Of a DNA stretch of 64,000 nt, positions 1 through 64,000 are shown piece after piece. A model generated the notes under the pieces. It saw only the letters and a list, made by a program, of their open reading frames with translations. It was not told where the DNA came from and did not search any database. A program made the translations under genes and the position numbers. Each line of letters starts with the position of its first letter. The stretch's first letter is position 1. The stretch lies in the NCBI GenBank assembly GCA_014695325.1, contig JACJNZ010000058.1, positions 124,001 to 188,000 on the forward strand, read 5' to 3'. Source of the DNA: Cyanobacteria bacterium FACHB-502 (GTDB taxonomy: Bacteria > Cyanobacteriota > Cyanobacteriia > Elainellales > Elainellaceae).

Positions 1-1
1 G

Positions 2-349
2 GGCGTGAATTTACAGGACGTGCAGCCGGGAACTGCGACTCGTCGATATACAGATTTTTTGCTGGCAACAGCCTGGAGCCAGGAAGTGGGAGTGACGATC
101 GCCGCGATGCTGCCCTGCATGAAGCTCTATGCGTTTCTCGGACAAAAGCTAGCCGCGAATGGCATCCCTGATCACGCCTACGCTGACTGGGTTCGCATCT
201 ACAGTAGCAATGAGTTTGAGCCGCTTGCCGATCAGCTTGCTGCCCTTGCCGATCGCTACACGGTAGACTCTCCGCTTGCCCGATCGACCTATCGCTATGC
301 GATGCAGTGTGAGCTGGACTTCTTTCAGGCAGCCTGGGAAGTGGCATGA
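2..349 (+). CDS. TenA/thiaminase II family protein, C-terminal part (cut by window edge)
   Basis: The reading frame is open from the left edge and encodes about 115 residues; TenA proteins are usually about 220 residues, so roughly the N-terminal half lies outside the window. Visible features fit the all-helical TenA/heme-oxygenase-like fold: a helix with ATAWSQEVG, a segment with MLPCMKLYAFLG, a WVRIYSS motif, and a final helix ending in CELDFFQAAWE, the typical TenA C-terminus with a conserved Glu. TenA proteins hydrolyse aminopyrimidine or thiamin degradation products in thiamin salvage. The GTG at position 5 is not the true start. Assignment rests on C-terminal motifs only. Confidence 0.75.
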   Translation, partial: GVNLQDVQPGTATRRYTDFLLATAWSQEVGVTIAAMLPCMKLYAFLGQKLAANGIPDHAYADWVRIYSSNEFEPLADQLAALADRYTVDSPLARSTYRYAMQCELDFFQAAWEVA

Positions 350-1007
350 ATCGGGAAAAATCGATGCGTAGCAGCTTCCCTGGGCGTAATCATAACGAGT
401 TTGGTAAGAAATCGCTAATTTTCTGTTGTATGCGTTACCATAACAAGTAAAGGTTACTCATCTGCACAATGGTAGATGAAGAACCAAATTAGCTCATTGA
501 ATGGGGTAAAAGAAACGCTCTTTGTTCCTTTTGAAGTGACCTTTTAGGGTGCATTGGTAGCTCTTTAAGCATTAAGATTGCTGGACAAAATCTCGCTTCA
601 AGACGTAGTTCACAATTTTATCGTGCTGCACCTTTTGATGATTGATTGCTATCAAACTTCTCTCCCTTTGAGAAATTAATTCAGGAAATGCTTACTGCTT
701 TTTAATTGGGCTAATTACACTTCAAATATCAGTAGTACTCCACGCAGAAACCGTAATTAACCTTTTCGAAAACTCTTTTTGAAAACTATAGTATTTAGGT
801 TTAGCTCTTGAATTATTACTCAACGATACGGTTAGTAATCAAGGCATGATCTCTTTCAAACGGAACTTGCGAAAATGAATTAGTTTTTACAACTCAAATT
901 TTGAAGTCGATGCGTAAATTGCCTTGCTCAAATCCTTCAGGCTTGCCATCATTCCCCAGTAAAACTTGACCATTATCCACGAAGATAAAAGCTCATTGAG
1001 GATCCCT
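350..1007. other. AT-rich intergenic region without a recognisable gene
   Basis: About 650 bases between the TenA-like gene and the hybrid kinase. The region is clearly more AT-rich than its flanks and contains no HIP1 palindrome; open frames are under about 30 codons with no ribosome-binding site. I see no tRNA, no convincing hairpin-plus-T terminator and no riboswitch motif. It presumably holds the kinase promoter. Confidence 0.5.
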
Positions 1008-3857
1008 ATGTCGCACTCTGTTAACACAATTTCTAAGCAAGAATCTGTTATCAGTGCTGGTCGATCGGCTCAACAGATTAAGGCAGAAATAGAGGCAACA
1101 TTTGGGTTCATTCCTCCATTTTTTGAGCCAGCAGAGCATGCTCCTCAGGTATTAGAAAACCTTTGGCAGCACACGCTCACTGCTTACGTTTATAATCCTT
1201 TACCTGCTCTGTTTAAGGAAAAGCTTTCTGCTTACCTTTCGCGATTTTGTGGCATTCCTTACTGCATGATTTGCCATAGCTGCACTCTGCGTCCGCTGGG
1301 GCTGGCAGCACAGCAAGTTTTAGCATTACTGGAGGCACCCCCACCCTCAACAGAGGAGCTAGAAGCTCACCTCAGAAGACTTTCAGCCCAAACTTATCCG
1401 CTGTTGGACTGGTCAACCTTAACTCCATTGATGGAAGAGAGCCTGCTACAGGCAGCAATTTTTATTGCCCTCGACAGCGAGCAGTCAGAACATTGTCGAA
1501 GTGCTTTACAGGATTTTCTAGGTGCTGCAAATTATAAGCATTTGGTTGCCTTTATTGCTTATGTCAAAACTTGTCATACCTGGATGGAGTTTCATCCGGA
1601 GGTGGCATACGAAGCAGACCAGCGCGTGCAGGACAACCTGAGCGCACTACTCGCAGATGAGCCGAATTTGGCTGACTTCTTTCGCAATTATCGAGAGCGG
1701 GTGAAGCAAGAGCGCCAGAGCCGGGCGGAACAGCTTGCCGAGCTTGCAAGGCAGCAATGGCGAGAAAAAATGCTGCGTCAGCAGGTTGAGCGTGAGCGGA
1801 TGATGACGAAAATTGCTCAGCGCATTCGTCGATCGCTCAATCTAGAAGAGATTTTAAGAACTGCCGTATGTGAGGTTCAGCAGTTTCTGCAAGCGGATCG
1901 CGTGTTTATCTACCGCTTTGAACCTGATTGGAGCGGTGAAGTAACGGTCGAATCCGTTGTTCCAGAGTTTTTATCGATCGAGGGAACCAAAGTTACCGAT
2001 TCTTTCTTTATCCAGCCCGGCAACCGCAAGCTATATCAGCAAGGGCGTATCCAGGCGATCGATGATGTTCGTGCTGCAAATCTCTCCCCATGCCATCTTG
2101 AGCTGCTGACTCGGCTCCAGGTGCGGGCAAATTTAGTTGTACCGATTGTGCAGGGCGAACAGCTTTGGGGCTTGCTCGTTGCAAATAGCTGTATCGATGC
2201 TCGCCAATGGCAGACGATCGAGCTTGATCTGCTCAAGCAACTCTCCACCCAGTTAGCGATCGCCATCCAGCAGTCTGAACTGCATCAACAGGTGCAGACC
2301 GAACTGATTGAACGTCAGCGATCGGAGGAGAAAATTCGTGAGCAGGCTGCTCTGCTGGACATTACAACCGATGCAGTTTGGGTATTAAATCTAAACAACC
2401 AAATCCTATTTTGGAATCAGGGAGCTGAACAGCTATACGGTTGGCAGAAAGCCGAGGCATTCACCATGAGTGCCAGACATCTTCTTGCTCCGAATAGTTC
2501 TCCTCAGCTTGAAGACATCCAAAAAGTAGTGTTTGAAACTGGAAAGTGGCAGGGAGAGCTGCGCCAACTGACCAAAGATGGCAAAGAGATTTTGGTCGAG
2601 AGCCGCTGGACTGCGGTGTTTGGAGAGAACCAGCTAAAATCTATCCTCGTCGTTAATACAGACATTACTCAAAAGAAACAGCTTGAAAAACAGCTCCTTC
2701 ATGCCCAGCGATTAGAGAGCTTGGGAACGTTGGCAGGCGGCATTGCCCATGACCTGAACAACATTTTGACGCCGATTCTCGCGATCGCCCAACTGCTTCA
2801 GATGAAACTAACGGACGCGGATGCATCGACTCTTGAATTCCTGAAGATGCAGGAAACGAATACGAAACGCGGAGCCGCATTAATTAACCAAATTCTGGCG
2901 TTTGCGCGCGGGTCTGAGGGTCAACGCCAAGTACTTCAATTGCAGAATTTAATTTCAGAGGTGAAGCAGGTTACTGCCGGAACTTTTCCAAAGTCGATCG
3001 GAGTTCATACCCATATTGACCCTGATCTTCATCCGATTTCTGCTGATCCAACGCAATTGCACCAAGTGCTGATGAACCTTTGTGTCAATGCTCGTGATGC
3101 CATGCCCACAGGAGGTTCCTTAAGCATCTCTGCTGAAAATTTATTCATTGACGAAAGCTATGCCCATGTTCACTTAGATGCCAAAGTTGGTCCTTATGTG
3201 CTGATGTCTGTTGTCGATACGGGGATGGGTATCTCGCCTGAAGCGATTGATAAAATCTTTGATCCTTTTTTCACCACGAAAGAATTGGGAAAAGGAACAG
3301 GACTCGGACTATCAACGGTGAATAGCATTATCAGAAGTCATGGGGGATTTTTAAACGTTTACAGCGAAGTTGGACAAGGAACCCAATTCAAGGTTTACCT
3401 CCCCGCAATTCAGGGAGTGGAAGCCCAATCGGCAGCAGATCTGGAACAACCGCTTGGACATGGAGAACTCGTTCTGGTCGTCGATGATGAAGCCCTGATT
3501 CGAGAGGTGACAAAAACGTCCCTAGAAACCTCTGGCTACAAGGTTTTAACTGCCAGTGATGGCATTGATGCTGTTGCTGTCTTTGCGGAACACAAGGATA
3601 AGGTAGACATCGTCTTAATGGATATGATGATGCCGAATATGACGGGTTCAGCAGCAATGCAGATCCTCAGAAAAATGAACCCGCTGGTCAAAATTGTTGC
3701 GTTGAGTGGGCTACCTTCCAGTGAAAAAGTGAGGGAAGTGATGAATATGGGAGCGACTGAATTTCTCGCAAAACCCTACACAGCGCAGGAATTACTGAAA
3801 ACAATGCATGTCGTTCTTCAAAAAAATCGATCGCCCGAAACTCCAGATCTAAATTGA
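1008..3857 (+). CDS. Hybrid histidine kinase with AhpD-like domain, bilin-type GAF, PAS and receiver
   Basis: A cytosolic signalling protein of 949 residues. Domains in order: an AhpD/carboxymuconolactone-decarboxylase-like helical module (about 20-190) with a Cys cluster C86-x2-C89-H90-x-C92; a coiled linker; a phytochrome/cyanobacteriochrome-type GAF (about 265-430) with Cys362-His363 at the usual bilin attachment position; PAS (about 455-565); HisKA with phospho-acceptor His581 in IAHDLNN; HATPase_c with N and G boxes (FTTKELGKGTGLGL); and a C-terminal receiver with acidic pair VVDDE, Asp872 and KPY. All catalytic positions of kinase and receiver are present. I prefer ATG 1008, preceded by GAGG with 6-base spacing, over an upstream TTG at 966. 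No DNA-binding output is fused and no partner gene is adjacent, so the output is unknown. Bilin binding and thiol sensing are inference. Confidence 0.9.
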   Translation: MSHSVNTISKQESVISAGRSAQQIKAEIEATFGFIPPFFEPAEHAPQVLENLWQHTLTAYVYNPLPALFKEKLSAYLSRFCGIPYCMICHSCTLRPLGLAAQQVLALLEAPPPSTEELEAHLRRLSAQTYPLLDWSTLTPLMEESLLQAAIFIALDSEQSEHCRSALQDFLGAANYKHLVAFIAYVKTCHTWMEFHPEVAYEADQRVQDNLSALLADEPNLADFFRNYRERVKQERQSRAEQLAELARQQWREKMLRQQVERERMMTKIAQRIRRSLNLEEILRTAVCEVQQFLQADRVFIYRFEPDWSGEVTVESVVPEFLSIEGTKVTDSFFIQPGNRKLYQQGRIQAIDDVRAANLSPCHLELLTRLQVRANLVVPIVQGEQLWGLLVANSCIDARQWQTIELDLLKQLSTQLAIAIQQSELHQQVQTELIERQRSEEKIREQAALLDITTDAVWVLNLNNQILFWNQGAEQLYGWQKAEAFTMSARHLLAPNSSPQLEDIQKVVFETGKWQGELRQLTKDGKEILVESRWTAVFGENQLKSILVVNTDITQKKQLEKQLLHAQRLESLGTLAGGIAHDLNNILTPILAIAQLLQMKLTDADASTLEFLKMQETNTKRGAALINQILAFARGSEGQRQVLQLQNLISEVKQVTAGTFPKSIGVHTHIDPDLHPISADPTQLHQVLMNLCVNARDAMPTGGSLSISAENLFIDESYAHVHLDAKVGPYVLMSVVDTGMGISPEAIDKIFDPFFTTKELGKGTGLGLSTVNSIIRSHGGFLNVYSEVGQGTQFKVYLPAIQGVEAQSAADLEQPLGHGELVLVVDDEALIREVTKTSLETSGYKVLTASDGIDAVAVFAEHKDKVDIVLMDMMMPNMTGSAAMQILRKMNPLVKIVALSGLPSSEKVREVMNMGATEFLAKPYTAQELLKTMHVVLQKNRSPETPDLN

Positions 3858-3919
3858 CTTGTGGCACATTGAGCAGCAGCATTTTTCCTTTATCGTGCGG
3901 CCAATGCTTAGACCGATCG

Positions 3920-3949
3920 TTTTTCTAAATAATCATTTTTCTAAATAAT
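3920..3949. repeat. Imperfect tandem duplication, 16 bp period
   Basis: The 14-mer TTTTTCTAAATAAT occurs at 3920-3933 and again at 3936-3949, immediately downstream of the hybrid kinase. It is one of a recurring set of such duplications in intergenic DNA of this window. No hairpin is formed, so it is not a terminator. Confidence 0.8.
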
Positions 3950-4129
3950 TGTGTTTGCGGGCTTTAGCGTCTAGTAGATGAAAGTGCCTGTAATGCACAA
4001 TTATTTTTTTGCGGCAATGCTGCTAGCGGGTGCAGGTTAAGACAAACTCTCTGGCATGAAGAAGGTTAATGTCTTGCAGGACTGTTAACAATTTGCCGCA
4101 CACCCTATAGAACTTGGACATCCTTAGTT

Positions 4130-4615
4130 TCAAGAATGCTCGGTGAACGAGTATTGATATTCGGATTTCAAAAGCTTTAAGATCGTGCAGGAATCGTAGT
4201 GGATAATGCCGGGAACTCTCTGAATCTTATTAAACAACGCTAACAGGTCTTCGTGGGTGCCAAAGCAGGCATCCATAATGATGTTGTAGTGTCCGGTGAC
4301 GATCGCCACAAACTGCACTTCTGGCAGGGTAGATAGAAAATCTGCAACGGCATCAATGCGATCGCAGGCGACGTTGATTCGCATCGTGACAATATGAGGG
4401 ACACCGAGCTTGCGGGGGTTAAGCTGGGCACGGATTTGCATTACGCTCGACTGAAGCAATCGCTGCACCCGATAGCGGACGGTGGATTCGGGCAGGGACA
4501 ACTGCTTGGCAATATCGGTAAATGCCTTGCGTCCATCCTCCTTCAGCAGATTAATAATGTCTTGATCAACCTCATCCAGCGGCACAACTTCTAGCGGAAA
4601 CGGGGTTTGAGTCAT
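4130..4615 (-). CDS. Lrp/AsnC family transcriptional regulator
   Basis: 161 residues, the usual Lrp/AsnC length. The N-terminal winged helix-turn-helix is visible at about 14-60 (DQDIINLLKEDGRKAFTDIAKQLSLPESTVRYRV), followed by a linker and the RAM effector-binding domain (about 75-150) with the typical HYNIIMDACFG segment. These proteins assemble into octamers that bind DNA and sense small ligands, often amino acids. The gene is divergent from the agmatinase-family gene with a 294-base spacer containing tandem and inverted GTCACT elements, so it is the obvious candidate regulator of the downstream nitrogen block. The effector is unknown. Confidence 0.92.
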   Translation of the reverse strand: MTQTPFPLEVVPLDEVDQDIINLLKEDGRKAFTDIAKQLSLPESTVRYRVQRLLQSSVMQIRAQLNPRKLGVPHIVTMRINVACDRIDAVADFLSTLPEVQFVAIVTGHYNIIMDACFGTHEDLLALFNKIQRVPGIIHYDSCTILKLLKSEYQYSFTEHS

Positions 4616-4743
4616 GAGTGCAATCCTACTTGCAATCCGGAATTAGCCAAAGTCGCAAAGTGATTCATAAATGCTTGCGATATCAACAATAAATCAAAGA
4701 TGAATTAACTTTGTATCAATTAAAACGGTTTTCGGTTACGGTT

Positions 4744-4820
4744 GTCACTAAGTTGTTGAATGTGACTAAGTTGTTGAATGTCACTCAAATGTCACTCAAT
4801 CGTAAAAGTGTAAAAGTGAC
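4744..4820. promoter_or_regulatory. Tandem GTNACT repeats and inverted AGTGAC in the divergent Lrp/agmatinase spacer
   Basis: GTCACTAAGTTGTTGAAT at 4744-4761 is repeated with one mismatch at 4762-4779, then GTCACTCAA(A)T occurs twice at 4780-4800. An inverted AAGTGAC lies at 4814-4820. The repeats sit between two divergent genes, one of which is an Lrp-type regulator, so they may be its operator array. Binding is inference, and the motif does not closely match the E. coli Lrp consensus. The repeat may also be an example of the general micro-duplication class seen elsewhere here. Confidence 0.5.
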
Positions 4821-4909
4821 ATTTCTCCGAACAGTGGAGCGTTTGCCCCTGCCGTCTTCTTTCTAGAGGCATTCGCTTCGATCCCACCTTCAAAATCAGG
4901 AAAACTGCT

Positions 4910-5893
4910 GTGCCGCGCTACCAGCCTCTTAATGCCCTTGAATTTGCTCGCTTTATCGGGATTCGTACCTTTGCCCGTCTGCCCCACATTCAAACTCTGG
5001 ATGCAGTGGATGTGGCGATCGTCGGGCTGCCGTTTGATACTGGAGTGACCTACAAGGTCGGAGCACGGTTTGGACCCGAAGCAGTTCGCAGCGCGTCGGC
5101 AATTTTACGTCCCTACAATCGGGAACTCAAGGTAGATGTGTTTGACACCCTATCCTGCATTGACTACGGCGATGCGCCTGTCGTGCCGGGTTACATTCAC
5201 GATAGCTATGCGGCAATCGCAGACACCGTTCGGCCGATCGCTGAAGCAGGTGTGATTCCGCTGGGCATTGGCGGCGATCACAGCATCACCTTAGCAGAAC
5301 TGCGGGCACTGGCAGCCGTCCACGGACCCCTCTCGCTGGTGCATTTTGACGCCCACTGCGATTTGTGGGACAGCTACTTTGGGCATCGCTACACCCACGG
5401 AACTCCCTTTCGGCGCGCGGTGGAAGAAGGCTTGATTGTGCCTGAGCGATCGATTCAGATTGGAATGCGTGGACCCGTTTACGACGAAGACGATGTGCAG
5501 TTGTCGACGCAGTTGGGATTCCTGGCTCTGTCTACCACGGAGCTGCTGAGCTACACACCAGCGCAAATTGGGGCGATCGTGCGCGATCGAGTTGGTGATA
5601 CGAAAGCGTTTCTTTCCTTTGATGTGGATTTCTTTGATCCGGCATTCGCTCCTGGCACAGGCACTCCTGAAGTTGGCGGACCCACTAGCTTTCAGGGACT
5701 TGCTTATCTGCGATCGTGCGTTGGCTTAAACTGGGTCGGGGCAGACGTGGTAGAAGTGCTTCCCGCTCAAGATCACGCCCAGATTACCGCTCAGCTTGCC
5801 GCTCAGGTCGGCTATGAGTTTCTATCGCTGGTTGCCCTGAATCGACTCAAGCAACAGACCGCCGATCGCCCAACCGTGCTGGCAGAGTTCTAA
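4910..5893 (+). CDS. Agmatinase-family ureohydrolase
   Basis: 327 residues with the complete binuclear metal site of the arginase/agmatinase superfamily: GGDHS with His124, DAHCD with Asp147, His149 and Asp151, and DVDFFD with Asp238 and Asp240. GTGTPEVGG before the last region is the usual agmatinase signature. Such enzymes hydrolyse a guanidino compound to urea plus an amine. Cyanobacterial relatives include guanidine hydrolases as well as agmatinases, so the substrate is open; the protein is shorter than the roughly 390-residue Synechocystis guanidine hydrolase, and no HypA/HypB nickel chaperone genes are adjacent. The start is GTG 4910 with AGGAA upstream. It is first in a same-strand block with a hydrolase, a binding protein and an amidase. 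Confidence 0.9.
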   Translation: MPRYQPLNALEFARFIGIRTFARLPHIQTLDAVDVAIVGLPFDTGVTYKVGARFGPEAVRSASAILRPYNRELKVDVFDTLSCIDYGDAPVVPGYIHDSYAAIADTVRPIAEAGVIPLGIGGDHSITLAELRALAAVHGPLSLVHFDAHCDLWDSYFGHRYTHGTPFRRAVEEGLIVPERSIQIGMRGPVYDEDDVQLSTQLGFLALSTTELLSYTPAQIGAIVRDRVGDTKAFLSFDVDFFDPAFAPGTGTPEVGGPTSFQGLAYLRSCVGLNWVGADVVEVLPAQDHAQITAQLAAQVGYEFLSLVALNRLKQQTADRPTVLAEF

Positions 5894-5954
5894 AAGAACA
5901 CGATTTTCCGGCGTTGCTGAATCGGAGTATGATACGCCCCACTAGCCACCTAAA

Positions 5955-6006
5955 GTTGGGGGGAACCAGAATTCAAAGTCCCCCAGCATTGGGGGATTTA
6001 GGGGGC
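5955..6006. repeat. Palindromic dispersed repeat, copy A
   Basis: A G-run/C-run element between the ureohydrolase and the MBL gene contains CCCCCAGCATTGGGGG, a self-complementary hairpin, beside GAATTCAAAGT. Its reverse complement shares 36 of 41 bases with 57323-57363. From memory, similar 'CCCCCAATT..GGGGGACTTT' elements are common dispersed repeats in cyanobacterial genomes. It is probably a non-autonomous, MITE-like or REP-like element, and may add transcript 3'-end structure here. Confidence 0.75.
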
Positions 6007-6138
6007 GATACAGAAGCTAAATTTGCACCCTTCATATCCCGATTCAGCAATACCAATTTTCCTTATCCCCTCATCTCGTCATCTTTCCATTTCCTGATCT
6101 CCCTACCCCCTTATTTATCCACGCACCCACCTACCCCT

Positions 6139-6918
6139 ATGCCCTCTGTTTGCGAAAGCTGGTTCTCGACCCAAAAAATTTCCGATCGCCTTTATCTGAT
6201 CACCGAGCCGCACTATTACTGGTTTAATCGAGCAAATTTGTGGCTGATTAAGGGACAAAAGCAGGACTTGCTGATTGATACGGGGCTGGGCGTTTCCAGT
6301 TTGCGGCAGTACATCGCGTCGCTGATCGATAAGCCGCTGCTGGCGATCGCCTCCCACATTCACTTTGATCACGCAGGCGGAATGCACGAATTCGATCGAC
6401 GGGCAATCCATGCGGCGGAAGCCTCTGCGCTGCGAACTGGAGATGACTATGAGGCACTCTGTACGCCTAATCAGGGCTGGGTGCGGCAGGAAGATTTTCA
6501 CTGTTTGCCTCATACCGGATTCACCGTGGAGCAATATACACTACACGGCACTGAGCCGACTGATATTCTAAACGAGGGAGACGTGCTGGATTTGGGCGAT
6601 CGAGTGTTTGAGGTGCTGCATCTTCCAGGGCATTCTCCGGGTTGCATCGCCCTATACGACCCACAGGCAAAAGAGCTGTTTTCTGGCGATGTGGTCTACG
6701 ATGGCGAACTGCTCGATCAGCTTCATTGCAGCCATGTGTCCACCTATCTCTCGACTTTTGAGCGGCTGAAAAAGCTGCCGATTGAAACGGTTTATCCGGG
6801 GCACTATACGGTCTTCAATCGAGAACGCTATCACCAAATTTTGGATGAATATCTGGCGGCAAAACGTCAGCCCGGATGTCCGTCTGAGGTGCGTCAAATC
6901 AGGATGCAGTCGGTTTAG
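6139..6918 (+). CDS. Metallo-beta-lactamase fold hydrolase
   Basis: 259 residues with an intact MBL zinc site: H73-I-H75-F-D77-H78, then LPGHSPG and a FSGDVVYD aspartate motif, then a late PGHY histidine. The fold hydrolyses thioesters, lactones or phosphoesters; the exact substrate is not deducible. Start ATG 6139 is chosen because the frame upstream of it crosses the dispersed repeat and has low-complexity composition, whereas homologues begin close to the first strand. It follows the ureohydrolase on the same strand after 245 bases and precedes the substrate-binding protein by 44 bases. Confidence 0.88.
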   Translation: MPSVCESWFSTQKISDRLYLITEPHYYWFNRANLWLIKGQKQDLLIDTGLGVSSLRQYIASLIDKPLLAIASHIHFDHAGGMHEFDRRAIHAAEASALRTGDDYEALCTPNQGWVRQEDFHCLPHTGFTVEQYTLHGTEPTDILNEGDVLDLGDRVFEVLHLPGHSPGCIALYDPQAKELFSGDVVYDGELLDQLHCSHVSTYLSTFERLKKLPIETVYPGHYTVFNRERYHQILDEYLAAKRQPGCPSEVRQIRMQSV

Positions 6919-6962
6919 TGCCATTTTCATCCGTCCTGCGCTTGTGTCTTTGAGGTCAATCA

Positions 6963-7979
6963 ATGCAAAGAAGAAATTTCCTGAAGTGGATCAGCTTTTT
7001 TTCGGCAGGTGCGGCATTGCCCAATTTTCTGGCTGCCTGCAATGCTCAGCCTTCGGTAGGGACGGGTGCAGGTGAAAATGCGGCAAGCAAACCCCTAACT
7101 ATTGGGGTGCAGCCCTGGGCGGGTTTTCTGGGACAATACATTGCGCTGGACAAAGATTTCTTCAGTGCCGAAGGGGTAACGGTCAATGAGGAATACTTTC
7201 AGGTGGCGACGGATACGAATACTGCGCTTGCTGCCGGAAAGGTTGATCTTGCCTGGGTCGGTGTGCCCGATTTGATGACGCTGGTGGCGCAGGCCCCCAC
7301 ACTGAAAATTCTGATGATTTCGGACTACTCGAATGGCGCAGACGGCATTCTGGGACGCAATATCAATCGTGCGGCAGATCTGCGCGGTAAGAAAGTCGCT
7401 CGTGAAGATGCGCCCTACGCCAAGATTTTTCTCGGTAGCTATCTGAAGCAGGCGGGACTCAGCGAAAAAGATGTGGAAGTGGTGTCGCTCTCGGCGAGTG
7501 ATGCAGCGACGGCGTTTGCGGCTGGCAGGGTTGATGCAGCAACCACTTATGAACCGTGGCTAAGCAAGACAGTCGAGGAAGCGAACGGGCAAATTTTGTT
7601 CACCTCGAAAGACACTAACGTTATTCCAAATGGTTTGGCGGCAAGCGCAGAAACGATCGCCTCCCGTCGTGACGATATCTTGAAATACATGCGGGCGATT
7701 GACAAAGCACTTGCCTTTGCCAAAACCAACCCTGAAGAAGCCAATCAGATTTGCGCCAAAAAGCTGGGCATTACGGCTGCTGAGATTCCGCCGCAGTTAT
7801 CGGGCATCCGCATCTTTGATGTGAAAGGCAACCAGGAAGGCCCAATGAATCTGTCCAGCCCCTATAGTTTGGTGAAAAGCCTGCAATCGGGAGAGCAGAT
7901 TATTACTCAACTTGGCTTGATTTCCAAACCCATTGATGCCGCTTCTCTGGTGGATGATTCCCTGGTGAAGTCTCTCTAG
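6963..7979 (+). CDS. ABC transporter substrate-binding lipoprotein, nitrate/taurine (NMT1/THI5-like) class
   Basis: 338 residues. The N-terminus combines a twin-arginine RRNFLKW, a hydrophobic stretch and a lipobox FLAAC with Cys26, so it should be exported, lipidated and anchored outside the membrane. The mature part matches the SsuA/TauA/NrtA/ThiY class: TIGVQPWAGFLGQYIALDKDFF, ALAAGKVDLAWVG and AATTYEPW. These proteins deliver nitrate, sulfonates, pyrimidine precursors or similar small ligands to an ABC permease. No permease or ATPase gene lies in the block, so it must use a distant transporter or act as a sensor. The neighbours suggest a nitrogenous ligand; this is inference. Confidence 0.92.
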   Translation: MQRRNFLKWISFFSAGAALPNFLAACNAQPSVGTGAGENAASKPLTIGVQPWAGFLGQYIALDKDFFSAEGVTVNEEYFQVATDTNTALAAGKVDLAWVGVPDLMTLVAQAPTLKILMISDYSNGADGILGRNINRAADLRGKKVAREDAPYAKIFLGSYLKQAGLSEKDVEVVSLSASDAATAFAAGRVDAATTYEPWLSKTVEEANGQILFTSKDTNVIPNGLAASAETIASRRDDILKYMRAIDKALAFAKTNPEEANQICAKKLGITAAEIPPQLSGIRIFDVKGNQEGPMNLSSPYSLVKSLQSGEQIITQLGLISKPIDAASLVDDSLVKSL

Positions 7980-8119
7980 TAGCTTGGCCCAGGGCAAAAC
8001 TTAATGCAGTGATTTGATTCATTCGTACCTCACGATACGGAATCGATCGCTTCATTTCGATTACCACAGCATAAGATTTGAGGTGTCATCAACTCGCTTG
8101 CCCCTCTAACCCTTTGCCT

Positions 8120-8884
8120 ATGAATCGTCCTCTTCGATCGCTGGGTGTGCCCCCCAATGCCTGGGCAGTCGATGCTCAAGTCGCCGATATCACTCGTCCG
8201 CCGATTCCCCCGCGCCCGATCGAGCTGCCCACCGATAGCAAAACCCTGCGCCTCGATCTCTCAAAAGCTGCGCTGATTGTGGTCGATATGCAAAACGACT
8301 TTTGCCATCCTGATGGCTGGTTAGCGCATATTGGTGTGGATGTGACTCCGGCTCGTGAGCCGATCGCCCCGCTGAAAACCCTGATCCCCGAACTGCGATC
8401 TGCGGCGGTGCCAATCGTCTGGCTTAACTGGGGCAACCGTCCCGATTTGCTCAACATCAGTGCAGGGCTGCGTCACGTCTATAATCCGACCGGAGAAGGC
8501 ATCGGCTTAGGCGATGGACTTCCAAAAAACGGTGCGCCCGTGCTGCAAAAAGGAAGTTGGGCGGCGGCGGTCGTTGATGAGCTAATTCAGGAATCGGAAG
8601 ACATCTCCGTCGATAAATACCGCATGAGCGGCTTCTGGGATACGCCTTTAGACAGTATTCTGCGAAACCTGGGCAGAACTACGTTATTCTTTAGCGGCGT
8701 GAATGCCGATCAATGTGTGCTGGCAACGTTGCTTGACGCGAATTTCCTGGGCTACGACTGCATCCTGCTGCGCGACTGCACTGCCACCACTTCGCCAGAC
8801 TATTGCCTGAAAGCGACTTTTTACAATGTGAACCAGTGTTTTGGCTTTGTGGCTGATTCTGCGGCTTTACTGAGTGCCCTGTAA
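8120..8884 (+). CDS. Cysteine hydrolase, isochorismatase/amidase family
   Basis: 254 residues. The catalytic triad of isochorismatase-fold amidohydrolases is visible: Asp56 in VVDMQNDF, Lys166 in VDKYRMSGFWDT and Cys199 in SGVNADQC, with the cis-peptide-type GVN before the Cys. The family includes biuret hydrolase, N-carbamoylsarcosine amidase, RutB and nicotinamidase; the DGWLAHIGVDV segment after the first Asp resembles the RutB/biuret-hydrolase branch. It probably hydrolyses an amide or carbamoyl substrate. Start ATG 8120 is preferred to a TTG 42 bases upstream because homology begins just after it. Genes on both sides are co-directional. Confidence 0.88.
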   Translation: MNRPLRSLGVPPNAWAVDAQVADITRPPIPPRPIELPTDSKTLRLDLSKAALIVVDMQNDFCHPDGWLAHIGVDVTPAREPIAPLKTLIPELRSAAVPIVWLNWGNRPDLLNISAGLRHVYNPTGEGIGLGDGLPKNGAPVLQKGSWAAAVVDELIQESEDISVDKYRMSGFWDTPLDSILRNLGRTTLFFSGVNADQCVLATLLDANFLGYDCILLRDCTATTSPDYCLKATFYNVNQCFGFVADSAALLSAL

Positions 8885-8954
8885 GTGCTGTTTGAGTGTG
8901 ATATTTGCCCTTCCCCTGACCTGTGCTTTGCAGTTCCCCAACGGGTAATTACCT

Positions 8955-9410
8955 ATGGACTCCTCCTGCATCATTCCGCTGATCAAAACGCCGAAGGACT
9001 ATCAGGCTTTTCGCATCAGTCCCCAAGATACGAATCGACTGGCGATCGTCTTTGACCCCTCCAGCGCGAATATGTCGCTAACCTACTGTGTCGAAATCTT
9101 TGACGTGGGCGGAAAAACGCCACCCAATCGCCATCAGCTCGCAGTCGAAATGTTTTTTGTGCTCAAGGGCGAAGGCGCGGCAACCTGCGACGGCAAAACC
9201 GTTCCGATTCAGGCAGGCGATAGTCTCCTCGTTCCCCCCACCGGAACCCATGTAATTGAGAATACGGGAAGCGATCGGCTCTATGCTCTATGCATTATGG
9301 TTCCCAACGAAGACTTTGCTGAACTCATTCGGAGCGGCATCCCGGTCGAGCTAGACGATCAGGATATGGCGGTTTTGCGGCGAAGCGAAGCAGTTCCCCC
9401 GGTGGGGTAA
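8955..9410 (+). CDS. Small cupin-domain protein
   Basis: 151 residues, a single cupin barrel. Motif 1 is degenerate (NRHQLAVEMFFVLKGEG), with a His and a Glu in place; motif 2 is GDSLLVPPTGTHVIEN with a His. The metal site therefore appears present. The role is unknown: single cupins in catabolic clusters act as isomerases, dioxygenases or ligand-binding helpers. It lies 70 bases after the amidase on the same strand, which suggests co-transcription. Confidence 0.85.
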   Translation: MDSSCIIPLIKTPKDYQAFRISPQDTNRLAIVFDPSSANMSLTYCVEIFDVGGKTPPNRHQLAVEMFFVLKGEGAATCDGKTVPIQAGDSLLVPPTGTHVIENTGSDRLYALCIMVPNEDFAELIRSGIPVELDDQDMAVLRRSEAVPPVG

Positions 9411-9512
9411 GCAGAATGAGTTGGTGAAAGGGTAGTGATGCTGCTTAATTTACGGGCTGTGACAGTTGCCTAGAATGTAAAAGGAGAAGGAATAACACGA
9501 GTGGAGTTTGCT

Positions 9513-10148
9513 ATGCCTGATCTTGCTACCTTTGGTCTCTTCCTGACAGCCGCTTTCATTCTCAGCATTACTCCAGGACCGGGTATTCTTTATACCCTGA
9601 TGCGTAGCCTCAATGGGGGTAGATCTGAGGGAATTTTGTCTGCTCTCGGTCTATTTGTAGGCGGACTCGTTCATGTTGTTGCTGCTGCGATCGGTATTTC
9701 TAGCCTGCTGATGACTTCTGCTGTTGCATTCACAATTGTGAAGTATGTGGGAGCAGCTTATCTCATTTACTTAGGACTACGAACTCTTTTGAGTCACGAT
9801 GCCTTATCAATCAATACTAATGCAGTAGTACAGCCAAAACGCCGCGAAAGTGCATTTTACCAGGGCGTAATGACCGAGGTTCTCAATCCTAAAACAGCAT
9901 TGTTTTTTCTTGCGTTTATTCCTCAATTTATTCATGTTGCAAATGGAAACGTTTTAACTCAGTTTTTATTTTTAGGTCTAATTACAGATTTTTTGAATCT
10001 TACTGTTGATATTGTTGTTGCTACATTTGCAGGATCGATTGGGCAGAAATTGCGAACAAGCTATAGGTTCAGGCAAGGTCAGCGCATTACTTCAGGCTGC
10101 ACCATGATTGGGCTTGGTGCGTATGTTGCTGTTGCTGAACAGAAGTAG
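9513..10148 (+). CDS. LysE/RhtB family amino-acid exporter
   Basis: 211 residues with about six membrane segments and the family signature SITPGPGILYTLMRSLNGG near the N-terminus and EVLNPKTALFFLAFIPQF in the middle. The family exports amino acids or related compounds across the inner membrane. ATG 9513 has GGAG at 9503-9506, six bases upstream, and gives the normal LysE N-terminus; GTG 9501 is the alternative. The gene has no GCGATCGC sites and uses many A/T-ending codons, unlike its neighbours, which may mean recent acquisition. Confidence 0.92.
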   Translation: MPDLATFGLFLTAAFILSITPGPGILYTLMRSLNGGRSEGILSALGLFVGGLVHVVAAAIGISSLLMTSAVAFTIVKYVGAAYLIYLGLRTLLSHDALSINTNAVVQPKRRESAFYQGVMTEVLNPKTALFFLAFIPQFIHVANGNVLTQFLFLGLITDFLNLTVDIVVATFAGSIGQKLRTSYRFRQGQRITSGCTMIGLGAYVAVAEQK

Positions 10149-10334
10149 CGTATTTCAAACAAAAAAGCTGTCGTTTCGCAGCATAGTGTTTCCATCGAGC
10201 GGCTGCAGGAATTCCCGATCTTATGTAAGCAGATGTTCTCCCTCAGGACGCTTTTAGAAAGCTTATTGAGTTAGGAATTTGAGAACGCAAGGTCACTAGC
10301 GGCAGATGAACCGGAATGTTAAGTAGAAAAACTC

Positions 10335-11993
10335 ATGCTCTACTCAGTTCGTCATAAACAAACCCTGTCGATGCAAACTAGCAATCGGGTTAGACTCGAT
10401 GCAGATGTGTATTACCCCGACAGCGATGAGTCGTTTCCGGTGCTGCTGATGCGTCAGCCCTATGGACGATCGATCGCCTCCACGGTGGTTTATGCTCATC
10501 CGTCCTGGTATGCGGCACAGGGCTACATTGTGGTGATTCAGGATGTGCGGGGGCGCGGTTCTTCAGAGGGCGAGTTTGATCTGTTCGCCAACGAAATTGA
10601 GGACGGTTACGAAACGGTGCAGTGGGCGGCGGGCTTACCCCAAAGTTCCGGACAGGTGGGGATGTATGGCTTCTCCTATCAGGGCATGACCCAGCTTTTT
10701 GCGGCGGCAAAGCGTCCACCTGTGCTAAAAACAATCTGTCCCAGCATGGCAGCCTCTGACCTATATGCAGACTGGGCCTATGAAGGCGGCGCGTTTTGCT
10801 ATCAGCTCAACCTGGGCTGGGGGATTCAGCTTGCCTCAGAGACCGTGCGGCGACAGGGCAACGAGGAAGCTTTTCTAACGCTCTACAGCGCGGCACGCAA
10901 TCCACCGATTTACAATCCGGTCTGTCCCCGATCGGGCATTTTGGAGCAGTTGGCGCCCGACTGTCACTATCACCCCTGGCTGCACGAATCGAACCCCGAA
11001 GCGGAATACTGGCAGAAACGATCGCCCTGTACCTACTTACACGAGGTCGATCTGCCGATGCTGCATATTGGCGGCTGGTTTGACACCCACCTGCGCGGCA
11101 CGATCAAGCTTTATCAAACGATGATCGCGCAAACCGATTTGCCCCAGCACCTCATCATCGGACCGTGGGCACACCTCCCCTGGAGCCGCAAAGGGGGCGC
11201 AGTTGATTTTGGCGAAGCGGCACACAGCCCGATCGATCGCCTGCAAATTCGCTGGTTTGATCACTTCCTCAAAGGCATCGACACCGGGTTACTGGAAGAA
11301 CCTCCGATTACCTGGTTTGAGCTGGGCAGCAATCAGTGGCGCAAGTTCGATCGCTTTCCCACCTCCAATCCCCAAACTTTCTACCTGCAAACCACCGGAC
11401 TCGCCGCCATGTCTGAGCAGGAAGGCAAGCTGTCAATCGATTCCCCTAATTCTCTTCTACCCGATACGCTGATTCACGACCCCTGGCGACCTGTTCCTTC
11501 TCTAGGCGGACACGCCGCATTTCCCGCCGGCAGCTTCGATCGCAGTGCAATTGACGGACGATCGGATGTGCTGACCTACACGACTGATCCACTCACCGAA
11601 GATCTACACTTCGCCGGGGAAATCTTTGTCGAGATCTGCGCGACTGCCAACACCCCCAGTTTTGATCTTTGCGCCGTCCTCTCCGAAATCAAACCCAACG
11701 GCTCCGCTTTCAACCTGACTCAGGGCTATCTGCGAATTTCATCCCCCGCGACCTCCCATCGCATCGCCCTCCAGCCCGTCTGTGCCCGCATTGCCGGTGG
11801 AAACTCGCTGCGACTCAGCCTCAGTGCCGCCTGTTTTCCCGCCTATGTGATGAACCCTGGAACAGGCACTCTTCCACAAAACAGCCACTTGATCGAGGCA
11901 CAGGTGATTACGATTACGCTGAAGAGTGATAGTGAGGGACGATCGCAACTCCTCTTGCCCGTAGGTACAGCTAAATCTTTGCCGGAGGCGTAA
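10335..11993 (+). CDS. CocE/NonD family alpha/beta hydrolase (X-Pro dipeptidyl-peptidase S15-like)
   Basis: 552 residues. The N-terminal alpha/beta-hydrolase domain carries the nucleophile Ser114 in GFSYQG, Asp250 in GGWFDTHLRG and His280 in GPWAHLPW, the complete S15/CocE triad. QDVRGRGSSEGEFD is the usual family motif, and the C-terminal jelly-roll domain (about 380-545) is present. It is an esterase, amidase or acylase of unknown substrate with no signal peptide. The last 23 bases overlap tail-to-tail with the DUF4336 gene on the other strand. Confidence 0.9.
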   Translation: MLYSVRHKQTLSMQTSNRVRLDADVYYPDSDESFPVLLMRQPYGRSIASTVVYAHPSWYAAQGYIVVIQDVRGRGSSEGEFDLFANEIEDGYETVQWAAGLPQSSGQVGMYGFSYQGMTQLFAAAKRPPVLKTICPSMAASDLYADWAYEGGAFCYQLNLGWGIQLASETVRRQGNEEAFLTLYSAARNPPIYNPVCPRSGILEQLAPDCHYHPWLHESNPEAEYWQKRSPCTYLHEVDLPMLHIGGWFDTHLRGTIKLYQTMIAQTDLPQHLIIGPWAHLPWSRKGGAVDFGEAAHSPIDRLQIRWFDHFLKGIDTGLLEEPPITWFELGSNQWRKFDRFPTSNPQTFYLQTTGLAAMSEQEGKLSIDSPNSLLPDTLIHDPWRPVPSLGGHAAFPAGSFDRSAIDGRSDVLTYTTDPLTEDLHFAGEIFVEICATANTPSFDLCAVLSEIKPNGSAFNLTQGYLRISSPATSHRIALQPVCARIAGGNSLRLSLSAACFPAYVMNPGTGTLPQNSHLIEAQVITITLKSDSEGRSQLLLPVGTAKSLPEA

Positions 11994-13179
11994 TCCCAAG
12001 CTGCACCAGTCCTTCTTCTAGCTCCTTCAGAAACTCAAAATCTTCTGGCAGCAGTCCGCCCTGATGCGGTTGGGGATCGAGAAAGGCAAATGCCTGACGA
12101 AATTCCTGGGGAGTGGCGGCGATCGGTGCATCAAAATGACAGGGAATAATCTGCTGAAAATCCCATTGGGCAATTTGATCAACCCAGGCAAGGGTTTCCT
12201 GTGGAGCACGGTTGAGGATCAGCGTTTGCAAAATCGGCGCGACAAATAAGCGTCCTTCTCCCCGGAGTGCCTCAAACGATCGCTCCCAGTCTGCTTGCCA
12301 GGCGAAGGGGAACAGACCAAACAAGGCTTTGCGCGATCGATCCTCTGCCTGCTGTGCTTCACGCCATGCCCGACCTAAGGGAACCGTTTCCAGTGCGCTC
12401 GGACGAAAGTAGAAGGCAAACAGGCAAACGCGATGCCAGCCTTTTTGTCTTGTCGCTTCGCTGTCCGTCACGCGATCGAACCCGTTATCTCTGGCATGAA
12501 ATAAAAGTGGATAGGGATCAAGCTGCACCATATCCGGCGGGTCGTTGGGAATCGACAATACCGAATCTGCGACCAAAAGCGTACCTGTTGCCCGATGGTG
12601 CAATGCCACTTCGCCAAACGATCGCTCTTTTAGCGGCACATGCAGCAGCGCATAGTCAAACTCATCGGTAAAGGGAACGTCTGCCGGATTTGCAGACAGA
12701 ATGTGCGTTCGCCTGACGGGAAAGCCGAGCCAGCTCAGGGGCAAATTGACCGGAAAGCTCCACTGATTGGGCGCAACGTAAATCTGAGCATCGGGAAAGT
12801 AACGCGCAAACGGTCCCACAAATACCTTATGTTCCAAGCCAGAGACGGTCGGCAGAATGATGTATTTCACCGCGCCGTGCTGTGCCTCAAGCTCTCTCAC
12901 CAAGCGAATACATTCCCTGGTCGGCGCAACCGGAGCATACACCAGCAATCCACCTGCCGCTAAACGCACGATCGTCATCCGAATAGGCACCGCGACGTAA
13001 ATGATTCCCTGAATCTGGTCAAACGTCCAGACTGTGTCTTTCACAATTTCTTTGCGAAGGGTGCGCCGCCGCCGATAGGGATAAAGCGGCACGGTCCACC
13101 AAAACCGCCAGACCCAATCAGCCGGGTCAGCGGAAGACTCTAAAGGGAAATGATTTGATTGCTGCACGACTTGCGACAT
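11971..13179 (-). CDS. DUF4336 domain protein (MBL-like)
   Basis: 402 residues. It has the conserved N-terminus with VWRFWWTVPLYPYRRRRT, an IYVAVPIRMTIVRL strand, GGLLVYAPVAPT and LPTVSGLEHKVFVGPFARYFPDA, characteristic of the plant/cyanobacterial DUF4336 family, which has a metallo-beta-lactamase-like fold in which the canonical HxHxDH is replaced. No biochemical role is known to me. The 3' end overlaps the CocE gene by 23 bases in antisense, so the two convergent transcripts could interfere. Confidence 0.88.
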   Translation of the reverse strand: MSQVVQQSNHFPLESSADPADWVWRFWWTVPLYPYRRRRTLRKEIVKDTVWTFDQIQGIIYVAVPIRMTIVRLAAGGLLVYAPVAPTRECIRLVRELEAQHGAVKYIILPTVSGLEHKVFVGPFARYFPDAQIYVAPNQWSFPVNLPLSWLGFPVRRTHILSANPADVPFTDEFDYALLHVPLKERSFGEVALHHRATGTLLVADSVLSIPNDPPDMVQLDPYPLLFHARDNGFDRVTDSEATRQKGWHRVCLFAFYFRPSALETVPLGRAWREAQQAEDRSRKALFGLFPFAWQADWERSFEALRGEGRLFVAPILQTLILNRAPQETLAWVDQIAQWDFQQIIPCHFDAPIAATPQEFRQAFAFLDPQPHQGGLLPEDFEFLKELEEGLVQLGITPPAKI

Positions 13180-13495
13180 AACCTTTTACGCCTGCACCAA
13201 CGAAACACTGCGATCGATAGAAGCGATCGATAACAGTGAGCTAACTCTGAATCTAGTTTAAATAGTTACGGGACAAGTCAAACGAGCCATACTCACAACC
13301 TGCCTCTTGACTCGTTGTTTGTAACATCCTCCTGTAGCAGTAGTCGTTCTACCTGTGGCTGATGTAAACCGGTTGTTGCCTTAATAAAACAAACGAAATA
13401 AGCCCTAAATAATCGTTCAGGTAACCCGTTTTCCTAGACTCATAAATTTGCGTTACTTTTAATCCGGGAGAAAACGTAATCCCGGAGAAGATGAA
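13180..13495. other. Divergent promoter region, DUF4336 / aquaporin
   Basis: A 316-base spacer between divergent genes. I see no small gene, terminator or clear operator; AT-rich stretches near 13240-13290 and 13380-13450 could hold promoters for the two genes. Confidence 0.4.
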
Positions 13496-14263
13496 ATGAC
13501 GCTTACAAAACGCTGTATTGCTGAATTTATTGGCACTTTCTGGCTCGTGTTTGGCGGGTGCGGCAGTGCCGTTTTTGCTGCCACTTTTACGGGAGCTGAC
13601 CTCGGCAATAATGTGCCGTTTCCGCTTGGAATTGGCTTTGCTGGGGTTTCCCTTGCCTTTGGTTTAACCATGCTGACGATGGCTTATGCGATCGGGCACA
13701 TTTCGGGCTGTCACCTGAATCCAGCAGTTTCCTTTGGCTTGTGGGCAGGCAAGCGATTCCCCGGTTCTGAACTGCTGCCCTACATCGTGGCTCAAGTGCT
13801 GGGTGCAAGCGTTGCTGGAGGCTTGATTTACCTGATTGCTAGCGGTGCGCCAAACTTTGCGCTCACAGGTTCCAATCCGCTAGCGACGAATGGATTTGGT
13901 GAGCATTCTCCGGGTGGCTACAGTCTGCTGTCCTGTTTGCTGATTGAAGTGCTGCTGACCTTCATTTTCCTGATGGTGATTCTAGGCGTCACCGATGAGC
14001 GTGCGCCTCAAGGGTTTGCTCCGATCGCGATCGGTTTGTGCTTGACCTTGATTCACCTGATCAGCATCCCGGTGACGAATACTTCGGTGAACCCGGCACG
14101 CAGCACGGGCGTTGCTCTTTTTGCAGGTGCAGAGCTGTTCAGTCAGGTGTGGTTGTTCTGGCTGGCTCCGATCGTGGGTGCGATTCTGGCAGGGCGGGTG
14201 CATAATGCACTCTTTAGCACTCCTGGTCTGGAAGAAGCAAGCCGTCTGCGGGAACCGGTTTAA
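13496..14263 (+). CDS. aqpZ: Aquaporin Z-type water channel
   Basis: 255 residues, MIP family, six membrane helices in the inner membrane. Both pore signatures are present: HLNPAVSFG with Asn75 and SVNPARSTG with Asn199, where the Arg after the second NPA belongs to the selectivity filter of water-selective AqpZ types. The N-terminus [24 protein letters not shown] is typical. The start has GGAGAAG upstream. It appears monocistronic, facing the convergent folate gene. Confidence 0.95.
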
Positions 14264-14322
14264 TTTGGTTTAATTTCGAGTTGCTTTAGCTGTTCGCTGT
14301 TACTCGATTGCTCCTCATCTCC

Positions 14323-15096
14323 TCATTCTTCTGCACGGAGCTGCCCCAGGATGGGGATTTTTTTGTACTGTTCAGGACGAATGCTATCCCACACTAACCC
14401 GGCTGGGCGCGGGAAAGCAGCATGAGTTTCGATCGCTCCTTCGGGTGTCACAATCCAATTCACTGCCCAATCGTGGGGCTGCATGGGCAACCGATCGTTC
14501 TCAACAATTTGTAGCGAGTGAACCGTCGTGACGATCGGTGTACTGTCCTGAACCCGGTTAAATCGTTTCAGCATTGCGAGTTCCAGATCGGCAAACCCTG
14601 CTCCTTTTCCCGTGCGTCCCCCCGATCGCGTCACGGCAACACAGCCTACTACCACGAGATCGATCGGCTCCATTTCGTCAAAGCTGACATACTTTCCGCA
14701 TTTCAAAGCATTTCGCGCGATCGCAGCCTCCGCCAGATCAACCCCACGAGCTTGCAGTGCCTCTGCGGTTAGCTCCACAAAACAGCGACGGTTCGTAAGA
14801 CGTGGAACTGCCATATAAAGCCGCTTGCCTTCCTCCAGTGCCCGCTGCCTGACCGGGATATGGGGTGCATCGGGATTGCACTTGATTACCTTTGCCTGCT
14901 GCCAAGCAGATAAACCTGCAAGCTGTTCTGCTGCTTCGCTCGCCCCCATAAAATTCGGAATATGTCCAGTGGGGTCACGCCGACAGATGCCCTGCTGCTT
15001 TAGCCTTGCCCAAATTTCTGCCCGAAGCTGGTCTTTGTCAGGATGGTAGCCGCTCCAGCCCGTTTGTCCTTCAAATTGATTTTCTCCCGTAGCCAT
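14323..15096 (-). CDS. 5-formyltetrahydrofolate cyclo-ligase family protein
   Basis: 257 residues. The N-terminal region KDQLRAEIWARL and the late sequence GCVAVTRSGGRTGKGAGFADLELAML (loop GGRTGKGAGFADLE) match the long form of the 5-FTHF cyclo-ligase/MTHFS-like family, which converts 5-formyl-THF to 5,10-methenyl-THF using ATP. The canonical short enzyme is about 190 residues; this longer version resembles plant and cyanobacterial MTHFSD-like proteins, so the exact activity is less certain. ATG 15096 has AGGAG five bases upstream, and is preferred to the ATG at 15114. Confidence 0.85.
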   Translation of the reverse strand: MATGENQFEGQTGWSGYHPDKDQLRAEIWARLKQQGICRRDPTGHIPNFMGASEAAEQLAGLSAWQQAKVIKCNPDAPHIPVRQRALEEGKRLYMAVPRLTNRRCFVELTAEALQARGVDLAEAAIARNALKCGKYVSFDEMEPIDLVVVGCVAVTRSGGRTGKGAGFADLELAMLKRFNRVQDSTPIVTTVHSLQIVENDRLPMQPHDWAVNWIVTPEGAIETHAAFPRPAGLVWDSIRPEQYKKIPILGQLRAEE

Positions 15097-15226
15097 CAGA
15101 TCTCCTGCACCCAAAACTAGCTTTTAATCCATTTTCCCAAGTTTCCAGGAAACGCCACTTTCAAAGTCGCTTGCTCAAAATTAAAAGAGATTTAGAGGGA
15201 ATTTAGCCAGAGCTACCCCTACGATT

Positions 15227-15256
15227 AAAAAATCCAGCCCCCGCAGGAAACTGGAT
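15227..15256 (-). terminator. Rho-independent terminator downstream of mraY
   Basis: On the minus strand ATCCAG and CTGGAT form a 6-bp stem (15251-15256 with 15232-15237) followed directly by six T residues (15227-15232). It lies about 45 bases past the mraY stop and ahead of the folate gene, so the latter probably has its own promoter. Confidence 0.65.
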
Positions 15257-15300
15257 CACCTCTGAAATATGTGAAATAGCTTGATGATGAAACTGGCAAA

Positions 15301-16398
15301 TTACTGGAGCATCAGCAAACTGACGATCGCCAGCACCGCACCCGCCAGATAAAACCGACCCACAACCTGGGTTTCCGTCCAGCCCGACAGCTCAAAGTGA
15401 TGGTGCAGCGGAGACATTTTCAGTAGCCGCTTGCCAATTCCGTTTGCGTCTTTGGTTGCCTTGTAATAGCTTACTTGCGCAATCACTGAGAGCGTCTCTG
15501 CAAAAAAGACCCCGCTGAGCAGGAACAACCCAAACAGTGATTGCGTCAGGATTGCCACTGCTGCCAGGGCACCGCCCAGAGCCAGCGATCCTGTATCACC
15601 CATAAACACTCGTGCCGGATGGTGATTATGCACCAGGAAACCCAGACAACCGCCGCTCAAACAGACGCAGAAGGTTGCTAGCTCCGGCGAGTTAGGCGCA
15701 ACCAGGGCTGCCAATCCTAGAAGGGCGATCGAGCCTGTTCCGCCTGCGAGTCCATCTAAGCCGTCCGTTAGATTAGTCGCGTTGCTTTCTGCCACCAGCA
15801 CAAACCAGGCGAGCGGAAAGAACAGCAGTCCCAGTGGCAGCATGAAACCCAGGGGCAGTGTCAGAGTCGTGATCGTTGCAGGCTGGGTCAAGGCTGCCCA
15901 CAAACAAAATAGCCCGCCAAAACCGACTTGCAGTGCCAGCTTCATCCGGGGAGAAATGCCTTTATTCGATTTCTTGCTGAGAATTTGCCAGTCGTCGTAC
16001 CAGCCGATCGCCGCATAAGCCAGCGTCAGAGCTGAGACTGCCACCACATTTGGCTGAAATCCTGTCCAGACGAGAGCCAGCAGCACCGCAGCCGGAACAA
16101 AAAACAGACCGCCCATGGTCGGCGTACCCGCTTTCTTCAGATGCGCCTGCGGACCTTCCTGACGAATAATTTGCCCTGCTTTTAGGGCACGCAGCAAAGG
16201 AACAACCCAGTAGCCCAGCGCACCTGCTACCAGCATCGAAACCACCAGCGGCAGAATCAGGCTGTCCTTCGCTAAAAATGCTCGCTCCGCAACGCTATCT
16301 AGAATGAGCGCAGCTGCACCCAGCCCTGAACAAAGCGTTAAAAAGGTTCGATAGCCTCCAAGACCCAGTGGTCTATCTGGAATTAATTTCGCGTCCAC
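15301..16398 (-). CDS. mraY: Phospho-N-acetylmuramoyl-pentapeptide transferase
   Basis: An inner-membrane enzyme of about 365 residues and ten helices that makes lipid I from UDP-MurNAc-pentapeptide and undecaprenyl phosphate, the first membrane step of peptidoglycan synthesis. Signatures: GTPTMGGLFF, the Asp pair in AIGWYDDWQ, NATNLTDGLDGLAGG, and VFMGDTGSLALGG, with HHHFELSGW near the C-terminus. The start is uncertain: GTG 16398 gives the VDAKL N-terminus that I recall from cyanobacterial MraY and has GGAG upstream; a TTG at 16443 would add 15 residues. It is not in a dcw cluster here, as is usual for cyanobacteria. Confidence 0.95.
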   Translation of the reverse strand: MDAKLIPDRPLGLGGYRTFLTLCSGLGAAALILDSVAERAFLAKDSLILPLVVSMLVAGALGYWVVPLLRALKAGQIIRQEGPQAHLKKAGTPTMGGLFFVPAAVLLALVWTGFQPNVVAVSALTLAYAAIGWYDDWQILSKKSNKGISPRMKLALQVGFGGLFCLWAALTQPATITTLTLPLGFMLPLGLLFFPLAWFVLVAESNATNLTDGLDGLAGGTGSIALLGLAALVAPNSPELATFCVCLSGGCLGFLVHNHHPARVFMGDTGSLALGGALAAVAILTQSLFGLFLLSGVFFAETLSVIAQVSYYKATKDANGIGKRLLKMSPLHHHFELSGWTETQVVGRFYLAGAVLAIVSLLMLQ

Positions 16399-16638
16399 AG
16401 TTTGAATCACTCCACACCACACACTACCGCAGCGTCTCGCCAATTTTCGGAAACAAAGTCAGGAGTTTTTACTCAAGCAATGTCCAATCCAGATTCACAC
16501 CACACTCCCTGACGCTGCTTCGGAATTCAAGATACCTCGTATCTCTGCATTCTTTTACCGAAAACACACCTGAAAGACATAATTCCTCAGGAAAAAGATA
16601 GAAAACTTTATCTTTCTCCTGTGAAGACTATATGAAGG

Positions 16639-16875
16639 TTAGTCGTCGAGGTCAAGCACATCGTCATCGTCGTCATCTAGGTCAAAGGAATTGTCCTCAC
16701 CTGCCATGAGCGCGTTGATTTCTTCTTCATCGTCGCGGTAATCGTAGTCAGACCCATCGCGAGACAGCAACCGACCTGAACTTTCCAGCCAGTCGAGAAT
16801 CGAGGCATCTCGCTGGAGGGGAATCACCGGAGCGGGCTGATCGCGCGGAACTTCGTGCAATGCTGGATTACGCAT
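16639..16875 (-). CDS. DUF3134 family small acidic protein
   Basis: 78 residues from ATG 16875. The N-terminal part (NPALHEVPRDQPAPVIPL, then SILDWLESSGRLLSRD) matches the cyanobacteria-specific DUF3134 family. The C-terminus is extremely acidic (DLDDDDDDVLDLDD) and probably disordered. No function is known. The next start upstream would be a TTG five codons earlier. Confidence 0.88.
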   Translation of the reverse strand: MRNPALHEVPRDQPAPVIPLQRDASILDWLESSGRLLSRDGSDYDYRDDEEEINALMAGEDNSFDLDDDDDDVLDLDD

Positions 16876-17215
16876 ACCAGAAACCACCAATTAAATTACT
16901 AAATAAACTGAACCATTTGCTCAGAAGCAGAGCTTAACGCAGTCGGACGCTTAAACGCGACGAGTAGAGACCCGGATGAGGTTCCACCAGATTTCACACT
17001 TCAGGTCACCCCTAAGAATGAAATCCGCCTGAAACTTACTTCGATCGCTATCCCGACTTACAGGATAGTGGTAGCTTAAATCTCACCGTGGGTCAATCAG
17101 AGAATCCACTATCGAAAGCATGATTTTTGCCCTGATTGGGGCAATACGACCGAACGACGCAAGCTCAAAAGTTCTCAGCGTTTCATTTCCTAGTGTAAGG
17201 TGCGGAGGAATCTGT
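16876..17215. other. Divergent spacer, DUF3134 / PAP-fibrillin
   Basis: About 340 bases separating divergent genes. A possible frame extension of the fibrillin gene upstream of 17216 lacks a ribosome-binding site and family similarity, so I treat it as untranslated leader. No RNA or terminator is recognised. Confidence 0.4.
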
Positions 17216-17803
17216 ATGTTTGGCAAAGCGACCCTCCTGGAAACGATCGCCGGAAAAAACCGCGGCATTCTGGCAACGGCAAACGATCAGCAGGCAATTT
17301 TGGCAGCGATCGCTCAGCTCGAAGACCGCAACCCCACCCCCGAACCGCTCCAGGCACTCGACCTGCTCGACGGCAACTGGCGACTGCTCTACACCACTAG
17401 CCAGGAGCTACTGCGAATCGACCTGATTCCTTTTTTCAAGCTGGGGCAGATCTATCAGTACATTCGCGCCAGTACTGCCCAGATCTACAACATCGCCGAA
17501 ATCTACGGCCTGCCTTACCTAGAAGGCTTTGTCAGCGTTGCTGCCCGGTTTGAGCCGCAGTCGCAGCGTCGGGTGAAGGTCAACTTTGAGCGATCGATCC
17601 TGGGACTCCAACGCTTGGTTAACTATCAATCTCCCGAAGCTTTTATTCAGCAAGTCGAAGCAGGGCAAAAATTTCCGGCGATCGACTTTCAGATTAACCA
17701 GCAGGACCAAAAAGGCTGGCTCGAAATTACTTATCTGGATGAGGATTTGCGGATTGGGCGCGGAAATGAAGGTAATGTATTTGTACTGACCAAGGCGAAA
17801 TAG
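17216..17803 (+). CDS. PAP/fibrillin family protein
   Basis: 195 residues. The start ATG 17216 has a strong GGAGG at 17204-17208 with 7-base spacing. The family hallmarks are the LLDGNWRLLYTTSQELL segment near residue 60 and the C-terminal DEDLRIGRGNEGNVFVL signature. PAP/fibrillin proteins are lipocalin-like and bind lipids or carotenoids at thylakoids or plastoglobule-like bodies, with a role in photoprotection. No neighbour indicates a specific partner. Confidence 0.93.
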   Translation: MFGKATLLETIAGKNRGILATANDQQAILAAIAQLEDRNPTPEPLQALDLLDGNWRLLYTTSQELLRIDLIPFFKLGQIYQYIRASTAQIYNIAEIYGLPYLEGFVSVAARFEPQSQRRVKVNFERSILGLQRLVNYQSPEAFIQQVEAGQKFPAIDFQINQQDQKGWLEITYLDEDLRIGRGNEGNVFVLTKAK

Positions 17804-17876
17804 AAGTCCTTGTAGTCACGACCCGCCGCATGCCTGAGTCTAAGCCAAATTCTCCTCTTCCAGACAGGAGCCAGCA

Positions 17877-18719
17877 ATGGAGTCAGAAATCGAGCTAGAA
17901 GTACAGGAAAGAACTTATTTGCGCCTATCGCAAGGACAGCTTCAGACGCTCTCAACCTGCCCGCGCAAATTTCAGCATCTCTATCTCGATCAGCTTGGCT
18001 TTCCGCCTACCCCTGAAGAGCAGGAGCGACTGACCTGGGGAAATCAGTTTCACCTGCTAATGCAGCAGGATCAAATGGGGCTGACCTTAAAGCCTTTGCC
18101 TCAAGCAACCCCTAAAATAAGCGAACAGGCAATGCAGCGATCGATCGAAGCATTCCGGCAGGCTGCCCCTGAGCTATTTGATCATCGTCCAGAAATCCTG
18201 CGCCTGAGCGAACATCGCCGCACCCTCCAGCTTTCCGATTACCTGCTGACCGTCATTTACGATCTGCTAATTCTGGAAGACGATCGCGCTCAAATCCTCG
18301 ACTGGAAAACCTATCCGCGCCCGCAAAATGCCCGTTGTCTGGAGCAGCACTGGCAGACCCGCCTCTATCTATTTGTGCTGGCAGAAACTAGCCACTATCC
18401 CCCCGATCGGCTTTCGATGACCTATTGGTACGTGCAGGCAGGCGACTTTGAAACGCCTCAACCCCAGTCACTGAATTACGCTTACTCGATCGCCCAACAT
18501 CGCCGCACTCAGAAAGACTTACTTCACTGGCTTGATCATTTGGCTCAATGGCTGGCGGCATACGATCGAGGGGAACTGCTGCCCCAAATCGAAGCGAAAA
18601 ACCCCTGTCAAACCTGCGCCTTTGCCTTACGCTGCCAGCGAGAATCAGACCGCGCTTCAACTCATCCTTTCCCAACCGTAGCTGAGATCGAGGAAGTTAG
18701 CCTGCACGGTGACGGATAG
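17877..18719 (+). CDS. PD-(D/E)XK nuclease with predicted 4Fe-4S cluster (Cas4/AddB-like)
   Basis: 280 residues, RecB-family nuclease fold (PDDEXK_1). The N-terminal SxxQLQTLSTCPRKFQHLYL is the usual first motif and its Cys28 pairs with C244-x2-C247-x5-C253 near the C-terminus, the split four-Cys arrangement of Cas4, AddB and Dna2. The catalytic core is ILDWKTY with Asp142 and Lys144. There is no helicase domain, no cas gene and no CRISPR array nearby, so a role in DNA repair or processing rather than adaptation is likely. It is 73 bases downstream of the fibrillin gene. Confidence 0.88.
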   Translation: MESEIELEVQERTYLRLSQGQLQTLSTCPRKFQHLYLDQLGFPPTPEEQERLTWGNQFHLLMQQDQMGLTLKPLPQATPKISEQAMQRSIEAFRQAAPELFDHRPEILRLSEHRRTLQLSDYLLTVIYDLLILEDDRAQILDWKTYPRPQNARCLEQHWQTRLYLFVLAETSHYPPDRLSMTYWYVQAGDFETPQPQSLNYAYSIAQHRRTQKDLLHWLDHLAQWLAAYDRGELLPQIEAKNPCQTCAFALRCQRESDRASTHPFPTVAEIEEVSLHGDG

Positions 18720-18944
18720 CCCGTTGTCGATTTGAGACGACTTTCAGGAGGATGTGCGCAAGGGAACAGATGAGAGTTGAGAGTTCCTGGGAGATCCTTC
18801 CTAGCCTTCCTTAAAAAGGGGAAAGCGAACCGATGCGGGTGTTCTTTTATAACCGATAAGCTACAACAAACCGATCGCCCTTTGGAATTGCTTCCTCAAA
18901 GACGATCGGCTATTTGCTGTGCTGATTTTATTGAAAGGAAATGC

Positions 18945-19064
18945 CTATGCTTCCCGACCCAGGAAGGTACGTACCTGCTTCAGGGCAGCCGCACCGATAT
19001 TAAAGGCAGCCCAGCTACCTGCAATCAGCACCGGAGCCAGAACAACTACTACACGCCAATCCAT
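18945..19064 (-). CDS. psbY: Photosystem II protein Y
   Basis: A 39-codon gene on the minus strand. The product begins [20 protein letters not shown] and continues with [10 protein letters not shown]; a single N-in membrane helix fits PsbY, a peripheral low-mass subunit at the cytochrome b559 side of photosystem II. GGAGG lies nine bases before ATG 19064. An inverted pair CCGATCG/CGATCGG downstream, followed by TTTGTT, may be a weak terminator. The convergent nuclease gene ends about 225 bases away. Confidence 0.92.
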
Positions 19065-19151
19065 ATCGAAAGTCCTCCCTAAAGATTTATCAAAAATCTC
19101 TCATGATGAGATCTATTTTGCGGTCAATCGGCTTAATTTTCCAGACCTAAC

Positions 19152-19694
19152 TTAACAAAATCCTAAATCTGTTCCTCGACCTGCGTGAACCAGTGCCAGT
19201 TTCTCATATTTGCGGGCGTGTTCAATCAAGTCTTTTGCTTCGGTTTCGGACACTTCGCGCAGCACTTTTCCCGGTATGCCCACAACCAGCGATCGCGGTG
19301 GAACATCTTTGGTTACCACCGATCCAGCACCGATAATGCTGCCTGCCCCCACGCGTACCCGATCCAGCACGATCGCTCCAATGCCAATCAAACAGCCGCG
19401 CTCAATGTAGGCACTGTGAACCACAGCTCGATGTCCGATCGTGACAAACTCCTCCAGAACGGTCGGTTCACCCGGATCACCGTGTAAGATTGCGCCGTCT
19501 TGAATGTTGGTCGATCGCCCGATCGAAATTTGCTCTACGTCTCCTCGCACGACTGCCCCATACCAAATACTGACTCCAGGATGAAGTTCAACGCGACCCA
19601 TTACGGTAGCATTAGGAGCAATAAAGGCGGCTTGAGACAGGTCAGGGATATCCCAGATTGATGGACTTCCCTGAAAATCATCAGAATTGCTCAC
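19152..19694 (-). CDS. Gamma-class carbonic anhydrase-like hexapeptide protein
   Basis: 180 residues, left-handed beta-helix built of hexapeptide repeats ([16 protein letters not shown] and following). The three zinc-ligand His of gamma carbonic anhydrases are present as His71 (ILHGD), His88 (IGH) and His93 (VVHSAY). It may be an active carbonic anhydrase or one of the PaaY/YrdA-type relatives; in cyanobacteria the CcmM N-domain is homologous, but this protein lacks the RbcS-like repeats. The start is GTG 19694 with a GGGGG stretch upstream. Confidence 0.92.
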
Positions 19695-19788
19695 TCGTCC
19701 CCCCTCTCAACAAACCTCTGAGAATACAGGGAGTATAATAGAGCCACTAGAATCGGCTCAAACTGCCCGTCCTAGTCGCATACCCCAA

Positions 19789-20298
19789 ATGATGAATACA
19801 GCTTTACAATATCCAATTTTCGGTCCCGAAATTCAGTGTCCCCACTGTCGGCAAACGATTCCGGCACTTACGCTGACGGATACTTATCTCTGTCAGCGAC
19901 ATGGCGCGTTTGAAGCCAATCCCAAAACGAACGAGCTGGTTCATCTCCAGTCTGGACGGCACTGGCGGCAGTGGAACAACGAATGGTATCGCCAGCATAC
20001 CCACCCTGACGGCATTCGCTTTGAAATTCATGAGGCACTCGATCGCCTCTACACGCAGGGCTATCGCGCCACTCGCGTTATTATTGCCCGTCGCTATAAA
20101 GATTTAATTAGCACTTACTTGGAGCGCAGCACCCCTTGGCGTGGTCAGCCGGATGCGCCCCGTCCGCGTCTCTATGGGTTGCCCGTCGAATTCAGTCCCG
20201 ATCCGGCAGAAGAACCCTGTTGGGACGTGATTAACTTCGACCTGGAAAAGGAACCCGGCGCGCCTGTCCGTTATCCCTACTTCCGTCTGTTTGAGTAG
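19789..20298 (+). CDS. TIGR02652 family conserved cyanobacterial protein
   Basis: About 169 residues from ATG 19789 (a second ATG follows immediately). It begins with a zinc-ribbon-like FGPEIQCPHCRQTIPALTLTDTYLCQRHGAFE, continues with HLQSGRHWRQWNNEWYRQHTHPDGIRFEIHEALDRLYTQGYRATRVIIARRY and ends with PVRYPYFRLFE. This arrangement is the cyanobacterial TIGR02652 family, function unknown. The Cys pair and the later Cys/His could bind a metal. An upstream extension in frame would overlap the carbonic anhydrase start and is less likely to be translated. Confidence 0.88.
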   Translation: MMNTALQYPIFGPEIQCPHCRQTIPALTLTDTYLCQRHGAFEANPKTNELVHLQSGRHWRQWNNEWYRQHTHPDGIRFEIHEALDRLYTQGYRATRVIIARRYKDLISTYLERSTPWRGQPDAPRPRLYGLPVEFSPDPAEEPCWDVINFDLEKEPGAPVRYPYFRLFE

Positions 20299-20318
20299 GA
20301 TTCTACGAATCTTGCCCT

Positions 20319-20765
20319 ATGCACCATGCCTCGATTCGCACGGCAAATATCTATCGGGCGATCGCCTTCTACGAGCAGCTTGGCTTTGAGGTCTGTGAAC
20401 GGTTCACAGCAGGAATCACGCTTGCCTGCTGGATGCAGGGTTTAGGCGGTCGAATCGAGCTGCTGCAAGTTCCCCAACCTCGTCCGGCGGCGGATGCGTT
20501 TGGCGACGAGCATTACACAGGCTACTATCACCTGTCGTTTGACCTGACTGGGTTGACCGATGACCTCCCGGTCTGGCTCGACCACTTGAAAGGCCAGTTT
20601 GACAAAGCAGTGTGTGATTCCGATCAGCTTCAGCCGCTCCAGGTTTTGCTAGAACCGACCCAGCAAATAATTGGCGATCGGGTGTACGAAGTTGCCTTTA
20701 TTGCGGATTCGGATGGTTTGCCTTTGGAGTTTCTCAGGATGATGTCTCAGCGCACAGGAGTATAG
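20319..20765 (+). CDS. VOC family protein (glyoxalase/bleomycin-resistance fold)
   Basis: 148 residues. The N-terminal pattern HHASIRTANIYRAIAFYEQLGFEVCERF and the C-terminal VYEVAFIADSDGLPLEFLRMM give the paired beta-alpha-beta-beta-beta modules of the VOC superfamily, with a His near the start and Glu near the end as possible metal ligands. Substrate unknown. It starts 20 bases after the TIGR02652 gene and is probably co-transcribed. Confidence 0.85.
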   Translation: MHHASIRTANIYRAIAFYEQLGFEVCERFTAGITLACWMQGLGGRIELLQVPQPRPAADAFGDEHYTGYYHLSFDLTGLTDDLPVWLDHLKGQFDKAVCDSDQLQPLQVLLEPTQQIIGDRVYEVAFIADSDGLPLEFLRMMSQRTGV

Positions 20766-20885
20766 CAAATTTTGCTCCAATGTTTAAAATTGTATTTAGC
20801 AGTGCTCCACTCAACCTTTGAGTTGGGCTAGTTTATAGTCATCCGCCAATTGATCTGTTTGCCCATTAACTTTCTCACTTTTTTT

Positions 20886-21065
20886 ATGGAATCTGGTAGT
20901 CAAGCAAGTGAACCTCCGGGACGAGCGGCTTTGCGAGTTGCAGATGTTGCTGGTACGCTCATCGCGCTCCTGACCCTTCTCACCCCGATTGTGACCATTG
21001 CTTATTTCTCCTCCGTCAATGCTCAGAGCTTACAATCGCCACCCATGACGGTAGAGAGCAAATAG
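20886..21065 (+). CDS. Small single-helix membrane protein, hypothetical
   Basis: 59 residues from ATG 20886. A polar N-terminus (MESGSQASEPPGRAALRVAD) is followed by one hydrophobic helix (VAGTLIALLTLLTPIVTIAYF) and a short polar tail. There is no good ribosome-binding site (the upstream bases are a T-run) and I do not recognise the family. Composition is protein-like, so I list it with reduced confidence. Confidence 0.5.
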   Translation: MESGSQASEPPGRAALRVADVAGTLIALLTLLTPIVTIAYFSSVNAQSLQSPPMTVESK

Positions 21066-21309
21066 GGTTCACCAGAGTTTATGCTTTGCGTTAGCGACAG
21101 CTTGCATTCGCCTGCTCGGACAGGCAGTGAAGCGGCTGGGCAAATCGCTCGTGTAAATCTCCTAGAGATCCCCTAGGGGAGATCCTGATGATTGCGGAAT
21201 CCCCTTCTCCCCTACAATGCTATCGAGGGACTTTTGCGCTTTCCCGGAGCTCAATACGAACTGCCGGAAAAGTGGAATGTCTCTGTACCCGTCGATTTGG
21301 AGATACGCT

Positions 21310-21819
21310 GTGGATTTATCGCGCATTCCCCCTCAGCCCAAGCCTGGACTGCTCAACATTTTGATCGAAATTCCGGGTGGCAGCAAGAACAAGTACGAAT
21401 TTGACAAAGATCTGAATGCCTTCGCGCTCGATCGCGTCCTCTATGCCTCGGTACAGTACCCCTTTGACTATGGCTTTGTGCCCAATACTCTGGCAGACGA
21501 TGGCGACCCGCTCGACGGTATGGTGATGATGGATCAGCCAACTTTTCCGGGCTGTATTATTGCGGCGCGTCCGATCGGAATGCTGGAAATGATTGACGGT
21601 GGCGATCGCGATGAGAAGATCCTCTGCGTGCCCGATAAAGACCCCCGCTATGCTGGAATCAAATCGCTCAAAGATGTTGCACCCCATCGGCTAGACGAGG
21701 TTGCTGAATTCTTTAGAACCTACAAAAATTTGGAGAAGAAAGTGACAGAAATCCTGGGCTGGAAAGACGTTGACCAGGTGATGCCGCTCGTCGAGCAGTG
21801 TATTCAGGCAGCAAAGTAG
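21310..21819 (+). CDS. ppa: Inorganic pyrophosphatase, family I
   Basis: 169 residues, soluble hexameric PPase type. It hydrolyses pyrophosphate released by biosynthesis. Conserved catalytic segments are visible: [39 protein letters not shown] and the [16 protein letters not shown] stretch with the metal-binding aspartates. The start is GTG 21310 ([11 protein letters not shown]), with GGAG at 21299-21302 and 7-base spacing; the open frame upstream is not part of the family. Confidence 0.96.
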
Positions 21820-22204
21820 GCTTGAATTGGGTAGACCTTTAAGCAGGTAGACATTGATTAACCGTGGAATGTGCTGGCGTAGAATTGGGTCTAGATCGTC
21901 GCAGCGCACCACGCACCGGATTGATGCTCGGTCGTCCTTCTAACTGTTGGGCGGCTGAGCTGTTTTTGATCTAGATAAGCCAATTTTCAAACTGTACTAA
22001 TCATTCGATTTACGGCGCGATTTCAGCGGATTATTTTTTTCCAGGGTGTTTTAGCAAGCAATTGAAGTATCAGAGGCGATCGAGGGCATACTCTGGAGGA
22101 GGTAGCCTACAGGCTGCCCTACTACCGCTCTTGCCTCTGGATTTTTGTCTTAAAAATCTAGAATTGAATGACTCGCCCACGAAATTACTGAACCCTCACC
22201 TGCA
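21820..22204. other. Intergenic region ppa to MBL gene
   Basis: About 385 bases with no recognisable gene. A small inverted repeat TAGCCT-AC-AGGCTG lies near 22104; no T-run follows, so it is not a standard terminator. One weak open frame near 22062 has repetitive, unlikely composition. Confidence 0.4.
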
Positions 22205-23134
22205 ATGTCAGTCGTTGATCCGTCTGATCGTCGCACGTTACAGCCGCTCGATAGCAAACAGCCCAGTAGTGCCGAAGCGTTAACGGTACGGTTTTGGGGT
22301 GTGCGAGGCGAAGTGCCTACACCAGGAAATGACATGGTCGGCTATGGCGGCAACACTGCCTGTGTAGAGCTAAGAGTAGGTCAAGAGCGGCTGATTTTTG
22401 ATGGAGGTACGGGGCTGCGCGTTTTAGGCAAACAAATTCTTCAGGAGATGCCAGTTCGGGCGCATCTCTTTTTTACGCACACCCACTGGGATAGGATTCA
22501 GGGGTTTCCTTTTTTTCAGCCCGCCTATCTGGAAGGCAACGGCTTTGAGATATACGGAGCAGTCGCGCAGAATGGGGCATCGATCAAGCAACGGCTTTCT
22601 GATCAGATGCTTCGTCCTAATTTTTCGATTCCGCTGCAAATGATGCGATCGGAACTGCGGTTTCACGACATCTCGCCCGGTCAAGTCATCTCGATCGACA
22701 AAGAAATTCAGGTCGAGTCCCTATTTATCAACCGCTCGACGGGTGGCTTAGGCTATCGCGTGACCTGGAGAGGGCGTACCGTGGTCTACGCAACCGATAT
22801 TGAACCCGACTGCGAGCATATTGAGCAGAGCTTACAATACCTGGCACAGGAAGCCGATTTGCTGATTTTTGATGTAGCAGGCTCAGACTATACTACCTTG
22901 CCTCAGCAGACCCCAGAAAACCGTTTTGCCGATCGGCTCGACGAGCAGCAGATCAAGCTCTGGACAGCAGGAATTCAGGTTGCGATCGCAGTACAGGTCA
23001 AACAAGTTGTTCTGTTTCACTATGATCCTGGACATGATGACTCTGTCCTGGCTCAAATCGAGGCATCGATTCAGGCTCAATTTCCTGATGTGCAGCTTGC
23101 CCGAGAAGGCATGGTGCTAATCATTGGGAGTTGA
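22205..23134 (+). CDS. MBL-fold hydrolase (RNase Z/PhnP-like) with altered metal motif
   Basis: 309 residues. FWGVRGEVPTPG near the start, YGGNTACVEL and FDGGTGLRVLG are typical of the cyanobacterial PF12706-type family, and the late FHYDPGHDD retains His. The central motif reads H92-T-H94-W-D96-R97, so the second His of HxHxDH is replaced by Arg. This may abolish one metal site or reflect a subfamily rule. RNase Z-like and PDE-like members exist; no substrate can be assigned. Confidence 0.85.
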   Translation: MSVVDPSDRRTLQPLDSKQPSSAEALTVRFWGVRGEVPTPGNDMVGYGGNTACVELRVGQERLIFDGGTGLRVLGKQILQEMPVRAHLFFTHTHWDRIQGFPFFQPAYLEGNGFEIYGAVAQNGASIKQRLSDQMLRPNFSIPLQMMRSELRFHDISPGQVISIDKEIQVESLFINRSTGGLGYRVTWRGRTVVYATDIEPDCEHIEQSLQYLAQEADLLIFDVAGSDYTTLPQQTPENRFADRLDEQQIKLWTAGIQVAIAVQVKQVVLFHYDPGHDDSVLAQIEASIQAQFPDVQLAREGMVLIIGS

Positions 23135-23187
23135 CCCTGGGTTGACCAGAGGTTGACCGCTCAATGCAGTCTCTTCTGGCAACCCGT

Positions 23188-23574
23188 CTACGCTTGGAGC
23201 GGAGCAAGAATTTTCAGCGCGATCTGGAAGACAAGGATCAGCAGCGGAAAGGCAATTCCTAATAGTCCTAGCCAGCTTAATACTTGAGATGTAAGCTTCA
23301 GCCTTCGCTTTCGCTTTCGGGGAGTGCCAGGGGTGGTCGGGGTTAGGGCAATCTGAGTACTACTTGCCATCAAACAGGCACCGCCAAGCCCAAGCAAAAT
23401 ACTCAGCACAAATAATTTCTGAGGCTGAATTGCTACTGGGGTAACTGAAATTGCAGACACGATCGCAAAGCAAACGATTTGGAGAATCAACCAGATTCCC
23501 AGGCAAATCACGAAATCGTGCTGAACGGGATTTCGCGGGAGAAATCGCCTCTGACGTGAGAGAAATTGCTTCAT
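23188..23574 (-). CDS. Hypothetical membrane protein, three predicted helices
   Basis: 128 residues. Hydrophobic helices at about 20-45 (DFVICLGIWLILQIVCFAIVSAI), 53-75 (LFVLSILLGLGGACLMASS) and 97-122 (VLSWLGLLGIAFPLLILVFQIAL), separated by a basic loop PRKRKRRLK. The positive-inside pattern places the basic loop in the cytosol. I do not recognise the family with certainty; it resembles small uncharacterised cyanobacterial membrane proteins. Convergent with the preceding MBL gene. Confidence 0.75.
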   Translation of the reverse strand: MKQFLSRQRRFLPRNPVQHDFVICLGIWLILQIVCFAIVSAISVTPVAIQPQKLFVLSILLGLGGACLMASSTQIALTPTTPGTPRKRKRRLKLTSQVLSWLGLLGIAFPLLILVFQIALKILAPLQA

Positions 23575-23709
23575 AAAAGGTTAAAAGAGCAGATGAATTA
23601 ACCCTGCTGGCTTCCGTTGATTAATTTAGTCTGTTCCTGCCCACTAAGTAAACTTTAATTGCCGTTTTGTCCTGCTCTCCGATAGACTCTGTTAGCCTGC
23701 ATAAATAAG

Positions 23710-23741
23710 CCTTATGTCTTTAATACCTTATGTCTTTAATA
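23710..23741. repeat. Perfect tandem duplication of a 16-mer
   Basis: CCTTATGTCTTTAATA occurs at 23710-23725 and again at 23726-23741 without mismatch, between two divergent genes. Its perfection suggests a recent duplication of the same class as other spacer repeats in this window. Confidence 0.9.
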
Positions 23742-23820
23742 GAGGCTAAGCGATTTTTGCGAACTCGTGACGCTTCCTGCGTTCAGTCCATAAGTTTTAA
23801 TTAGCAAATCTGCTGTCTCT

Positions 23821-24186
23821 ATGACTGTCGGTGTCCCCTGCCCCTATTGCAAGAAATTTTTCATTGTCCTTATGCGGCACTACTGCTATAGCTGGATCGA
23901 AAACTGGTGCAAGGAAAACGGTTGGACTGACCTATTTGTGGTGGATCGGAACGAATATTGGGCGTTCCCGCCTTTTGGGGTGATGCCGCTGCCGATCCCA
24001 AGTCAAACGCTTCGCACTCTAAAACAGCAGCATGGGTTTAGCCCGGATGAGCGACGCTGGTGCTCGATCGCCGTTGGAGCTACACTACTTGCATCGATCG
24101 CGAGCTATTGGTTGCAATGCCCGATGCCGCTTGTAGGTGCTTTTGCGCTGGGGGCGGTCACCGTGGCCCAGCTTGAGGAAGATTAA
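23821..24186 (+). CDS. Hypothetical Cys-rich protein with C-terminal membrane segment
   Basis: 121 residues from ATG 23821. It begins VPCPYCKKFF with a CxxC pair, has further Cys at YCYSWIENWC, and then a hydrophobic region (IAVGATLLASIASYWLQCPMPLVGAFALGAVTV) that could form one or two helices. I do not recognise the family. The N-terminal CxxC and following Cys could form a zinc site. Confidence 0.7.
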   Translation: MTVGVPCPYCKKFFIVLMRHYCYSWIENWCKENGWTDLFVVDRNEYWAFPPFGVMPLPIPSQTLRTLKQQHGFSPDERRWCSIAVGATLLASIASYWLQCPMPLVGAFALGAVTVAQLEED

Positions 24187-24331
24187 AATTCAGAGAAAGA
24201 ATTCAAACGTTGTATGTCGTATTCCTCAGTGTCCCAGTATCGCGATCGTGCGGTAGCCTGGGACATTTACTTTTTTGTGTTTTTGTGACAGGTTTCGTGT
24301 GAAACAGGCGGTACGTTCCAGGAAACAGGTT

Positions 24332-25015
24332 TCAGGAAGCAGGACTGAGGGGCAAATCGGCGGTCTTGTCAAATTCACCTGCTCGGTCTGAAGCAGGCAG
24401 CCGATCCAGGTAAACCGCAGCAATATCTTGAGGTAACGCCGCTTCCAGAATTTGATGGCTTTCCTCAATCTGTCGCCGCACTTCAGCCGGAGCAATAATT
24501 TGTCCTTCTGCTTGCAGGTAGGCGGCAATCCGAGTTTCGCTCCAGTGAAAAGTCTGCGACAGCAGCAGCATGAGTCGCTGGGCGGGCTGAAGCTGTTCTA
24601 ATGCCTGCTCCACAAAGCACCAAAGCGGGGGCGAGGCTTCCCGCAGGGAATATTGGATCGACTCTACAGGCGGCAGCTCAACACGATTAATGCAAATTGC
24701 CGTAACCTGAATTAGCCAGCTTTGCAGCGTCGGGTTTTCGGCTTCGGGGGAGTTTTGGAAGTGCAAGTTCAAACCACCCAGTTCGTAATAAAGATGTCGC
24801 CAGGTAATGGCAAACAGATAATCTGCTTGGGCAGGCGATCGAACCGAGTGATGGATCAGAGAATAGACGATCGGGCTGTAGCGGCAAAAGATTGCCAAAA
24901 AATATTTCCCGGCGTCGGGGTGTCGCTGAAACAAAACCAGCAGTTCTTGATCGCTGTGGTGCTCCAGGGAAGTGACGATCGCGTGATTGCATTCAGGAAA
25001 CTTTGGAATCTGCAC
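24332..25015 (-). CDS. ECF-like RNA polymerase sigma factor (divergent)
   Basis: 227 residues. The N-terminal part (DQELLVLFQRHPDAGKYFLAIFCRYSPIVYSLIHH) looks like sigma-70 region 2.1-2.2, and the segment LQPAQRLMLLLSQTFHWSETRIAAYLQAEGQIIAPAEVRRQIEESHQIL like region 4 with its helix-turn-helix. Both are divergent from group IV sigma factors, so function as a sigma factor is inferred. No anti-sigma gene is adjacent. The start is GTG 25015. It faces away from the ndh operon across a 443-base spacer. Confidence 0.65.
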   Translation of the reverse strand: MQIPKFPECNHAIVTSLEHHSDQELLVLFQRHPDAGKYFLAIFCRYSPIVYSLIHHSVRSPAQADYLFAITWRHLYYELGGLNLHFQNSPEAENPTLQSWLIQVTAICINRVELPPVESIQYSLREASPPLWCFVEQALEQLQPAQRLMLLLSQTFHWSETRIAAYLQAEGQIIAPAEVRRQIEESHQILEAALPQDIAAVYLDRLPASDRAGEFDKTADLPLSPAS

Positions 25016-25458
25016 AGTTCTTTACCCCACTCTTTACCCCATACAGGCAGGTGACAGCATTTTTTGCACCTTCAGGTTTTTTGCACTTGGTTTTTTGCAC
25101 TTTTAGAAAAATTGCGGCAGCATCCTGCCAGCACATCATAACCAAGTCCGGCAAAATTTAGCGACAATCATGGCGTAAATAATTGATTCTGTCTAGGTGG
25201 GTCGGGGGACAACGCACAAAACGTATTAAGGCAAGCTTATCCTAGCCATAGGTATTCTTCTCGATCGCGCTTCAATTTCCATATCCTCACAGCGATATAC
25301 TGAAGCTGTAGGTTTTGCGAAAAATCTTCATGAAGTTGGCGATGTTTCCCTTTGGAACAGTGGAGGCTGCTGCATCACGGGTTGTCGTATCGAGAGAAGC
25401 CCGGTCTAGCCGACTAAATTAGCTGTAGTTGCCCTATTCGTAGCAATTAGCGAAGCCC
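25016..25458. other. Leader/promoter region of the ndhA operon with TTTTTTGCACTT repeats
   Basis: The spacer has three copies of TTTTTTGCAC(C/T)T at 25060-25072, 25077-25088 and 25091-25102, next to a TTTACCCCA pair at the start. A 30-codon frame (25330-25422, MKLAMFPFGTVEAA...) ends 37 bases before ndhA and could be an upstream peptide or chance. No tRNA or riboswitch is recognised. Confidence 0.45.
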
Positions 25459-26577
25459 ATGAGTTCAGGAATTGATTTGCAAGCAAGTTTTATCCAGCTA
25501 ACCACGGATTTCGGTTTGTCTCCCAGTATTGCCAAGCTGCTGTGGATTCCCCTGCCGTCGATCCTGCTGTTAGTTGGTGCCACATTTGGCGTCCTTGTCA
25601 CCACCTGGCTAGAACGAAAAATTTCCGCCGCCGCCCAACAGCGAATTGGTCCTGAGTTTGCGGGTCCGTTTGGAATGTTGATTCCAGTCGCAGACGGTCT
25701 GAAACTGCTGGTGAAAGAAGACATCATCCCCTCCAGGTCTGACTCGATTCTCTTCACGCTTGGACCTGTGCTGGTGGTGGTTCCCGTCTTCCTCTCCTTT
25801 TTGATCGTGCCCTTCGGACAAAACCTGCAAATCACCGATTTGGGAATTGGCATTTTTCTCTGGATATCGCTGTCGAGCATTGCGCCGATCGGTCTACTGA
25901 TGGCAGGCTACGCCTCCAATAACAAATACTCACTGTTGGGTGGGCTGCGGGCGGCCGCGCAATCAATTAGCTATGAACTGCCTCTGGCGCTGTCGGTGCT
26001 GGCAGTGGTGCTGATGTCGAATTCGCTTAGCACAATCGACATTGTGCAGCAGCAGGCGGGCTACGGGATTCTCGGCTGGAACGTCTGGCGGCAGCCGCTT
26101 GGCTTCATTATCTTCTGGATTGCAGCACTGGCAGAGTGTGAGCGATTGCCCTTTGACCTGCCCGAAGCCGAAGAAGAACTGGTTGCCGGATATCAGACCG
26201 AGTATGCAGGCATGAAGTTTGGGCTGTTTTACCTGGGGTCTTACGTCAACTTAGTGCTATCGGCTCTGCTGTTTGCGGTGCTGTATCTAGGCGGCTGGGA
26301 GTTCATTATCCCGGTTGGGGTGTTAGCAAACTGGATCGGCGTCAGCGAAACGACTCCTTGGCTGCAAGTTCTGACTGGGACGCTGGGCATTGTGATGACC
26401 GTTTTCAAGGCGTATCTGCTGATCTTCCTGGCAATTTTGCTGCGCTGGACAGTTCCCCGTGTGCGAATTGACCAACTCCTTGACCTGGGCTGGAAGTTTC
26501 TGCTGCCTGTTTCGCTAGTGAACCTGCTGCTTACGGCTGGGCTAAAGCTGGCGTTCCCAATGGCGTTTGGTGGCTAA
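25459..26577 (+). CDS. ndhA: NAD(P)H-quinone oxidoreductase subunit 1 (NdhA)
   Basis: 372 residues, eight or nine membrane helices; the NuoH homologue that forms the membrane arm near the quinone-binding cavity of NDH-1. Signatures are [21 protein letters not shown] and the acidic loop [23 protein letters not shown]. First of four ndh genes in the usual cyanobacterial order A-I-G-E. NDH-1 takes electrons from ferredoxin for respiration, cyclic flow and CO2 uptake in thylakoids. Confidence 0.98.
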
Positions 26578-26703
26578 GCTGGATTGGGGGTTAAGTCTTG
26601 CGGGTTCAAGTTCTACCCTGTTTTGATAAACTTCATCCCGATCGCCCCAATTCCCTACCATTGCAATCCCTGAAATTCAGAAATTCAACCTTTATCCAAA
26701 ACT

Positions 26704-27291
26704 ATGCTGAAGTTTCTTAAGCAAGTTGGCGACTATACAAAAGAAGCGATTCAGGCTGCGAAATATATCGGTCAGGGCTTATCCGTTACCTTTGACCACA
26801 TGCAGCGTCGCCCAATCACGGTTCAGTATCCCTACGAAAAACTGATTCCCTCAGAGCGTTTTCGGGGACGGATTCACTTTGAGTTTGATAAGTGTATTTC
26901 CTGCGAAGTTTGCGTTCGCGTGTGCCCGATCAACCTGCCCGTGGTGGATTGGGAGTTTAACAAGGAAACCAAGAAGAAGAAGCTCAATCACTACAGCATT
27001 GACTTCGGAGTTTGCATTTTCTGTGGCAACTGTGTTGAATACTGCCCAACGAACTGCCTCTCAATGACCGAAGAGTACGAGCTGTGTACTTACGATCGCC
27101 ACGAACTCAACTTCGACAACGTGGCAATGGGACGACTGCCTGCTAACGTGACCCAGAACCCAATGGTGACGCCGCTGCGAGAGCTGGTTTATCTGCCCCA
27201 GGGCGTGATGGATCCCCACGGTCTGCCCGATGGCTCAAATCGAGCCGGAAAACTGCCTGCGGAAATTCTGGAAGAGGCGGAAGCTAAGTAA
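26704..27291 (+). CDS. ndhI: NAD(P)H-quinone oxidoreductase subunit I (NdhI)
   Basis: 195 residues, the TYKY-type ferredoxin subunit of the peripheral arm. Two 4Fe-4S motifs are intact: [12 protein letters not shown] and [12 protein letters not shown]. The N-terminal amphipathic segment ([29 protein letters not shown]) is typical and attaches the subunit to the membrane arm. It lies 126 bases after ndhA. Confidence 0.98.
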
Positions 27292-27403
27292 TCAATCAAG
27301 TAACCAATACAGTTAGTGGGCGGCAGTTTCGCGCCAATGAGTGGTGATTGCTTCCCCGCTACTATCTTCGATCGAGCTACTGTGACTATGGGAGGTTCAT
27401 AAC

Positions 27404-28009
27404 GTGACGCTTGCAGATGGAGTTCAACTTGTTTCCTTTGGAATTCTGGCGTTCCTGATGATCGGGGCTGCCTTGGGGGTCGTGCTGCTGCAAAACATCG
27501 TATACTCGGCTTTTCTGCTGGGTCTGGTGTTTATCAGCATTTCGGGCTTCTACATTCTCCTGAATGCAGGATTTGTCGCAGCAGCGCAGGTCTTGATTTA
27601 CGTGGGAGCCGTCAACGTGCTGATTTTGTTCGGAATTATGCTGGTGAACAAGCGACAGCCGTTTAGCCCATTGAAAAATGCCTGGGTTGGTCAGGCGTCA
27701 ACGGCAACCGTTTGTCTCGGTCTGTTTGCACTACTGAGCACGATGATCCTGGCAACGCCGTGGGCAATTTCAACTGCGGTTCCGGCAGGCGAACAAGCGA
27801 TCATTGTGATCGGCAAGCACTTTTTTAGCGACTACCTGCTGCCGTTTGAGCTGGCATCAATTCTGCTGCTAATGGCACTAATTGGGGCGATCGTCCTGGC
27901 ACGTCGGGATTACTTGCCCGATACGCTGGCGGCACAGGATAGCAGTCAACAGCCTTCGCTTACTTTGCCAGAGCGCCCCCGCGAGCTCATTCCGGGCAGT
28001 AATAAGTAA
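27404..28009 (+). CDS. ndhG: NAD(P)H-quinone oxidoreductase subunit 6 (NdhG)
   Basis: 201 residues, five membrane helices, NuoJ homologue of the membrane arm. The conserved [31 protein letters not shown] motif, with a pi-bulge helix, is present, and the last helix ends in [16 protein letters not shown]. The start is GTG 27404. The hydrophilic C-terminal tail ([17 protein letters not shown]) is a cyanobacterial feature. Confidence 0.97.
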
Positions 28010-28080
28010 GCGTAAGCGCAGTATTCCTCTCTTCCTTTTTATCCTCTCTGTCTGAACGATCGCTTATTTTTTCAACTCCT

Positions 28081-28386
28081 ATGCAACTGCAATACTTTCT
28101 TCTTCTCGCAGCCGCTCTGTTCTGCATTGGTGTTTATGGTTTGGTGACGAGCCGCAACGCAATTCGCGTGCTGATGTCGATCGAGCTAATGCTGAATGCG
28201 GTCAACCTGAACATGATGTCATTCTCAAACTACCTCGATCCTCAGGTAATTCGGGGACAGGTGTTCACTGTGTTTATCATTGCGATCGCAGCAGCAGAAG
28301 CGGCGGTGGGTTTGGCGATCGTGCTGTCTATCTATCGCAACCGCGGTACAGTGGATATGGAGCAATTTAATTTGCTCAAGTGGTAG
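28081..28386 (+). CDS. ndhE: NAD(P)H-quinone oxidoreductase subunit 4L (NdhE)
   Basis: 101 residues, three membrane helices, NuoK homologue. The conserved Glu residues of the proton path are in [15 protein letters not shown] and in [21 protein letters not shown]. It ends 21 bases before the nadK start, so it is almost certainly co-transcribed with it. Confidence 0.98.
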
Positions 28387-28407
28387 CCGATCGAGAATAG
28401 TAAACGA

Positions 28408-29328
28408 TTGCAACTCAAGCAAGTTATTGTCGCCTACAAAGCCGGGGATGCTCTGAGCCAACGCACCGCCGAAAAGTGTGCCGATCAGCTTGAGCAACGC
28501 GGCTGTTATGTTCTAATTGGACCGAGCGGCCCCAAAGATAATCCCTATCCCGTTTTTCTTGCGTCGGTGCAGCAGCCAATCGATCTAGCGGTTGTCCTGG
28601 GCGGTGACGGTACAGCTCTCGCAGCCGCAAGGCATCTTGCCCCAGGTAGTATTCCGATTCTGGCAATCAACATCGGCGGTCATCTGGGCTTTTTAACGGA
28701 GTCGGCGGAGGAGCTTCAGCAGTCTGAGAAGATTTGGGACAGGCTGGCAGGCGATCGGTTCGCGGTGCAGCGACGCATGATGCTTCAGGCAATGGTGTTT
28801 GAAGGCAATCGTACTAACTTGGAACCGATGAGCGACCGCTATTTGGCTCTCAACGAGATGTGCGTCAAGCCTGCTTCTGCCGATCGCATGATTACTTCGT
28901 TTCTTGAAGTAGAAATCGACGGCGAGGTGGTCGATCAGTATCAGGGAGACGGCTTACTAGTGGCAACTCCCACTGGGTCGACCTGCTATACCTTGGCGGC
29001 TGCAGGTCCGATCGTTCATCCCGGTATGGAAGCGATGATTATCACGCCGATTTGTCCGCTGAGTTTGTCGAGCCGACCGATCGTGCTGCCGCCAGGTTCT
29101 GTCATTAGCATCTGGCCCCTGGCAGATCGCGACTTGAATACAAAGCTATGGATGGATGGAGTTCTAGCAACAGCAATTTGGCCTGGTCAGCGCGTAGACA
29201 TCCGTATGGCAGACCGCCCGGCTCATTTTATTATCCTGCGTGACAACTATTCCTACTACCAGACGCTCCGGGAAAAGCTGCAATGGGCAGGGGCGATCGT
29301 GCGTCACAGCAATAATCATCGGAATTAG
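28408..29328 (+). CDS. nadK: NAD kinase
   Basis: 306 residues. It phosphorylates NAD to NADP with ATP or polyphosphate. Signatures are LGGDGTALAAARHL (GGDG), INIGGHLGFLTE, and a DGLLVATPTGSTCYTLAAAGPIVHP block with NE at LNEMCVK. The start is TTG 28408 (MQLKQVIVAYKAGD); I see no better ATG or GTG, and the N-terminus matches other cyanobacterial NAD kinases that begin at this position. Location at the end of the ndh operon ties NADP supply to NDH-1 electron flow. Confidence 0.95.
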   Translation: MQLKQVIVAYKAGDALSQRTAEKCADQLEQRGCYVLIGPSGPKDNPYPVFLASVQQPIDLAVVLGGDGTALAAARHLAPGSIPILAINIGGHLGFLTESAEELQQSEKIWDRLAGDRFAVQRRMMLQAMVFEGNRTNLEPMSDRYLALNEMCVKPASADRMITSFLEVEIDGEVVDQYQGDGLLVATPTGSTCYTLAAAGPIVHPGMEAMIITPICPLSLSSRPIVLPPGSVISIWPLADRDLNTKLWMDGVLATAIWPGQRVDIRMADRPAHFIILRDNYSYYQTLREKLQWAGAIVRHSNNHRN

Positions 29329-29517
29329 GTGCTTTCGCACAAAAGCGTAAGCCCAAATTAGAACATGAGCATGGTTTGAATTTAGCGATCGATTGACTGC
29401 TCTGAGCGGTCGGGTGCTGTGCAATCTTGCTTCCTGGAATCACTTCTTTGTGAAAGCAGGACTTGAACATCTCATGAGCCTATGCTAAAGTATTGAGGTT
29501 TGCTTGACACAAGGCAA

Positions 29518-29589
29518 GGGTCGCTAGCTCAGCGGTAGAGCACTCGGCTTTTAACCGATTGGTCCTGGGTTCGAATCCCAGGCGACCCA
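29518..29589 (+). tRNA. tRNA-Lys (anticodon UUU)
   Basis: 72 bases that fold into a clover leaf. The acceptor stem GGGTCGC pairs with GCGACCC with discriminator A at 29589. The anticodon loop CTTTTAA has anticodon TTT, the T arm is CTGGG-TTCGAAT-CCCAG, and the D arm is present. CCA is not encoded. Confidence 0.97.
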
Positions 29590-29696
29590 TAAAATTTCTG
29601 CAGTCCCTGCTTTTGTAGAGTTCGCTAGCTTGTAGCGTAACTCCGGTGCGAATTCAAGTATCTAGCTTCGCATCCATCTTTTGCAGCGTAGAACTC

Positions 29697-29723
29697 AAAA
29701 AAAAGGCTTAGCCGCGCCAAGCC
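29697..29723 (-). terminator. Rho-independent terminator of the amine oxidase gene
   Basis: On the minus strand GGCTT pairs with AAGCC (29719-29723 with 29705-29709) around a GC-rich 9-base loop that extends the stem partially, followed by eight T residues (29697-29704). It lies 43 bases after the stop of the amine oxidase gene. Confidence 0.75.
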
Positions 29724-29765
29724 CCCATGTCTGATGCAAAGTCAAATTGAGACAAGCAAGCGGGA

Positions 29766-31403
29766 TTAGACGATCGCGCCTAAGCTTTGTAAAATTCCTT
29801 TTGCTGCCCGTTGTGCGGTTTCGCAGGCACCGTTCATGTAGCCTTGAGAACCGACTGAGCAATGTTCTCCGGCGAACCAAAGATTGCCGACTCGCTCTCC
29901 TTCTACGCCGCTAAATTTTGTCCACTGTCCCGGCAGATAGCAGGAGTAGGAGCCAAGCGCATAGGGTTCTTGAGACCAGACTGCTCGAACTGCCTTACCA
30001 CGCTGAACCTGCGAGATCCCAGGGAAAATGCGATCGAGCGAGTCCACCACGGCTTGAGCCTGATCTTCCGGGTTCCCTTCTCCAAGCTTTAAGCCTTGCT
30101 GCCCCCCTCGTAAATCGGTAAGCCATCCATTGGGTCCTGGCGAATAGCGGGCACTTTCCCAGGTATTCTGAAACGCTTGATCGGTGTAAACGCTGATCGT
30201 GCTGGCATATTGTGTGCGCCAAATCCGCTCTTGCATTGGTAGGGATAGCTTTGCCCCAGACCCATATCCCAACTGATCGATCGCCTGTCGCTTCAATGGA
30301 GGAAGATCGATCGCCAGATCTACCTCGCGCAGCACCGTAAATGGAATCGCAAACAAAATGTGCTCATAAATGCGCTCCTGACTAGCATTGCCCTGCCGCA
30401 AGCTGACGAAATAGCGTCCTGCCGGGGTCATTCGCACCGATTCCAGAAAGACTCCGGTTTCAATCGCGGCATTGAGGCGATCGGCTAGCCGTTTGGGAAT
30501 CAAATCATTGCCGCCAATGACGTGCCAGCGTTCGTCGCTTACTCCGTAGGTATTCCATTCGCCGGTATCTGCGCCGATCAAAAACAGCATATTGAGGCAG
30601 GTTTGAGACTCAGCATCCCTGGCAAACTCGGTGATGTAAGCGACCCTTACCAGTTCGTTAATTAAAGGAGTTGTCGGAGCCGCTGCTAAATACTCTGCCA
30701 GGGACAGGCGATCGAGCTGGATGGCTCTTGGGCTGGGATTGTGATACGTGATATCGCAATTGCCTAGCTTCTTCAAATCTTGAGCAATGTGCTGCGCTAG
30801 AGGTTTAAACTCTTCGATTACCTGCGATCGGCGAATCTTTTGTCCCTGAAAGTACAGCACTTCCGGCTCCAATCCGGTATCAGCAGCGTGCAGATCTGCC
30901 ATTCTCAGACCCAGTTCTGCCGCCAGTGATCGGACGCAGGTATGGCGCGAATCGATAAACTCTCCGCCCAACTCCACTACACCCGGATAACCGGGCTGCT
31001 GCGACAGACTTTTTAAGCGTCCACCAATTCGATCGCTTGCCTCAACGATATCTACCGCAACGCCTGCCTGTTTCAGCCGATAGGCGGCGGTAAGTCCGGC
31101 AATTCCCGCTCCCACAATCAGGGCTTTCGCGCTCCGCTCCTTAAAGCTAATTGGAGAATTTCTGCCCCCTGCTTGAAACTGTCGGCGCAGATCGATCGCT
31201 CCAGGCTGGATTGAGCTTATTGCTCCTGTAAGCACTAATCCCCCTAAAAACTGTCTGCGGTTGCTTCGGAGTTCCCCGAGGCGGCGATCGTCTTGCGTTT
31301 GAAGCCAGCCTTCGACTTCATCGGGCGGTATCTGTGTTGTGGTTGAAATGCGGGCAGTCTGATAAGCCCGTCGTAACAATTCAATTAATCCTGTTCTCGG
31401 CAT
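29766..31403 (-). CDS. Flavin monoamine oxidase family protein
   Basis: 545 residues. After a 47-residue N-terminal extension come RRQFLGGLVLTGAI (a twin-arginine-like signal) and then the FAD-binding GAGIAGLTAAYRLKQAGVAVDIVEASDRIGGR. The C-terminal FAGEHCSVGSQGYMNGACETAQRAA is the typical MAO/LAAO substrate-flavin motif. It oxidises amines or L-amino acids to imine plus H2O2, probably after Tat export, though the N-extension makes signal processing uncertain. It is read towards a terminator at 29697. Confidence 0.93.
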   Translation of the reverse strand: MPRTGLIELLRRAYQTARISTTTQIPPDEVEGWLQTQDDRRLGELRSNRRQFLGGLVLTGAISSIQPGAIDLRRQFQAGGRNSPISFKERSAKALIVGAGIAGLTAAYRLKQAGVAVDIVEASDRIGGRLKSLSQQPGYPGVVELGGEFIDSRHTCVRSLAAELGLRMADLHAADTGLEPEVLYFQGQKIRRSQVIEEFKPLAQHIAQDLKKLGNCDITYHNPSPRAIQLDRLSLAEYLAAAPTTPLINELVRVAYITEFARDAESQTCLNMLFLIGADTGEWNTYGVSDERWHVIGGNDLIPKRLADRLNAAIETGVFLESVRMTPAGRYFVSLRQGNASQERIYEHILFAIPFTVLREVDLAIDLPPLKRQAIDQLGYGSGAKLSLPMQERIWRTQYASTISVYTDQAFQNTWESARYSPGPNGWLTDLRGGQQGLKLGEGNPEDQAQAVVDSLDRIFPGISQVQRGKAVRAVWSQEPYALGSYSCYLPGQWTKFSGVEGERVGNLWFAGEHCSVGSQGYMNGACETAQRAAKGILQSLGAIV

Positions 31404-31640
31404 ACAAGTTTATAGAACTCAGTAAGTCGGCATGGGAAAAACAGCAACCCGTGGGAATCGACCGCACTCCAAGTTTTGATTCGATTCTGATTAACAAGTG
31501 ACGCTGATGCCTCGAGGTCTGAGGGCTTGTCATTTGGTTAACAATGGGGTGAATTGGCTCGCTGAGTTTCCCGGCTCAATCTCCCTTGATCAATGAAAAA
31601 ATCGAGCTATCCTGGAGGTTCGATCGAGCGGAGTGAGTGC

Positions 31641-31907
31641 ATGCCTTGGTTTGTCAAAATTGAAAAAGGTGTCGTTGACAAGTCTACCTTTGACCAATTT
31701 GTTCCGGCACACAAAGCCTATGTCCGGACGTTAATTAACCAGGGGCATCAAGCAAAAACAGGCTATTGGGGTGATTTGGGGGGCGGCATGATGCTGTTTC
31801 AGGCAGCCAGTTTAGAGGAAGCTAAGGCGATCGTCGCTCAAGATCCGCTGATTCAAAACGGCTGCGTTGATTACCAGATTCATGAATGGCGCATCGTCGT
31901 CGAGTAG
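31641..31907 (+). CDS. YciI-like protein
   Basis: 88 residues from ATG 31641 with GGAG at 31630-31633. It shows the YciI/DGPF ferredoxin-like fold pattern: MPWFVKIEKGVVDKSTFDQFVPAHKAYVRTLINQGHQAKTGYWGD, then LFQAASLEEAKAIVAQDPLIQNGCVDYQIHEW. The His/Asp pair of YciI is only partly recognisable; function unknown. Confidence 0.8.
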   Translation: MPWFVKIEKGVVDKSTFDQFVPAHKAYVRTLINQGHQAKTGYWGDLGGGMMLFQAASLEEAKAIVAQDPLIQNGCVDYQIHEWRIVVE

Positions 31908-32001
31908 CAGTACCCCATCGCAAACCCCAAAAGCCTTTTTCAGGCAGGCTTCACCCCTGGTCAAACTAGAGCATTCTATAGAAAAGTACAGATAGATAAA
32001 G

Positions 32002-32469
32002 ATGAGTGATAGCAGTGACGGTTATAAAGTAGTTGCAGACAATCGAGAAGCTCGGTTTCAGTACGAAATCTTAGAAACTTTTGAGGCAGGCATTGAGCTG
32101 CGCGGAACCGAGGTGAAGTCAATTCGCCAGGGCAAAGTGAACCTGAGAGACGGCTTCGCTTTGGTCCGAAATGGAGAAGTCTGGCTGCACAACGTTCACA
32201 TTTCACCGCACGAAACCACGAACCAGGTGTACAACCATGACCCTCGCCGAACGCGCAGGCTCTTGCTTCACGCTGAGGAAATTCGCCGGCTGATTGGACA
32301 GGTCGAACAAAAGGGACTGACGCTGGTACCGCTCAAGATGCACCTGAAGCGCGGCTGGATTAAGCTTTCCCTGGGTCTGGCACGAGGCAAGAAACTGCAC
32401 GACAAGCGGGAGGATCTGAAGCGTAAGCAGGCGAAACGCGAGATCGAGCGGGTAATCAAAAATTACTAG
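32002..32469 (+). CDS. smpB: SsrA-binding protein
   Basis: 155 residues. SmpB binds tmRNA and delivers it to stalled ribosomes for trans-translation. Hallmarks are [40 protein letters not shown], an [21 protein letters not shown] segment and the C-terminal basic helix [20 protein letters not shown]. The tmRNA gene itself is not seen in the window. Confidence 0.97.
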
Positions 32470-32568
32470 ACTGGCGGGGAGAGGGGTGGCGATTTCTCTC
32501 TGGGAAACGGCGGAACGATCGCACCTCAGGCTTCTTGCAAAGGCAAAAAAATAAAGTGTTAAGAAATT

Positions 32569-32598
32569 TTGCAGTAATTGCTCCGCCTGTGTTAACAT
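32569..32598 (+). promoter_or_regulatory. Predicted sigma-70-type promoter of the small-RNA candidate
   Basis: TTGCAG (32569-32574) and TAACAT (32593-32598) are separated by 18 bases, close to the TTGACA/TATAAT consensus. A transcript would begin near 32605-32607, ahead of the nested hairpins. It is a sequence match only. Confidence 0.45.
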
Positions 32599-32604
32599 TA
32601 CTTC

Positions 32605-32741
32605 ACAACGCGACCCTGGGGCATCCAGAAGCGGTTCAGAGCTTGGGGTTTATCTGAACTCTAGTATCAGGATGTGCCGTAGGTATCGGGTTATCTCCTC
32701 CCAACACAGCGAGTTTGCCAGCCAAGGGGCTGGCATTTATT
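32605..32741 (+). ncRNA. Candidate structured non-coding RNA, possibly 6S-like
   Basis: About 135 bases downstream of smpB that can fold into one long interrupted hairpin: GACCC (32612-32616) with GGGTT (32688-32692), GGCATCC (32620-32626) with GGATG-T-GCC (32670-32678, one bulge), and GTTCAGA (32634-32640) with TCTGAAC (32653-32659) around a 12-base loop. It ends in a strong terminator. A further 7-bp match CTGTGTT/AACACAG at 32587/32703 lies partly upstream of the predicted start. The coaxial stem with internal loops is like bacterial 6S RNA, but I cannot confirm the family from memory. Confidence 0.5.
32717..32741 (+). terminator. Rho-independent terminator
   Basis: GCCAGCC (32717-32723) and GGCTGGC (32728-32734) form a perfect 7-bp stem with the loop AAGG, followed by ATTTATTT. 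It ends the candidate RNA, and could also end the smpB transcript. Confidence 0.75.
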
Positions 32742-33167
32742 TAAATCTTGCTCTTGCCGAATGCCATGATAGAAAGAGCTATTCAGCCAACAGGAATAAA
32801 TTTGCAGTGAATTCTTTTTTTACGATCGTCGCTGTTCCGTCTGCGTGATAACTTAGTGAATGGCTGTAGGAAAGCCGCTTTGCCCAATCTCCTGCTTATT
32901 TAAGATGCTCTTTTATTCAGCAATGTAAAAGTTGTGGTCAATTCGGTCATTTGAAGGATAAACTTTTAGGCTGAAATTAGGATATCGAGCAGGATATTTT
33001 GCCGATTATATTGTTAGCATTTATAGGTACATTAATTAGACGCTGGCTAGGTTTGGGTGGAGGGTCAGTTTGTTTCTAGCAGGACGTTGCAAACGTTTAT
33101 CGCCTCCCATCAGCAGTGGAAGTAAGGGTTTTTAAATTGTTTTGTTTTTGAGCCTTCGGAGGGTTTC
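32742..33167. other. Leader region of the RRM protein gene
   Basis: About 425 bases from the terminator to the RNA-binding protein start. It has no open frame of note. Cyanobacterial rbp genes often have long, cold-responsive leaders, so a long 5' UTR is plausible; I see no specific motif. Confidence 0.4.
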
Positions 33168-33614
33168 ATGTCAATTCGGCTATATGTGGGCAATCTGTCC
33201 AAAGAGTTGGAGCGTCAGGAGTTAGAAGCCGTTTTTGCTGAGTTCGACGACTCTGTTTCAACCAAGGTGATTACCGATCGCAAAACGGGTAAATGCCGTG
33301 GCTTCGGTTTTGTCACGGTGAAGAGCGAAGAACAGGCAGATGAAGTGATTGAAAAATTTAACGGTTATCTGTTGAAGGATAGCCCCATTAAGATCGAGCG
33401 GGCGCAGCCTCGTACCAAAGGCAAAGAAGAGACCGCAGAGCAGGCTCCGCAGGGCAATCCACCCAGCAATCGTCGGAGTGGTGGCAGCAAAGGCAACAAT
33501 AAGTCTCGCAAAGTGACTTCAACCGAACCGGAAGCAGTTCAGCCCGATCCGCGTTGGGCGCAAGACCTGGAAAAGCTCAAGCAGCTTTTGGCAGCTCAAG
33601 CCGCAAATCCCTAG
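33168..33614 (+). CDS. RRM-type RNA-binding protein
   Basis: 148 residues. One RNA recognition motif spans about 1-82, with RNP2 LYVGNL and RNP1 KCRGFGFV; the aromatic residues that stack on RNA are in place. The C-terminal tail (about 85-148) is longer than the usual Gly-rich tail of cyanobacterial Rbp proteins and contains NNKSRKVTSTEPEAVQPDPRWAQDLEKLKQLLA. GGAGG precedes the ATG. Cyanobacterial Rbps are often cold-induced and target photosynthesis mRNAs to thylakoids. Confidence 0.94.
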   Translation: MSIRLYVGNLSKELERQELEAVFAEFDDSVSTKVITDRKTGKCRGFGFVTVKSEEQADEVIEKFNGYLLKDSPIKIERAQPRTKGKEETAEQAPQGNPPSNRRSGGSKGNNKSRKVTSTEPEAVQPDPRWAQDLEKLKQLLAAQAANP

Positions 33615-33840
33615 TCTGCCAATCGTTTGCTAAACTCAAGGCTTTTTGATCGATCGCAATGACCATCAGAAGCCATTGTTCTGATCGAGCGGTTGCCTTC
33701 CTGAGTTCGGAGATACAAACCCTTAAAGGAACGTGCCAACTCAATCAAACAAAATCGTTGCCTGTGGCATACGGGGTACAGATATCTCGGTTGCGACAGG
33801 CAATTTGTTTGGCAATTTTCGCCAGGATGTCCAGCAAAAC

Positions 33841-36174
33841 TTAGGGAGAAATCGGCTCTTTTGCAGCAAGCAGCATGATCATTTGCAGCAGTTGCTCTGG
33901 CATAATTGGGTCGTGCAGCAGGTCATTTGCGCCGATCGCCTGCCATGCCTCTCGCTCTTCTATCTCTGGTGCAAGCGCAACAATTTTAATTTGTTTGGTG
34001 ACAGGATTACGGCGAAGTGCGTGAATCAGGGTCTCTCCTTTGATGTCTGGCAGATCAACGTCGGCAATGATCGCAAAGGGACGCATTACTTCAATTTGAC
34101 GCACTGCCGTTGCCCCTTCTAGCATCCAGACGAGCTGGTAGCCTGCTGCGGTCAGGCTGTCGCAAATCACTTCCGCAATTTCTTCTCGATGCTCAATCAG
34201 AATAATCTTGCCTTTTGGCGGATCGATCAGGCTGCGAGTTTCGATCGGGGAACTGGCATCGATCGATCGGAGAATGGGTAAGCGAACGGTAAAGACTGAC
34301 CCTACTCCGGCAGTCGATTCAACGGTGACCGAGCCTCCGTGAAGCTCCACAAGCTGCTTGGTGAGTGCTAAGCCTAAGCCCGTTCCCTGATACTGCCGAC
34401 TATAGCCGCGATCGAGCTGATGAAACTTCTGAAAAAGCTGCGGAATCAGATGTTCAGGGATGCCAATGCCCGTATCTTGAACTTGAAGCATCACGAAATC
34501 TTTTTCTGTAAACACCCGCAGCGTCACCCGACCGCCTGCCAGGGTAAATTTGACCGCATTGCTGAGTAGATTATGAAGAATCTGACGCACCCGCTGCGGG
34601 TCGGCAATCAGTCGATCGCTTTGTGGGGACAGATGCAAATCAAGCTCAAACTCAACCTGATGCAAAGCCGCGTAACTTTCTAGCATTTTCAGCACCTGCC
34701 GCACTAGATGAGACAGCGAAACCTCCCGCAGGTTGAGAGCCATTCTGCCTGCTTCGACTTGGGATACAGCGAGAATGTCTTCAATCTGGTTGAGAAGCCG
34801 CTCACCACTGTCGTGAATCATCTGAAGAAAATGCTGTTGGCGGTTGTCAAGCACATGGGCGGACCAGCGTTGTAAAGTTCTTGACATTCCGATAATGCAG
34901 GCGAGGGGGGTACGAAGTTCGTGGCTCACGGCTGCCAAAAACTCACTTTTTGCCTGGTTTGCCGCCTGCGCTGCCAGCATTGCGTCTTCAAGTGCCTGGG
35001 TTCGCTCAATCACGCGCTGTTCCAGAGTGTGTTTTTGCTGCTGAAGTTCGCTGTAAAGCTGGGCTTGATGAATGGCGATCGCCAAATGCTCGGCAATGTG
35101 CTGCAAAAATCGCTGTTCCCGGTCTTCCCAGCAGTAGGGCTGGGTGCAATTGTGAGCGATCAGGAGTCCCCAGAGGCGATTGTTTACCCAGATCGGAGCC
35201 ACAAGCTTTGCCTGCACCTGGGCACGCTGCAAAAATTCCAGCAGGCAGGGAACTGATGTTGCATATCGCACGGTAACATCTTCTACTATCAGCGGAAATT
35301 GCCAGGATTCTCGGACATGTCCGCGTAGCTCATCTACAAAGCAATGAGCATCTGAAAAATGCAGCACTGAAGGAATTGTGTCACTGGCTCTTGCTTCATA
35401 AATGACTGAACCCGCCGCCTGCGAATCGATTACTCCGAAGGGGGAACTGCTCTGCATCGTCCCCTCCTGCCATAAAGCTTGTGAGAAAGATGATTCTGTT
35501 TGAGTCACACCCTCAATCTGGTAAATCACCAGGCGATCGACCCGTAGACAAGCTCGCACTTGATCGACCGCTGTTTGCAGAATGATTGGCAGCTCTAAAC
35601 TTTGCCGAATCTGGATCATGACCTGATTTAGCAGCCGTTCTTGCTCGACTTGCTGTTGTAGCGCAGGCTCACACACTGCAACTAGAGTCGAGTCCAACGG
35701 CTCCAGCAGCAAATCGAGAAGTTGACGGGTAAAGTCCGTTTGAATCTGCATATCATTGGGCTGAAGCCGCGATCGAGCTTCCATCCACTCTGGTTGCCAG
35801 TTGCGCTCAACCTGGGGCAGCAGCCCGTCTAGAAAAGCGGCAATTTTCTCAGGTTCAAAGTTAAGGCTGATTTGATAGGAAACTTCTGTGCCAGACTGCG
35901 CTCCGGTCAAAGGTTGAATGCCTGTCAGCAGCTCTGCCTGGAGCAGGGCACTAAATCCGGGAGAGGCAACTAAGCTAAAAAGTTGAGATTGTGCAAGAAG
36001 GGGGGATTGCGATCGTTGACCCGCCAGGGCTACCTCGGTTATCTCGATCGCCTCAACCTGGGCTGCAATCTGCTGAAACAATTTTCTTAATCGATCGAAC
36101 TTTGAAGCAGACCAAGCGCGGCTGAGCGTGAAAGCATCAGAAATATTGATCGTCTCGCCCATCCTCATTTCCAT
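33841..36174 (-). CDS. GAF-domain histidine kinase with degenerate receiver
   Basis: 777 residues. Domains in order: an unassigned N-terminal region (about 1-185), a phytochrome-like GAF (about 190-375), a coiled coil, HisKA with His418 (SHELRTP), HATPase_c (GTGLGLALTKQL), and a C-terminal receiver-like domain (about 650-770). In the GAF the bilin-attachment position reads SVPCLLEFL, with Cys but not the usual following His, and a second Cys lies in DAHCF. In the receiver the phospho-acceptor Asp in IADVDLP is kept, but the acidic pair is Glu-His and the KP lysine is Asp (HDP). The kinase half looks active. Start could also be ATG 36162. No cognate regulator is adjacent. Confidence 0.9.
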   Translation of the reverse strand: MEMRMGETINISDAFTLSRAWSASKFDRLRKLFQQIAAQVEAIEITEVALAGQRSQSPLLAQSQLFSLVASPGFSALLQAELLTGIQPLTGAQSGTEVSYQISLNFEPEKIAAFLDGLLPQVERNWQPEWMEARSRLQPNDMQIQTDFTRQLLDLLLEPLDSTLVAVCEPALQQQVEQERLLNQVMIQIRQSLELPIILQTAVDQVRACLRVDRLVIYQIEGVTQTESSFSQALWQEGTMQSSSPFGVIDSQAAGSVIYEARASDTIPSVLHFSDAHCFVDELRGHVRESWQFPLIVEDVTVRYATSVPCLLEFLQRAQVQAKLVAPIWVNNRLWGLLIAHNCTQPYCWEDREQRFLQHIAEHLAIAIHQAQLYSELQQQKHTLEQRVIERTQALEDAMLAAQAANQAKSEFLAAVSHELRTPLACIIGMSRTLQRWSAHVLDNRQQHFLQMIHDSGERLLNQIEDILAVSQVEAGRMALNLREVSLSHLVRQVLKMLESYAALHQVEFELDLHLSPQSDRLIADPQRVRQILHNLLSNAVKFTLAGGRVTLRVFTEKDFVMLQVQDTGIGIPEHLIPQLFQKFHQLDRGYSRQYQGTGLGLALTKQLVELHGGSVTVESTAGVGSVFTVRLPILRSIDASSPIETRSLIDPPKGKIILIEHREEIAEVICDSLTAAGYQLVWMLEGATAVRQIEVMRPFAIIADVDLPDIKGETLIHALRRNPVTKQIKIVALAPEIEEREAWQAIGANDLLHDPIMPEQLLQMIMLLAAKEPISP

Positions 36175-36494
36175 TCCTAAACGATCGGTGCTGCCGGAAT
36201 TTGGATAGCGACCGTCAGATTGAGCCGTCAGAATTGAACCGTCAAATTTCAGCCAGTGCTAGCGCTATCCTGCGAAGCGGCGCATATTCGCTGCCTTGAC
36301 TGTGGAAAGTTAGCCTTTTCAACTCTCTATAATGATGCCTGCAAATGCCTGCAATCAGCCAATCTCAATGAAAATCTTTATAGCTGCTGCCTGAAGGATA
36401 AGCATCCAACGGTAGACTGTAGTTTGACTGCGGTGAATTTAGATTTATTCTCCATTTGTTTTCTCTGCTTGTTCATTTCGCAATTCATCCTCCT
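36175..36494. other. Divergent spacer with CCGTCA and ATGCCTGCAA repeats
   Basis: Three CCGTCA(G/A)A(A)TT units lie at 36212-36224, 36225-36238 and 36239-36250 (13-14 bp period), and ATGCCTGCAA is duplicated exactly at 36335-36354. The spacer serves the divergent kinase and methyltransferase genes. No small gene is recognised. Confidence 0.5.
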
Positions 36495-37517
36495 ATGACG
36501 GCTGCTGTCAAATCTTCTCCTCGAATTACTTCTCAACTAGTCAACGGCATTTTGGCGATCAAGCCTCTGGCGGACCTGGCAAAAAATCGGGCACGCAACA
36601 TGATGATCAAGCGAGCTGAGTCGATCGGCGTGTACTGGCATGATCAGGTGCAAGCTCTTCGATCGCGCAGCGACAGCGCATCTTCTCAGGTTTCGTCTCA
36701 GGTGTCTCCTCAGTGGGAGCAAGAGCTTGCCCAGGTGCAGAGCGCGAATCTGACCTATCCCGACTATTACCTACGAATGTTTCACGCTTACGAGGACGGG
36801 AATCTAAGCTGGGATGCAGCAATGGAAGTCGAAGTGGCTGCCCATGCCGTTCATGCTCGGGTTTGGCCGGACTCTGGCGAACAGGGTGATATGCGACTGC
36901 GCCAGAGCTATCAAACCGTGCTGCAAGAGCAAATTAACACTGCACCGCAGAACATCTTAGACATTGGCTGTAGCGTTGGCATGAGTACCTTTGCCCTGCA
37001 AGCCCTTTACCCGCAAGCGCAAATTACTGGAGTCGATCTCTCGCCCCATTTTTTGACGATCGCCCAGTATCGCACTGAGCAGCGAGAACGCGGGGAAGAT
37101 TACGCAATTCAGCCTTCGCTTGCGCCCAGCCCAGATCAAGCAGCCCAAATTCCTAGCCCCACCTGGCTTCATGCCGCTGCCGAAGCGACCGGATTACCCG
37201 ATGCCTCGTTTGATCTTGTGTCTGCCCACCTTCTGTTCCACGAACTGCCTCAGTCGGCAGCAATCGACATTTTGCAAGAAGCGCGACGGCTCCTGCGTCC
37301 AGGTGGTCACATTGCAATTATGGACATGAATCCGCGATCGGAAATCTACGCCAAGATGCCGCCCTACATCCTGACGCTGCTGAAAAGCACAGAGCCTTAT
37401 TTAGACGAATACTTTGCGCTGAACCTGGAAGAGGCGATCGAGCAGGCAGGTTTCCAGTCTCCCATCGTGGCTTGTAATACGCCACGCCACCGGACGGTGA
37501 TCGCACGGGTGCGGTAG
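36495..37517 (+). CDS. Class I SAM-dependent methyltransferase
   Basis: 340 residues from ATG 36495. The SAM-binding Rossmann core has motif I ILDIGCSVGMSTFALQ (about 158-173), acidic residue VDLSPHFL, FDLVSAHLLFHEL and LRPGGHIAIMDMNP. An N-terminal helical region of about 150 residues precedes it and may position the substrate. Ubiquinone/menaquinone-type methyltransferases (UbiE class) have a similar core; the substrate is not deducible. Confidence 0.85.
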   Translation: MTAAVKSSPRITSQLVNGILAIKPLADLAKNRARNMMIKRAESIGVYWHDQVQALRSRSDSASSQVSSQVSPQWEQELAQVQSANLTYPDYYLRMFHAYEDGNLSWDAAMEVEVAAHAVHARVWPDSGEQGDMRLRQSYQTVLQEQINTAPQNILDIGCSVGMSTFALQALYPQAQITGVDLSPHFLTIAQYRTEQRERGEDYAIQPSLAPSPDQAAQIPSPTWLHAAAEATGLPDASFDLVSAHLLFHELPQSAAIDILQEARRLLRPGGHIAIMDMNPRSEIYAKMPPYILTLLKSTEPYLDEYFALNLEEAIEQAGFQSPIVACNTPRHRTVIARVR

Positions 37518-37604
37518 TCTCCTGTAGGGGCAGTTCGCGAACTCCCCTTACTGATCACCTTACTCAATTACCCTTACCCCCGATCGCCCTTACCCCATGC
37601 CAGC

Positions 37605-38495
37605 CTACCGACCATTGAGGGGCAACTCAAAATTAAACTTCTGCAAAGGCAGGTTGTTGTTGGGGGTGTTCTCGCTGCGATCGCTACAAAAAACCTCTGC
37701 CGAGTTATTAGGGCTTTCGATTAGTTTGACCCTATGAAGCTTTGCACCGATTTGGGCGATCGGGTTTTGCAGCAGGTCGCGGATGTGAACGGCGATGTTT
37801 TCCGCAGTTGGGACGACTTCTGCGAAGTAGGGAATGTCTTTGTTCAAGAAGGTGTGGTCGAACGGTTCCACCACATAATCATCGACGGCTTTTTGTAGCG
37901 CAACTAAGTCAACCAGCATTCCCGTGCGCGGATCGATTTCGCCTTTGACGGTGACTTCCAGGTGGTAGTTATGCCCGTGTCCGTTCACGCGGGCACATTT
38001 GCCGTAGATTTCTGAATTTTGCTCCAGCGTCAGATGGGGGAGTGCCAGACGGTGAGCCGCGCTGAAGTGGGTGCTGATCGTGAGGTAAGCTTCCATATTG
38101 TTTCCTTCGTAGTCTGCCCAAAGTTCAGGATGTTCAAAAAGCTGAATGCGGACGATCGGTAAATGGGGAGCGAGTCGCTGCCAGATTACCCGCGCCATAC
38201 TTTCCGTTGTGGGTAGGGTTTGCTGAAATTCTGCCCAAACGTCATTCAGGTAGGAGAAGTTAAGCTGGCCGGTGACTTCCCGCTTAATCACCTGTTTTAC
38301 GTCGGACAAATTTAGCACCATACCGTATTCATCCAGGTCGCCCTCCATCGAGACATAGAGGACATAGTTGTGCCCATGTCCCGGAAACCGGGCGCAGCAG
38401 CCGAACCGCTCTTGATTTTCTGCGTCGCTCAGTTCGGGTAGCCAGTATCGATGACTTGCCGAGAACTCCGCCCGCCGATTAATGATGCACTTCAT
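37605..38495 (-). CDS. Fused double 6-carboxytetrahydropterin synthase (QueD-like)
   Basis: 296 residues with two PTPS/QueD modules (about 1-130 and 135-270). Both have the Zn triad (His15/His40/His42 and His148/His173/His175) and the catalytic Cys34 or Cys167 before it. Module 2 also has the Asp213-His214 pair in PFDHTFLN. In module 1 the aligned segment reads LNFSYLN, with Asn79-Phe80 instead of Asp-His, so module 1 is probably inactive or altered. QueD makes 6-carboxy-THP from 7,8-dihydroneopterin triphosphate in queuosine synthesis; tgt lies 2.5 kb away. Fused forms are known from cyanobacteria. Confidence 0.9.
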   Translation of the reverse strand: MKCIINRRAEFSASHRYWLPELSDAENQERFGCCARFPGHGHNYVLYVSMEGDLDEYGMVLNLSDVKQVIKREVTGQLNFSYLNDVWAEFQQTLPTTESMARVIWQRLAPHLPIVRIQLFEHPELWADYEGNNMEAYLTISTHFSAAHRLALPHLTLEQNSEIYGKCARVNGHGHNYHLEVTVKGEIDPRTGMLVDLVALQKAVDDYVVEPFDHTFLNKDIPYFAEVVPTAENIAVHIRDLLQNPIAQIGAKLHRVKLIESPNNSAEVFCSDRSENTPNNNLPLQKFNFELPLNGR

Positions 38496-38623
38496 GGGAA
38501 AATTCTGTTAAGTTCCGTAAAGCCTCTTTTAATACGATAGCAGTTGTGCTGCTGCTGAACCGCCTGATAAAGACAGGAATCCCAGGGTTATAAGGTTATT
38601 CATCTAAATTCAAGCCGCACCCA

Positions 38624-38653
38624 ATGTCTTCTAAATAAATGTCTTCTGAGCAA
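38624..38653 (+). repeat. 15-bp duplication that doubles the start codon
   Basis: ATGTCTTCT followed by AAATAA (38624-38638) is repeated as ATGTCTTCT followed by GAGCAA (38639-38653). The upstream copy gives the peptide MSSK with stop; the downstream copy is the start of the ester-cyclase gene. The stop of the first frame and the real start codon share no base and are adjacent. Confidence 0.8.
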
Positions 38654-39148
38654 AATAAAACGACTATTCTTCAGTTCTATCAATTCTTTGACGATCGCCA
38701 AATCGATCAAGCTCTAGAACTGCTTGCCCCTGATTTTGTTGCGCATTTAGCTGGAGTGCCTGAACCACTCGACAGGGAAGCATTCAAGCAGTTTGGCATG
38801 ACGTTCTATCTTGCCTTCAGTCAGGGTCAACATCGATTTGAGCAGGTCCTTGTTGAAGAAGATAAAGTTGTGACGTGTGGCACGTTTACGGCGATTCATT
38901 CCGGTGAATTTCAAGGGCTTCCACCCACAGGTAAATCGATTAAGTTAGCGGTGATGCATATTGACCGCATCGAGAACGGCAGGATTATCGAACATTGGGG
39001 GCAGGGAGACGCGCTGGGACTGATGCAGCAGCTCGGAATAGTTTTTCTACCCGGACTAACGCTTTTCCCTCACCTGGTTAAGAGTTTTGCGTCCAAGCTG
39101 TTAAAAAAATCGTTGGAAATTGGGAAAGCAAGGCTAAGCCAGCGTTAG
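38639..39148 (+). CDS. SnoaL-like ester-cyclase family protein
   Basis: 169 residues. The N-terminal NTF2-like fold pattern ([33 protein letters not shown]) with the middle [44 protein letters not shown] is typical of SnoaL-like polyketide/ester cyclase family members. Many act on unknown small molecules. The last 15 bases overlap tail-to-tail with cobS. Confidence 0.85.
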
Positions 39149-39880
39149 CACAATCAACAGCAGTACTTCTGTCCATTCCACCACAGCTCCATAGCTATCT
39201 CCTGTGTGGCCCCCCAGTTTTGCGGCAAACCAGGCAGGTGTCAGCAGCGCGATTCCAATCCCGCCGATCGCTAACAAACCTGCCAGCATCGGGGAGTACA
39301 GCCCAGGGAGCAAACTGAGTCCCACCAGCAGCACCAGGCAGGGAGCAGTGTCTTTGATCGATCGCATCACTTGCTTGTGAAACGCACCTTTGCCTGTGGG
39401 CTTGAGATAGGGATAGCGAACGATTGCGATTTGCTGTGCCCAGCGTCCCCAACCAGCAACCAGCGGCAGCACGAGCCATCGGGTTAGGGAATTTTGCAGA
39501 TCGATCAGCGCAACGGTTTTCAGTAGAATTACGGTTGTTGCCGTTATTGCCCCAAAGGCTCCGGTACGGCTATCTGCCATGACTGCTAATCGTCGCTCTG
39601 GGTCGGTGACCGCTAACCCATCGGCAGTATCCATTGCCCCGTCGAGATGAAGTCCGCCCGTGATGGCAATCCACAGGGATACGACGATCGCACTCCGCGT
39701 TAGCACAGGCATTCCAATCCCCGTCAGTCCGCTATCCACCCCGCTCAAAATCATTCCAATCAGTAGCCCGACTACAGGCGCAAACCAAGAAACGGTCTCA
39801 AACGGCAGGGATGCAATCTGAGGGACAGGCAAACAGGTGTAAAAGGCAATGGCAGCCGCAAGCTGGCGCAAAAAAAACAT
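39134..39880 (-). CDS. cobS: Adenosylcobinamide-GDP ribazoletransferase (cobalamin-5'-phosphate synthase)
   Basis: 248 residues, inner-membrane protein with about seven helices. It joins adenosylcobinamide-GDP to alpha-ribazole or its phosphate in late cobalamin (or pseudocobalamin) synthesis. The family motif [13 protein letters not shown] and the following TGAFGAI segment are present, and the C-terminus has [11 protein letters not shown]. It overlaps the ester-cyclase gene by 15 bases at the 3' ends. Confidence 0.93.
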
Positions 39881-40105
39881 TCAGATATCACCCGATTAGA
39901 ACAGCCAGAATCACCCGCTTGATCCTGCGATCGCCTATCTTAGCGAAGTGAATCGCAAAGCGTTGCAGTCATAATAGAGTGGAACCTTCATTGACCTGCC
40001 TTTGGGAACCTCCTTGCTAAGACAAGTTCCGTATATTCCGCAAAGGGCGAGTTCTGGATCCTGAGATAAGATTAGAGTACGGACCGATTACGGAACCTCT
40101 ATGAT
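39881..40105. other. Spacer with GTTCCGTA/TACGGAAC inverted repeat
   Basis: An 8-bp perfect inverted repeat lies at 40026-40033 and 40089-40096, with a related TACGGAC at 40078-40084. The 55-base loop is too long for a simple terminator; it may be an operator or part of a structured leader. No gene is seen in this part. Confidence 0.35.
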
Positions 40106-40360
40106 TCATATAAATGACTGAGCTAGGTGGCTGAGCAGTTCGCTATGCCATTCTGGTTCTATCGGGTGCGCTGTTCCGGCTTTTTCGATGTGTTCTTCGC
40201 TCTGGGATTCGGCTTGATTGTTGCGCTTGGCGTTCTCTTGCAGACGGTGAGCATTGTTGCAGAATTGAAGTAACCCCAAACTCTGGGGTGGAGCTAAATT
40301 TGCAATCAGCTTACCCAGGTCAGACAAATTAATAACGGTTGATCTCATTATTTGAGTCAT
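40106..40360 (-). CDS. Hypothetical small protein
   Basis: 84 residues (MTQIMRSTVINLSDLGKLIA...), hydrophilic, with no recognisable domain and no ribosome-binding site. An overlapping + strand frame, 40145-40273, encodes a 42-residue hydrophobic peptide (MPFWFYRVRCSGFFDVFFAL...), so only one of the two is likely to be real. The low confidence reflects this ambiguity. Confidence 0.35.
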   Translation of the reverse strand: MTQIMRSTVINLSDLGKLIANLAPPQSLGLLQFCNNAHRLQENAKRNNQAESQSEEHIEKAGTAHPIEPEWHSELLSHLAQSFI

Positions 40361-40461
40361 ACGATCAGACGTGATTACTGGTGGGTCATCGCTGGTGTGC
40401 TAATCGTCTCCTCGGTCTGTAGGTCAACCCTGTTCTCTCGTTAAGGCTACGGACTTTTTGT

Positions 40462-40944
40462 ATGAGTCACGATCAACGCTCTGGTAACACGAAACTCCCT
40501 GCTCCCTGTATTGTTGAGGCGGGCATCATTGTCAACAAGCAAGATATGCAGCGGCTTCTGGCAGATTTGGGGCGAGTTCGCTACTGCTACACGCAGAACG
40601 ATGACCTCGAAGGGGGAAGAACTTCGCAACGTCTGCTGGCAGAGGATGAAGGCTATGTACTGGAGGTCTTTGCCGACCCCACGAGTTCGACGATCGTTGC
40701 TAACCGCACCCTTTATATTAATGTTCAAAGCTTCGACTACTTGAAGCTAAGCCACTCTCCAGAGCATGAACCCTGCTTTGATTTGGTGCAGGACAGTTTG
40801 CGTTTGCGGTTGATTCCGCTCAGCAACCCGATTCAGGATCAAAAAGCAAGAACGCTCAGCGCAGCCGCCCTGGAAGCTGTGGTTGCCGAAGTGCTTTCTG
40901 CTGGCTGGGATGTGGAGATTGACGGCGACGAGAATTCGATTTAG
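40462..40944 (+). CDS. Conserved cyanobacterial protein of unknown function
   Basis: 160 residues from ATG 40462. It starts MSHDQRSGNTKLPAPCIVEAGIIVN and contains GYVLEVFADPTSSTIVANRTLYINVQSFDYLKLS. No catalytic motif, membrane segment or signal peptide is evident. I recognise no named family, but the composition and conserved aromatic pattern are protein-like. Confidence 0.75.
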   Translation: MSHDQRSGNTKLPAPCIVEAGIIVNKQDMQRLLADLGRVRYCYTQNDDLEGGRTSQRLLAEDEGYVLEVFADPTSSTIVANRTLYINVQSFDYLKLSHSPEHEPCFDLVQDSLRLRLIPLSNPIQDQKARTLSAAALEAVVAEVLSAGWDVEIDGDENSI

Positions 40945-41006
40945 CTCCTGCTGGCAGTCTTGTTTTAAGGCGAGCTTTATTTTTGGGTTTGTGAATTAGT
41001 TTGTGA

Positions 41007-42146
<1,140 letters not shown>

Positions 42147-42203
42147 CTGTCCGGTAAAGTGTGACTGTCGTTTCTCTCGTTTCTTTTGCGATCGAATTTA
42201 TCT

Positions 42204-42659
42204 ATGACTGCTGATTCCCCGATTGAGGAAACTGCTTTGCCGCTTGTTGAGACTGCCGATGCGCTCCAGCCCTGCATTCAGGCACTTGGCTTACCGCAGA
42301 TCGATCGTCATCTCTTCATCTGTGCTGATCAGACCTTGCCCAAATGCTGCGACAAAGCAGAGAGCCTGGTTGCTTGGGACTATCTGAAGCGTCGCCTTAA
42401 GGAATTAAAGCTTGACCAGCCGACCAGTGACCGTCAAAGCTGCATTTTTCGCACAAAGGCAAACTGCTTGCGCGTCTGTCAGCAGGGACCTATTCTGCTG
42501 GTTTATCCGGATGGAGTGTGGTACCACAGTGCAACGCCAGAAGTCATCGAGCGGATTATTCAAGAACACCTGATTCAGGGGCAGGTTGTCCAGGACTACG
42601 CATTTCTCGTTCATCCTCTGCCGCAGCCGGGCACTACTGTCCTGTCCTCGCCGCTCTAG
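42204..42659 (+). CDS. Thioredoxin-like [2Fe-2S] ferredoxin domain protein
   Basis: About 151 residues from ATG 42204. [18 protein letters not shown] and the later [21 protein letters not shown] match the (2Fe-2S) thioredoxin-like domain found in NuoE-type proteins and cyanobacterial stand-alone forms. The four ligand Cys (C..CC and C...C) are present. Electron partner unknown. Confidence 0.88.
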
Positions 42660-42814
42660 CAAGTGTCCTGAAAAGCACGGAAAATCCTGGAAAGTACGGG
42701 CAAGATAACGGGCAATACAAAGGATTTTTCCAGTATGTTCAACATTCTGTAAATATACTGGGTATCATGATCGGCAGAATGGACTGTCCACTTTGAGGTC
42801 ACGAGTACTAGAGC

Positions 42815-43465
42815 ATGAGTAAGGAAAGCAGTGTCGGAGAAAATAAACGGCTTCTCCTGATTGATGACGACCCGAACCTGATTCTGCTGGTGAAGGATTA
42901 TCTTGAATTCCGGGGATACGAAGTCATCACCGCTGAGAATGGCCAGGAGGCGTTGGATATTTTAGAGAGCGAGACACCAGACATGATCATTTGCGATGTT
43001 ATGATGCCGCAAATGGATGGTTATGCCCTGGTCGAGCAAGTTCGCAAAAATCCTCGCACAAGCTGGATTCCGGTTCTGTTCCTCTCTGCTAAGGGACAAA
43101 GCCAGGATCGGGTAAAGGGACTGAACATTGGTGCTGATGTGTACATGGTGAAGCCCTTTGAACCTGAAGAACTGGTGGCTCAGGTTGAGGCTTCGCTGAA
43201 ACACAACTCGCGCCTGATGCAGCGGCAGGACAAAAACTCGGATTCGGCTCCGAAAATTCAGGTTCCGTTTGATGTAGAGCTAACCCCCACGGAACTGCGG
43301 GTGGTTCAGTTTGTGGCGCGAGGCATGGCAAACCGAGAAATTGCCGAAGAACTGAACGTGAGCCAGCGCACGATCGAAAGCCATGTTAGCAATATGCTGG
43401 GCAAAACTGGGCTGCACAATCGCACTGAACTGGCACGATGGGCGATCGAAAACAGCATGGCGTAG
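42815..43465 (+). CDS. NarL/LuxR-type response regulator
   Basis: 216 residues. The receiver (about 10-130) has IDDDP, the phospho-acceptor in IICDVMMP and the lysine in VKPF; the C-terminal LuxR HTH (about 150-212) reads LTPTELRVVQFVARGMANREIAEELNVSQRTIESHVSNMLGKTGLHNRTELARW. All key residues are intact. No sensor kinase is adjacent, so its partner could be either orphan kinase in the window or one elsewhere. It resembles the Ycf29/NblR-type group without being assignable. Confidence 0.93.
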   Translation: MSKESSVGENKRLLLIDDDPNLILLVKDYLEFRGYEVITAENGQEALDILESETPDMIICDVMMPQMDGYALVEQVRKNPRTSWIPVLFLSAKGQSQDRVKGLNIGADVYMVKPFEPEELVAQVEASLKHNSRLMQRQDKNSDSAPKIQVPFDVELTPTELRVVQFVARGMANREIAEELNVSQRTIESHVSNMLGKTGLHNRTELARWAIENSMA

Positions 43466-43502
43466 GTGGATGAAGCTTAACGCTCGATCGCCTACAACAC
43501 AA

Positions 43503-45797
43503 TCAGGCAGAAATGACTTCATAAATAAAGCTAAACGCTGCCCACTGGTTGACATCGAATGCATAAACATCCGCTGGGGCGTCGGTCTGATGCAAATCCT
43601 GTAAAATTGCCTGAACCAGAGCCAGGAACTGCGTAAAGTTGCTCATTCTCTGGGGGCTGCTAACTCGCAGTTTATTGTTCAGCAGTTCAACCGTCTGGGC
43701 GAAGGGAGAACGGCTCAAGATCAAATGAGTTTCTGTGATGCCGCTTGAAGGCTGAATCAGGGAATCTGCATCGGTTTGGAGCAGGGTATGGGTTGCTCCT
43801 GGCGCGATCGAACTGGGTGTTTGCGAGGCAGGTGAGGAGTCATTTGCGAATCCGGGGGGATATACCACCGGAATACCCTCTGCATCTAGCCCCAAGCCAA
43901 TCCAATAAAGGGGACGATCGCTGTAGTTTAGGATTTGATACTGAATCCGACTACCGATCGCGACCTCCGGCAACCCAGTGGTCTGTAAGTCAGCGTAGGG
44001 CTGCGGCGGAGCCCAGGGGGCACGAGCGGTTTCCTGCTGAGAAATAATTTGCTCCTGGGGGGCAGTCGTAAGCAGCGTTGCCCGCACTCCCAAACGGGAA
44101 GACCCCTGATTTTCCAGTAGCCGCAGCAGCTTATTGGCAAACAATGCCTGTAACTGAGGAGTCATGCGATGAATTGCTGTTTTTACCGCTTCGTCGTCCT
44201 GGTTCAGAGAAGTGTAGATTGCGCTGCGATCGAGGAAAAACAAGGCATAGCCGCGCTTGCTGCTGGGCGGCTCGAGGGTTAAAGCTGGAGTTGCTGAGCC
44301 TGGAGAGTTCGGTGACGTGGGTGGCAGAGCAGCAGTCAGCGTCGCAGTTTTAAGCTGGGTTTTCCCAAATAGCAAATCGGCAGACTGTTCGCCTGCAATC
44401 ACTGAGGAAACCTGCGGAATTGTAGCAAAGGCACTGGTCGCATCGACTCGCTCAACCCGCTCCAGGCTTGCATCTAAGCCAACGGTCAGGTTCAGATTGC
44501 GCGGCAAAAACCGCATGACCTCCTGCACAACTTGCCCAACCTCGATTCCCCCCAAGGGAGAACTGCTTCGCATTGACTCTGCTTCATTGCCGCCCTGATG
44601 CTTGGCTTTCGCCATCAGTCCTTCCCGCGATCGAAGCTGAAGCAGCCTGGGTGATTGATTTTCTGAGTCAGCAGGCATCACGGCGAACAGCGAAGCCCCT
44701 ACGTTTTCCAGCACGATCGCAGGCAGTCCCCCCAGCCAAAGCTGCACCTTTCCCTCTTCGTCGATCGATCGAACAACGCCATCTGCGCTGAATGCAAAAT
44801 TAGAATCAAGAACTGCCGTGAGGTTGAGCCGTTTTTGGTTGCTGCTGTTGAACTGCTGTTTGTGTTCCGCCGCCTGCTTCGCTTTGCCGATTGCCCCCGA
44901 GGGGGTGGTGGTTCGCATCGCCTGTCCTAAACCAACATTTAGCATCGTGGTGGACGTACTGCACCAAAGCTGTTGCGTCAGCGCATAGGTGAGTAATCCG
45001 GCGTGAAAGCCACTCCACTGTGCCTCGGTCGAAACTTGATCGCCGCCTGAGCCGGTGAGCAGGACACCTGGAGGAGATGCCCAATGCAGCGTTGCGCGAG
45101 ATAACTGCAGCCGTTCTAGCAACTGCGATTGCAGGGTTTGTTCTGCTTCGAGGAGTTGACCACTAGGCGCACTGGGACGCGATCGAATTCGCAAACTGCC
45201 CTGGGTGACTCGTCCCAGATGAGTAAAGCCTGTATCCAGGACGGTGATTATCTGCTGAGTCGGCAGTGATCGCAATAGCAGCTCCAGCGTCTCCAGCATT
45301 AGGTCATTCACGATCGGATTGTCTGCGGTGGGCAAAACGCCATCGATCGGCACAAGGCTCTGCTGCTCGGTAGGAGCTTGATCTAGCAAAACCTGGCTGC
45401 CCAAGCCGCTAAAGTGAAACAGCACCACATCACCCGATCGCGCTTGGTCAATCAGATGAGCCTGAAACGCCGATTCGATCGCTGATCGCGTGGCCTGATG
45501 ATCGGTCAGCGTCAGAATATCGGCAGGCTGAAAGCCAAAGCGATGCAGCAGCAGTTCTCGTTGCAGTTCCACATCGGTCAGGCAGCCGTTAAGAGCAGTT
45601 CCTTTGGGCGGCACAAAATCACCCACGGCTTCTGGATATTGATTAATGCCAATCAACAGGGCGAGTTTGCGGCGCGTTGGCTGTGCTAAAACCTGCTGCG
45701 ATCGATCCGTCAAAGCAAACCATCCGGCTTCACTCAACCCTAGTGCTGCCAGAATGCTGCCGAACCGCTGTAGAAATTCTCGTCGATTTACCCTCAT
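43503..45797 (-). CDS. Caspase-fold (orthocaspase) homologue with degenerate active site and DUF4384
   Basis: 764 residues from ATG 45797. RREFLQRFGSILAALG at the N-terminus is a Tat-type signal, so export is likely. The caspase p20-like domain follows (KLALLIGINQYPEA, then HFSGLGS and VLDTGFTH). The catalytic His position in SG-x-G is Leu132 and the catalytic Cys position is Gly190, so peptidase activity should be lost. The C-terminal region from about 600 shows a DUF4384 domain (YQILNYSDRPLYWIGLGLDAEG). Related cyanobacterial 'pseudo-caspases' with altered dyads are known. Function may be binding or scaffolding. Confidence 0.9.
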   Translation of the reverse strand: MRVNRREFLQRFGSILAALGLSEAGWFALTDRSQQVLAQPTRRKLALLIGINQYPEAVGDFVPPKGTALNGCLTDVELQRELLLHRFGFQPADILTLTDHQATRSAIESAFQAHLIDQARSGDVVLFHFSGLGSQVLLDQAPTEQQSLVPIDGVLPTADNPIVNDLMLETLELLLRSLPTQQIITVLDTGFTHLGRVTQGSLRIRSRPSAPSGQLLEAEQTLQSQLLERLQLSRATLHWASPPGVLLTGSGGDQVSTEAQWSGFHAGLLTYALTQQLWCSTSTTMLNVGLGQAMRTTTPSGAIGKAKQAAEHKQQFNSSNQKRLNLTAVLDSNFAFSADGVVRSIDEEGKVQLWLGGLPAIVLENVGASLFAVMPADSENQSPRLLQLRSREGLMAKAKHQGGNEAESMRSSSPLGGIEVGQVVQEVMRFLPRNLNLTVGLDASLERVERVDATSAFATIPQVSSVIAGEQSADLLFGKTQLKTATLTAALPPTSPNSPGSATPALTLEPPSSKRGYALFFLDRSAIYTSLNQDDEAVKTAIHRMTPQLQALFANKLLRLLENQGSSRLGVRATLLTTAPQEQIISQQETARAPWAPPQPYADLQTTGLPEVAIGSRIQYQILNYSDRPLYWIGLGLDAEGIPVVYPPGFANDSSPASQTPSSIAPGATHTLLQTDADSLIQPSSGITETHLILSRSPFAQTVELLNNKLRVSSPQRMSNFTQFLALVQAILQDLHQTDAPADVYAFDVNQWAAFSFIYEVISA

Positions 45798-46098
45798 GCT
45801 TTTGTAGCGATCGCTATCTAGAATTGGACAGGCAGGTTGAATACCGCTGTGGAGCGGTAGCTCCCTGTACCTCATCCTCAATTCACTGGCTCTAGCTATA
45901 TTTGAGCATTAAAAGCCTGAAAAATGCCCTTTTCTACTGGCGATTCTTGAACCCTGCTGTTTTCTGATCAAGCGGAAGGGATAGAGTCAGGCTCTCTGCC
46001 GCTCCCATCAGTCATCTCAGCAAATTGGATAGAATGCTCCAGTAGGAAGGGCAATACAACTTCCTCTCTGGAAAACTGATTTAGATTTCTAATTGCAG
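45798..46098. other. Intergenic region, caspase homologue to sat
   Basis: About 300 bases between the 5' end of the caspase homologue and the 3' end of sat, both on the minus strand. It should carry the promoter of the caspase gene. No RNA or terminator stands out. Confidence 0.35.
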
Positions 46099-47271
46099 CT
46101 AGCCGGAAATCTGCATCGCACGGGCAAGTTCGGCGGCAACCAGAGGGCGCGAAAATTCGGGCGGCGGTAGCTCACCTTGACGCAGCATTTCCCGCACTTT
46201 GGTTCCAGAGAGGTGAATCCGCTCTTCGGGTTTGCTAGGGCTGGTTTTAGTGGTTGCCATTGCCTGCGTCCGCTTGCAGTAAAAAGCGTGTTCAAACTTC
46301 ATCGGCAGGATGCCTAACGCCTGCGGATCAAACTCGTTAAAGATGTACTGCGCGTCATAGGTTCCATAATAGTCCCCGACACCAGCGTGATCGCGTCCCA
46401 CGATGAAGTGGGTGCAGCCGTAGTTTTTCCGCACCAGTGCGTGGAAAATGGCTTCACGGGGTCCGGCATAGCGCATTGCAGCAGGGTTGATTGCCAGAAT
46501 GACGCGATCGTTCGGGAAATAATGTTCCAGCATGATCTCGTAGCAGCGCATCCGCACATCGGCTGCAATGTCGTCTTCCTTAGTCGCGCCCACCAGGGGA
46601 TGCAGAAATAGCCCGTCTACGGTTTCCATCGCACATTTAATAATGTATTCGTGAGCGCGGTGGATCGGGTTGCGGGTTTGAAAACCGACGACCGTCTTCC
46701 AGCCCTTTTCCTGAAACATCTGGCGCGAGACTGCCGGATCAACTTGGTAGGCGGGGAAGAGCGGATGGGCATCGCGCTCTAGCAGCCAGACAGAACCAGC
46801 CAAATTGATATTGCCCTGCTGATAAACGACTTTCACGCCGGGGTGCTTTTCGTCGTCGGTGCGGTAGACGTTGACGGCTTCCTTCACTTTGTCATAGGTG
46901 TATTTGTGCGTTAGCTCCAGAACCCCTACAAAGCGACCGTTCGGGTCATCCAGGCGAATCAGTGTGCCTTCACGCAGCGGCTCTGCAACTTCCTCGCTCA
47001 CCGATAGCGTAATCGGAATCGACCAGGGCAACCCATTCGATAGATACATACTACTGACCACCGATTCGTAGTCTTCTCGCTCCAAGAATCCATTGAGCGG
47101 GCTAAATCCACCGATCGCAATCATGACCAGGTCAGAAGTTGTCCGCACATCCATTTGCACTCGCTGCAATGAATCTGCCATTGCCAGAAATTCTTGTCGC
47201 TGGTCAGGGGTTGCAATGCGATTAATAAGCTGTCCGCCATGTGGCGCGATTCCTGCGGCTTGTTGAGTCAA
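46099..47271 (-). CDS. sat: ATP sulfurylase (sulfate adenylyltransferase)
   Basis: 390 residues, homodimeric type without a fused APS kinase. It activates sulfate with ATP to APS, the first step in assimilation. The nucleotide-binding HxxH region reads [12 protein letters not shown], and [16 protein letters not shown] is present. The start is TTG 47271 with GAGAGG upstream, giving the [12 protein letters not shown]-terminus. The upstream spacer has three 14-bp imperfect repeats. Confidence 0.96.
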
Positions 47272-47295
47272 CGTCTTGCCCTCTCTACAACAATA

Positions 47296-47337
47296 ATGAC
47301 TGAACTAAAATGACGAAACTAAAGGTACGAAACTAGA
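47296..47337. repeat. Three imperfect 14-bp repeats upstream of sat
   Basis: ATGACTGAACTAAA (47296-47309), ATGACGAAACTAAA (47310-47323) and GGTACGAAACTAGA (47324-47337) follow one another directly. They lie about 25 bases upstream of the sat start and could include promoter or operator sequence. Confidence 0.7.
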
Positions 47338-47526
47338 AGCACTAAGCCAGAATGAACGACTCTGGCCGCAATTCTTAAGTAATGTTGAAGCTCTTCCTAG
47401 TATATCTATCGAGGTAGCATCTCTCGACAGCAGACCTACAGACGGCTTTTCCCAGGTCAAGCGGTTGCCTCAAGTGCTAGGAATTGAATGAACAGTTTTC
47501 CGATCGAATTACTCAAAAATTAAGTT

Positions 47527-49317
47527 TTATCTTACCTCGATCGCTTCCACCAGGAGCCACTGTCCCGATCGGTTTAATCTTGCGGTTACGGTCAGCGTTT
47601 GTCCTGTTTGATAGGTCTGAAACTGGCGATCAACTGTGGCATCGAGGGTCACCAGGCTCAAGGCTTCCAGACAGGAATCGATCGGACGATCGAGATAAAG
47701 CTGATAGTCCTGATCGCCTCGGCGTTCAAAGGTTCCCTGATATGATTTGCTGAATTTTGTGGCAACGCTCTTATGCAAAGAGGATGGCTGCACTAGTCGT
47801 TGAGCGATGCCATCGATCGGATAGTCCTGAGGATGGGCAAGAAAATGCTGCTGGCAGTCGAGCCAGTCCGGGTCATGCGGAGTCACGTTAAACAGCGGAA
47901 TGACCGCAGCGGGGGCGATCGGATCTTGCAGCAGGGCGTTTTGCAGGTTGCGCACAGAGAGTTCTCGCGGCTGACAGCGACGCTGTACACAGAGGGCTGC
48001 TGCTGCTCCTGCGGCTTGTCCAATGCCTAGTACAACAGGCTGAAGTCGGGTTGCTCCGTTGGCAATATGAGACACAGAAATATTTTTCTCGCAAACCAGC
48101 AGACCCTCGATCGCTGCCGGAACCAAACAGCGATAAGGCAGCGAAAAAGGCGTTCCCGTCCAGCGTCCACCCCAGCGCAGCGACTTCGGTTTCAGGGGCA
48201 GGGTGTCGCCCGGATAGTGATGATCATTGGCATAGTTGCCGATCGCGATCGAGTCCACTAATCCCTCTGGATTCAAGGGCAGAGCCGCAACCTGTCCGCC
48301 AGTAACAGGCAAAATATCTGGTTCGCAGACTGTTGCCAACCCGCGTAGTCGCCGACTTTCCCGGTAATAGGGATGCAGGGCAAAAGCTCCTCCGCCAATC
48401 TGTCCTGACCCAGCAGAGGGAAAACTGTCTGTCGCTAAGCCATATCGACTTCCCAACTCTCTTTGCAGGAAATGAGCATAGCCCTGTGCGTGCCACAACG
48501 CGTCCTGGAGCCATTCTTGCCGTGCTGCCGCAGATTCTACCAGCCGATCGAGCCGTATACCGTAATCGTTGCCCTGCTGCGGAAAGTTGAGCATAAAGCG
48601 ATTTCCCGGCAGACGACCGTAGTTGAGAAACATTGCTGCACCGTAGCCTTCCCAGGTTCCCTGAAAGCGATCGGCACTGTAGCTAGGTGGAGCCGGAATG
48701 ATTTCTGAGCAGTCTGTGCCAAAGTCCTGCATGAGAAAGACCCAGGTAGGAGCTTGAATCGGAAAGCGATCAGTTAAGGGGGTTGCAGCGACGGGTGCGC
48801 TGGGTTCACCGAATTCGCTTTGCCACTCCCAGCCCCACCGATAAGGGACTTCTGCCAGTGCCAGCAAATCGCCTAGCTCTGTACCGTCAATTATGATGTC
48901 TGCTGCGATCGTCCAATTGTCAAACTGAACTTCTGTAATGCGATTCTCCTGTCGAATCACGGTGCGAGGTGTTTGACCCGTAATCCAGTGAAGGTTAGGC
49001 AACTGCCGCACCCAGTCGGCAAAAATGGTGGCTCCAATGCGCGGCTCATAGGTAAAAAAGCTGACCCAGGCATGATCGAGTCCTTCGGGCTGACGCTGTT
49101 CCAGTTCACGCAAGAACGCGCCCCATAGCCCCGTTTGAAACGACAGCAGCTCATTACCATCAGGTGCAGCGACCCCGGCAGCGGTCAGCATTCCTCCCAG
49201 CCACTCAAACTCACTCACTAACACCGTTTGCGCTCCGGTTCTTGCCGCCTGAATTGCCGCCGCAATGCCGCCAGTACCGCCGCCAACAACCAACACTTCA
49301 GTTTTGTGCTGCTGCAT
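47527..49317 (-). CDS. FAD-dependent oxidoreductase
   Basis: 596 residues. The N-terminal Rossmann motif is VLVVGGGTGGIAAAIQAARTGAQTVLVSE, followed by LGGMLTAAGVAAPDG and VIIDGTELGDLLALA, the pattern of the large FAD-dependent family PF12831. No signal peptide. The substrate is unknown; homologues occur as single genes in cyanobacteria. The C-terminal about 130 residues look like an added beta-rich domain (golvesin C-terminal-like). Confidence 0.85.
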   Translation of the reverse strand: MQQHKTEVLVVGGGTGGIAAAIQAARTGAQTVLVSEFEWLGGMLTAAGVAAPDGNELLSFQTGLWGAFLRELEQRQPEGLDHAWVSFFTYEPRIGATIFADWVRQLPNLHWITGQTPRTVIRQENRITEVQFDNWTIAADIIIDGTELGDLLALAEVPYRWGWEWQSEFGEPSAPVAATPLTDRFPIQAPTWVFLMQDFGTDCSEIIPAPPSYSADRFQGTWEGYGAAMFLNYGRLPGNRFMLNFPQQGNDYGIRLDRLVESAAARQEWLQDALWHAQGYAHFLQRELGSRYGLATDSFPSAGSGQIGGGAFALHPYYRESRRLRGLATVCEPDILPVTGGQVAALPLNPEGLVDSIAIGNYANDHHYPGDTLPLKPKSLRWGGRWTGTPFSLPYRCLVPAAIEGLLVCEKNISVSHIANGATRLQPVVLGIGQAAGAAAALCVQRRCQPRELSVRNLQNALLQDPIAPAAVIPLFNVTPHDPDWLDCQQHFLAHPQDYPIDGIAQRLVQPSSLHKSVATKFSKSYQGTFERRGDQDYQLYLDRPIDSCLEALSLVTLDATVDRQFQTYQTGQTLTVTARLNRSGQWLLVEAIEVR

Positions 49318-49526
49318 ACTTTATCGATAAACTCGTCTTGCCCTCCCAACAGTAAAGCAAAACGCAAAAGCAAAACGCCAGCCATTATGGAACTGGGCTG
49401 ACGCTTTACCTTAGGTATTCACAGGGATTTATCGTTAAGGTCTTTATCCGGGCTGACCTCATTTGAATCATCATTAGTGTGACAGGAGTTCTCCTACTTT
49501 TGGTAGATTTTAAGGTTTCCTTAATT

Positions 49527-49841
49527 TCAAGATTTTGACTTGCGGGTAGCCCGCTGCTCCAGCCGATACAGCCAGACCATCAAGGCAATGATGCCCACCT
49601 GAAGCGCAAAATTAGGAAACGCCGCCGCCACGTCTCGTCCGGCAAGTAACTGTGTCAGAAAGATAAATGCGCCAATAAAGCCAGAAGCTCCACAGCCAAC
49701 ATAGATAAACTGTCTTAGTCCGCGATAAGGAGTTTGCAGCTCTGCTTTGAGCTGAGCATATTTTTCAGGATCAAGGTTAGAAGGCTGGGAGCGAGTTGTT
49801 CGCTTCGGAGAAGATGATTTTGGAGAAGGGGAATCAGGCAT
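49527..49841 (-). CDS. DUF3493 family protein
   Basis: 104 residues. A Ser/Pro-rich N-terminus is followed by LDPEKYAQLKAELQTPYRGLRQFIYVGCGASGFIGAFIFLTQLLAG and a second membrane helix (VGIIALMVWLYRLEQ). This matches DUF3493, a family shared by cyanobacteria and plants (the plant LPA3/LPA1 type proteins are implicated in PSII assembly). A role in thylakoid biogenesis is inference by homology. Confidence 0.88.
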   Translation of the reverse strand: MPDSPSPKSSSPKRTTRSQPSNLDPEKYAQLKAELQTPYRGLRQFIYVGCGASGFIGAFIFLTQLLAGRDVAAAFPNFALQVGIIALMVWLYRLEQRATRKSKS

Positions 49842-49911
49842 GGTTGAAGCAAGAATAGGCAGGACAGGCGAGCCAGTGACAGAACATCGACAGCAATGGA
49901 TGCTGTAAAGG

Positions 49912-49942
49912 GTTGTCAGTGAAGTAAAAGGTTGTCAATGAA
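49912..49942. repeat. Imperfect tandem repeat, 19 bp period
   Basis: GTTGTCAGTGAA at 49912 recurs as GTTGTCAATGAA at 49931, in the spacer between the DUF3493 and kinase genes. It belongs to the same class of micro-duplications. Confidence 0.6.
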
Positions 49943-49983
49943 AAAGGAAGGCTTTTCTGCCAACCTATCATTTTTCTAGCGAT

Positions 49984-51642
49984 CTACCACAAGCCGCGTT
50001 TACCGCTGGGGTGAATTGTTGCCCAATTCGTGCGTGCGGTTGCCAACTGCTCATCTGTAATTTTTGCGCCTGTCAGGTCTGCTCCACATAGATTGGCTCC
50101 CCGCAGGTTGGCATTGCTGAGATAGGCATAGCTCAAATCTGTGCCGCGCAGGTCTGCCCCACCCAAATCTGCATGGCTCATGTATGCCCGTGCGAAGTTT
50201 GCGTTGCGGCAGGTTGCCTGGGTCAGGCTGGCATAGCCAAAATCTGCGTTAAAGAGATTTGCGCCCTGTAGATTGGTCTTACACAGCTTCGCGTTATGAA
50301 AGTTTGCGCCAGACAGCTCAGCTTTGGGCAGATGCAGCAGACTCAGATCATACGAAGTAAAGTCTCGCTTGCCCTTCGCGTAGGCGATCGCCAAATCCTC
50401 AGCATTGAGCTTTTGCACAATCCCCGCGGGCCGATCTTCTGCTGCCCTGCCGCCTGATTTCGAATGAGGAATGCCATCGGTTCGATTGGATGCTCCTCGA
50501 CGTATCGGAGAACCGGGCTGAAGCTGAGTCAAGTCTGAGCGAGAATTTTCAGACTTTGCCTGTCTTGCCCGAATCGCAGCTGCCATCCGTGCCGAAGGCG
50601 AAGAGGGAGAGGAATGCATTATCGCCTCATCTGCGCCCCTGCCGTCTGTCCGGTTCCCGGAAAATTGCCAGTCTCCCGAACCTGATCCGGTCGAACGCGT
50701 GCGGTTGGGCTGGCTGACCATGCCCCGCGCCAGACTGTCCAGATAGGGCTCCAAATCTAATGCCCGTAAAACTTCGGTTGCATTTTGATAGCGATGACGT
50801 ACCGACACGTCCAGCATTTTTTGCAGCACTTCGGCAAAGTGTTCGCTGACGTGAACAAGCTGCCGCCACATAATTTCGCCCGTTGCCGGGTCGTATTCCA
50901 TGTCCTTAGGAGATTTACTGGTAAGCAGATAGAGGCAAGTCACCCCCAGCGCATAGATATCGCTGGCATAAACCGGGCGCATTGCCATTTGCTCTGGTGG
51001 CGCATAGCCAGGAGTGCCGATCGCATACTGAGTCAGAGCCGTATTTTCTGAAGCGTTTGCGCTGGCTGGATTCACCTGATCTTTCACTGCGCCAAAGTCG
51101 ATCAGCACCAGTTTTTTGTCCTGCGATCGGCGAATCAAGTTAGCGGGCTTGATATCCCGGTGAATGACCTGCTGACTGTGGATATATTGCAGCATGGGCA
51201 GCACTTCGCTGAGAAATTGCTTTACCCCTGCCTCACTAAACGGACCCGATCGTTTGACTTCTTGCTGGAGCGTGGAGCCGCTAATGTATTCCTGAACTAG
51301 ATAAAACTCTTGATTTGCCTCGAAGTAGTCGAGCAGACGCGGCACTTGAGGATGACTGCCGACTTTCCCCAGTGTGCTAGCTTCCCGTTGAAACAGCACC
51401 CGCGCCATCTGCATTACCTGCACTGAGGTCGAAGCGGGTCGAAGCTGCTTAATCACGCAGTAGGGATTGCCTGGGAGCGACTCGTCTTTTGCCAGAAACG
51501 TTGCGCCAAACCCACCCTGCCCCAGCGCATGTACGACTCGATAGCGATCGCGCAGAAGCAGCTTTGCACCACACGCCTGACATAGCTCCGTATGGGTTAA
51601 GTTTTCGGGATGAGGACAGGCTGAATTTAAGCAGTAGCTCAT
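49984..51642 (-). CDS. Ser/Thr protein kinase with N-terminal Zn ribbon and pentapeptide repeats
   Basis: 552 residues. C4-x4-C9-x11-C21-x2-C24 forms an N-terminal zinc-ribbon-like motif. The Hanks-type kinase domain (about 33-295) has GQGGFGATF, Lys in CVIKQ, HRDIKPANLI and DFGAVKD, all intact. After a low-complexity linker, pentapeptide repeats (A(D/N)LxX) run from about 440 to 530. SpkB-type cyanobacterial kinases have this architecture, where the Cys motif affects activity in published work. The phosphatase at 59.6 kb has a nearly identical Cys motif. Confidence 0.94.
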   Translation of the reverse strand: MSYCLNSACPHPENLTHTELCQACGAKLLLRDRYRVVHALGQGGFGATFLAKDESLPGNPYCVIKQLRPASTSVQVMQMARVLFQREASTLGKVGSHPQVPRLLDYFEANQEFYLVQEYISGSTLQQEVKRSGPFSEAGVKQFLSEVLPMLQYIHSQQVIHRDIKPANLIRRSQDKKLVLIDFGAVKDQVNPASANASENTALTQYAIGTPGYAPPEQMAMRPVYASDIYALGVTCLYLLTSKSPKDMEYDPATGEIMWRQLVHVSEHFAEVLQKMLDVSVRHRYQNATEVLRALDLEPYLDSLARGMVSQPNRTRSTGSGSGDWQFSGNRTDGRGADEAIMHSSPSSPSARMAAAIRARQAKSENSRSDLTQLQPGSPIRRGASNRTDGIPHSKSGGRAAEDRPAGIVQKLNAEDLAIAYAKGKRDFTSYDLSLLHLPKAELSGANFHNAKLCKTNLQGANLFNADFGYASLTQATCRNANFARAYMSHADLGGADLRGTDLSYAYLSNANLRGANLCGADLTGAKITDEQLATARTNWATIHPSGKRGLW

Positions 51643-52811
51643 GCGGCATCACTCGCTGTATCAATCGCCAGGTGTCGCGGTCATAACGATGAGACTCGGT
51701 TTACACCCTAGTATCATTATCTTTCTAACGGGTTTTGGAAAGAGTGACAGACTTGCGGAAAACAATTTAAGAGTTACTAAAGTTACAATGCCTCATCTTA
51801 AAGTCCCCGTGAACCCCCTGCCATACTTGAGGGGTCAGACCCATCAGCATCAGTTCGGTTTGCTGCGGCAGATAGGGCAGCCTCAAATCGTCTTCTCTGT
51901 TGTTGCCCCTTCCCCTTGAGCTTCCCCCTTTGGTTTCTGGCGAAGCCTCATTCCCAACCATTTATTCTTTGTTGTTCTCCTTGTGTCTTTGATGATTGTT
52001 CCCTCAATTCAGGGGTAGGCAACAGGGTTAGAGAACCGTGAATTCAGGCGAAGCCAAAAAATCAAATCCGTTGAATCTGCCGGGATTAGCTGATGCCTGT
52101 GTTTGTACCGCCGCATACTGATAGCCTCCTCCTACCCTTCTGTTGCTTCTGTTGCTATAGCCGCATTTCAAGGGCGGCAGTCCCGCCGGCATCCTCGGAT
52201 TAGAAATCGATCGCGCTGCACTAAAGGCAATCGCCAATCGATCGCCAGTCGATCGCCTCGCAGTTTCCCGCAGAAGGAATCGCCTTGATGCGAGTTCCCT
52301 TTCGCCAGTGCATCTACCGATCAGTTTTACCAGAGATGGGAACGGTATCCGGATCAGTTCGAGGGGTTCTTCAGCAAGGAATCATGGACTGATGAATCAG
52401 AAATGAAGCAATGATGATCGCTCCGCCGGGCACTGCTTTGCATTACAGGAGACGGATTGGAAAAGGGGCAACTGAATCTTGCTGGCTTTCAGGCAACAAG
52501 TTCAAACAGGCACAAACAAACGCTGATCAGAAGAATTCTGCTCTGGAGATCATTGTTTGCATGCTGGTCGTACCGCATTCTGGCGCGATGTTTCCGCTAT
52601 TTTATTGGGGTGGCAGAACAGGCTGAACAAAAGGTCAACATAACCCAAGAGCCGCTTCTGTTTTTTTAATCTGTAAGTGTTTTTGTGCCAGTAGGAGCGT
52701 GTTCTTTTGGTTAATCAATTCAGCGCGTTTAATTTGGCAATTAATCCTTGTGCTTATTTTGAAATTTGGGAATAGTATTGTGTACAGAAGTATGGTTTAG
52801 GAACAATACAA
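51643..52811. other. 1.17-kb region with no recognised gene
   Basis: This is the longest stretch without a gene. HIP1-type sites cluster at about 52210-52260. Open frames near 52028, 52411 and 52457 overlap one another, lack ribosome-binding sites and show no family. Nothing resembles a tRNA, CRISPR or transposon end. It could be a decayed locus. Confidence 0.45.
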
Positions 52812-53456
52812 ATGCCAAGATCAAAGAAAACCACAGCCTCGGCGATCGTCACAAAATCTGCCATTGATTATGCAACCTCTACACTGGAGGAGTTGCCCGA
52901 AAAGCCAAAGGAAAATTGGTCTTTGCGCGAAGCTGTTGCCTATCTTCAAGTGCAGATCTCATCTGCTTTGAGTAAGGGCTATAGCTATGAGGAAGTTGCC
53001 GGAATGCTGACTGAACGGGGAATTGAGATTTCAGCTTCTTCGCTCAAGAGCTATCTCTCAGCTGCAAAACGGCAAAAAGAAACGGCTGCTCCCAAAACTG
53101 GAAGAACAGGTCGGAGAAGCCGCAAAGCTCTGGGCGAAAACTTGATGGTAATTGAAGCGGTTCCTTCGCAATCTTCTTCAAATGGAACTGCTGAAAAAGC
53201 CAGCAAGAGTTTGAATGAAGCAAAACCGGAAGCAATTGCTTCGCAGTTTCCCGAAGGAGTAATCGCAGATTCCGAACCCGCAAACGACACTGCTCCCACC
53301 AAACGGCGAACGCGATCGTCAGCAAAATCGTCAGCTAATTCAACCCAGAAGAGTACTGCATCGAAGACGGCTGCTAAATCAAAATCAGCTCCTCGAACGC
53401 AATCCACCACTGAAGGAACGAAAGGAACGCGAAGCAAGCGGCAGCGACAAGCATAG
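52812..53456 (+). CDS. Small HTH-like protein with histone-H1-like basic tail
   Basis: 214 residues. The N-terminal part (about 38-95: SLREAVAYLQVQISSALSKGYSYEEVAGMLTERGIEISASSLKSYLSAAKRQKE) predicts two to three helices of the type found in mobilisation-accessory and KorA-like DNA-binding proteins. The C-terminal about 100 residues are disordered and rich in Lys/Arg/Ser/Thr/Ala (KSSANSTQKSTASKTAAKSK), like eukaryotic H1 or bacterial HctA tails. DNA binding is inference. No named family is recognised. Confidence 0.75.
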   Translation: MPRSKKTTASAIVTKSAIDYATSTLEELPEKPKENWSLREAVAYLQVQISSALSKGYSYEEVAGMLTERGIEISASSLKSYLSAAKRQKETAAPKTGRTGRRSRKALGENLMVIEAVPSQSSSNGTAEKASKSLNEAKPEAIASQFPEGVIADSEPANDTAPTKRRTRSSAKSSANSTQKSTASKTAAKSKSAPRTQSTTEGTKGTRSKRQRQA

Positions 53457-53936
53457 GAACTGTTCGGGCATGACATTACCAGTGCTTGTGTCACTACTTC
53501 TGTAACTATCTGTAACGAGTAACTATCTATAACTATTTGTGTAGCCCCTGATGGGATTGCGCTTCGTGCAACTGTGCTCTGGATAGATCTCACTCGTCCA
53601 TAATCACCCGAATGGATCAGTTCAATGGGGGACGCGCCAAGCTTCCGGTCGGCTTTATGCTAGGCGCAGCAAGCTAGGCAACCAAGATTTCCGAAACAAC
53701 AAAGCAGAGTTTAAGAAAATTTTGAGTTTGTTTCTGGAATGAATAGGCGAGGTCTTGTGGTTGTCTCTAGCGCGACACTCTTGAAAAAACTGGTTCTTCC
53801 TGACCGTCCGTGAAGTTTTGCTAGCTGCCTGAATTGGGCATTTAATCTTCCCGGTAGAGTAGAAGAACAAAGTGTTTCAGATTTCGTCCGTTAGGTATCT
53901 GTTGAACACTGTTGAGGGGAAGAGGAGGAAACTGCG
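53457..53936. other. Intergenic region with TAACTATCT repeats
   Basis: TAACTATCT occurs at 53503-53511 and 53520-53528 (17 bp period), followed by related bases. The remainder has no gene; a GAGGGGAAGAGGAGG stretch just before 53937 is the ribosome-binding region of the next gene. Confidence 0.5.
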
Positions 53937-54551
53937 GTGGTCTATCAATCAAAGCACACATCTCAACCGTGGCGTACTCTGGTTGAGCGGCTGGAGAAGC
54001 CTCTAACAGGTTTATTTGTCACGCTAGGGCTCGCGGTAGTGAGTTTGCCGAATGGCTCTGTGCAGGGGTCGGAACTTTCTGAAACGCATCTGACTGCAAA
54101 TCATGAGGTAGCTCAGCAACTGGTTGGACAAACCCGTGGGCAGCTTCCTGGACGATCGGTTGAGCAATCGGGGCAGAGGTTAGATCCTCGCTCGTTGACA
54201 GATGGCGTTTATTTATATGGGCAGTCGCCGGAGCCTGAGCAATTAGGTGCTGCTTATATGGTTTTTGAAGTGAAGCAGGGCGATGTAGTGGGTGCGTTTT
54301 ATATGCCCCGATCGTCATTTGACTGCTTCTTTGGGAATTTTGAAGCCGATCGGCTGGCGTTGACGGTAGTGGATAGCTATGAGCAGACTCAGCACCCCTA
54401 CGCGATTGCGCTAGATACCTCCAGCTCGGTTGCAATGGCTGGCGGAGAGACGATCGCACCCGTCGGACTGGAAGGATTTCAGCGAATTGACGAGCTAAGC
54501 GCAAACGATCAGCGAATCTTGTCTACCTGTAAAACCGATCATTCCAATTAG
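53937..54551 (+). CDS. Hypothetical secreted or membrane-anchored protein
   Basis: 204 residues from GTG 53937, with AGGAGG ahead of it. A basic N-terminus and one hydrophobic helix (PLTGLFVTLGLAVVSLPNGS) look like a signal peptide or anchor. The mature domain has GVYLYGQSPEPEQLGAAYMVFEV and GAFYMPRSSFDCFFG. I recall similar proteins across cyanobacteria but no function. Confidence 0.75.
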   Translation: MVYQSKHTSQPWRTLVERLEKPLTGLFVTLGLAVVSLPNGSVQGSELSETHLTANHEVAQQLVGQTRGQLPGRSVEQSGQRLDPRSLTDGVYLYGQSPEPEQLGAAYMVFEVKQGDVVGAFYMPRSSFDCFFGNFEADRLALTVVDSYEQTQHPYAIALDTSSSVAMAGGETIAPVGLEGFQRIDELSANDQRILSTCKTDHSN

Positions 54552-54962
54552 TCGTTTGCAAAGTAAGTTTCTGCAAGCTCTTTGCAAGCTGATTTCATAA
54601 AACAAACGTTGCTTCCGTTACCGCCCGAACGCCGATCTTAACTGGATAGGGCCACCTGTTTGGAGAACTGTGAAGCAACTGAGTAAAGCAAAGATGAGAA
54701 AGCTGAATTGAATGCTGAACTTAAGATAACTTGGCTGCAACTGAATCAGGAGAAATACTCTTTCCAATTCAGTTAAGCCTTTTAAGCCTGATATCTCGGT
54801 TCAGCATTTGTGTGTGAATACGCACGATGCCGATTCTTTGAAAGGTGCATTGCAAATTCTGTAGAGCGGTTCAGAAGCCTTCTAATCCGAGAGTTGCGAT
54901 TGGGTTCAGATTTCGGAAAATTGGAATTAGCAATCCGCCAGGATGTCAATTGTTAAGCCGCA
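54552..54962. other. AT-rich intergenic region before the acetyltransferase
   Basis: About 410 bases without a recognisable gene, terminator or RNA. Composition is more AT-rich than the surrounding genes, and this extends through the GNAT gene to about 55911. Confidence 0.4.
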
Positions 54963-55403
54963 ATGAATCAATTGGAACTGCAGGTTGTTACATTCGCAAA
55001 TGCGGTGGACGCGATCGAACAGGTTCGCCGAAAAGTGTTTCAGGAAGAACAAAGCGTTGCGGTAGATCTTGATTTTGATGGTCTGGATGAAGGTGCAACT
55101 CAGCTTATGGCGTACTGGAACGGTGAGCCTGTCGGCACTGCACGAATTCGGTACTTGGGTGAGCAGCTTGCCAAAATAGAGCGCGTTGCAGTTCTAAAAT
55201 CGTTTCGTGGACTAGGCATTGGTCAGGCTTTGATGCAAAAGGCGATCGATCACCTCAGCGGTCAAAAGATTGCAGAAGTAAAAGTGAATGCTCAAATTCA
55301 AGTAAAGAATTTTTATGAGCGTTTAGGTTTTCAGCAGCAGGGTGAACCTTTTTATGAAGCAGGTATCCTGCATATTGAGATGAGAAGAAAACTGATGGTA
55401 TAG
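54963..55403 (+). CDS. GNAT family N-acetyltransferase
   Basis: 146 residues. Motif A for acetyl-CoA is FRGLGIGQALMQKAI, and the core reads VFQEEQSVAVDLDFDGLDEGATQLMAYWNGEPVGTARIRYL. The family ElaA/YjdJ-like subgroup transfers acetyl to amines. The gene is AT-rich and lies between gene-poor AT-rich flanks with no HIP1 octamer, so it may have been acquired. Confidence 0.9.
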   Translation: MNQLELQVVTFANAVDAIEQVRRKVFQEEQSVAVDLDFDGLDEGATQLMAYWNGEPVGTARIRYLGEQLAKIERVAVLKSFRGLGIGQALMQKAIDHLSGQKIAEVKVNAQIQVKNFYERLGFQQQGEPFYEAGILHIEMRRKLMV

Positions 55404-55911
55404 ATCCATCTCAATCTGCTAGATAAGTTTATCTCTGAGCTCTAATTTCAAGATTCTTTAGAATGTTATTTGGAAAACAGTTTTTTGCTTTCGTAATTCG
55501 TTATTGTTGGAGCAAACAGCCCTTTCACTCTTCAGGAGTACATTACAAAACTTAAAGCAAAATTTAATTTTTCTAGTCTGAATCGGCCTTAGGGCAGATC
55601 CCTGCCACTTCTTTTCTATATTATTCTTATTTCTATAGGATTAATTAGTCCCTGGCGGTTCAAACCCTTTTTCATCAACGATTTAAGCTGAACTCTGTAA
55701 TAAAAAATTAATCATTTACTTCCTTATTGATCAAACGAATTTTGTGAAAACTTGCTAGTTCAGTTTGCATTCCTTGTTGAGTCAAATTGCGTTTCTCATT
55801 TTCTAAATCAAACTTTTAGCCTCACGGCTGAGTCAGCAACTCATAACGGGATTAACCCGTCTCGTGTCTTCGGTTCTGTTTCTCTGCTGTGCTATTTATT
55901 GATAAAACTTT
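55404..55911. other. AT-rich intergenic region
   Basis: About 510 bases without a supported gene. Small frames such as 55752-55946 have no ribosome-binding site and would overlap the zinc-ribbon gene. No hairpin with a T-run is seen. Confidence 0.4.
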
Positions 55912-56100
55912 ATGAACACCTCCACTCTTTGTCCCTGCTGCTCTGAACCATTGCTGCGTCATGCTCGTCGAGGTGGCGTCTACTGGTTCTGCCCCCACTG
56001 CCATCAAGAAATGCCGAATTTAGCTTTAACGCTAACGGCTGCCCACAAGATGCAACGATTAGTCGATCGCCTGTCTCCCGACTTGGCAAGGCTGGCTTGA
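55912..56100 (+). CDS. Small zinc-ribbon protein
   Basis: 62 residues with CPCC near the start and CPHC 18 residues later, a C2-C2 zinc-ribbon arrangement, then an amphipathic tail (AAHKMQRLVDRLSPDLARLA). Similar tiny proteins occur in cyanobacteria; role unknown. It ends ten bases before the convergent cofH. Confidence 0.65.
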   Translation: MNTSTLCPCCSEPLLRHARRGGVYWFCPHCHQEMPNLALTLTAAHKMQRLVDRLSPDLARLA

Positions 56101-56110
56101 TTCTAAATCT

Positions 56111-57262
56111 CTAAACCTGACCATCCTCGATCCACTGATACAGAGTGTCACGCTGCTTGGCAGGTCTACCGATCGACTCGATTGCCGATCGCAGGTCTGA
56201 GACTTCCATGCAGGTTCCACCCTGTGCGCCTGCCATCGTGGTGATGTGTTCTTCCATGAGCGTACCGCCAATATCGTTGCAGCCCCAGGTGAGTGCCTCG
56301 GTTGCGCCGTGGAGTCCGAGCTTGACCCAGCTTGGCTGATGGTTGGCGATCCAGTTGCCGAGAAAAATGCGGGCAACTGCCATCAGCAGCAATGAATCTG
56401 CCAGAACGGGCTGGTCGCGTCCGACTCGCCGCCGAAGCGGTTTAGGAGCTTCCTGGCCGACAAACGGCAACAGGATAAATTCTGAAATGCGCTGATTGCC
56501 ATAATCGATCGATCGTTGCTGAATCGATCGAAGCTGATCCAGATGGTGCATTTGCTGCTCTGGAGTTTCAATGTGTCCAGAGAGCAGTGTGCTGGTGGTT
56601 GGCATTCCCAAGCGATGCGCAGTTTCTACGATTTCAAGCCAGGTGGTGGAATTGATTTTTTCAGGACAGAGAATCTTGCGAACTGAATCATCTAGCACTT
56701 CAGCCGCCGTTCCCGGCATTGAGCCAACGCCTGCTTCCTGGAGTGCAGCAATGACCTGAGCATAGGTTGAGCCGTCTTCTCGGGCAATAAACTGGACTTC
56801 CTGCGGCGAAAAGGCATGCAGGTGAAGCTGCGGAAACGCTTCTTTGATCAGGCGAATCAGGCGCACGTAGTAGGCGATCGAGGTTCCCTGATGTTTTGCC
56901 TCAAGGTTCAATCCGCCCTGCATACAAATTTCGGTCGCGCCTCGCTGCACCGCATCTGCTGTTTTTTCGAGAATTGCTGCCTCGTTTAGCCAGTATGCTC
57001 CCTCTTCCCCTGCATCGCGCCGAAATGCACAAAAGCTGCAATGCTGCTCGCAGATATTAGTGAAGTTAATATTGCGGTTCACTACATAGGTCACCGTTTC
57101 GCCGGCCTGTTGCTGCCTAAGGCGATCGGCAGTTTCTCGAATGGCTCTCAGCGGGGTTGGCTCAGTTTGTTGCAGTAACACGACTCCCTCAGCCACGGTT
57201 AAATCCTGTCCGGCAAGGGCGCGATCGAGAATCGAGTCAACTGATGGAAAAGAAATCAGCAT
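56111..57262 (-). CDS. cofH: FO synthase subunit 2 (CofH), radical SAM
   Basis: 383 residues. CEQHCSFC (C-x3-C-x2-C) binds the radical-SAM 4Fe-4S cluster, with [12 protein letters not shown] before it and the CMQGGLN segment after it. CofH joins 5-amino-6-ribitylaminouracil to tyrosine towards 8-HDF (FO), the antenna cofactor of some photolyases and cryptochromes in cyanobacteria. The cofG partner is not in the window. Confidence 0.94.
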
Positions 57263-57322
57263 AGGGGGTAAGAAGGGATAGGCGGGATGCGGATGTTGGG
57301 GGAGGGTGAGCGGTGGTACATT

Positions 57323-57363
57323 GCCCCCTAAATTCCCTAATCCTGAGGAACTTTGAATTCTGG
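57323..57363. repeat. Palindromic dispersed repeat, copy B (diverged)
   Basis: Reverse-complement relative of 5955-6006, sharing 36 of 41 bases, including the GCCCCCTAAAT and ACTTTGAATTCTGG ends. The five changes all fall in the hairpin stem region or loop and weaken the palindrome. It sits between cofH and the DUF4230 gene. Confidence 0.75.
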
Positions 57364-57435
57364 GACAGGCCTTCCCTGGAATTTGGAAACGGCTCTGGGC
57401 CAGAACCGGACGCTTAAAGCATTTTCAAAGCATTT

Positions 57436-58335
57436 CTAAGAAGGCGGGATAGCTGGCGCGCTTTCAGCGGGGTTTCCTGATGGTAGCTCTGGCGCGGGCG
57501 GGGGGCAGGCATCAGCGGTAGGCGGCTGCGTCTCGATCGTCACCTGGCGATATCCGGTTGTCGATAAAAGTTGGCTAATGGCGAGGCGAGCGCGATCGTT
57601 TGCAGTCTGGAGTAAACCCTGGCTACAGGCAGACTGAATCAGTCGTTCGAGGGTTTTGCGCTGAGCAAGATCTTGCAGTTCGGGGGCAACGTCGGGTCCC
57701 ATGCCCATGAAGCCGCGATCGTAGTCATAGACCTTCGACCGGTTAACATCAATTTTGCTATCGAGAATTCTGGGGGGCGGCAGGCGCAGCAGCAGGCTAT
57801 CTCCTTGGGTTTGCACGGCATCGGCAGTCAGGGAAGAGAGATCGAGTCCGGCACGCACTTCCCCATAACCGATATAAAGCAGCGTAGTTTTACCGACGAC
57901 CAAGCCACTAATCGTCCGCTCCCGGCTGGTAGGAACTACCGTTTCCATTACAAATATGGCAGTGGTGAGTTCGCTCACGCCCCGTACCTGCTGCACGACC
58001 GCCGATCGCACGTCTACCTGGGGAGCAGGCTGAGGCGCAGTCACCACCCCAAAGATCTTGCCAAGAAAACCAGTCCCCGATCGCACCATGTTCAATAGCA
58101 ACAGCACCGTCACCAGGCTCAAACTGCTAGCAGTTAGAAACGACAAACTTTTCAGAAGGTCTACCCAGCTTCCCGGTTGCTCCGCAGTTCCCCGAAGGGA
58201 TGATCGTCGCTGACGCTGCCAGTAGTTGCCCTTTCGGGGCTTGTACGGCTTGCTCTGCGACTGCTCTTGGGATTGGACTTGGGGTTGAGCAGGAAGCTCG
58301 ATCCGGGATTGATTTTGCGACTCGTCGCGCTGCAT
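57436..58335 (-). CDS. DUF4230 family membrane-anchored protein
   Basis: 299 residues from ATG 58335 (an earlier TTG at 58374 is possible). A hydrophilic Gln/Lys-rich N-terminus, one membrane helix (FLTASSLSLVTVLLLLNMV) and the DUF4230 domain (about 120-270: ELTTAIFVMETVVPTSRERTISGLVVGKTTLLYIGYGEVRAGLDL) are seen. The C-terminus is Pro-rich. The family is widespread but uncharacterised. Confidence 0.88.
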   Translation of the reverse strand: MQRDESQNQSRIELPAQPQVQSQEQSQSKPYKPRKGNYWQRQRRSSLRGTAEQPGSWVDLLKSLSFLTASSLSLVTVLLLLNMVRSGTGFLGKIFGVVTAPQPAPQVDVRSAVVQQVRGVSELTTAIFVMETVVPTSRERTISGLVVGKTTLLYIGYGEVRAGLDLSSLTADAVQTQGDSLLLRLPPPRILDSKIDVNRSKVYDYDRGFMGMGPDVAPELQDLAQRKTLERLIQSACSQGLLQTANDRARLAISQLLSTTGYRQVTIETQPPTADACPPPAPELPSGNPAESAPAIPPS

Positions 58336-58546
58336 CACTTTCTCGGTAAGGTTTAACTGTCTTGTAGCCTTCAATTTGGGTAGAAGTCTTCAAGTTGTTG
58401 TTGCGATAAACACCCTTGCCTATTCTAATGTCCGGCTGCGGGAAATGCTTCTTACTCGGTATCAGTGAGGCGAGGGCAAGGGCAATTCGGCGATCGTTCC
58501 GGCTACCCTGTAAGATATCGTTATAAATTCCTGTGGACTGAGTTTT

Positions 58547-58909
58547 ATGCTGCTTAAGTGTACAACCCGCCATGTCCGTATTTTTACGGCTGAAGTTGAG
58601 AACGACAGATTGGTCGAGTCGGAGGACAAGCTGACTCTGGACATCGATCCAGATAACGAACTGGAATGGAACGACGCTGCCCTTCAGGAAGTGTATCAGC
58701 GGTTCGAGAGTTTGGTTGCGGCTTACGAAAGTCAGGATTTAACGAACTATAACCTGCGCCGGATTGGGTCAGACCTGGAACACTTTATTCGATCGCTGCT
58801 AATGGCGGGAAAAGTGTCCTACAACCTGAATAGCCGCGTTAAAAACTTTAGTCTGGGACTGCCACGCTACTCCGACGAAGAGGCGGACAATCACCTCGCA
58901 ATCAAATAG
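58547..58909 (+). CDS. ndhM: NAD(P)H-quinone oxidoreductase subunit M
   Basis: 120 residues. Cyanobacterial and plastid-specific subunit of the NDH-1 peripheral arm. The conserved N-terminus [37 protein letters not shown] and the C-terminal [18 protein letters not shown] with [15 protein letters not shown] identify it. It is separate from the ndhAIGE operon, as usual. Confidence 0.96.
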
Positions 58910-59008
58910 TGCTCATTTCCGTAGAGCTTGTTTGAAGCTGCAAATCTCCTATGCTGCTCCCTAAATTTCTCGTGAACAGGGGACTTTCAAACCACTGGCT
59001 CTCAAATC

Positions 59009-59044
59009 AATAGGAGGTCTAGATTTAATAGGAGGGCTAGATTT
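59009..59044. repeat. Imperfect tandem duplication, 18 bp period
   Basis: AATAGGAGGTCTAGATTT (59009-59026) and AATAGGAGGGCTAGATTT (59027-59044) differ at one base. The pattern is identical in kind to 4744-4779. Confidence 0.9.
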
Positions 59045-59363
59045 CACTCCACGATCGGCTACTGTGTCCTCACTAGCGGTTCTTGTGCGTGTTTCCAGTT
59101 TTGCAGCCCCTTAAATTCTTACGCGGGGAATTTTGAACACCGAGTTAGGTTGCACACGCAATTAGGCTCGGTTTCCTCCAACATTGAAGGCAAGGGGAAG
59201 CGGTAGCAATTTGAACCGGGGTGGCGGGAGGGGGTACACAGTAGCCTTTCAAGGGGGCTAGGGAGACGGTTTGGAGCAATCAAAGCGATGAATGCTCAGA
59301 TATTTTGATGAACTAGGAAGAATAGGCGCAGCAACGAATCTGCTATATCTGCACATTTCTATA

Positions 59364-59395
59364 TTGGTCTATATCTGCATTGGTCTATGTCTGCA
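59364..59395. repeat. Imperfect tandem duplication, 16 bp period
   Basis: TTGGTCTATATCTGCA and TTGGTCTATGTCTGCA are adjacent and differ at one base; CTATATCTGCA also occurs 21 bases upstream at 59343-59353. Confidence 0.9.
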
Positions 59396-59573
59396 CACTT
59401 AAGGGACAGGTATGGGACAGGCTACTGTGAAAATTCGTTGTGCAAATCGCGAATGCCCTGGTCTAAGCTCTGAGTAATGCTAAAAAAACACCTGAAACTC
59501 GTCAATCGTGCAGGGGGCTAAGCTATCCTGAGAGGACTGCTGAATTTCTGGCTTTTCTTACCCTGCCGCAGCA

Positions 59574-62168
59574 ATGCTCTACTGCTCTAATCCGATCTGT
59601 CAGACCCCCAATCCAGAAACCCATCGATTTTGCCAGAAGTGCCGGACTCCTTTGATTCGTCGCTATCTCTGGGCAGTTGGGGCAATGGCATCTGCGTATC
59701 GGGCAGGAGATGTGCTGAGCGATCGGTTTTTGTGTAAGGGATCTCGCATCTTTCTGGATAGCAAGCCCGGCTTGCCACCTATGAGCTATGGTGAGGTTCC
59801 CGAACCGCTACTGCCCTATTTGCGGCTGTCTTCCTGTCAGCTTCATGTGCCGCAGATTTATGACTGGCTTCAGTTTGAGTCAGAGACGACTCACTACACC
59901 CCCGAAAATACGCTGCTGCTGCTTGATCAGGCTCCGATCTACCGACCCGATAGCATTGCAGAACAGAGTTTATCGGCTGCTTCGCAGTTCTCTCTAGGGG
60001 GAATTGATTTACCGCAGTCCAATCAGTCCGACTCTGAGGTACTGCTTTTTCCCAGCTTGCCGCAAATGTGGCAATCGGCGACGCCCTTTCGACAGCTTCA
60101 CTGGCTCTGGCAAATCGCTCAGCTCTGGCAGCCGCTTAGTGAGGAAAGGTGCGCCGCAACAGTTTTGGATTCAGAACGATTGCGCGTCGAAGGCGGACTA
60201 CTGCGACTCTTGGAGCTTCAAACCAGCCGCTCACCGTTGATGCTGTCCCAGTTAGGACAAAGCTGGCTGGATTGGGTTGCTACAGCGCGATCGGAGATTC
60301 AGGGATTTCTCCAACAGCTCTGTCAACAGCTGATTGAAGGCAGGATTCAGAATGCTGAGCAGTTAGTCGATCAGCTTGATTGGGCGATTGCTCAGGTGGT
60401 GCAGTCGCAGACCTACCAGATTCAAATAGCCACTCGCACTGATCAGGGGCCAACCCGCCCGCGCAATGAAGATGCTTGCTATCCCGCAAGCGGCACTGAG
60501 CAGTCGGATGTGCCTTTGCCGCTGGTCATCGTTTGTGACGGCATTGGGGGGCATCAGGGGGGCGATGTGGCTTCGCACCTCGCGATCGAAGCTGTCGCAC
60601 AGCGAGTCTTGTCGCTTCAGGTTGAAACGCTCGATTCCGCAAGTTTGATGGTCGAACTTGAAAAGGCTGCCTGTCTTGCCAACGATTTAATCAGCCAGCG
60701 CAACGACAGCGAACAGCGATTCGATCGCCAACGCATGGGGACGACGATCGTAATGGCACTGGTTCGCAAGCATGAACTGTACATCGCCCATCTCGGAGAT
60801 AGCCGCGCTTACTGGGTCACGCCTTGGGGCTGTCATCAAATTACTGTGGATGACGATATTGCGTCGCGGGAAGTGCGGTTGGGCTACAGCACCTATCGGC
60901 AGGCACTTCAGCAGCCAAGCGCGGGGGCACTGGTGCAGGCGTTGGGCATGGTCGGTTCGTCGATGCTTTATCCCACGGTGCAACGGTTTTTGCTGGATGA
61001 AGACAGCGTTTTTCTGCTCTGCTCCGATGGGCTATGCGATAACGATCGCGTGGAAGAGATCTGGGACACAGAAATTCTCCCGGTGCTGGCCGGCAAGCTC
61101 GATCTGCTCACCCTTACCCGGAACCTAATCGATATCGGCAATACTCGCAATGGCTACGACAATGTGACAGTCGGTTTGCTCTCCTGCCAAATTGTCAGAA
61201 GACAGCCCACTGCCGTCCTGCCCTTTGCTCTTTCGGGGGAAAGTGCGACCTCTCGTTCAGTCGAGCGCTCCTCCCTGGTTGAAACGGGTTTATCGGGTAC
61301 TCCAACTCAGGTTGCTGCTCCGGTTCAGCTCTTTCCCTCGCCTCAAACCCGCCCTCTCGCGGAGCCTGCTGCTGCCACTGCAAAAACCCGAATTATTCCT
61401 CGCAAAGCATCCTCCTTTCGCTGGCTGCCCTGGATGCTGTTGATTTCGGTTCTGTCAGGGCTTGCTGTCACTTTATATCTCGTTCGTCAGAAGCAGCTAA
61501 GCGGCAGTCAGGCGGCTGTGAACCGCGAACTCCTGCCTGCACCTTCGACTTCTGCATCGATCGCCCCAACTTCGCTAGATGTCAATGCCCTGCTGCGGAT
61601 CCTTCCTGCTGAAACTGATCCAACGCCAACCGCCTCTCCAACCGCAACGTCATCGAATGCGCTGATTTTGCAGTCTCGCCCTGCCGCATCAACCGTTCCC
61701 GCACCTGTTCCGTCGCTGCTTCCCTCGCCGACCGCATCGCCCACTCCTTTGCCTGTAGACCCGGAAGTGTCTCCAGACAATTCATCGTCGCAAGCGGCAC
61801 AAAGCAGTTCTCCCGATGGGGTAGTCGGCTCTATTCCTGCCGGAAGCATTGTGGAAGTATTGAGCAAACAGGGCGCAACGGCGCAGGATCAGTGGGTGAA
61901 GCTGCGAGTTTGCTCTGTCCCGATCGTGGCACCGCCCACCAGTTCACCAACGGCTGAATCCCCGTCTGCTGCTTCACCGCCTGCTGAGCAGTCTGTGGTA
62001 GCTTCGCAGTCTCCTGCAGGGGAGATCGCGGCTAAAATTGCGCCAGTGCAGCCCGGACAGGAAGGCTGGCTCCGGGAAGCCGATTTGCTGCCGATCGTCG
62101 CACGCGATGTGCCCACTGACCGGGCGAGTTGTCCTCCGCTGGAACCCCAGGCTAGCCCCAGCCCCTAG
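59574..62168 (+). CDS. PP2C-type Ser/Thr protein phosphatase with Zn ribbon and C-terminal membrane anchor
   Basis: 864 residues. The N-terminus C4-x4-C9-x10-C20-x2-C23 forms a Zn-ribbon-like motif almost identical to that of the kinase at 51.6 kb. A non-catalytic region (about 40-280) follows, then a PP2C domain (about 285-540) with metal ligands in NEDACY, VCDGIGGHQGG, LGDSRAY, LCSDGLCD and YDNVTVG, all intact. A single membrane helix (about 620-640) and a Pro/Ser/Ala-rich tail end in an SH3-like segment with SIPAGSIVEVL. Probably membrane-anchored with the phosphatase in the cytosol. A CHAT-FHA gene follows. Confidence 0.93.
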   Translation: MLYCSNPICQTPNPETHRFCQKCRTPLIRRYLWAVGAMASAYRAGDVLSDRFLCKGSRIFLDSKPGLPPMSYGEVPEPLLPYLRLSSCQLHVPQIYDWLQFESETTHYTPENTLLLLDQAPIYRPDSIAEQSLSAASQFSLGGIDLPQSNQSDSEVLLFPSLPQMWQSATPFRQLHWLWQIAQLWQPLSEERCAATVLDSERLRVEGGLLRLLELQTSRSPLMLSQLGQSWLDWVATARSEIQGFLQQLCQQLIEGRIQNAEQLVDQLDWAIAQVVQSQTYQIQIATRTDQGPTRPRNEDACYPASGTEQSDVPLPLVIVCDGIGGHQGGDVASHLAIEAVAQRVLSLQVETLDSASLMVELEKAACLANDLISQRNDSEQRFDRQRMGTTIVMALVRKHELYIAHLGDSRAYWVTPWGCHQITVDDDIASREVRLGYSTYRQALQQPSAGALVQALGMVGSSMLYPTVQRFLLDEDSVFLLCSDGLCDNDRVEEIWDTEILPVLAGKLDLLTLTRNLIDIGNTRNGYDNVTVGLLSCQIVRRQPTAVLPFALSGESATSRSVERSSLVETGLSGTPTQVAAPVQLFPSPQTRPLAEPAAATAKTRIIPRKASSFRWLPWMLLISVLSGLAVTLYLVRQKQLSGSQAAVNRELLPAPSTSASIAPTSLDVNALLRILPAETDPTPTASPTATSSNALILQSRPAASTVPAPVPSLLPSPTASPTPLPVDPEVSPDNSSSQAAQSSSPDGVVGSIPAGSIVEVLSKQGATAQDQWVKLRVCSVPIVAPPTSSPTAESPSAASPPAEQSVVASQSPAGEIAAKIAPVQPGQEGWLREADLLPIVARDVPTDRASCPPLEPQASPSP

Positions 62169-62326
62169 AGACTCAACGGGCAGAACAAAGGAGACACCGT
62201 TTTCACTGCACCCTTACCGCCGCTGACGAATGCCGAAATCTGCTTCAACGGAACAGACCAGACCAGATAGACTGGTAAAGATAAGTTGTGTGTCTTCGAT
62301 TTGGGTCTTGAATTCCGTCCTTTTCA

Positions 62327-63958
62327 ATGCCTGACAACCCCTGCCTTAGTCTAGCGATCGCCCGGTCTACGGCTGCCGACCCTGAGCATTTTGCCATCTG
62401 GGTTTGGCAAGCTCCCTATCCGGGGGGATTTGTGCATCACGATCGGCTCTGGTCGCAGCCGCTGACCGAAATTTGGCAAGCGTGGCAAAACTTTTTCCCG
62501 TCTCGATCGCTGTCCAATTTTCCCTACACGCCCCAGCTTTTTGATCTACCGTCGCTGCCGGAGTTCACTCCCGAAGTCACCGCCCCGCCCGCTGCAGGTC
62601 AGGCAACGCCCTATTCTGCCCGACTGATGCAAAGCTTGGGAGTCAGTTTATGGCAATGGGTGCTCGACGGCTCGATTCAGAGCAGCTTTGACCAGAGCCA
62701 GGGCATCGCCAGAGGGCAAAGTCGTCCGCTGCGCTTGCGGCTGGATATCCGCGATCCCAACCTAATTTCGCTGCCCTGGGAGATCATGCAGCCCCAGCCA
62801 GGACGACAGGCAGTGTCGCTTAGCCAGCAGCTTTTGTTTAGCCGCACTACGAGCGATGTTGATCCCCTGCCGCTATTGCGATCGGAACAGTCCCTCAGAA
62901 TTTTGCTGGTGCTAGGGCAGGATTCGGACGTGGGCGACTATGACCCTTCCCTGATGCCGCAGGCAAAGCTGGCACTGAAGCAAGAAGCGGCGGCACTGTC
63001 CAAAGTGCTGGAAACGGCTGCGGAAGTTGATCCCTTCAGCGGTACAGCGTCCTGTCAGGTCAAAACGCTTGTGCAGCCCACCCCTGCCGAGCTAATTCAG
63101 GAGCTGGAGGCAGGCAGCTATAACGTTTTGTTTTATTCGGGGCATGGTGCGCCAGCAGCAGATGGTGGCTTGCTGTTTTTGTGTCCTGATGCGGCAATTA
63201 ACGGTACAGAGCTGGCGCAAGTTCTGGTGCGCTGTCAAGTCAAACTGGCAGTGTTCAATGCCTGCTGGGGAGCATTGCCTGATCAGCGAAATCAGCAAAC
63301 CATTCCGCGCAGCAGTTTGGCTGAAGTGCTGATTCATCATGGCGTTCCGGCGGTGCTGGCAATGCGCGACACGATTACCGACCAGGAAGCGTTGAACTTT
63401 ATTCAGGCATTTGCCCAAGCCCTGGCACACCGATCGCCGATTGACGAAGCGGTGGCGATCGCCCGTCAACATCTGTTGATGCTGTTTAAGTTCAACCATC
63501 CTGCCTGGACGCTGCCGATTCTCTATATGCACCCAGAGTTTAACGGCGAGCTGATTCGTCCGTTTACCGAAGGCGTCACCGAAATTCCTGACCAGACAGC
63601 AAGCTGGCTCGGTCGTCAGGTTCCGCAGGCGTATCTGCGATCGGTGGTAGCTCCCAATCAAACTTGGTCGTTGCGGGGCGGCATGATGCGCGTAGGGCGG
63701 GGCGAAGGCAACGATGTCGTTTTGCAGCACATTGGCGTTTCCCGTGAACACGCAGAAATCTTTTGCCGCAATTCGTCTGACGAGGAAGAGGAACCCATTT
63801 ATCTGCTGCGCGATCGATCGCGCTACGGTACTTGGATTTTGAATAATGGAGACGGCTGGCGCAAAGTGCATCACGAAGAAATTCCCCTCCGATCGCGAAC
63901 TCAGCTCAAATTTGGTAATCCGCGCAGTCAGGCGTTAGAGTTTGTGATTGATGATTGA
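62327..63958 (+). CDS. CHAT peptidase-domain protein with C-terminal FHA domain
   Basis: 543 residues. The CHAT caspase-like domain (about 150-420) has the catalytic His273 in FYSGHGAP and Cys313 in FNACWGAL, both intact. The C-terminal FHA domain (about 445-543) has MRVGRGEGNDVVLQHIGVSREHAEI and RYGTWILNN, the phosphothreonine-binding pattern. The N-terminal about 150 residues are unassigned. An FHA domain can recruit phosphorylated partners, so proteolysis may be phosphorylation-dependent. It follows the PP2C gene by 158 bases on the same strand. CHAT proteins include separase-like proteases and the Csx29/TPR-CHAT of type III-E CRISPR systems, but no cas gene is present. Confidence 0.93.
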   Translation: MPDNPCLSLAIARSTAADPEHFAIWVWQAPYPGGFVHHDRLWSQPLTEIWQAWQNFFPSRSLSNFPYTPQLFDLPSLPEFTPEVTAPPAAGQATPYSARLMQSLGVSLWQWVLDGSIQSSFDQSQGIARGQSRPLRLRLDIRDPNLISLPWEIMQPQPGRQAVSLSQQLLFSRTTSDVDPLPLLRSEQSLRILLVLGQDSDVGDYDPSLMPQAKLALKQEAAALSKVLETAAEVDPFSGTASCQVKTLVQPTPAELIQELEAGSYNVLFYSGHGAPAADGGLLFLCPDAAINGTELAQVLVRCQVKLAVFNACWGALPDQRNQQTIPRSSLAEVLIHHGVPAVLAMRDTITDQEALNFIQAFAQALAHRSPIDEAVAIARQHLLMLFKFNHPAWTLPILYMHPEFNGELIRPFTEGVTEIPDQTASWLGRQVPQAYLRSVVAPNQTWSLRGGMMRVGRGEGNDVVLQHIGVSREHAEIFCRNSSDEEEEPIYLLRDRSRYGTWILNNGDGWRKVHHEEIPLRSRTQLKFGNPRSQALEFVIDD

Positions 63959-64000
63959 GGAATCGGTTCAGGTAGCAGACTGCCCTAAAACGCCCACACA

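Follow-up and report, generated by a model that had tools for sequence, protein, structure and literature searches.

The window, a 64,000-nucleotide stretch of a contig from Cyanobacteria bacterium FACHB-502, contains near its end two genes in tandem on the forward strand, both with intact open reading frames. The first (59574-62168, +) encodes a PP2C phosphatase of 864 residues, and the second (62327-63958, +) a protein of 543 residues that combines a CHAT protease domain with a C-terminal FHA domain, hereafter CHAT-FHA. The stop codon of the phosphatase gene and the ATG of the CHAT-FHA gene are 158 bp apart, as a sequence-only reading of the locus had already described. A scan for promoters and terminators returned a number of sites not above that found in shuffled sequences. 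A third gene, f1, lies just outside the window, 276 bp past the CHAT-FHA stop. The features discussed below are the following:

59574-62168, +: phosphatase of 864 residues with a 4-Cys prefix, a PP2C domain, a single predicted transmembrane segment and an SH3-like tail (profiles, alignment)
59574-59654, +: 4-Cys zinc-ribbon prefix, residues 1-27 (Cys4, 9, 20 and 23 invariant in 38/38)
60438-61178, +: PP2C catalytic domain, residues 289-535, with all metal-ligand motifs
61428-61484, +: predicted transmembrane segment, about residues 619-637 (hydropathy in 38 sequences)
61818-62132, +: C-terminal tail with a weak SH3_3 match at residues 749-777 (profile, alignment)
62327-63559, +: complete separase/Csx29-like CHAT protease unit, residues 1-411 (VIA matches of the predicted model to Craspase TPR-CHAT and separase)
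63143-63145, +: codon of His273, putatively catalytic (dyad by alignment)
63263-63265, +: codon of Cys313, putatively catalytic (dyad by alignment)
63368-63370, +: codon of Asp348, candidate P1-recognition acid (D/E in 69/69)
63614-63955, +: FHA domain, residues 430-543 (VIA Z 15.4 to the EmbR FHA domain, 15.3 to the 3po8 FHA domain)
G000:C55:188235-188837 (L012:6235-6837): f1

CHAT-FHA is matched by the Pfam CHAT profile (PF12770) with 73.4 bits against a cut-off of 24, and the residues of its predicted dyad, His273 (YSGHG) and Cys313 (FNACW), are unchanged in 39/39 and 69/69 aligned relatives. The fold matches rest on an AlphaFold model with a mean pLDDT of 78.8, in which the separase-like two-part caspase fold is present. 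Residues 1-411 of this model were aligned to TPR-CHAT/Csx29 of Craspase over 302 residues (VIA Z 22.3, 3.5 Å), to separase over 302 residues (Z 20.6, 3.8 Å) and to SAVED-CHAT (Z 18.1). Since the alignment of the CHAT unit spans residues 1-411, the first 100 residues probably form part of the separase-like protease unit rather than a separate domain. Near-full-length relatives of CHAT-FHA were found in about 50 of the 60 relatives searched, and the protein is present in 150 of 289 genomes of the class, which argues against a chance occurrence.

Eukaryotic separase has the fold (Z 20) and the His-Cys dyad in common with CHAT-FHA, and its acidic P1-recognition residue, D2151, occupies a position putatively equivalent to Asp348, where TPR-CHAT has Lys670. 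The conserved Asp/Glu at position 348, placed by motif likeness rather than by residue-level structural alignment, suggests cleavage after arginine. Unlike separase, CHAT-FHA is bacterial, only 543 residues long and equipped with an FHA domain, and no securin or cohesin relative is apparent. Over the CHAT unit as a whole, the fold is matched best by TPR-CHAT/Csx29 (Z 22), a protease of type III-E CRISPR systems that has an accessory module and, as CHAT-FHA may too, the gene of its substrate (Csx30) close by (PMC9729208). CHAT-FHA, however, has an FHA domain in place of the TPRs and is accompanied by no CRISPR effector, and no match ties f1 to Csx30. Against the known anti-phage defence proteins of PADLOC, CHAT-FHA gave weak matches only (best E 0.019, 11.9 bits), as did the PP2C protein (best E 0.00048, 17.4 bits, covering residues 1-28 only), and an assignment to defence was not adopted.

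The phosphatase is recognized by the Pfam profiles PP2C_2 (42.5 bits) and PP2C (40.1 bits), and its motifs RxRNED, DGIGGH, GDSR, CSDG and GxDN are invariant or nearly so among 38 neighbouring PP2Cs. The N-terminal prefix matches NF045510 (24.9 bits, cut-off 24), a prefix that NCBI names for cyanobacterial Ser/Thr kinases. Behind the predicted transmembrane segment, the tail contains exactly two cysteines in all 38 aligned proteins (here Cys780 and Cys853, at window positions 61911 and 62130), and it is probably an extracytoplasmic, disulphide-bonded SH3-like (sensor) domain. The PP2C domain with its full set of metal-ligand motifs is common to the Stp1/IreP-type and PRK14559 phosphatases; unlike these, the present protein has the 4-Cys prefix, the predicted transmembrane segment and the two-Cys tail, and its score falls short of the curated cut-off in either case (152.6 of 230 and 260 of 374 bits, respectively). 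About 8 kb upstream, the window also contains a gene for an SpkB-like Hanks-type kinase (49984-51642, minus strand) with pentapeptide repeats and an N-terminus similarly rich in cysteine, which is not a conserved neighbour of the pair.

Phosphothreonine-binding FHA domains canonically hold an Arg, a Ser and an Asn in their phosphopeptide site. The FHA domain of CHAT-FHA (Pfam FHA, 46.5 bits, cut-off 20.7) retains Arg458, Ser472 and His475 in FACHB-502 and has Tyr500 in place of the canonical Asn of the S-T-N-G-T motif. Across 69 sequences, Ser is found in 68, the phosphate-binding Arg in 50 (absent in 19) and Asn in only eight (absent in 61). The sequence-only reading had taken the His273/Cys313 dyad, the PP2C metal ligands and the FHA phospho-binding signature to be intact; the alignments agree with it on the first two, and on the third for Arg458, Ser472 and His475, but not for the Asn position.

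Across 41 neighbourhoods, the usual gene order is DUF4230 (opposite strand), NdhM, PP2C, CHAT-FHA, f1, FHA-PrsW (opposite strand) and peptide deformylase (opposite strand); these six recurring neighbours come from the subset of neighbouring ORFs that was scanned. The PP2C gene adjoins CHAT-FHA directly upstream in 28 of the 41 neighbourhoods and in 38 of 59 named loci with enough flank, a set that overlaps the first, while f1 adjoins it in 33/41 and 51/59, respectively. Conserved adjacency of the PP2C and CHAT-FHA genes in many genera, which had been named as the support to look for, is indeed observed: the pair is not confined to this strain, nor is the dyad absent from most orthologues. In distant loci, just PP2C, CHAT-FHA and f1 stay together and the other neighbours drop out. 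The reading frames of CHAT-FHA and f1 overlap or abut in two loci, and in several lineages the two genes are separated. The next gene at the present locus (L012:7018-8376, minus strand) encodes a second FHA-bearing protease, in which the FHA domain is fused to a PrsW intramembrane metalloprotease. It has a canonical NSANGT FHA signature and an EExxK motif, and its distribution across genomes is not the same as that of CHAT-FHA.

The f1 gene encodes an all-helical protein of about 200 residues, belonging to a family without a name. Searches with Pfam, NCBIfam, PDB sequences, Foldseek and VIA gave nothing convincing (best VIA Z 4.8), a weak or absent match of this kind being no proof of a new fold. 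The C-terminal half is conserved and well predicted (pLDDT about 90), and the protein appears compact. Arg157 (alignment A4 numbering) is near-invariant, being R in 50/51 sequences, and sits in a loop between helices; with Asp348 as a starting point, our guess at a candidate cleavage site would be this residue.

Co-occurrence was assessed in 289 cyanobacterial genomes of the class, each at least 95% complete. Both CHAT-FHA and f1 were found in 149 of them, CHAT-FHA only in one, f1 only in two and neither in 137, corresponding to a phi of 0.98, a measure that ignores kinship; because these genomes share descent, the 149 and 137 do not amount to 286 independent observations, and fewer independent events lie behind them. 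In the 60 relatives, the two genes likewise occur in the same genomes, bar one fragmentary assembly and one weak match. Two of the three exceptions among the 289, G186 (CHAT-FHA only) and G285 (f1 only), are contig ends. The third, G071, is a natural knockout (L203, G071:C16:46001-64000, positions 9730-10353), in which an in-place deletion between an intact PP2C gene and an intact f1 has removed CHAT-FHA except for about 59 codons at the FHA end.

The two genes also co-occur in genomes whose long contigs show them to be unlinked (G259, G192, G163 and G301), so linkage is not the cause of the pattern; in G192, f1 lies more than 500 kb from the PP2C/CHAT-FHA pair. As a control, the linked neighbour FHA-PrsW reaches a phi of just 0.26 with CHAT-FHA in the same 289 genomes. 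PP2C relatives occur in 222 of the 289 genomes, and since about 74 of the 139 genomes without CHAT-FHA have one, an obligate partnership between the two was rejected. A further genome, G135, has no PP2C orthologue, no CHAT-FHA and no f1; in G192, from the same genus, every one of the three is present, distributed over two loci. Genetically, CHAT-FHA is tied most closely to f1, in a near-obligate association; the PP2C is best read as a frequent accessory of the two.

Precedents exist for a CHAT protease paired with a dedicated target. Craspase cuts Csx30, and the genes for substrates are described as commonly lying close by (PMC9729208); in Anabaena, HetF cleaves PatU3 (PMC12288457). These precedents make f1 the first candidate for a substrate of CHAT-FHA, the chief competing view being that it is an inhibitor or adaptor. 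Our preferred explanation, to which we assign a probability of roughly 0.5, is that CHAT-FHA is an FHA-bearing protease with f1 as its dedicated partner, most likely its substrate or else a regulated inhibitor, and that the linked PP2C probably sets the phosphorylation of a component of the pathway. CHAT-FHA would act as a separase/Csx29-like cysteine protease through His273 and Cys313, with the FHA domain targeting or gating it; the partner would usually be supplied by the gene just downstream, and, where linked, the membrane-anchored 4-Cys PP2C would do its part with its SH3-like tail outside the cytoplasm. The observed basis of this explanation is the domain make-up, the fold likeness, the dyad, the gene order, the CHAT-FHA/f1 co-occurrence and the joint absence in one member of a genus. 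From it we infer an active protease that cleaves f1, an FHA domain that binds a phosphopeptide and a PP2C that acts on the pathway. Weighing against the explanation are the persistence of f1 without the protease in G071, the Arg-less FHA domains, the PP2C relatives in genomes without CHAT-FHA and the unlinked f1 of several lineages.

Alternatively, f1 may not be cut at all and could serve as a securin-like inhibitor, a chaperone or an adaptor, either restraining CHAT-FHA or bringing it to its real target. The co-occurrence data would look the same, a compact helical protein with a confidently predicted C-terminal half is not a disordered cleavage linker, and securin provides an example by controlling separase (PMC9729208). 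A pure inhibitor, on the other hand, would not be expected to outlive its protease as f1 does in G071, where the survival of f1 and PP2C fits a substrate better, and f1 has no solved-structure relative among inhibitors. We regard this alternative as possible, if doubtful.

A bacterial counterpart of phosphorylation-licensed separase, in which an FHA-gated CHAT protease would cut its dedicated f1 and a membrane PP2C would sense the periplasm via its SH3-like domain and set the phosphorylation, is in our estimation unlikely. Also unlikely, and supported only in part, is the circuit put forward in the sequence-only reading, in which CHAT-FHA would be recruited by a phosphothreonine through its FHA domain and reset by the neighbouring PP2C. 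The conserved adjacency, the invariant dyad and the joint loss in G135 speak for a link between phosphatase and protease, and the intact PP2C, the presence of Arg458 and Ser472 in FACHB-502 and the kinase with a similar Cys-rich start about 8 kb upstream also fit the circuit. The adjacent PP2C is not, however, lost along with the FHA Arg: the phosphatase gene is adjacent in 13 of 16 Arg-less loci and in 23 of 38 Arg-bearing ones (Fisher p 0.21), at odds with the expectation for a phosphatase that resets the FHA ligand. As the PP2C is kept at least as often next to Arg-less FHA domains, the circuit as proposed finds no support as a general one. Furthermore, the canonical Asn is mostly lost, PP2C relatives occur in genomes without CHAT-FHA, the neighbourhood holds no conserved kinase and the closest partner is f1 rather than the phosphatase. 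A phosphothreonine/PP2C loop may operate in those lineages that have the Arg, FACHB-502 among them.

The closest named family is HetF (Anabaena alr3546; NF045509), likewise a cyanobacterial CHAT protease, which is 33% identical to CHAT-FHA across a 330-residue alignment in which the two catalytic residues coincide. CHAT-FHA could accordingly be a sibling of HetF in function, with a role in cell division or differentiation in which it cuts a PatU3-like regulator, as HetF does PatU3, with f1 and the PP2C being incidental. HetF has transmembrane and TPR segments (PMC8406250) and no FHA domain, whereas CHAT-FHA has its C-terminal FHA domain and no TPR match; it scores 166 bits with NF045509 against a cut-off of 1200, and a separate HetF-like gene is found elsewhere in the same genome, so we did not file it as HetF. 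Moreover, some genomes with neither CHAT-FHA nor f1 do have HetF-like CHAT proteins, and a phi of 0.98 does not suit an incidental f1, which together make a sibling role very unlikely. The weakest alternative, an inherited syntenic block without any functional link, would explain the conserved NdhM, DUF4230, FHA-PrsW and peptide deformylase genes among near relatives, yet it is highly improbable given that these neighbours are lost in the distant loci, that co-occurrence persists for unlinked genes and that FHA-PrsW shows so low a phi.

The preferred explanation, a protease with f1 as its dedicated partner, concerns a widely conserved, apparently uncharacterised putative protease, which about half of the genomes sampled from the class possess, and a newly recognised near-obligate partner for which neither a name nor a fold match was found. 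Substrates are known for only a few CHAT proteases: HetF with PatU3, Craspase with Csx30 and the gasdermin-linked ones. Among the papers searched for the combination, none had both 'CHAT domain' and 'FHA domain'. Owing to the near-obligate pairing, the function is directly testable with two proteins.

Finally, the window encodes a caspase p20 (Peptidase_C14) protein of 792 residues at 43503-45881 on the minus strand. By eye, it reads FSGLGSQ where SGHG is expected and DTGFTH where DCCHSG is expected; its catalytic motifs look degraded, and it is possibly a pseudo-orthocaspase.
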